A stretch of DNA of 21,830 nucleotides. Origin: an uncultured Prevotellaceae bacterium. Its GTDB lineage: Bacteria; Bacteroidota; Bacteroidia; Bacteroidales; Bacteroidaceae. Positions 1 through 21,830 of this stretch are shown in pieces (position 1 is the stretch's first letter; each line of letters opens with the position of its first letter). The translations under genes and the position numbers were made by a program. The stretch lies in contig OMXX01000062.1 in assembly GCA_900315105.1 (NCBI GenBank), positions 1 to 21,830 of the forward strand, in the 5' to 3' direction. The notes under the pieces are model-generated. The model was given only the letters and a program-made list of their open reading frames with translations. It was not told the DNA's origin and searched no databases.

Positions 1-44
1 ATCGAGATGCGGTCTTCTTTCTTGTAAAAGGTTCGTTGTTTCAT
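1..44 (-). CDS. 5' end of a gene running off the left edge, product uncertain
   Basis: Reading leftward from an ATG at 42-44 gives an open frame to the window edge, MKQRTFYKKEDRIS. It lies 41 bp downstream of the final stop of the broken lipoprotein gene, on the same strand. The basic, aromatic start with a KEDRIS motif resembles the N-terminus of the ribonuclease P protein component (typically F.KEERL.S), but 14 residues cannot prove it, so no symbol is given. No TAnnTTTG promoter is visible just upstream; it may be read from upstream transcription or from a weaker promoter. Confidence 0.4.
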   Translation of the reverse strand, partial: MKQRTFYKKEDRIS

Positions 45-56
45 TTTTTATACTTT

Positions 57-85
57 AATTGGTTTGAGAAAAGTGTAAACCAATT
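57..85. repeat. Perfect 9-bp inverted repeat between two leftward genes
   Basis: AATTGGTTT at 57-65 is exactly complementary to AAACCAATT at 77-85, with an 11-nt loop. The hairpin begins immediately after the final stop (86-88) of the broken lipoprotein frame and ends 12 bp before the start at 44. It could be a weak terminator (no clear T tract follows on the minus strand), an operator, or a 5' leader structure for the gene at the edge. The role is inference; the symmetry is directly visible. Confidence 0.5.
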
Positions 86-544
86 TCAGTATAAGACATC
101 ATATTTTTTTATCGGACGGCAATATTTAAGAGTATATCCAGGAGCATCGTATGCTTCTGCATCAAGTTCAAGTATTCCATCCTTGAATACGTAGCCGTAT
201 GTCAAGAATCCTCAAGATATGCCGTGCCTTGGTTTGCTTGAGTATATTGATTTCTCTATGTCTGCGAAATTATATTGCCGTGTGCCTGTTGGGATAGGTT
301 GCTGGTCTTTTCTTTTATTCTTTATTAGCATATCTCCATTTGGGGTGAATGTGATGGTTATCTCGCCTTCCTTGTATTCTTTATAACCGCCCCATCCGTC
401 TGAAGCACCCACCAGATACCATGTTCCGATAATTTCTGATTTTCCTGCATTGTTGTCATCATCATCGTTGCTACAACTGCTAAGGCATGTCAAGCTTAAT
501 AGCAGCAAACTCATCAATAGAAACGCTTTTGTTCTCATATTCAT
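86..544 (-). pseudogene. Small lipoprotein gene interrupted by an in-frame TGA
   Basis: An ATG at 542-544 (alternative 536-538) opens a lipoprotein: a hydrophobic signal, a lipobox LSSC with Cys24, then SNDDDD, an acidic stretch like the surface-export signal of Bacteroidetes lipoproteins. The body (EIIGTWYLVG, ITITFTPNGD) looks like the lipocalin-like small lipoproteins of this phylum. The frame meets TGA at 212-214 after 110 residues but continues open in the same frame for 41 more sensible codons (GFLTYGYVFKDGILELD, then GYTLKY) to a second TGA at 86-88. A Trp codon changed to TGA would restore about 152 residues. It could be a real nonsense mutation, a sequencing error, or a functional truncated form. 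A consensus-like promoter lies at 622-650. Confidence 0.75.
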
Positions 545-621
545 TTTGTATGGTTTTAGAATTGTTTATATGCATATAATGCACGAGATGAAGAAACCTT
601 GCATCAGAATTTCATTTTTCG

Positions 622-650
622 CAAATTATTGCACTTGCATTAAATAGCAA
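622..650 (-). promoter_or_regulatory. Probable promoter of the small lipoprotein gene
   Basis: On the minus strand TTG (648-650), a 19-bp spacer and TAATTTG (622-628) approximate the Bacteroidetes TTG/TAnnTTTG pattern, one T short in the -7 box. It sits about 80 bp upstream of the ATG at 544 and just downstream of the fumarase terminator, so it would start an independent transcript. Confidence 0.45.
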
Positions 651-653
651 GAA

Positions 654-694
654 AAATCCCCTGCTCAATCCTATCCGGAAAGAGCAAGGGATTT
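654..694 (-). terminator. Rho-independent terminator after fumarase
   Basis: The arms 654-666 and 682-694 form a 13-bp stem with a single C/A mismatch (GGGATTT pairs with AAATCCC; TGCTC with GAGCA), loop 15 nt. On the minus strand the stem runs into TTTTTC, the expected U tract. It lies about 45 bp past the fumarase stop codon. A second small hairpin (CCTTCCC, TTT, GGGAAGG at 709-725) lies between the stop and this terminator. Confidence 0.75.
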
Positions 695-738
695 ATTCTA
701 TATAACATCCTTCCCTTTGGGAAGGTTTGGTTAGGCTT

Positions 739-2358
739 TTAAATCTGCTTGAAGAAGTCGTTGCCCTTATCATCAACGAGGATGAATGCAGGGAAGTCAA
801 CAACGTCAATCTTCCAAACAGCCTCCATGCCAAGCTCTGGGTACTCTACGCACTCAATGCTCTTGATGTTGCTTGAAGAAAGGAATGCAGCCACACCACC
901 GATAGAACCGAGGTAGAAGCCCTTGTGATCCTTACAAGCATCGGTAACAACCTGTGAACGGTTACCCTTGGCAATCATTACCATTGAACCGCCGTTGTCC
1001 ATGAACTCGTAAACGTATGGATCCATACGACCGGCTGTTGTTGGGCCCATAGAACCGCAAGGCATGCCCTGTGGAGTCTTTGCAGGACCAGCGTAGAGAA
1101 CTGGGTGATCCTTGAAATACTGTGGCATACCCTCGCCAGCATCAAGACGTGCCTTGATCTTAGCGTGTGCGATGTCACGGGCAACAATGATAGTACCTGT
1201 GAGGTTCACACGTGTAGAAACAGGGTACTTGCTCAGCTCCTTGCAGATGTCAGCCATTGGCTGGTTGATGTTGATGTTGATTGCATCGCCCTCGCCTGCC
1301 TGACGGAGTGACTCTGGGATAAGCTCGTATGGTTTGTCGTCCATCTTCTCAATCCAGATACCATCAGCATTGATCTTTGCCTTGATGTTACGGTCGGCAG
1401 AACATGATACGCCGAGACCGATAGGGCAGGATGCACCGTGACGTGGAAGACGTACTACGCGAACATCGTGTGCGAATGCCTTACCGCCAAACTGAGCACC
1501 GAAGCCAATCTTACGAGCCTCTTCGAGAAGCTGCTTCTCAAGCTCGATGTCACGGAATGCGCGACCAGTCTCGTCACCTGTTGTTGGGAGGCTGTCATAG
1601 TACTTTGTAGAAGCGAGCTTAACGGTCAGAAGGTTCTTCTCAGCAGAAGTACCGCCGATAACGAATGCGATATGATAAGGAGGGCAGGCTGCTGTGCCGA
1701 GGCTCTTCATCTTCTCAACGAGGAAAGGAACGAGAGTGCCAGGGTTCTGGATACGTGCCTTAGTCTCCTGATAGAGGTATGACTTGTTGGCTGAACCACC
1801 ACCCTTTACTACGCAGAGGAACTTGTATTCCATGCCCTGAGTTGCCTCGATGTCAATCTGTGCAGGGAGGTTGCAACGTGTGTTCACCTCGTCGTACATA
1901 TTGAGAGGTGCGTTCTGAGAATAGCGGAGGTTATCGTTTGTGTAAGTGTTGTATACACCCTTAGCCAGAGGCTCTTCGTCCTCGAAGCCAGTCCAAACCT
2001 GCTGTCCCTTCTCTGCGTGGATGATAGCAGTACCTGTGTCCTGACAGAATGGGAGCTGACCCTTGCATGCAACTTCAGCGTTGCGGAGCATGGTGAGGGC
2101 AACGTACTTGTCGTTGTCGGTAGCCTCAGGGTCGTTGAGTATAGCAGCAACCTGCTTGTTGTGCTCACGACGGAGCATGAAGTTCACGTCGTGGAATGCC
2201 TGTGTTGTAAGAAGCTCAAGAGCCTCTGGTGAAACCTTCAGGATCTTGTTTCCCTCGAAGTCACCAACTGAAACGCCTTCCTTTGAGATAAGGCGATACT
2301 CTGTCTTGTCCTCGCCAAGCTGGAACATTGGCGCGTACTTGAATTCTGGATTTGCCAT
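739..2358 (-). CDS. Class I fumarate hydratase (iron-sulfur fumarase)
   Basis: This enzyme interconverts fumarate and (S)-malate in the cytoplasm, serving the branched TCA cycle; in anaerobic Bacteroidales it typically runs toward fumarate for fumarate reductase and succinate formation (family knowledge). The 539-aa length matches the single-chain FumA/FumB type rather than the two-subunit form. Three cysteines match the [4Fe-4S] ligands of E. coli FumA: Cys105 in FCQDTGT, Cys225 in AACPPY and Cys319 in VSCSADRN. The N-terminal part carries the cluster domain; the C-terminal beta domain begins near residue 370, with the [11 protein letters not shown] motif at 438-448. The start [10 protein letters not shown] follows an A/T-rich leader without a Shine-Dalgarno site. 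It is flanked by its own terminator and by a separate lipoprotein gene, so it is probably monocistronic. Confidence 0.96.
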
Positions 2359-2414
2359 AATGTTTTTTATAATTTTACAAATTACTTTGTTACTTATTGG
2401 GGTTAATCATAAAC

Positions 2415-2471
2415 TACAAATTACGAATTACGTGGTTACAGCAATAGTAACTTGGTAATTCGTAATTTGTA
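2415..2471. repeat. 57-bp hairpin between fumarase and a lipoprotein gene
   Basis: A 17-bp perfect inverted repeat (2415-2431 with 2455-2471) encloses a second 5-bp stem GTTAC/GTAAC (2435-2439 and 2447-2451). The arms are built of heptamers (AATTACG twice; GTAATTC, GTAATTT, GTAAATT). It lies 19 bp after the stop of the leftward lipoprotein gene and upstream of fumarase, so it may act as that gene's terminator. It also resembles the short palindromic intergenic repeats common in this group. A further ACAAATTAC copy occurs at 2377-2385. Confidence 0.7.
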
Positions 2472-2490
2472 AATTATAATTATAGAGTGT

Positions 2491-3297
2491 TTACTTCAGG
2501 AATGCTGCGCGTGAAGCCTCAATCTGCTCCTTAGAAGCAGCAAGCTCCTTCTTGAAGTCAGCAAGAGTGATTGCGTTGAGGTTCTTCAGTGGGTTGAGAG
2601 CCTCTGCAACACCTACAATCTGTGGATCATAAACTGAGAGCTGCTCAATAGCGTCAATGATGCAGAATACACGGAATGTGATGTTAGCAACCTGCTCGTC
2701 AGTATAGCCAGCGCAGAACTTCTCAACGTTCTGTGACATTACATACACAGTTTCAACTGTTGCAGCACTGGTCATGATCCAGTAGAAGTTGATACGTCCC
2801 TCAGCTTCCATTTCCTTGTAGAGCACCTTATTAATCTCTGCGTTTGTCTTTGCCTCGTTAGCCTTCTTGATAGCAGGATCGTTGATTTCTGACATGAGCT
2901 TTGAGGTAGCCTCGTCATAGTGGCTGATATCCATGTCATAGAGAGCTGCTATTTCCTTGTCGGCTGTAAGCATGGCAAGAATTGCATATTTCTGAGCGAT
3001 TGATGTAGCATTGGCACTTACCGCAGGAGAGAGCAGATAAGTAGGCTTAACCTTCTTCTCTTCAGCAGTGAGCTTGATCTTTCCTGCCTTGATGTTCTCC
3101 TCGATAGCAGCAAACTGCTTCTCGTTGATTTGTGTTGAGAGACTGTCGAGGTGCATTTTTACAGAAGCCTCGAGCTGAGCCTGCTCAAATGTCTTAGTTG
3201 TGTCCTGATCGGCAACTTCCTGCTGTGGCTTAGAACCACCGCAAGATGCAAGTACCATAGCAGCGAATGCTACGATTGCGAGAGTGAATTTCTTCAT
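2491..3297 (-). CDS. Lipoprotein of unknown function, helical
   Basis: A 268-aa protein with a clear lipoprotein signal: MKKFTLAIVAFAAMVLASC, lipobox LASC with Cys19, followed by GGSKPQQE. The mature part is rich in Ala, Glu and Lys and looks almost entirely alpha-helical (residues 35-90 and 120-268), with no motif I recognise and no obvious catalytic pattern. It is probably anchored in the outer membrane facing the periplasm, as no acidic surface-export signal follows the cysteine. It has its own consensus promoter at 3412-3440 and a long structured 5' leader of about 110 nt. The neat codon use and strong promoter suggest good expression. Function is not assigned. Confidence 0.9.
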   Translation of the reverse strand: MKKFTLAIVAFAAMVLASCGGSKPQQEVADQDTTKTFEQAQLEASVKMHLDSLSTQINEKQFAAIEENIKAGKIKLTAEEKKVKPTYLLSPAVSANATSIAQKYAILAMLTADKEIAALYDMDISHYDEATSKLMSEINDPAIKKANEAKTNAEINKVLYKEMEAEGRINFYWIMTSAATVETVYVMSQNVEKFCAGYTDEQVANITFRVFCIIDAIEQLSVYDPQIVGVAEALNPLKNLNAITLADFKKELAASKEQIEASRAAFLK

Positions 3298-3354
3298 AAT
3301 GATTTGGTTTTTATTATTATGTTTTTTGTATTTACGAAATATTCAATGGTTTCG

Positions 3355-3393
3355 GGTGCCGGTAGCTATGTGACATAGCTGACCGCTAACACC
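3355..3393 (-). promoter_or_regulatory. Structured 5' leader hairpin of the 268-aa lipoprotein gene
   Basis: Between the promoter (3412-3440) and the ATG (3297), the leader can fold into a long hairpin: GGTG with CACC, CGGT with ACCG, and a 7-bp perfect core AGCTATG/CATAGCT with a 3-nt loop (core 3364-3380). No riboswitch class is recognised. It could stabilise the mRNA or regulate it; the structure is seen, the role is inferred. Confidence 0.5.
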
Positions 3394-3411
3394 TATCCCC
3401 CAATTTAGGTG

Positions 3412-3440
3412 CAAAGATAATAAAATATTTTATAATTCAA
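3412..3440 (-). promoter_or_regulatory. Promoter of the 268-aa lipoprotein gene
   Basis: Minus-strand TTG (3438-3440), 18-bp spacer, TATCTTTG (3412-3419), followed by CACC. This is a full match to the Bacteroidetes -33/-7 consensus. Predicted start of transcription is near 3408, giving a leader of about 110 nt. Confidence 0.75.
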
Positions 3441-3496
3441 CAAAAATATCGGAAAAATCTGATAAAGTATAGTTATTTTCCTTAATATTCCTGTTA

Positions 3497-6403
3497 TTAT
3501 TCTTTCCTCAGATAACGGGCAGGACGGTCGGAGTAGAGCATAATTGCGGCAATAATACTCATCAGCAACAGGATGGCGATGTTGAATTTCAGAGTCGGAA
3601 TCTCGGTGCTGCCTATTACCTTTACGGAGCTATAGAACGGAGCACGGCCGTTGTTAGAGAGCGGTGTGAGGTATATGAAACCGGCTCTTGGCACGATATA
3701 GCCGTCTATGATGTCGTGAGTATGCTTGGTGTCGGCATTGATGCAGAAGTTTTCGAGCTGCTTGTTGTAGTGCTCCTTCTTCATCTTCAGGAATTCGTCC
3801 TTTCCGATTTTGTTGACTATGGACATGACTATCTTGTCCTCTTTCAGAGTTGCCTTGTTGCATCTGTTGGAAAGGGTGTCGTCGGCTTCATCAGTATAGG
3901 CACGGAGTGACTTATATGAATAGTCGCCAGAGTACGGCTTTAGGTTGCATACTTTGGATAGGGTAGGGAGTGCTTTCTTTATCACGTCCATGTGTTCGGG
4001 TTTCACTTCCTCACCTTTTGTCATCTCATCGTGCATAGTCTCAAGCTGTGACTGTACCTCATAGAGATAGGCAAACAGATAGTACTGAGCCTCGTATTTC
4101 TCTCTCTGGATATCAAACAGCGGAGCCTCGTATTCGTTGTCCTTGAACTGTGTTACGGATAATGCCTCGTATGCCCATCGTGAAGGTATCACGTCGCCTA
4201 TTACTGGCACGTTTCCTGTTGTGCTTTTCGGTGTGAGGTCAGAGAAACTGACAACGAGTCCGCAAAGCATAATCTGTGGAATGAGCAGTATCGGGATGCT
4301 GATATAGATAGCCACGACGCTATTGAGGCTTTGTGACAACAGTAATCCGATAAGCGAGGACAGGAATGCTGCAAGGAACAACAGTCCCCACCACACGAAG
4401 AATACGTCGTGTAGCTCCATAATCATGTTTCCCACGCATACGAACAGCAGGGTTTGAAGCAGGGTGACACCTGCCATAAAGGCTATCTTGCTTGAGATAT
4501 AGCTGGCATAAGACAGGCTCAGGAACTTCTCGCGTTTCAAAAGCGCCCTGTCCTTGATAATCTCTACTGCCGAACCGCTCATACCTATGAATATGGCTAC
4601 TATCACGGCCATGAACAGATAGGACACAAGGTTCTTGTTCTCCATCACAGAATAGCCTTCCAATGGGGCATAGTGGGTTAGCGATGCACAGATGGCCGCA
4701 AGCAACGGTGCCTCAAGGAATGTGATGAGGAGATACTGGAGATTGGTTATCTTGGTGCGGAAATTACGCTGTAGCTGTATGGCAAACTGATGTATAACTC
4801 CCGGTCTCTTCTGGTCGGTAGGAGGTACATCTGCCTTTCTTGGCTCTTTCAGAGGTTTCTTTTTCTTTCTCCATTTCAAGTATGTCTCGTGCCATTCCTG
4901 CGGAGTAACCTTTCTCTCTTCCTTCATCCTACCGCTCTCATCGAGGGCTTTCTCGTCGATGATGTTGAGTATAATCTCCGGATTCACGTTTCCGCAAGTA
5001 GGACATGTGCTTGTGTTGGCGTCGGCATAGTTTGCTGCCGTCTTGAAATACGTGATGGCATCAATAGGGTTGCCGTCGAACACTGGATATCCGCCTTTGT
5101 CCAGTATCCAAAGTCTGTCGAACAGCTTATATACGTCGGATGAAGGCTGGTGGATGTTGATGATGACGAGCTTGCCTTTGTATGTCAACTCCTTGAGGAT
5201 GTTGATTACATTCTCAGTATCGACGGAGGATAGTCCGGAAGTAGGCTCGTCGAGGAACAGGATTGCCGGCTCTCGGATAAGCTCGAGGGCGATATTCAGT
5301 CGTTTTCTCTGTCCTCCTGATATGTATTTGTTTATGGCGCTGCCTACCTTCAGGTCGCAAGCACCGTCAAGTCCGAGCTGACGCAGAACCACCAGGACAC
5401 GCCTGTGGATTTCGGCATCGTTCATACCCTCGAAGCACAGTTTTGCCGTGTACCATAGGTTCTGATATACGGTAAGCTCTTCTACGAGGAGGTCGTCCTG
5501 TGGCACGAAACCTATCAGTTCTTTCGCTCCCGCCTCTAAGATGTTGTGCCCATTGATGGTGATGGTTCCGCTTTGCGGAAACAAAGTGCCGTTGAGCAAT
5601 GACATCAATGTGGATTTGCCTGTTCCGCTACCGCCCATTACAGCCACAAGCTCACCGCTGTGGAGCGTGAAACTGAAATTGTGTATTCCGTTCTCGCTGT
5701 TTGGGAAGTGGAAGTCAATGTCACGTCCGCAGAACTCCACCTCGTTGCCTGTGTCCTGCTTTGAATAGAGGGCCTTGGCGGTAGAATAGTATAGTCGTGT
5801 ACCTGTACGTACATTCTTCACCACGCTACTCTGTGCCCATGTCTGGAAGGTCTCTGGCAGGACAGGCACATCGTCCATGAGTATCGTGTCATTTCCCGTA
5901 TAGGTGAGCTGTATTCTGTTGAAGTGAGGCATCCAGAAGGTCGTTATGTGACCGTCGATTCCCGGAACCTCAATCCTGCGTACAAGTTTTGATTCTTTGT
6001 CTCCCACAAAATCGCAGAAGGCAAGGAATATCTCATGGCTTACCCCGAAAATGCTTGCTGTTGTCTGGAAAAGTTCGTCGTCGGCAAGATATCCGAGTTC
6101 GTCGTTTACACAAAATTGCATCAGACGCAATAGGAACAGAGCCTGTTCCTCTGTGGATAGGTTTGCCTGAATCTTAGTACACACATCCTTGATGATAGCC
6201 TCCTTGTCAATATCAGGAGAACTGTCATAGAGGTCTCTTAGAGTCTCGTATATCGTGATGAAGTTCTCGGTATCGCGGATACCGAAATGACGTGCAAGAT
6301 AGTTGTGAAGCTTCCGTTTGGAAACCTCAATATCCACGCAATCCCTTGCTCCGAAGAGGGCAAAGAGATTAGTGAGACCTGCAAGGATAGTATCGTTTAC
6401 CAT
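3497..6403 (-). CDS. ABC transporter, ABCG-like ATPase and permease in one chain with extra N-terminal domain
   Basis: A 968-aa inner-membrane protein, probably an ABC-2 type exporter; substrate unknown. Residues 1-140 form a helical, acidic domain resembling TerB/DjlA-like domains, then a linker of about 100 residues (141-225). The ATPase has Walker A GGSGTGKST (257-265), Q-loop PQDD (301), signature ISGGQ (361-365), Walker B ILFLDEP (381-387, D385/E386) and H-loop His418. The ISGGQRKR and EPTSGLSS wording is typical of the ABCG group. A CPTC pair occurs at 467-470. The permease follows: membrane segments near 555-575, 593-612, 636-660, 668-692 and 697-720, then a soluble stretch of about 200 residues (740-938) before a last segment (940-957). 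It starts at ATG 6401-6403, about 190 bp after hflX on the same strand, with no obvious promoter of its own. Confidence 0.93.
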   Translation of the reverse strand: MVNDTILAGLTNLFALFGARDCVDIEVSKRKLHNYLARHFGIRDTENFITIYETLRDLYDSSPDIDKEAIIKDVCTKIQANLSTEEQALFLLRLMQFCVNDELGYLADDELFQTTASIFGVSHEIFLAFCDFVGDKESKLVRRIEVPGIDGHITTFWMPHFNRIQLTYTGNDTILMDDVPVLPETFQTWAQSSVVKNVRTGTRLYYSTAKALYSKQDTGNEVEFCGRDIDFHFPNSENGIHNFSFTLHSGELVAVMGGSGTGKSTLMSLLNGTLFPQSGTITINGHNILEAGAKELIGFVPQDDLLVEELTVYQNLWYTAKLCFEGMNDAEIHRRVLVVLRQLGLDGACDLKVGSAINKYISGGQRKRLNIALELIREPAILFLDEPTSGLSSVDTENVINILKELTYKGKLVIINIHQPSSDVYKLFDRLWILDKGGYPVFDGNPIDAITYFKTAANYADANTSTCPTCGNVNPEIILNIIDEKALDESGRMKEERKVTPQEWHETYLKWRKKKKPLKEPRKADVPPTDQKRPGVIHQFAIQLQRNFRTKITNLQYLLITFLEAPLLAAICASLTHYAPLEGYSVMENKNLVSYLFMAVIVAIFIGMSGSAVEIIKDRALLKREKFLSLSYASYISSKIAFMAGVTLLQTLLFVCVGNMIMELHDVFFVWWGLLFLAAFLSSLIGLLLSQSLNSVVAIYISIPILLIPQIMLCGLVVSFSDLTPKSTTGNVPVIGDVIPSRWAYEALSVTQFKDNEYEAPLFDIQREKYEAQYYLFAYLYEVQSQLETMHDEMTKGEEVKPEHMDVIKKALPTLSKVCNLKPYSGDYSYKSLRAYTDEADDTLSNRCNKATLKEDKIVMSIVNKIGKDEFLKMKKEHYNKQLENFCINADTKHTHDIIDGYIVPRAGFIYLTPLSNNGRAPFYSSVKVIGSTEIPTLKFNIAILLLMSIIAAIMLYSDRPARYLRKE

Positions 6404-6425
6404 ATTAATATTTATAAATGAGTCG

Positions 6426-6590
6426 GCCCTTCACCTGCCCTGTGGGCATCCTCTCCCCAAGGGGCGAGGAGGAAGTTACATTTGTTCGCGATGGAGGAAC
6501 GCTATGGTTTTTGACGATAAGTCATGATTAAAAATACTAACTTTTCCCTCGCCCCTTGGGGAGAGGGTGTCCGTAGGACGGGTGAGGGGC
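6426..6590. repeat. Pair of inverted 44-bp REP-like repeats between hflX and the ABC transporter
   Basis: The left arm 6426-6469 and right arm 6547-6590 are reverse complements over 44 bp with 7 differences, all transitions. Each arm contains two small palindromes: CTCCCC AAG GGGCGAG and a second stem that reads GCCC/GGGC in one copy and GTCC/GGAC in the other, a compensatory change. The right arm begins 2 bp after the hflX stop codon, so it probably ends or protects the hflX transcript. Between the arms is about 77 bp with no gene. I recognise this GC-rich type as a dispersed intergenic repeat of gut Bacteroidales. Confidence 0.85.
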
Positions 6591-6592
6591 TG

Positions 6593-7894
6593 TTAATAAT
6601 CCCCATACAGGAAATCATTATATGGGTATTTCTGCACGTGTAATTCACGCACTTTCTTGTAAATCGTGTCTCTGAACTCGTCGATGTTTATCTTCTCCTT
6701 GGCAGAGATGAACAGACAGCCGAAGTTATTAGGATTGGTGTTCTCGTTGACCTTTGCCATCCATGTGCGCTTTAGGTCGTCGAGTGAAATCTCGTTCTTC
6801 TTCACAGGGGTGAGGTCGTCTTCCTCTTTCTCTGTCCATGTGTAGGCGTCAATCTTGTTGAAGACAATCATTGAAGGCTTGTCGGCACATTCAAGGTCGC
6901 CCAGAGTCTTTTCTACAACCTTTATCTGGTCTTCGAAATCAGGATGGGAGATATCCACCACGTGAAGAAGAAGGTCAGCCTCTCTTGTCTCGTCAAGCGT
7001 TGACTTGAATGAATCCACGAGGTCGGTAGGCAGCTTTCTGATGAATCCTACGGTATCTGCCAATAGGAATGGAAGATTATCTACCACAACCTTTCTTACC
7101 GTTGTATCGAGTGTGGCAAAGAGCTTGTTCTCTGCAAATACCTCACTCTTTGCAAGCATATTCATAATGGTTGACTTGCCCACGTTGGTATATCCGACTA
7201 GAGCCACGCGGATAAGTCGGCCTCTGTTCTTGCGCTGTGTTGTCTTCTGCTTGTCTATTTCCGCAAGTCTCTGCTTCAGAAGGCTCATTCTTCCGAGAAT
7301 GATACGGCGGTCCATCTCAAGCTGAGTCTCACCAGGACCACGAAGTCCTACGGAACCCTTACCGCCACCAGAACCTGAGCCGCCGCCCTGACGCTCAAGG
7401 TGAGTCCAAAGGCGTTGGAGTCGTGGAAGCATATAGCGGTATTGTGCCAGTTCCACCTGCGTCTTGGCGTTGGCGGTCTGGGCACGCATAGCGAATATGT
7501 CAAGGATAAGACTCGTTCTGTCGAGTATCTTCACCTTGAGTTCCGCTTCTATGTTGCGAAGCTGTTTTGCCGAAAGTTCGTCATCGAAAATCACCATACC
7601 GACCTCTTCCCATGGAGTTCCGTCGGGATGTACGTCCTCGTTCTCCACGTGGTCTTCGCATTCCTCTATATATGCGCGAATCTCCTCAAGTTTTCCCGTT
7701 CCTACATAGGTTACGCTGCTTGGACCATTCACTCTCTGCGTGAATCTCTTCAGTACCTTTGCGCCGGCTGTGTCGGCAAGAAACTCAAGTTCGTCAAGAT
7801 ATTCGGTCGTTTTAGCCTCATTTTGGTTGGGAGTGATGAGGCCTACGAGTACGGCAGTTTCTGTTTTAGCTTCAGATATTACGAATTCTTTCAT
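6593..7894 (-). CDS. hflX: GTPase HflX
   Basis: HflX is a ribosome-associated GTPase of the Obg-HflX group that splits or rescues stalled 70S ribosomes under stress (family knowledge). I choose the ATG at 7892-7894 (MKEFVISEAK, 433 aa) rather than the in-frame ATG 105 bp upstream, because the consensus promoter at 7903-7932 lies between them. The N-terminal HflX domain contains YVGTGKLEEI (63-72) and DELSAKQLRNIE (105-116). A Gly-rich hinge (169-184) leads to LRGPGETQLE (184-193). The G domain has G1 GYTNVGKST (234-242), G3 DTVG (280-283), G4 NKID (346-349) and G5 SAK (397-399). The leader would be only a few nucleotides long. The gene is transcribed away from the OmpA-domain lipoprotein. Confidence 0.96.
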   Translation of the reverse strand: MKEFVISEAKTETAVLVGLITPNQNEAKTTEYLDELEFLADTAGAKVLKRFTQRVNGPSSVTYVGTGKLEEIRAYIEECEDHVENEDVHPDGTPWEEVGMVIFDDELSAKQLRNIEAELKVKILDRTSLILDIFAMRAQTANAKTQVELAQYRYMLPRLQRLWTHLERQGGGSGSGGGKGSVGLRGPGETQLEMDRRIILGRMSLLKQRLAEIDKQKTTQRKNRGRLIRVALVGYTNVGKSTIMNMLAKSEVFAENKLFATLDTTVRKVVVDNLPFLLADTVGFIRKLPTDLVDSFKSTLDETREADLLLHVVDISHPDFEDQIKVVEKTLGDLECADKPSMIVFNKIDAYTWTEKEEDDLTPVKKNEISLDDLKRTWMAKVNENTNPNNFGCLFISAKEKINIDEFRDTIYKKVRELHVQKYPYNDFLYGDY

Positions 7895-7902
7895 GTTGGT
7901 TG

Positions 7903-7932
7903 CAAAGATACAAAATAAATTCCGAAACTCAA
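7903..7932 (-). promoter_or_regulatory. hflX promoter giving a near-leaderless mRNA
   Basis: Minus-strand TTTG (TTG at 7930-7932), 19-bp spacer and TATCTTTG (7903-7910) match the consensus fully. Only 8 nt separate the -7 box from the ATG at 7894, so transcription should begin about 3-6 nt before the start codon. This also fixes the start codon of hflX. Confidence 0.8.
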
Positions 7933-8059
7933 AAATATATTTCGCAATAATTCTGCTTTTATGCCATAAGGGTATGTTAATGATTAAAAAACTATGCATT
8001 TCGTGGTTAAAATAAATTAAACGTAATCGTCTTTTTTCCTTTTTCTCATGTCATATCGG

Positions 8060-8067
8060 TATCTTTG
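8060..8067 (+). promoter_or_regulatory. -7 box of the OmpA-domain lipoprotein gene
   Basis: TATCTTTG followed by CACC, a full -7 match, 44 bp upstream of the ATG at 8112. The -33 region is a T-rich tract (8031-8050) without a clear TTG. Predicted leader is about 40 nt, A-rich (AAAATAAAAATTAAAGG), with no Shine-Dalgarno site. Confidence 0.7.
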
Positions 8068-8111
8068 CACCGTAAAATTGTAACAAAAATAAAAATTAAA
8101 GGTAAAACAGG

Positions 8112-8975
8112 ATGAAAAAGAATCTTTTGCTTATCGCAATGGCAGTAACTGGTTGTATGGTAATCAGTAGCTGTGTAAGTAAGAAGGAGTTACTCGACTG
8201 TCAGAGTTCTAATGTTACTCTCAATAACAAGTATCAGGAAAATCGTGAGGCCCTCGCTTCTGCTAATGCTCGTATCCAGAGTCTTCAGGAGCAGCTCAAT
8301 TCAGAGAAGGCTAATAGCGCAAGTCTTAAGAAGTCTTTGAAGGATATGCAGGAGTCTCTTAACCAGAGCCTTGCTGCTGCAAACTCTAACAATGTGAATG
8401 TTGCAAAGCTTGTTGACCAGATCAACGAGTCAAACCAGTATATCCGTCATCTCGTAGAGGTTAAGTCTAAGAGCGACTCTCTCAACATGGTACTTACAAA
8501 CAACCTTACACGTTCTCTCTCTAAGGAGGATATGAAGGAGGTTGACGTACAGGTAATGAAGGGTGTCGTTTATATCTCTCTTGCTGATAACATGCTCTAT
8601 CAGAGCGGTTCTTACGAGATTAGCGACCGTGCTGCTGCTACTCTCTCTAAGATTGCGAAGATCATCAGCGACTATAAGGACTATGACGTTCTCATCGAGG
8701 GTAATACCGATAATGTTCCTATGAAGGGTACTAACATCCGTAACAACTGGGATCTTTCTTGTCTTCGTGCATCAAGCGTTGTACAGTGTCTCCAGACAAA
8801 GTATGGTGTAGATCCTAAGCGCCTCACAGCAGGTGGTCGTGGTGAGTTCAACCCAATTGCCGACAACAACACAGATGCTGGTCGTGCAACAAACCGTCGT
8901 ACTCAGATCATCATCACTCCTAAGCTCGACGAGTTCATGGATCTTATCGGTAAGGCTCCATCAGATAAGAAATAG
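8112..8975 (+). CDS. OmpA-family lipoprotein, peptidoglycan-binding
   Basis: A 287-aa outer-membrane lipoprotein that likely tethers the outer membrane to peptidoglycan, as in the Pal/OmpA C-terminal domain family. Lipobox ISSC gives Cys21. Residues 30-135 are a long helical region with coiled-coil character (LQEQLNSEK, LKKSLKDMQESLNQS). The OmpA-like domain spans about 150-270: LIEGNTDNVP (194-203), LSCLRASSVV (215-224), GGRGEFNPI (241-249) and the closing RATNRRTQIII (258-268). Asp200 and Arg219 fit the positions that bind meso-diaminopimelate in OmpA. Codon use (CGT, AAG, CTC, CAG) is strongly biased, suggesting high expression, in line with its full -7 box and strong terminator. Monocistronic. 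Confidence 0.95.
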   Translation: MKKNLLLIAMAVTGCMVISSCVSKKELLDCQSSNVTLNNKYQENREALASANARIQSLQEQLNSEKANSASLKKSLKDMQESLNQSLAAANSNNVNVAKLVDQINESNQYIRHLVEVKSKSDSLNMVLTNNLTRSLSKEDMKEVDVQVMKGVVYISLADNMLYQSGSYEISDRAAATLSKIAKIISDYKDYDVLIEGNTDNVPMKGTNIRNNWDLSCLRASSVVQCLQTKYGVDPKRLTAGGRGEFNPIADNNTDAGRATNRRTQIIITPKLDEFMDLIGKAPSDKK

Positions 8976-9002
8976 TTTTTTCTTCAATATAGCTTATATT
9001 TT

Positions 9003-9032
9003 AAAGCAGTCGGATTCTTGTCCGACTGCTTT
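9003..9032. terminator. Bidirectional terminator between convergent genes
   Basis: A perfect 12-bp stem (AAAGCAGTCGGA at 9003-9014 with 9021-9032), 6-nt loop, then more T on the plus strand. It lies 27 bp after the OmpA-domain gene stop and 8 bp past the end of the leftward lipoprotein pseudogene, serving the plus strand strongly and possibly both. Confidence 0.9.
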
Positions 9033-9040
9033 TTGTATTA

Positions 9041-9496
9041 TTAGTTTGAGGAATCTTCTATTTTAATTAGAAGCCATTGTGTACCTGTTTTTTCAAAATA
9101 ATAGTCTATTCTAACACCAGTATCAACACCTAATTCTGTGTAAGTGAAATTTGTAGTGTCAATTGGATGCTCAAGTTTAATACCGTCATATATGGTATCA
9201 GGGAAACTGTAATATTTCCATTCTGATTTCTTTATATACGATATGCTTGTGCTATCATTGTTTTCTTCGTCCTATTCTATTGAAACTTCTTCTAATGGGA
9301 ATTTTATATGATTTATCTGGAAAACAGAATCTGTAGTGAATATCTTGATGAAATCACTAAAATTGTAATTTTCAGACTCTATATTAGTCTGCTCATTATT
9401 CGTGATATTACTTGATGTCGTTTCTTTGGTATTATCCATACAACTTGTAATGAATAACAAAGGTATAGACAATATGCTTAAAAATCGGTATTTCAT
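9041..9496 (-). pseudogene. Lipoprotein gene (possibly DUF4348-like) interrupted by an in-frame TAG
   Basis: Translation from the ATG at 9494-9496 gives MKYRFLSILSIPLLFITSC, lipobox ITSC with Cys19, then a Thr/Asn/Ser-rich linker and FSDFIKIFTTDSVFQINHIK. That wording resembles the DUF4348 lipoproteins of Bacteroidetes (recollection, not tested). The frame stops at TAG 9272-9274 after 74 residues, but stays open for 76 more codons with good coding sense (SEWKYYSFPDTIYDG; TQWLLIKIED) to TAA at 9041-9043. One substitution (for example GAG, AAG or CAG to TAG) explains it. A longer reading from further upstream is rejected, because the consensus promoter at 9529-9558 lies within that extension. 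Promoter and terminator are intact, so the decay is recent or the break is a sequencing error. Confidence 0.75.
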
Positions 9497-9528
9497 AATT
9501 GTATTATTTGTCTTTTCGTTCTGGGTGG

Positions 9529-9558
9529 CAAAGATAAACAAAAATCTTGTAATGCAAA
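9529..9558 (-). promoter_or_regulatory. Promoter of the TAG-interrupted lipoprotein gene
   Basis: Minus-strand TTTG (9555-9558), 18-bp spacer, TATCTTTG (9529-9536), followed by CCACC. Full consensus match, 32 bp upstream of the ATG at 9496. Confidence 0.75.
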
Positions 9559-9651
9559 GGAAATGTCGAAAAAAATGTATCAACAAGATTCGTCTCATAA
9601 AAACACATGTTCCAAAAGTTTGATGTGCATTTGAAGTTTCACCGTTCTTCC

Positions 9652-9723
9652 TCCGATGAAATTACCATTAATTTACCATTAAAATACCATAGTTAATGGT
9701 ATCTTTATGGTATTTATATCGGA
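9652..9723. repeat. 72-bp palindromic array of TACCAT sites at exact 11-bp spacing
   Basis: TACCAT begins at 9663, 9674 and 9685, and its inverse ATGGTA begins at 9696 and 9707: five sites exactly 11 bp apart. The whole block is an imperfect palindrome centred between 9687 and 9688 and closed by TCCGAT (9652-9657) and ATCGGA (9718-9723). It lies in a gene-free gap. It could be a set of helically phased binding sites, or a dispersed 11-bp repeat element that can fold as a hairpin. Confidence 0.8.
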
Positions 9724-9790
9724 AGTGTAGCGCCTGTGGTTCGGAATTACGAGGGAGAATTGGAAAAATGTTTTGGTGTTTAGAATAGGG

Positions 9791-9830
9791 TAAAAAAAAG
9801 AAGAGGGCCTCATCTCACGATGTGGTCCTC
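9791..9830 (-). terminator. Rho-independent terminator of the candidate small RNA
   Basis: Arms 9803-9813 and 9820-9830 pair at 9 of 11 positions with a 6-nt loop. On the minus strand the stem is followed by TTCTTTTTTTTA, a strong U tract. No leftward protein gene ends nearby, which is why a separate small transcript is suspected. Confidence 0.7.
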
Positions 9831-9913
9831 ATTGACGTTTAAAAAACTAACCATAAAACACGGATATCTCATTTTATATCCAAAAACATTTTTATTTTCT
9901 TTAGGAATCTGAT
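9793..9913 (-). ncRNA. Candidate small RNA, about 115-120 nt, leftward
   Basis: A minus-strand promoter (9915-9945) and a minus-strand terminator with a strong U tract (9791-9830) bracket about 120 bp with no convincing gene. Inside, GGATAT (9862-9867) and ATATCC (9876-9881) form a first hairpin, and the terminator stem forms a second. The only open frame of note encodes 20 residues starting MRYPCFMVSF and ending in the terminator stem; I regard it as unlikely but a short leader peptide is possible. No known RNA family is recognised. Evidence is structural only. Confidence 0.45.
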
Positions 9914-9914
9914 G

Positions 9915-9945
9915 CAAAGGTAATGTCTTTTTTTTGAACCTACAA
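9915..9945 (-). promoter_or_regulatory. Promoter of the candidate small RNA
   Basis: Minus-strand TTG (9943-9945), 20-bp spacer, TACCTTTG (9915-9922), followed by CATC. It matches the TAnnTTTG consensus and points away from the DUF4424-like operon. Confidence 0.6.
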
Positions 9946-10111
9946 GAAAATGTGTTACTTGGATGTTACCGTTTGTTACAAAGTGCTGAAAACCATATTT
10001 ATACAACATCTGTATATGCCCGTGGTAACATATTTGTATCCGTTATGAGCATTTTTTTGCTGTAAAAATGAGTTTTTTTGATGTAAGACACAATTTTTCT
10101 ATGTTATATTG
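9946..10111. other. Remainder of the 9497-10172 gap, no gene seen
   Basis: Between the small RNA promoter and the rightward operon promoter I see no supported gene. The one feature is an inverted repeat ATGTTACC (9963-9970) and GGTAACAT (10024-10031), perfect over 8 bp and 53 bp apart, possibly paired operator half-sites. The stretch is A/T rich, like the rest of the gap. Confidence 0.5.
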
Positions 10112-10142
10112 TTGTTTTTCTGAAGGGAATTTATTACCTTTG
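10112..10142 (+). promoter_or_regulatory. Promoter of the DUF4424/YARHG-like pair
   Basis: TTG (10112-10114), 20-bp spacer and TACCTTTG (10135-10142), then CACC. It lies 30 bp upstream of the ATG at 10173 and inside the longer in-frame extension that starts at 10068, which therefore is unlikely to be translated. Confidence 0.7.
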
Positions 10143-10172
10143 CACCTATCGAACAATAAAGACGATAAAGAA

Positions 10173-11399
10173 ATGAAGACTAAAATAATTCTCGGAATAT
10201 TTTTGCTCCTTGCATTGTGCGTGAGGGCTAATGACGGTTCGTATTTCTTTAGTGGTAATCAACTTGTGCCTATTGGTAATACCAATGTGAGAATTGATAA
10301 GGAAATACTAACAATCCGTTTGGCGGATGATGATTATGCCTATGTGGATGTGGATTATACATTCTTTAATCTCCAAGAGGCACAGACTGTGAAAATGGGT
10401 TTTGAAGCGGTGAATGAAGATACTGGTGATGCTGGTTTCTTTGGGATGGATGATAAGCATTCGGGACATCCTTCTGTCTATGATTTTACGGTAGAGGTTA
10501 ATGGAAAGGTGCAATCGTATAAAAATTTGATGGCATACGATTTGAATGAAGATAAAGGGCAAAAGCCACCAAGGCTTGACTATGTGAATTTTCCTGCAAG
10601 TCCAGAACTGGAACCATACATAGAACGGAATGGTGAAAAGATTCCAGTAGGTGTGGATTGTGATAGTGTGTCGGGGTATCGTACAAAGGCTTATGTGTAT
10701 TATTTCGAGGCACATTTCGAATCTGGAATTAATAAGGTACATCATACATATCGTTACCGTATGGCACATGGTATTTTTATGTCGTATATTTTTCGCTATT
10801 GGCTTACTCCTGCCATGAGATGGGCTGGTGGAAGAATTGGTGATTTTACCTTGAGAATATCAACGGAAGGAAAACCAAGACACTTTTGTATTGATACATA
10901 TGGATGTTTGAATGGAAAAGTATTCAAAGTTGTAAATGGTGTTGGAAAGGTAAGGGATGCTTGGGGATACGATAAAAGTGCTATTCAATGTGAACTTGTT
11001 TCGGATAGTGTGGTTGAAACGGTTATAAGAGATGGTGTTCTCGAAATGAACTGCAAAAATTTCAAGCCTACGGATGATTTATGGCTCTATTCCGCTGATG
11101 CTTTGATTGGGGCTGATAAACGTCTGAAGTACAGAGAACTAGCAGATTATTACGAGCGTGAGAGGAGTCTTGTCATTTCTCTGGAAAAGCAAAGCGCGAG
11201 GGAGGGAAATGATGAGTGGGAAAAGAAAGTGATGCGTAGTCTGCCTTATGCCAACAGAGGCTATGTCTTTGAGGACAAGAAACTACAGGAATTCTTTGAA
11301 ACGAAATGGTGGTATATGCCAGATCCTTCCTATCATCCTTCAACCGATGGATTTACTACTTATGAACTTGAGTTGATAAAGATAGGATTAGAAAAATGA
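10173..11399 (+). CDS. Secreted DUF4424-like protein with C-terminal YARHG-like module (paralog 1)
   Basis: 408 aa from ATG 10173, chosen because it starts a clear signal peptide (MKTKIILGIFLLLALCVRA, cleavage before NDG) just after the promoter. The body begins with a strand-rich domain (QLVPI, IDKEILTIRLADDDYAYVDV) and continues with KVHHTYRYRM and YWLTPAMRWAGGRIGDF, wording I associate with DUF4424 proteins of Bacteroidetes. The end, YANRGYVFEDKKLQEFFE (359-376) followed by WWYMPDPSY, resembles the YARHG module, thought to be an extracellular domain. Expected in the periplasm or outside; no lipobox. The stop overlaps the start of paralog 2 by 4 bp (ATGA), so the two are translationally coupled. 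A/T-richer than the housekeeping neighbours. Biological role unknown. Confidence 0.88.
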   Translation: MKTKIILGIFLLLALCVRANDGSYFFSGNQLVPIGNTNVRIDKEILTIRLADDDYAYVDVDYTFFNLQEAQTVKMGFEAVNEDTGDAGFFGMDDKHSGHPSVYDFTVEVNGKVQSYKNLMAYDLNEDKGQKPPRLDYVNFPASPELEPYIERNGEKIPVGVDCDSVSGYRTKAYVYYFEAHFESGINKVHHTYRYRMAHGIFMSYIFRYWLTPAMRWAGGRIGDFTLRISTEGKPRHFCIDTYGCLNGKVFKVVNGVGKVRDAWGYDKSAIQCELVSDSVVETVIRDGVLEMNCKNFKPTDDLWLYSADALIGADKRLKYRELADYYERERSLVISLEKQSAREGNDEWEKKVMRSLPYANRGYVFEDKKLQEFFETKWWYMPDPSYHPSTDGFTTYELELIKIGLEK

Positions 11400-12628
11400 A
11401 GACTAAAATAATTCTCGGAATATTTTTGCTCCTTGCTAATGTTGTGAGGGCTAATGACGGTCGCTTTTACATAAGCGGTAATCATCTTGTTCCTATCTCT
11501 GATGCTGATATACGTATCGACAAAGAGATACTTACCATTCGTATCGCTGACGATGGCTTTGCCTATGTGGATGTTGACTATACATTCAATAACTTGGCGG
11601 AGGCAAAGAATGTGAGAATGGGATTTGAGGCGGCTATTGAGAATGATTGGGCGAATGTCCTTACCAAGAAGAATGATGCGAAGATGATAGGTCATAAAGG
11701 ACATCCAAATATCTTTGACTTTGTAGTGGAGATAAATGGGAAGCCGATTGGGTATCAGAATAGATTTGCTTTCTATCAGGAGGATGATACGGAAAAGCCT
11801 CTTGACTACGAGCATTTCCCTGTTGATAAGGAATGGGTACATGGCGATTTCAACGAGGAATATTACAAGAAATTTGAAGGATGGGATAGTGGTCTTTATA
11901 ATGCTAAGATTGATTCTTCACGTCACTATGCCCATGTGTATTACTTTGAAGCACCTTTTAAATCGGGTATAAATAATGTTCATCACACTTATCGCTATGA
12001 AATGGGTAATGGTTTGGATAATACGTTTGATGTTCGATATTGGCTTACTCCTGCTTTGCGTTGGGCAGGCAATAAGATTGGTGATTTCACGCTAAGAATT
12101 TCTGCTGAGGGTACGGCTAAACATTTCTTTATTTACAAGAATAAATGCTTTGAGGGTGTAGATTTCAAACTCGTGAAGGGTGTAGGCAAAATGAGATCGA
12201 GGGTAAACTCTTATATGCGTGGCAAGATTGAAAAATCGGATGTTGTGGAGGTGTCATTACGCAATGGTGTGATAGAATGGCATAAGACGGATTTCCATCC
12301 CACTGAGAACCTAATAATATGTTCAGCAGACAATTTGAAGTATGCTGTAACAAGTGAAAGCTTGGAAAAAGTGTATGGCAAGTTGGGCGAGTATTACGAT
12401 CGTAGCGGTATGTTTTTTGATATGTTGCGGAATTCTGATGAAGCACCAACAGCGTGGGAGCAGAGGCTTATTCATAATCTGCCATACGCAAATCGTGGTT
12501 ATGTATTCAAGAATGCGAAACTCAAGGCTTTCTTTGAAAAGCAATGGTGGTATATGCCTGACCCTTCATATAAGCCTTCGACAGCAGACTTTACCAAGTT
12601 TGAACAAGGATTGTTGAAAGGAGAATAA
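11396..12628 (+). CDS. Secreted DUF4424-like protein with C-terminal YARHG-like module (paralog 2)
   Basis: 410 aa, overlapping paralog 1 by 4 bp. The architecture is the same: signal peptide (MKTKIILGIFLLLANVVRA), DUF4424-like body (VHHTYRYEMG, RYWLTPALRWAGNKIGDF) and YARHG-like end (YANRGYVFKNAKLKAFFE at 364-381, then WWYMPDPSY). The first 41 nt are identical to those of paralog 1, then 7 differing bases, then 18 identical ones, whereas the rest of the two genes differs at very many positions. Tandem duplication with later gene conversion or selection on the leader is the simplest reading. The middle part (residues 75-160) is the most divergent, so the pair may bind different partners or form a heteromeric complex (inference). 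Confidence 0.88.
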   Translation: MKTKIILGIFLLLANVVRANDGRFYISGNHLVPISDADIRIDKEILTIRIADDGFAYVDVDYTFNNLAEAKNVRMGFEAAIENDWANVLTKKNDAKMIGHKGHPNIFDFVVEINGKPIGYQNRFAFYQEDDTEKPLDYEHFPVDKEWVHGDFNEEYYKKFEGWDSGLYNAKIDSSRHYAHVYYFEAPFKSGINNVHHTYRYEMGNGLDNTFDVRYWLTPALRWAGNKIGDFTLRISAEGTAKHFFIYKNKCFEGVDFKLVKGVGKMRSRVNSYMRGKIEKSDVVEVSLRNGVIEWHKTDFHPTENLIICSADNLKYAVTSESLEKVYGKLGEYYDRSGMFFDMLRNSDEAPTAWEQRLIHNLPYANRGYVFKNAKLKAFFEKQWWYMPDPSYKPSTADFTKFEQGLLKGE

Positions 12629-12676
12629 GCATACCGTTATGTAGCTTTCGTTCTCCCATTCAGGATAGGGATTTGG

Positions 12677-12720
12677 AACGGCTTTACAACGGTATTAGAA
12701 CAGTATTAGAACGGCTTTAC
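12677..12720 (+). repeat. Four tandem 11-bp repeats downstream of the paralog pair
   Basis: AACGGCTTTAC, AACGGTATTAG, AACAGTATTAG and AACGGCTTTAC follow each other without gaps, exactly 11 bp each; the first and last are identical. They lie 48 bp after the stop of paralog 2 and before the shared terminator. The period equals that of the TACCAT array on the other side of the operon. Confidence 0.8.
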
Positions 12721-12746
12721 TATTGTATGGAAATCCTGTAAACAAA

Positions 12747-12776
12747 TATGCCTGCCAGAATGTTCTGACAGGCATA
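12747..12776. terminator. Bidirectional terminator between paralog 2 and the GH3 gene
   Basis: Arms 12747-12760 and 12763-12776 form a 14-bp stem (TATGCCTG pairs with CAGGCATA) with one mismatch and a 2-nt centre. T-rich runs follow on both strands (CTTTGTTTT rightward, TTTGTTT leftward), as expected for convergent genes. Confidence 0.85.
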
Positions 12777-12783
12777 CTTTGTT

Positions 12784-15141
12784 TTACTTAATTGTCGTTT
12801 CAGAGAAATAATATTCTCTCAGCGGTTTGTTGACTTTATCGCCCATAAGGGTGATGTCTTGCTTGAGCTTGATGTTCTGTGAGGATGCACCTATCTTAAT
12901 AGTGAACTTACCCGGAGCAATGTTCCATTGGCGCTTGCCGTCTGTGTTCGTGTAGAAACCGAACTGCTCGGTGTACATCTTTATGCTCACGGTCTTTGTC
13001 TCGCCCTTCTCAAGATGAACGCGAGCAAAGCCTTGCATCTGTATAGGACGGATGTTCTGGTCCTTGGCAGTAGGGGAGAGGTAGAGCTGTGCCACCTCGT
13101 CAGCTGCAACATTACCTGTGTTCTTAATGTCGAAAGTGAGCGTGACAGCTTCATCGGAAGTCTTTGCCTCGTTGGTGATCTTCAGGTTGCTGTATTCGAA
13201 GCTACTATAGCTGAGACCATATCCGAAAGGCCATTGTATGCGTGAATCCTTTGTATCGGAATAGTTGTAGCAGATAGGCTCATCGATTTCCACGTTAGGA
13301 TAGCTGACGCTTAGCTTTGCAGATGGCGAAATCTTTCCGTAGAGAATGTCGGCAAGAGCATTCCCGCCTTCCTCGCCTGGATACCAAGCCTCGATGATAG
13401 CTGCACAACCTTTGACAATCTTCTCTGAAAGAGGCATTGCACGACCTCCAAAGAGAACAAGAATAACAGGCTTGCCTGTGGCGATAAGTGATTCTACATA
13501 CTGCTCCTGCTTGCCAGGAAGACGAATGCCCTTACGGTCGCGGTTCTCGCCACATAGCATCACGTTCTCACCCATAGCAGCTATGATAACATCGCTTTGC
13601 TTTGCCATAGCAAGAGCCTCTTTTGCATCAGCTTTCTCGCCAGAATCTACCTTGCGGTGTAGAATCTCATATTCCCATGCACGCTCATCACCTGCACCTA
13701 CTACATCATATTTCGTCTCAATATCCTCTGTCCAGTCGCAGCCGCGTGAATATTTTAGGTTGAAGCCCTGTGGCATACGCTTTGTCATGCCCTCGTTCAC
13801 AGTTACGATATGTGGATTTTCACCGCCCACATCGGTCTTCTTCCAGAAATAAGCCATTGCTGGATAACTGTAATCGCCACACATAGCCCACATTGAGTTG
13901 GCATTAGGACCTGTGAGCAGAATGTTTGGCGTCTTTGTCTGAAGTGGCAATATGCCGTTATTCTCAAGCAGAACGATTGACTGAGATGCTATGTCGTAGG
14001 CCGTCTGGCGTTCCTCTGGAGTGTCGAGCTTTATATCCTCCTTACTATATAGGTAGGCGTCCTTGTCGAACATTCCGAGGCGGAACTTATGTTTGAGTAC
14101 GTTCTTCACCGCGCGTTCAAAAGTCTCTGGCTTTACAAGACCTTTCTTCATAGCCTCAGGCAGAAGGGCGTAGTTGGCACCATGAGGGAAATCCACGTCG
14201 TTGCCGGCATTGATAGCGGCAGCAGCACGGTGCATATTATCCTCCATGTCAGGAATCTGGTCGATAGCGGTATAGTCGCTTACAATAACGCCGTCAAAGC
14301 CTACATAACCACGAAGGATATCGGTAAGAATCTCCGCATTGGCCACGCAGTTTATGCCATGCACGGCGTGATAGCCTGGCATCACCATACGGTTTTCTGC
14401 AAGGCGTATCATGGCTTCGTGAGGCAGGAGGATTTCTTCCATCATCTCTTTCTCTTCTGTCTGACCACCTCCGCCATAGCCGAGGTAGTGCTTGGAACAA
14501 GTGCTCACGCCTTTCTTCAGACCGCCTTTCTGCAAACCCTTGACGAAGGCTGTGCCGAGAACTGCGGAAAGATAGGCATCCTCGCCGTATGATTCTTCAA
14601 GACGATTGAATGTCGGAATACGGCAAACATCCACCATAGGGGATAGCGACTGCAATCCGCCCATCTTGCGCATTTCTGCGCCTGTCTGTTCGGTTTTGAG
14701 TTGTGCAAGTTCCGGATTGAACGAGCATGCCTGTCCTATCTGTTGTGGATAGATGGTTGCATCCTGAGTGTTGATTCCCGTGAGAACTTCTTCGTGGAAG
14801 AGAGCCGGAATACCGTTAGGTGTGTTGTTGATGAGCCATTCCTGAAGTTGTGCTACACGGTCGCGTAGCAGATTTGCGGCCATAGGCTTCTGACTTGCAT
14901 ACTGTGAGAAATGTCCCATACCGTTAGGTATGAGCTTGCGGCACTGGGCTGTGTCGAGTTTGCCGTTGTCATCAAACAAATCGTCCATGAAGCGGCTCTG
15001 GAGCTGTGCCAGACGCTCTTCCTGCGACATCTTGTTATAGAGTTCATCAACCTGCTGGTCGTAGTTTTCTACTGTTGTCTGATTGTTGCAGCCTGCGAGG
15101 GCTGATGCGGTTAGGAGCATTGAAATGATTTTTTTATTCAT
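12784..15141 (-). CDS. Glycoside hydrolase family 3 lipoprotein (beta-glucosidase or beta-xylosidase type)
   Basis: 785 aa with lipobox LAGC (Cys18), so probably a periplasmic, outer-membrane-anchored exo-glycosidase releasing terminal beta-linked sugars; the exact sugar cannot be told. The N-terminal (beta/alpha)8 domain carries SKHYLGYGG (216-224) and GFDGVIVSDY (281-290), where Asp289 is the expected nucleophile (SDY replaces the commoner SDW). The second alpha/beta domain begins near 385 (SIVLLENNGILPL) and holds MLCGENRDR (528-536) with Glu532 a candidate acid/base, and GGRAMPLSE. A fibronectin III-like domain closes the chain (about 665-755). It stands alone, without SusC/SusD genes or a sensor in view, so it is not part of a complete polysaccharide utilization locus inside this window. 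Start chosen for the signal peptide. Confidence 0.94.
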   Translation of the reverse strand: MNKKIISMLLTASALAGCNNQTTVENYDQQVDELYNKMSQEERLAQLQSRFMDDLFDDNGKLDTAQCRKLIPNGMGHFSQYASQKPMAANLLRDRVAQLQEWLINNTPNGIPALFHEEVLTGINTQDATIYPQQIGQACSFNPELAQLKTEQTGAEMRKMGGLQSLSPMVDVCRIPTFNRLEESYGEDAYLSAVLGTAFVKGLQKGGLKKGVSTCSKHYLGYGGGGQTEEKEMMEEILLPHEAMIRLAENRMVMPGYHAVHGINCVANAEILTDILRGYVGFDGVIVSDYTAIDQIPDMEDNMHRAAAAINAGNDVDFPHGANYALLPEAMKKGLVKPETFERAVKNVLKHKFRLGMFDKDAYLYSKEDIKLDTPEERQTAYDIASQSIVLLENNGILPLQTKTPNILLTGPNANSMWAMCGDYSYPAMAYFWKKTDVGGENPHIVTVNEGMTKRMPQGFNLKYSRGCDWTEDIETKYDVVGAGDERAWEYEILHRKVDSGEKADAKEALAMAKQSDVIIAAMGENVMLCGENRDRKGIRLPGKQEQYVESLIATGKPVILVLFGGRAMPLSEKIVKGCAAIIEAWYPGEEGGNALADILYGKISPSAKLSVSYPNVEIDEPICYNYSDTKDSRIQWPFGYGLSYSSFEYSNLKITNEAKTSDEAVTLTFDIKNTGNVAADEVAQLYLSPTAKDQNIRPIQMQGFARVHLEKGETKTVSIKMYTEQFGFYTNTDGKRQWNIAPGKFTIKIGASSQNIKLKQDITLMGDKVNKPLREYYFSETTIK

Positions 15142-15194
15142 TTAGTTTAGGTGTGGGGTGAATGAAAAAGCTCGCTTGCGCGAGGGGAATTTTC

Positions 15195-15404
15195 AGAAAG
15201 TAAATTCTCAGTAAATTAAATTCAGTAAATTAATTTTAGATGCGCCTTGCGGTGCTTGGACTTTCAAGAAAATTTTTCACGATGACCAGAAAATTTAATC
15301 CAGAAAATTTTAATTTTCTGGTAATTTTCTAAAAATTTTTGTTCCGTGAAAAGCAGCTTGCTGCTATAATTTACTGAATTAAATTTACTGGCAATTTACT
15401 TTCT
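15195..15404. repeat. 210-bp palindromic element, copy A
   Basis: Outer arms of about 39 bp (15195-15233 and 15366-15404) are nearly complementary and built from repeated AGTAAATT words. Inside, TTTTTCACG faces CGTGAAAA, and CCAGAAAATT faces AATTTTCTGG (15300-15321). The element fills the gap between the GH3 start and the terminator of the YtxH cassette. A shorter relative lies at 18524-18678. It looks like a non-autonomous dispersed intergenic element; no transposase is nearby. No gene was seen in 15142-15489. Confidence 0.75.
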
Positions 15405-15440
15405 TAAAAGCGGAATTCACTTTCCGATTTTACCCAAAAA

Positions 15441-15468
15441 CACCGTCTCTGATTTCTCAGGGGCGGTG
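15441..15468 (-). terminator. Terminator of the YtxH/holin-like cassette
   Basis: Arms 15441-15452 and 15457-15468 form a 12-bp stem including two G-T pairs, with a 4-nt loop. On the minus strand it is followed by TTTTTGGG. It lies 22 bp after the stop of the third cassette gene. Confidence 0.85.
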
Positions 15469-15489
15469 ATTCTGATAGTTTTGATTTGG

Positions 15490-15741
15490 TTATTTCTGTA
15501 TAAATTTCTTGTAGAGTTTCCAACCGAGTAGTGCGCCGTCGATAAGTCCCATGCTTGATGAAGCCAATGCTACGAGGCGCTGGGTTGGAGTCTTTGGCGT
15601 TGGAGCCTTCTTCGGATGGAAGATGGAATTCCAAGTAGCCTTAATCTCTTGTTCGCTGCGCTGGATATCCTTGTTTAATTGTGCCTTACGTGCGCGGATT
15701 GCCAGGAGCGACTGATACTTTAGCGGTTCTTCTTCTGTCAT
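15490..15741 (-). CDS. Small protein of unknown function, third gene of the YtxH/holin-like cassette
   Basis: 83 aa. Its ATG overlaps the stop of the holin-like gene by 4 bp (ATGA), so translation is coupled. Residues 1-45 are charged and helical (IRARKAQLNKDIQRSEQEI), residues 46-54 are Pro/Lys/Thr-rich, and the C-terminal part (LVALASSSMGLIDGALLGWKLY) is a weakly hydrophobic helix that may lie on or in the membrane. I do not recognise a family. The layout of charged helix plus short hydrophobic tail recalls the DUF3618-type partners found next to YtxH and holin-X genes in other phyla, but I see no proof of homology. Confidence 0.85.
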   Translation of the reverse strand: MTEEEPLKYQSLLAIRARKAQLNKDIQRSEQEIKATWNSIFHPKKAPTPKTPTQRLVALASSSMGLIDGALLGWKLYKKFIQK

Positions 15742-16094
15742 ACCTCTTCTAATAAGATAGTGGCAAGGAACTTGACTAACGGACGTTCAATCCAAGCCTT
15801 CTTGCGCATGTAAACAATTATCAATAATAATAGATAGAACCCGGCAACGCAGAGGAAACCGAGAGCATCGGAATCGAACAGGTCGCCAAGTGCGTATGCC
15901 ACAGCGAAGGAAGCGCAGATGGCAACGGCACAGACTATCAATAAGAGCACGAAACCGAGGATGAGGGCCGAGATAATCTTCACCGTCTTCTCCGTGGCAT
16001 CGAGCTTTAGCATTTCGAGCTTCAGTCCGCCATATTGCTTCAGTTGCTCTACAAGCTGCGCTATTGTCTCTATGTTTTTATCGCTGGAAAACAT
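15738..16094 (-). CDS. Holin-X-like membrane protein (phage holin superfamily III type)
   Basis: 118 aa with an amphipathic N-terminal helix (IETIAQLVEQLKQYGGLKLE) followed by two membrane segments (about 39-68 and 79-98) and a basic loop (MRKKAWIERP). The pattern, a short leader helix with two hydrophobic segments separated by a short acidic turn (DLFDSDAL), fits the holin-X/PF07332-like proteins. These are chromosomal membrane proteins in most bacteria and are not phage lysis genes here: no lysin or phage gene is nearby. It lies 11 bp downstream of the YtxH-like gene and overlaps the next gene by 4 bp, forming a tight three-gene unit. Role probably linked to envelope stress or membrane organisation (inference). 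Confidence 0.85.
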   Translation of the reverse strand: MFSSDKNIETIAQLVEQLKQYGGLKLEMLKLDATEKTVKIISALILGFVLLLIVCAVAICASFAVAYALGDLFDSDALGFLCVAGFYLLLLIIVYMRKKAWIERPLVKFLATILLEEV

Positions 16095-16105
16095 CTGCTA
16101 TGCAA

Positions 16106-16315
16106 TTATGCAATGTCTGCGTCCTGAACGTCGTCAATGAGTTCGTCAACCTGCTTGCGAGTAAGCTTGATGTCGTGCTTGTCGCAGAACTTCTTTACAG
16201 CGTCAGAGAGTTTATTACGTGTGTCTTCACCTGCTTCTGGAGCGAGAAGAATACCGAGAGCTGCGCCTGCAACGGCTCCGCCGAGGAATGCGCTTATGTA
16301 ACCTAATGCTTTCAT
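16106..16315 (-). CDS. YtxH-like small membrane protein
   Basis: 69 aa: a Gly/Ala-rich membrane segment (YISAFLGGAVAGAALGILLA, residues 6-25) directly followed by PEAGEDTRNKLSDAVKKF, the hallmark of YtxH-domain proteins (LLAPKSGKETR...). The C-terminal part is charged and helical (LTRKQVDELIDDVQD). YtxH proteins are often stress-induced in other bacteria; here it heads a three-gene cassette with a holin-like protein and a small unknown. The predicted mRNA leader of about 350 nt contains the four 71-bp repeats, an unusual arrangement for so small a gene. Confidence 0.92.
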   Translation of the reverse strand: MKALGYISAFLGGAVAGAALGILLAPEAGEDTRNKLSDAVKKFCDKHDIKLTRKQVDELIDDVQDADIA

Positions 16316-16380
16316 AATTGATTCTTTTTTTAATGTTAGTTACTAATAAATTTAATACTTTAATTGATTTCAGTTTATGT

Positions 16381-16664
16381 GTGCTTTTCTGCACGAAATT
16401 TATAGTGCTTGTCTGTCTCAAAAAGAGCAGGTGCACGTTTCATATTTATGAGTGCTTTTTCGCACGAAATAAATAGTGCTTGTCTGTCTCAAAAAAGACT
16501 GGCGCACGTTTCATAGTTATGAGTGCTTTTTCGCACGAAATAAATAGTGCTTGTCTGTCTCAAAAAGAGCAGGTGCACGTTTCATATTTATGAGTGCTTC
16601 TTCGCACGAAATAAATAGTGCATGTCTGTCTCAAAAAGAGCAGGTGCACGTTTCATATTTATGA
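16381..16664. repeat. Four tandem copies of a 71-bp repeat in the YtxH cassette leader
   Basis: Copies start at 16381, 16452, 16523 and 16594, each exactly 71 bp, and a fifth begins (GTGC) at 16665 before the sequence diverges into the promoter. Copies 2-4 differ at only a few positions; copy 2 has GACTGGCGCAC where the others have GAGCAGGTGCAC. Each unit contains a hairpin (GTGC, 6 nt, GCAC) and, on the minus strand, a larger stem GTGC...GCAC enclosing CTG/CAG and CTC/GAG pairs around a T-rich loop. The rightmost copy abuts a leftward promoter, so the array is probably transcribed. Confidence 0.92.
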
Positions 16665-16667
16665 GTG

Positions 16668-16697
16668 CAAAGATAAGAATTCTTTTCTGAAAAGCAA
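16668..16697 (-). promoter_or_regulatory. Promoter of the YtxH/holin-like cassette at the repeat array edge
   Basis: Minus-strand TTG (16695-16697), 19-bp spacer, TATCTTTG (16668-16675), then CACTC. Full consensus match. The predicted start falls at about 16664, the boundary of the 71-bp array. The gap between this promoter and the SPOR gene promoter (16698-16810) is A/T-rich and holds only a direct repeat of GAAAAGCAATTTTT. Confidence 0.75.
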
Positions 16698-16810
16698 TTT
16701 TTTTTGTGTTAAAAACCCTAAATCTCCATTTTTTAGTGGGGAAAAGCAATTTTTACGTCTAATTTAACAAACTTTATGTGCTTTTCTTTCTCGTGTTCGC
16801 AGTTTTTTCG

Positions 16811-16818
16811 TAATTTTG
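16811..16818 (+). promoter_or_regulatory. -7 box of the SPOR-ruvX-def operon
   Basis: TAATTTTG followed by TGCAC matches TAnnTTTG and lies 52 bp upstream of the ATG at 16871. The -33 element is weak (TTTC near 16787). It diverges from the cassette promoter about 140 bp away. Confidence 0.6.
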
Positions 16819-16870
16819 TGCACAAATATTAAATATTCAAAGAATTTGTAAAACTTACTAAATAGAGAAT

Positions 16871-17539
16871 ATGAAGAAGATAGTCATTAATGTCGCAGCA
16901 CTTTTTGCTGTCGTTGTATTCGCAAGTTGTGGCGCCTCTAAGGAAAGCGCTTATCGTAAGGCATATGAAAAAGCTAAGGCACAGGAAGAAATTGTAGAGC
17001 AGCAGCCACAGTATGCTCAGCAGCCACAGTATGCTCAGCAGCCTCAGTACCAACAGCAGCCTGTTCAGTACCAACAGCCTGTCCAGTATCAGCAGCAGCC
17101 TCAGTACCAACAGCAGCCTGTTCAGTACCAGCAGCAGCCTCAGTATCAGCAGCAGCCTCAGTACCAACAGCAGCCTGTTCAGTACCAGCAGCAGCCACAG
17201 CAGCAGTATGTTCAGCAGCAGCCTCAGTATCAGCAGCAGGTTGTACAGCAGCCTGCTAATGACAATGTGCCTGTTCGTCAGGAGCGCCTCACAATCGTGA
17301 ACGGTGGTGGCCTCAAGGCTTTCTCTGTTGTAGTAGGTTCTTTCGGTGTAAAGGCTAACGCAGAAGGCTTGCAGCGTACACTTGTAAACTCTGGCTATTC
17401 AGCACAGGTTGCATACAATCAGGATCGTAACATGTACCGTGTTATCGCTTCTACATACGACTCAAAGCAGGACGCTATCATAAGCCGTGACAACCTGAGT
17501 GCAAACTACCCAGGTGCATGGTTGCTCTATAACCAATAA
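16871..17539 (+). CDS. SPOR-domain lipoprotein with Gln/Pro/Tyr-rich repeats
   Basis: 222 aa. Lipobox FASC gives Cys20. After a short basic helix (21-42) comes a low-complexity stretch (44-128) made of PQYQQQ and PVQYQQ repeats, then a C-terminal SPOR domain (about 149-222: AFSVVVGSFGVKANAEGL, MYRVIASTYDSKQDA). SPOR domains bind peptidoglycan stripped of stem peptides, usually at division sites, so this protein probably links the outer membrane to septal or remodelled wall across a flexible spacer. The repeat tract is encoded by near-identical 18-21-bp units and may vary in length between strains. The stop lies 3 bp before ruvX; it is likely the first gene of the operon with ruvX and def. Confidence 0.93.
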   Translation: MKKIVINVAALFAVVVFASCGASKESAYRKAYEKAKAQEEIVEQQPQYAQQPQYAQQPQYQQQPVQYQQPVQYQQQPQYQQQPVQYQQQPQYQQQPQYQQQPVQYQQQPQQQYVQQQPQYQQQVVQQPANDNVPVRQERLTIVNGGGLKAFSVVVGSFGVKANAEGLQRTLVNSGYSAQVAYNQDRNMYRVIASTYDSKQDAIISRDNLSANYPGAWLLYNQ

Positions 17540-17542
17540 TTA

Positions 17543-17953
17543 ATGGGTAGGATTCTATCTATTGATTATGGCCGTAAACGCACAGGACTGGCAGTGACCG
17601 ACCCGTTGAAGATTATCGCAAACGGACTGGCCACTGTCAGTACTTCTTTGTTATGGGACTACCTCAATGACTATCTCTCGCGTGAAAATGTGGAGAAAGT
17701 GGTCATAGGGAAGCCTATGCAGACAAACGGGCAGCCAAGCGAGAACCTTGCGAGGGTGGAGGCTTTCGTCAACAGATGGCGGAAGGGACATCCGGAAGTG
17801 CCGATAGAGTATGTGGATGAGAGATTCACGTCGGTACTGGCTCACAGGGCTATGCTTGATGGCGGACTTAAGAAGAAAGCCCGTCAGGACAAGGCACTCG
17901 TCGATGAGATAAGTGCCACTATTATTTTGCAAAGTTATATGCAGTCTATATGA
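17543..17953 (+). CDS. ruvX: Putative pre-16S rRNA nuclease / Holliday junction resolvase RuvX (YqgF)
   Basis: 136 aa, the usual length of the family. RNase H-like fold motifs are present in order: [16 protein letters not shown] (6-21, catalytic Asp8), [11 protein letters not shown] (53-63), YVDERFTS (90-97) and [17 protein letters not shown] (116-132, Asp121). YqgF trims the 5' end of 16S rRNA in E. coli and was also proposed to resolve Holliday junctions; the first role is the better supported. It begins 3 bp after the SPOR gene and overlaps def by 4 bp (ATGA), showing a shared transcript and coupled translation. Nothing unusual in the sequence. Confidence 0.95.
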
Positions 17954-18513
17954 TATTACCTATATATACTTATGGTCAGCCTGTTCTCCGCAAGGAGGCA
18001 CAGGATATAACACCAGATTATCCAGAACTTAAGAAATTTATTGAAGATATGTGGGAAACCCTTGCCGAGAGCGAGGGTATTGGTTTGGCAGCACCACAGG
18101 TAGGTCGTGACATCCGCGTTGTGTGCATCGACCTTAATGTTCTCTCCGAGGACCTTCCAGAGTACAAGGACTTCCGCAAGGTGTATATCAACGCACATAT
18201 TGTTGAGTATGACGAAACGGAGAAGGATTCATCAGAGGAAGGTTGCCTGTCATTGCCGGCTATTCACGAGAAGGTGGTACGCCCTACACGCATCCGTGTG
18301 AAATACATGGACGAAGACTTTCAGGAACACGATGAATGGGTTGACGGCTATCTTGCCCGTGTTATGCAGCATGAGTTCGACCACCTTGACGGCAAGATGT
18401 TCATCGACCGTATCTCACCACTCCGCAAGCAGCTTATCAAATCAAAGCTCCGCGCCCTTCTTCAGGGACGTTTCCGCTGCGGATATAAGGTGAGGATTCC
18501 GAGGGGAAAGTAA
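17950..18513 (+). CDS. def: Peptide deformylase
   Basis: 187 aa; removes the N-formyl group from new proteins at the ribosome. All three family motifs are present: [10 protein letters not shown] (43-52), EEGCLSLP (96-103, metal ligand Cys99) and QHEFDHLDG (140-148, ligands His141 and His145, catalytic Glu142). The insertion between motifs 1 and 2 ([14 protein letters not shown]) and the short basic tail are typical of the Bacteroidetes enzymes. It overlaps ruvX by 4 bp. Its last codons and stop run into the GAAAGTAAATTC word from which the downstream palindromic element is built. Confidence 0.97.
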
Positions 18514-18523
18514 ATTCCTTTTT

Positions 18524-18678
18524 GAAAGTAAATTCTCAGTAAATTAAAACCAGTAAATTTGGATGCGATATTCGCCGCTGGGGTAATTAAGCCCATTTCT
18601 AAATTTTCTGAATATAATTTCTTCGCAAAGCTCAGGTGCTACGCGAATCCTGAATTAATTTACTTCTAATTTACTTTC
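18524..18678. repeat. 155-bp palindromic element, copy B
   Basis: The left arm (from 18524) shares GAAAGTAAATTCTCAGTAAA and the following AGTAAATT word with copy A at 15198; the right arm (18650-18678) is roughly complementary. The interior differs from copy A but has its own short palindromes (TTCGC and GCGAA). It sits between def and the TPR gene, beginning 10 bp after the def stop. No other gene was seen in 18514-18739. Confidence 0.7.
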
Positions 18679-18713
18679 TGTCCTCCGCGCAAGCGGTGTC
18701 CTGCTAATTTGCT

Positions 18714-18733
18714 TTTGTCAAGATTAAGACAAA
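18714..18733. promoter_or_regulatory. Small inverted repeat before the TPR gene
   Basis: TTTGTC (18714-18719) and GACAAA (18728-18733) are perfect inverse repeats 8 bp apart, ending 6 bp before the ATG at 18740. It could be an operator or a translation-blocking hairpin. A TAATTTG word at 18705-18711 could be a weak -7 box. Weak evidence. Confidence 0.3.
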
Positions 18734-18739
18734 TTATAT

Positions 18740-20767
18740 ATGAAGAATAAGGAACGCATGGGTATTATAATAAGGAGAATGATGCAATCAAATGTCTTCT
18801 CCCGATTATCCTTTGCATTCCTTATTCTCTTTTCTTTTCTCTGTTCAACTAAAGTCCAAGCGCAGTATAACGTTGACCGCCTGATAACGTCGGGACGTGT
18901 GGCTGTGTATTACGAAGACTACATCCTCGGCATACAGTATTTCAATCAGGTCATAGCCATGAAGCCATACCTCTACGAGCCTTGGCATTACAGGGCTATT
19001 GCGAAGTTCCACCTTGACGACTATCATGGTGCTGAGGCTGATGTGTCCGAGGCTATCAAACTCAATCCCTACATCACATTGCTCTATGACCTTCGTGGTA
19101 TCTCACGAATCCGTATAGGCGACTATGAAGGTGCTATCGCCGACTATGACAAGGCTCTCTCGCTCGACCCTACGAACCAGAACTTCTGGTATAACCGTGC
19201 GGCATGTCGTGTGGAGACAAAGGACTATGAGCGTGCGCATCTCGAACTCGACACCATCATCACGAAGTGGAAGAAATACGCTTCTCCCTATCTCTTGAAG
19301 TGCGAGGTGTACCTTCAGCAGAAAGACACGTTGAAAGCCACGGAATGGCTAGGCAAGGCTCTTGATGTTGATCCGTACAATGCAGAGGCATGGAGATTGA
19401 GAGGCGCTATATGCATGTCGAAAAGCGAGTGGAAGGATGCCGATGAGTATCTTTCAAAGGCAATACACCTGAAACCGAAGAAAGCTGGCAACTATGTAAA
19501 CCGTGCTGTGGCACGCCTTCGTCTGAACAACCTCCGTGGTGCGATGTCCGACTATAACCTCGCCCTCGACCTTGAGCCTAACAACTTCCTTGCGCACTAT
19601 AACCGAGGACTTCTGCGATTGCAGGTTGGCGATGACAACAATGCCATTGAGGACTTCAACTATGTCCTTGCCCTTGAGCCTAACAATATGATGGCTCTCT
19701 TCAACCGTGCCACTCTTCTCGACCGCACAGGCGACCTGAAAGCGGCTATTGCCGACTATACCAAGGTAATCGACGAGTTCCCTAATTTCTGGACGGGACT
19801 TCATTACCGTGCGGCATGCTATCGTCGTCTGGGTATGACGGCAAAGGCTGAGATGGACGAGTTCCGCATCCTGAAAGCACAGAACGACAAGCACCTCGGC
19901 AAGCAGCCACGTTGGAGCCGTAAGAAACTCGACACTATGCGAAAGAAGAGTGAGATAGACCCGAACAAATACGACCAGATCGTTGTTGAGGATGAGCAGA
20001 CCGACGAGCATGAGTATAAGAGCGAGTACCGTGGCAAGGTGCAGAATCACCGTGTGGAGTCGCAGTATCAGCCGTATATCAGTTTGTCTCTATTCGATTA
20101 CAGCAACGCCATGACCAGCTATCATCCATTCGTGGCAGAGGTTGACGCGGTGAATAGGCAGACAGAAGGTGTCAGAATCACCGTCTCCACCATTTCAACC
20201 CATCTCACAAATGAAGAGATAAAGAAACAGTTCGATACTACGGATGCCCTCACGGCAAAGATAGCTAACACCCAACACCCAACACCTAACACCTATCTCG
20301 TACGAAGCGTGGCATATTGTATAGGACAGAACTACGGCGATGCCCTAAAGGATGTGGATGCCTATCTTGCAGAGCATCCTAATTCTTCCCTCGGATGGTG
20401 GCACAGGGCTGTTTGCAACGCCCGTCAGGCTGACTATGAGACTGGTGCAGAGCCACAAACTGCGCAGCTCCGTCTGAAGAGCGTGAATGCCGACTTCGAG
20501 AGGGCAGAGTCGCTCGATAAGGACAATGCCTACATCCTCTATTGTCATGGCACTTTCCTTGCGCATCGTCAGGACTACGACAAGGCAATACAGTATTTCA
20601 CTCGTGCCGTTGCGCTCGACAACCGTCTTGCAGAGGCATATTTCAACCGTGGCATGGCATATTATTATAAAGGTGACAAGGTCAAGGGCAATGCCGATCT
20701 CAGCAAGGCTGGAGAGCTCGGCCTGTACTCCGCTTATAGCATAATAAAGTCAAACAGCAAGAAATGA
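18740..20767 (+). CDS. Secreted tetratricopeptide-repeat protein
   Basis: 675 aa. A signal peptide ends at VQA-Q (about residue 41); the ATG at 18740 gives a long charged leader, and the ATG at 18782 (MQSNVFSR) would give a more ordinary one and follows an AGGAG-like stretch. About nine to ten TPR units fill residues 45-390 (for example GDYEGAIADYDKALSLDP, NNLRGAMSDYNLALDLEP), followed by a charged linker (395-440), a non-TPR part (440-525) and a second TPR block (525-665). It is probably a periplasmic scaffold for protein assembly. The gene follows def as in other Bacteroidales, where thrS usually comes next. The codons near residues 510-519 come from a fourfold 7-bp repeat (20266-20293), see findings. 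Confidence 0.92.
   Translation: MKNKERMGIIIRRMMQSNVFSRLSFAFLILFSFLCSTKVQAQYNVDRLITSGRVAVYYEDYILGIQYFNQVIAMKPYLYEPWHYRAIAKFHLDDYHGAEADVSEAIKLNPYITLLYDLRGISRIRIGDYEGAIADYDKALSLDPTNQNFWYNRAACRVETKDYERAHLELDTIITKWKKYASPYLLKCEVYLQQKDTLKATEWLGKALDVDPYNAEAWRLRGAICMSKSEWKDADEYLSKAIHLKPKKAGNYVNRAVARLRLNNLRGAMSDYNLALDLEPNNFLAHYNRGLLRLQVGDDNNAIEDFNYVLALEPNNMMALFNRATLLDRTGDLKAAIADYTKVIDEFPNFWTGLHYRAACYRRLGMTAKAEMDEFRILKAQNDKHLGKQPRWSRKKLDTMRKKSEIDPNKYDQIVVEDEQTDEHEYKSEYRGKVQNHRVESQYQPYISLSLFDYSNAMTSYHPFVAEVDAVNRQTEGVRITVSTISTHLTNEEIKKQFDTTDALTAKIANTQHPTPNTYLVRSVAYCIGQNYGDALKDVDAYLAEHPNSSLGWWHRAVCNARQADYETGAEPQTAQLRLKSVNADFERAESLDKDNAYILYCHGTFLAHRQDYDKAIQYFTRAVALDNRLAEAYFNRGMAYYYKGDKVKGNADLSKAGELGLYSAYSIIKSNSKK
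20266..20293 (+). repeat. Four tandem heptamers inside the TPR gene
   Basis: TAACACC, CAACACC, CAACACC, TAACACC follow without gaps inside the coding frame and encode NTQHPTPNT. Seven is not a multiple of three, so gain or loss of one unit would shift the frame. The words resemble the intergenic heptamers at 20772-20834. Confidence 0.85.
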
Positions 20768-20771
20768 TCTA

Positions 20772-20834
20772 AGTGAAGAGTTAATAGTGAAGAGTGAATA
20801 ATTTAAGTTACACTAACCTCTAACCTCTAAACCC
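20772..20834. repeat. Two heptamer arrays between the TPR gene and the membrane protein gene
   Basis: AGTGAAG, AGTTAAT, AGTGAAG, AGTGAAT (20772-20799), then after 14 bp TAACCTC, TAACCTC, TAAACCC (20814-20834). Together they fill nearly all of the 75-bp gap upstream of the ATG at 20843. I recognise this style as common intergenic filler in Prevotella-like genomes. Confidence 0.75.
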
Positions 20835-20842
20835 TACCCAGT

Positions 20843-21730
20843 ATGGAAGTGAAAAAGAAATCACTCCTTGGATATTTTTATCGGATGATAGAGATATTGT
20901 TAATACTCTCTGTCACCATAGGTGTTGCTTCCATAGGTTGCGACAGTCATGACAATGCAGAAATGTGGGGATTACTAAGTCCTTATATTGTTGCCTTTGC
21001 GTTTATATGGTTTATTACCTTACCATTGTTCATTATCTACGTCATTTCGTTCATACGTTCAATACCTCCCGTTTCTATCTATAAGAAAGTTGTTCTTTCA
21101 CTCCATATCCTTAATGTCGTTCTTTGGATTCTTTTCTGTCTTTTTCTTCCCAAGCCAGATCCTTGTGATGCTGCCTTGATGGAGAAACACTACAAGATAC
21201 ATCATAAAGATATGTATGATTTGGTAAAATATGTTCGTAGTTCCTTAGATGACAGTTGTTTGATAGTCCTTCAATATAGGAATGATGAAGTGGTGAGATT
21301 CACGATAGGAAACAGAAGATGGTTAAAGGAACTGAAAGGTATAGAAAACGAATCAGAACTTGACACTAATTTGCATTCTGTGGGATTATCGGTGCGTAAA
21401 CTAAAAGATATTAAAGGCAAAATGCGCAAGGCTGGAGTTATTGGAGTTGAGATTAACAAGAAGCCCATATCAGACAAGATGACAGGCGAAAGTATTCTGC
21501 TGTTTAGATGGCATGGAGTAAACAGGTATCAATTTGGCCTATATGACCATCCTATGACGGAAGAAGAAAAAGATGAGGTGTTAAGACTAAATCAGTTCAT
21601 CCTCTATAATGACAGCGTAGTATTCGAGTCTTACGGAGGCTATCCAGGAGGAAGAGGTTTCCCAGATAGAAATGAATTCTTAAATCGCATAAAAGGAACT
21701 TCTCATTCTGTGAATGTTCCAGACAAATAA
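20843..21730 (+). CDS. Membrane protein of unknown function
   Basis: 295 aa with three predicted membrane segments near the N-terminus (about 13-32, 46-70, 82-103) and a soluble, charged C-terminal domain of about 190 residues (105-295). The soluble part has mixed alpha/beta character (SCLIVLQYRNDEVVRFTIG, GESILLFRWHGVNRYQFGLY) and ends in a Gly/Pro/Ser-rich tail. No family, lipobox or catalytic motif recognised. Its codon use is A/T-richer and less biased than that of def or the TPR gene, hinting at an accessory gene inserted where thrS is often found (inference). It may be read from the TPR promoter, since no clear TAnnTTTG box lies in the gap. Confidence 0.85.
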   Translation: MEVKKKSLLGYFYRMIEILLILSVTIGVASIGCDSHDNAEMWGLLSPYIVAFAFIWFITLPLFIIYVISFIRSIPPVSIYKKVVLSLHILNVVLWILFCLFLPKPDPCDAALMEKHYKIHHKDMYDLVKYVRSSLDDSCLIVLQYRNDEVVRFTIGNRRWLKELKGIENESELDTNLHSVGLSVRKLKDIKGKMRKAGVIGVEINKKPISDKMTGESILLFRWHGVNRYQFGLYDHPMTEEEKDEVLRLNQFILYNDSVVFESYGGYPGGRGFPDRNEFLNRIKGTSHSVNVPDK

Positions 21731-21745
21731 TATAACGTGAGTTCG

Positions 21746-21810
21746 ACGACTTGCTTCAGCTTGATGAGCTTCAGCGAAGAACTTGCATAGCTTGGTGAGC
21801 TTTGCGAACA
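21746..21810. repeat. Imperfect direct repeat in the right-end non-coding sequence
   Basis: Two related units of about 30 bp: the first contains CTTGCTTCAGCTTGATGAGC and the second CTTGCATAGCTTGGTGAGC, each followed by a GCGAA word. The last 100 bp hold no supported gene. The same TTCGCAAAGCTC wording appears at 18623-18634 in copy B of the palindromic element, suggesting a shared family of repeats. Confidence 0.5.
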
Positions 21811-21830
21811 ATTCAAGACTGCGAGGGCTG

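Follow-up and report, generated by a model that had tools for sequence, protein, structure and literature searches.

Four tandem copies of a 71-bp sequence separate a leftward promoter from a gene for a small YtxH-like protein in the DNA of an uncultured Prevotellaceae bacterium. They raise the question of whether the repeat is a leader private to that gene or one instance of something more widespread. A first-pass annotation had taken the former view and assigned the repeat to a membrane-stress cassette. In our effort to answer this question, we compared the locus within the window (the whole stretch of DNA analysed, 21,830 nt) with the nearest genome and with more distant relatives.

The array and its locus

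The annotated repeat was confirmed by TRF, which gives a tandem array at 16374-16668 with a period of 71, 4.2 copies, 92% matches and a score of 490. All of its elements are read on the minus strand, where units start at GCAC at positions 16668, 16597, 16526 and 16455, at a spacing of exactly 71, and are followed by a stub. The copy at the promoter (16598-16668) scores 93 bits at 16593-16671 with the covariance model R1 described below, and the third, divergent copy (16456-16526) scores 77 bits at 16451-16529; the second (16527-16597) and fourth (16385-16455) are placed by TRF and by the spacing of the starts. A partial fifth unit, GCACACATAAA, recognized from the sequence and TRF, occupies 16374-16384 and forms the joint to the rest of the leader (16316-16373), which by eye is like the array-free leader of the related locus L026 and is taken as native.

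The leftward promoter is likewise present on the minus strand. It consists of a -7 box, TATCTTTG, at 16668-16675 and a -33-like TTG of sigma-A type at 16695-16697, 19 nt upstream of the box. The TTTG of the box is both the joint with the repeat unit and one half of the hairpin base. In the excerpted Flavobacterium promoter map (PMC9723704), TAnnTTTG lies at -12 to -5, and by analogy the YtxH transcript is predicted to start near 16663, which agrees with the earlier placement of the start at the array edge. The leader precedes three minus-strand genes: the YtxH-like protein of 69 aa (16106-16315; PF12732, E 1.8e-12), a holin-superfamily-like protein of 118 aa (15738-16094; Phage_holin_3_6, PF07332, E 2.1e-8), and an 83-aa ORF (15490-15741) with no Pfam match. 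The divergent neighbour at 16871-17539 is a lipoprotein-like ORF with a Gln/Pro-rich stretch coded by tandem repeats of 57 and 18-21 bp, and the make-up of this stretch differs in relatives. The array itself had no match at E 1e-5 among 50,697 phage and 72,556 plasmid records. The core pattern of the unit had no exact match in viral contigs, and a phage or plasmid origin was rejected.

To compare the same locus in relatives, 34 loci were found via the second gene of the cassette, and the seven nearest were examined. Two copies plus part of a third are present in L022, three in L023 and two in L024. L025-L028 have no array and retain the promoter TATCTTTGCACTC (TATCTTTGCACTT in L027). The records derive from uncultured Prevotellaceae or Bacteroidales, and several carry RUG names, which we take to indicate the rumen. 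By position the structured repeat is a 5′ leader, as had been proposed, and its copy number differs between relatives (2, 2 plus part, 3 and 4); the array is missing from somewhat more distant ones. Because other assemblies carry two to three copies at the same place, the possibility of an assembly artefact is argued against.

Copies elsewhere and their position at promoters

Searching the nearest genome, G001 (the source of L024), at the DNA level gave 20 matches, including the array's own locus. The covariance model R1 was built from 20 units and, with scoring limited to 150 candidates in each genome, yielded at E<=0.001 78 copies in G001, 40 in G002, 87 in G257, 70 in G183, 67 in G096 and 43 in G136. 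The six genomes most compared are 79-86% complete, and two have 5-7% contamination. Under stricter filters and with 16 candidates scored per genome, 16 of 299 genomes of the genus had an R1 match (5 of 131 good assemblies). Across the order a match was found in 1 of 247 genomes, which was G001 itself. As far as these samples go, the unit is a lineage-specific family. Weak R1 matches in tandem occur in G002, five at a 74-bp spacing (C45:28528-28900) and three at about 71 (C35:59177-59398), both possibly diverged arrays, and G296 has a longer unit form of about 95 bp (L092, L106).

This dispersal bears directly on two accounts that confine the repeat to the YtxH locus. A plain slippage array specific to this locus would agree with the two to four copies seen between relatives, but it is refuted by the presence of the unit at 60 further G001 sites examined and is practically untenable. 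An array private to the YtxH cassette is ruled out on the same ground: the 60 other sites are mostly at promoters of unrelated genes and relatives' orthologues often lack the unit, so the annotated assignment to a membrane-stress gene is not supported. The annotation had itself named random scatter without any link to the cassette as an outcome that would count against it. The copies are indeed scattered, but at -7 boxes and not at random.

The position of the unit was established on a site set comprising 60 G001 stretches (sites on contigs C33 and C20 left out), the window, and L001, which corresponds in G001 to the window site. R1 gave 74 non-overlapping matches in these 62 sources. The first copy starts within TAnnTTTG in 57 of the 62 (55 with a narrower search), and none of the 11 later copies listed does so. 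A TTG ending 18-22 nt before the box is present in 33 of the 57; two control spacings gave 4 and 6. The five sources without a -7 box are L111, L117 (at a contig end), L136 (TTTA for TTTG), L157 and L160. In 53 of 61 sources, one being too short, the longest downstream ORF is on the same strand. Two of the eight exceptions nevertheless precede a gene on the same strand, YtxH in the window and an acyl-carrier type protein in L111; in L144, L150, L151, L155, L160 and L163 the same-strand ORF is shorter or absent and there is no convincing same-strand gene. No tRNA gene was found near ten sites checked, which included these six.

A strict 5′-leader position, mostly on the strand of a gene, is also a point in favour of a cis-regulatory RNA leader, riboswitch-like or protein-binding, that serves a regulon and whose copies spread by duplication and were kept because the RNA works. 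The functions of the downstream genes argue against such a regulon. Pfam matches among 17 downstream proteins include FtsZ, an acyl-carrier type protein, leucyl-tRNA synthetase (LeuRS), HisG, an HMGL-like synthase (LeuA by eye), aldolase, pyruvate kinase, ATP synthase alpha/beta, Lon, NqrA, CarB, RlmN, an ABC transporter, MatE, a XerD-like recombinase and a TonB plug protein; the protein downstream of L156 had no Pfam match. To judge from their sequences, the genes are unrelated and often essential, with no common pathway.

Other leader features were noted. At four loci 5′ of leuA (L199, L201, L211 and L213), a short Leu/Ile-rich ORF was seen by eye to be followed by a hairpin and a T run, resembling a leucine attenuator. 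Simple repeats follow the element in several leaders, GGTGTTAGGTGTTGG-like in L117, L132, L151, L163 and L164 and AAAGTCTAAAGGCTAAGG-like in L124, L133 and L140; since such repeats recur in element-bearing leaders, 5′ regions seem to gather short repeats.

Filled and empty alleles at orthologous promoters

Six genomes were screened for the starts of 23 genes, and orthologous leaders from at least one of G257, G183, G096 and G136 were obtained for 21 of them (L127 and L159, with few weak matches, were left out). When up to 330 nt ahead of the anchor were searched with a profile, the element was missing in at least one relative for 18 of the 21 genes. For the remaining three (L115, L139 and L156), all relatives found carry it, and a conserved link to orthologous genes, as expected of a cis-regulatory RNA, is thus confined to 3 of 21. 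Near relatives' orthologues often lack the element yet have the promoter, a further point against the regulon account, which we consider quite improbable overall.

Many of the filled and empty alleles align poorly 3′ of the promoter and some do so throughout; clean joints are available for LeuRS, MatE, XerD, HisG and L147. At MatE, four relatives read ..TAACTTTG followed directly by native T(A/G)CC.., and G001 reads ..TAACTTTG, then the element ending ..ATACTTTG, then TACC... At LeuRS, G001 and G257 carry the element, and the empty leader of G183 agrees at 73 of 75 aligned bases. At L147, 84 of 86 bases equal those of G257. The aldolase gene, which has an identical N-terminal stretch in five genomes, is filled in G001 and G257 and by eye empty in G183, G136 and G096. 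At MatE, CarB, FtsZ and L165, G001 is the only one of the compared genomes to have the element, for which one gain is a simpler account than several losses. The empty alleles of aldolase, L142 and L152 may be deletions between direct repeats.

In the clean pairs, the bases 5′ of TTTG, including the -33 region, are common to filled and empty alleles, and therefore the promoter belongs to the host. The element is joined after TTTG or a shorter similar sequence, and a second TTTG is often present at its right end. The direct repeats at these joints measure about 3 to 14 nt by eye. Because their length varies, there is no classical target duplication, and the fixed-length duplication that marks a MITE of a DDE transposon is not seen.

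Dispersed copies that are present or absent at orthologous sites are what define a non-autonomous mobile repeat. We put the probability at roughly 0.8 that the array arose by tandem amplification of a hairpin element of about 75 bp, dispersed, mobile and non-autonomous, that joins its host at the -7 box and transcription start. The differences between filled and empty alleles would then be insertions. The element would join at the TTTG of the sigma-A -7 box, in the direction of transcription, and would leave the -33/-7 promoter in place, so that it becomes the first transcribed segment, a structured 5′ leader. Tandem growth could result if the GCACTC(NNAAAT) repeats at the unit's two ends recombined or, alternatively, from nested insertion into the TTTG of an earlier copy.

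Hairpin structure, possible modes of movement and known repeats

The predicted 349-nt leader folds better than 100 of 100 shuffles (z -4.5), and its centroid has two hairpins per copy, in line with the first-pass annotation; this two-hairpin form of the whole leader may exist in the RNA. A single unit is predicted to form one long hairpin when its TTTG flank is included (z -4.1); once the bases that precede the predicted start are removed, z is -1.9, with 7 of 200 shuffles as good. The consensus hairpin spans 76 positions (TTTGCAC..NNAAAT..GTGC..CAGCC / GGCTG..GCAC..ATTTNN..GTGCGAA) and contains conserved unpaired stretches.

Covariation agrees with the long hairpin. In alignment A1, 92.0% of cells are paired (slid controls, 28-52%) and the covariation score is 0.252. 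There, 39 cells are changed on both sides versus 12.9 +/- 3.2 in shuffles, a comparison in which A1 includes several orthologous or tandem units and the shuffles ignore relatedness. In alignment A2, which was fitted to the model, 94.0% are paired and double changes number 232 versus 58.8 +/- 5.6. A three-hairpin form was tried and rejected: it gave 89.2% paired, a score of 0.231 and 17 double changes, mostly in the inner hairpin shared by both forms. Among helices specific to one form, two-sided changes affect 1 of 8 pairs in the three-hairpin form versus 7 of 17 in the long form. Sequence comparison establishes the dispersal of the unit, its -7-box position, its covarying structure and its presence or absence at orthologous promoters.

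The outer helix is informative as to which nucleic acid is folded. Of 59 rows beginning TTTG or TTTA, 16 differ from GCAC, and the other arm matches in 10 of these (GTAC/GTAC, GCAT/ATGC six times, GCAA/TTGC, GCCC/GGGC and ACAC/GTGT). The other six have a mismatch or gaps, and some GCAC rows have a changed right arm. Outer-helix paired cells number 215 versus a shuffle maximum of 209. The covarying structure in the transcribed strand, the conserved unpaired stretches and the good folding of the whole leader are all properties of a regulatory RNA. However, the outer-helix bases, which covary in 10 of 16 variant rows, occupy about -5 to -2 in first copies. This places them before the predicted start, so that they would not be part of the RNA of a single-copy site. 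Therefore RNA alone should not keep this pairing at single-copy sites. It seems that the folded DNA strand matters, a suggestion that depends on the predicted start and on the model-fitted alignment.

We also considered whether the target is copied into the right arm on insertion. As a general rule this was rejected: most units keep TTC opposite TC in the right arm, a mismatch not expected from fresh copying, and the native start of LeuRS does not match the arm of the element there. In 58 of the 62 sites (L001, L117, L157 and L160 left out), matches between an arm and its own locus average 12.7 versus a permutation maximum of 11.2, with the own locus best or tied best in just 13 of 58. In L133, L156 and L164 the two arms are exact inverse copies of each other for 13-14 bases, and these units may be newly formed or corrected palindromes.

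If the element is mobile, its moving form would be a folded single strand joined after TTTG. The non-template strand of a -7 box is single-stranded in the open complex, which would explain the box as a target. Specifically, the hairpin might attach to the non-template strand of the melted box, after its TTTG, with host bases of the -7 box and start forming one arm of its basal stem, and so install a removable, amplifiable, structured 5′ leader on dozens of genes, some of them essential, without breaking their promoters. We regard this open-complex targeting as possible but rather doubtful.

Two kinds of enzyme could be envisaged for such a mobile element. A tentative candidate is a Y1 (HUH) transposase of the IS200/IS605 or RAYT kind, moving single-stranded DNA and cutting after TTTG on the exposed non-template strand. 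The clean-pair joints after TTTG or a shorter like sequence, the adjoining hairpin, the frequent TTTG at the right end and the lack of a fixed duplication are consistent with this, and small Y1 proteins are encoded in G001, G183 and G096. On the other hand, none of 22 loci around Y1_Tnp matches, taken with about 1.5 kb of flank either way where contigs were long enough, carries the element, an absence that weighs little because the assemblies are incomplete. Furthermore, G257, the genome richest in copies, has no Y1_Tnp match, G002 has just the long type, and the element ends are unlike those of GTAG-tagged REPs. Y1_Tnp matches occur in 15 of 24 genomes tested, in carriers and non-carriers alike. 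An unlikely agent is a tyrosine recombinase acting at a CTnDOT-like core site, GTAnnTTTGC, which is similar to the -7 box. This sequence is found in 26 of 57 sites and TTTGC direct repeats at some joints, but its G or C is missing in 31 of 57, no recombinase is linked to the element, and open-licence PubMed Central papers yielded nothing to the point on this core site.

Several known repeats share features with the unit. Correia/NEMIS elements and other bacterial MITEs are small mobile repeats that can be co-transcribed and fold in mRNA, as the unit might. The unit differs in having no fixed target duplication, just a 7-bp terminal inverted match (TTTGCAC/GTGCGAA) and a tie to the -7 box. Pneumococcal BOX elements are modular, with a variable number of tandem inner units. 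They resemble the unit as small interspersed repeats with variable tandem units, and are set apart by description, since the unit has a single unit type and a strict promoter position. The integron attC core (RYYYAAC / GTTRRRY) was not seen by eye at the ends of the unit consensus.

REP, BIME and REPIN sequences with RAYTs, as described in excerpts of two papers (PMC3733652, PMC6006769), are likewise short non-coding hairpin repeats with many intergenic copies that are thought to move as single strands. REPs are reported there mainly downstream of coding regions, as 20-40 bp palindromes with an unpaired GTAG or CGTC at one end (PMC3733652). CGTC REPs are also described without a linked transposase, and the Bacteroidetes subclass 2.6 goes with atypical structures (PMC3733652, PMC6006769). 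Against these excerpted descriptions, the unit is about 75 bp (76 consensus positions, ends TTTGCAC / GTGCGAA), has no GTAG or CGTC end tag, lies head-to-tail in tandem at promoters and has no Y1 gene beside any copy (0 of 22 loci). Another lineage-specific intergenic repeat of Prevotella is PINSR of Prevotella intermedia, with 177 and 184 copies in two strains; as excerpted, it is 188 bp long, with no terminal inverted repeats and no promoter position described (PMC4755523). Identity with PINSR was rejected by size and description alone.

Rfam gave no match in the window at the gathering score, and on 551 bases it gave four matches, all below the gathering score (E 1.2 to 5). No described family with promoter-start targeting or a matching repeat was found in open-licence PubMed Central papers, which bears out the earlier remark that no such element was known. 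The unit seems to be a new family, new in its promoter-start target, whose nearest kinds are REPs/RAYTs, MITEs, BOX and PINSR.

The interpretation of the YtxH array shifts from that of a private leader to that of a family of probably mobile hairpin repeats at promoters. Near-base-precise landing at the predicted starts of housekeeping genes would show how promoters can take up spreading mobile DNA and stay intact, and each affected mRNA would receive a similar 5′ hairpin. Close relatives provide natural pairs of filled and empty alleles in which the effect of a 5′ hairpin on expression could be gauged, and the same pairs offer a route to ask whether promoter melting supplies single-stranded targets for transposition.
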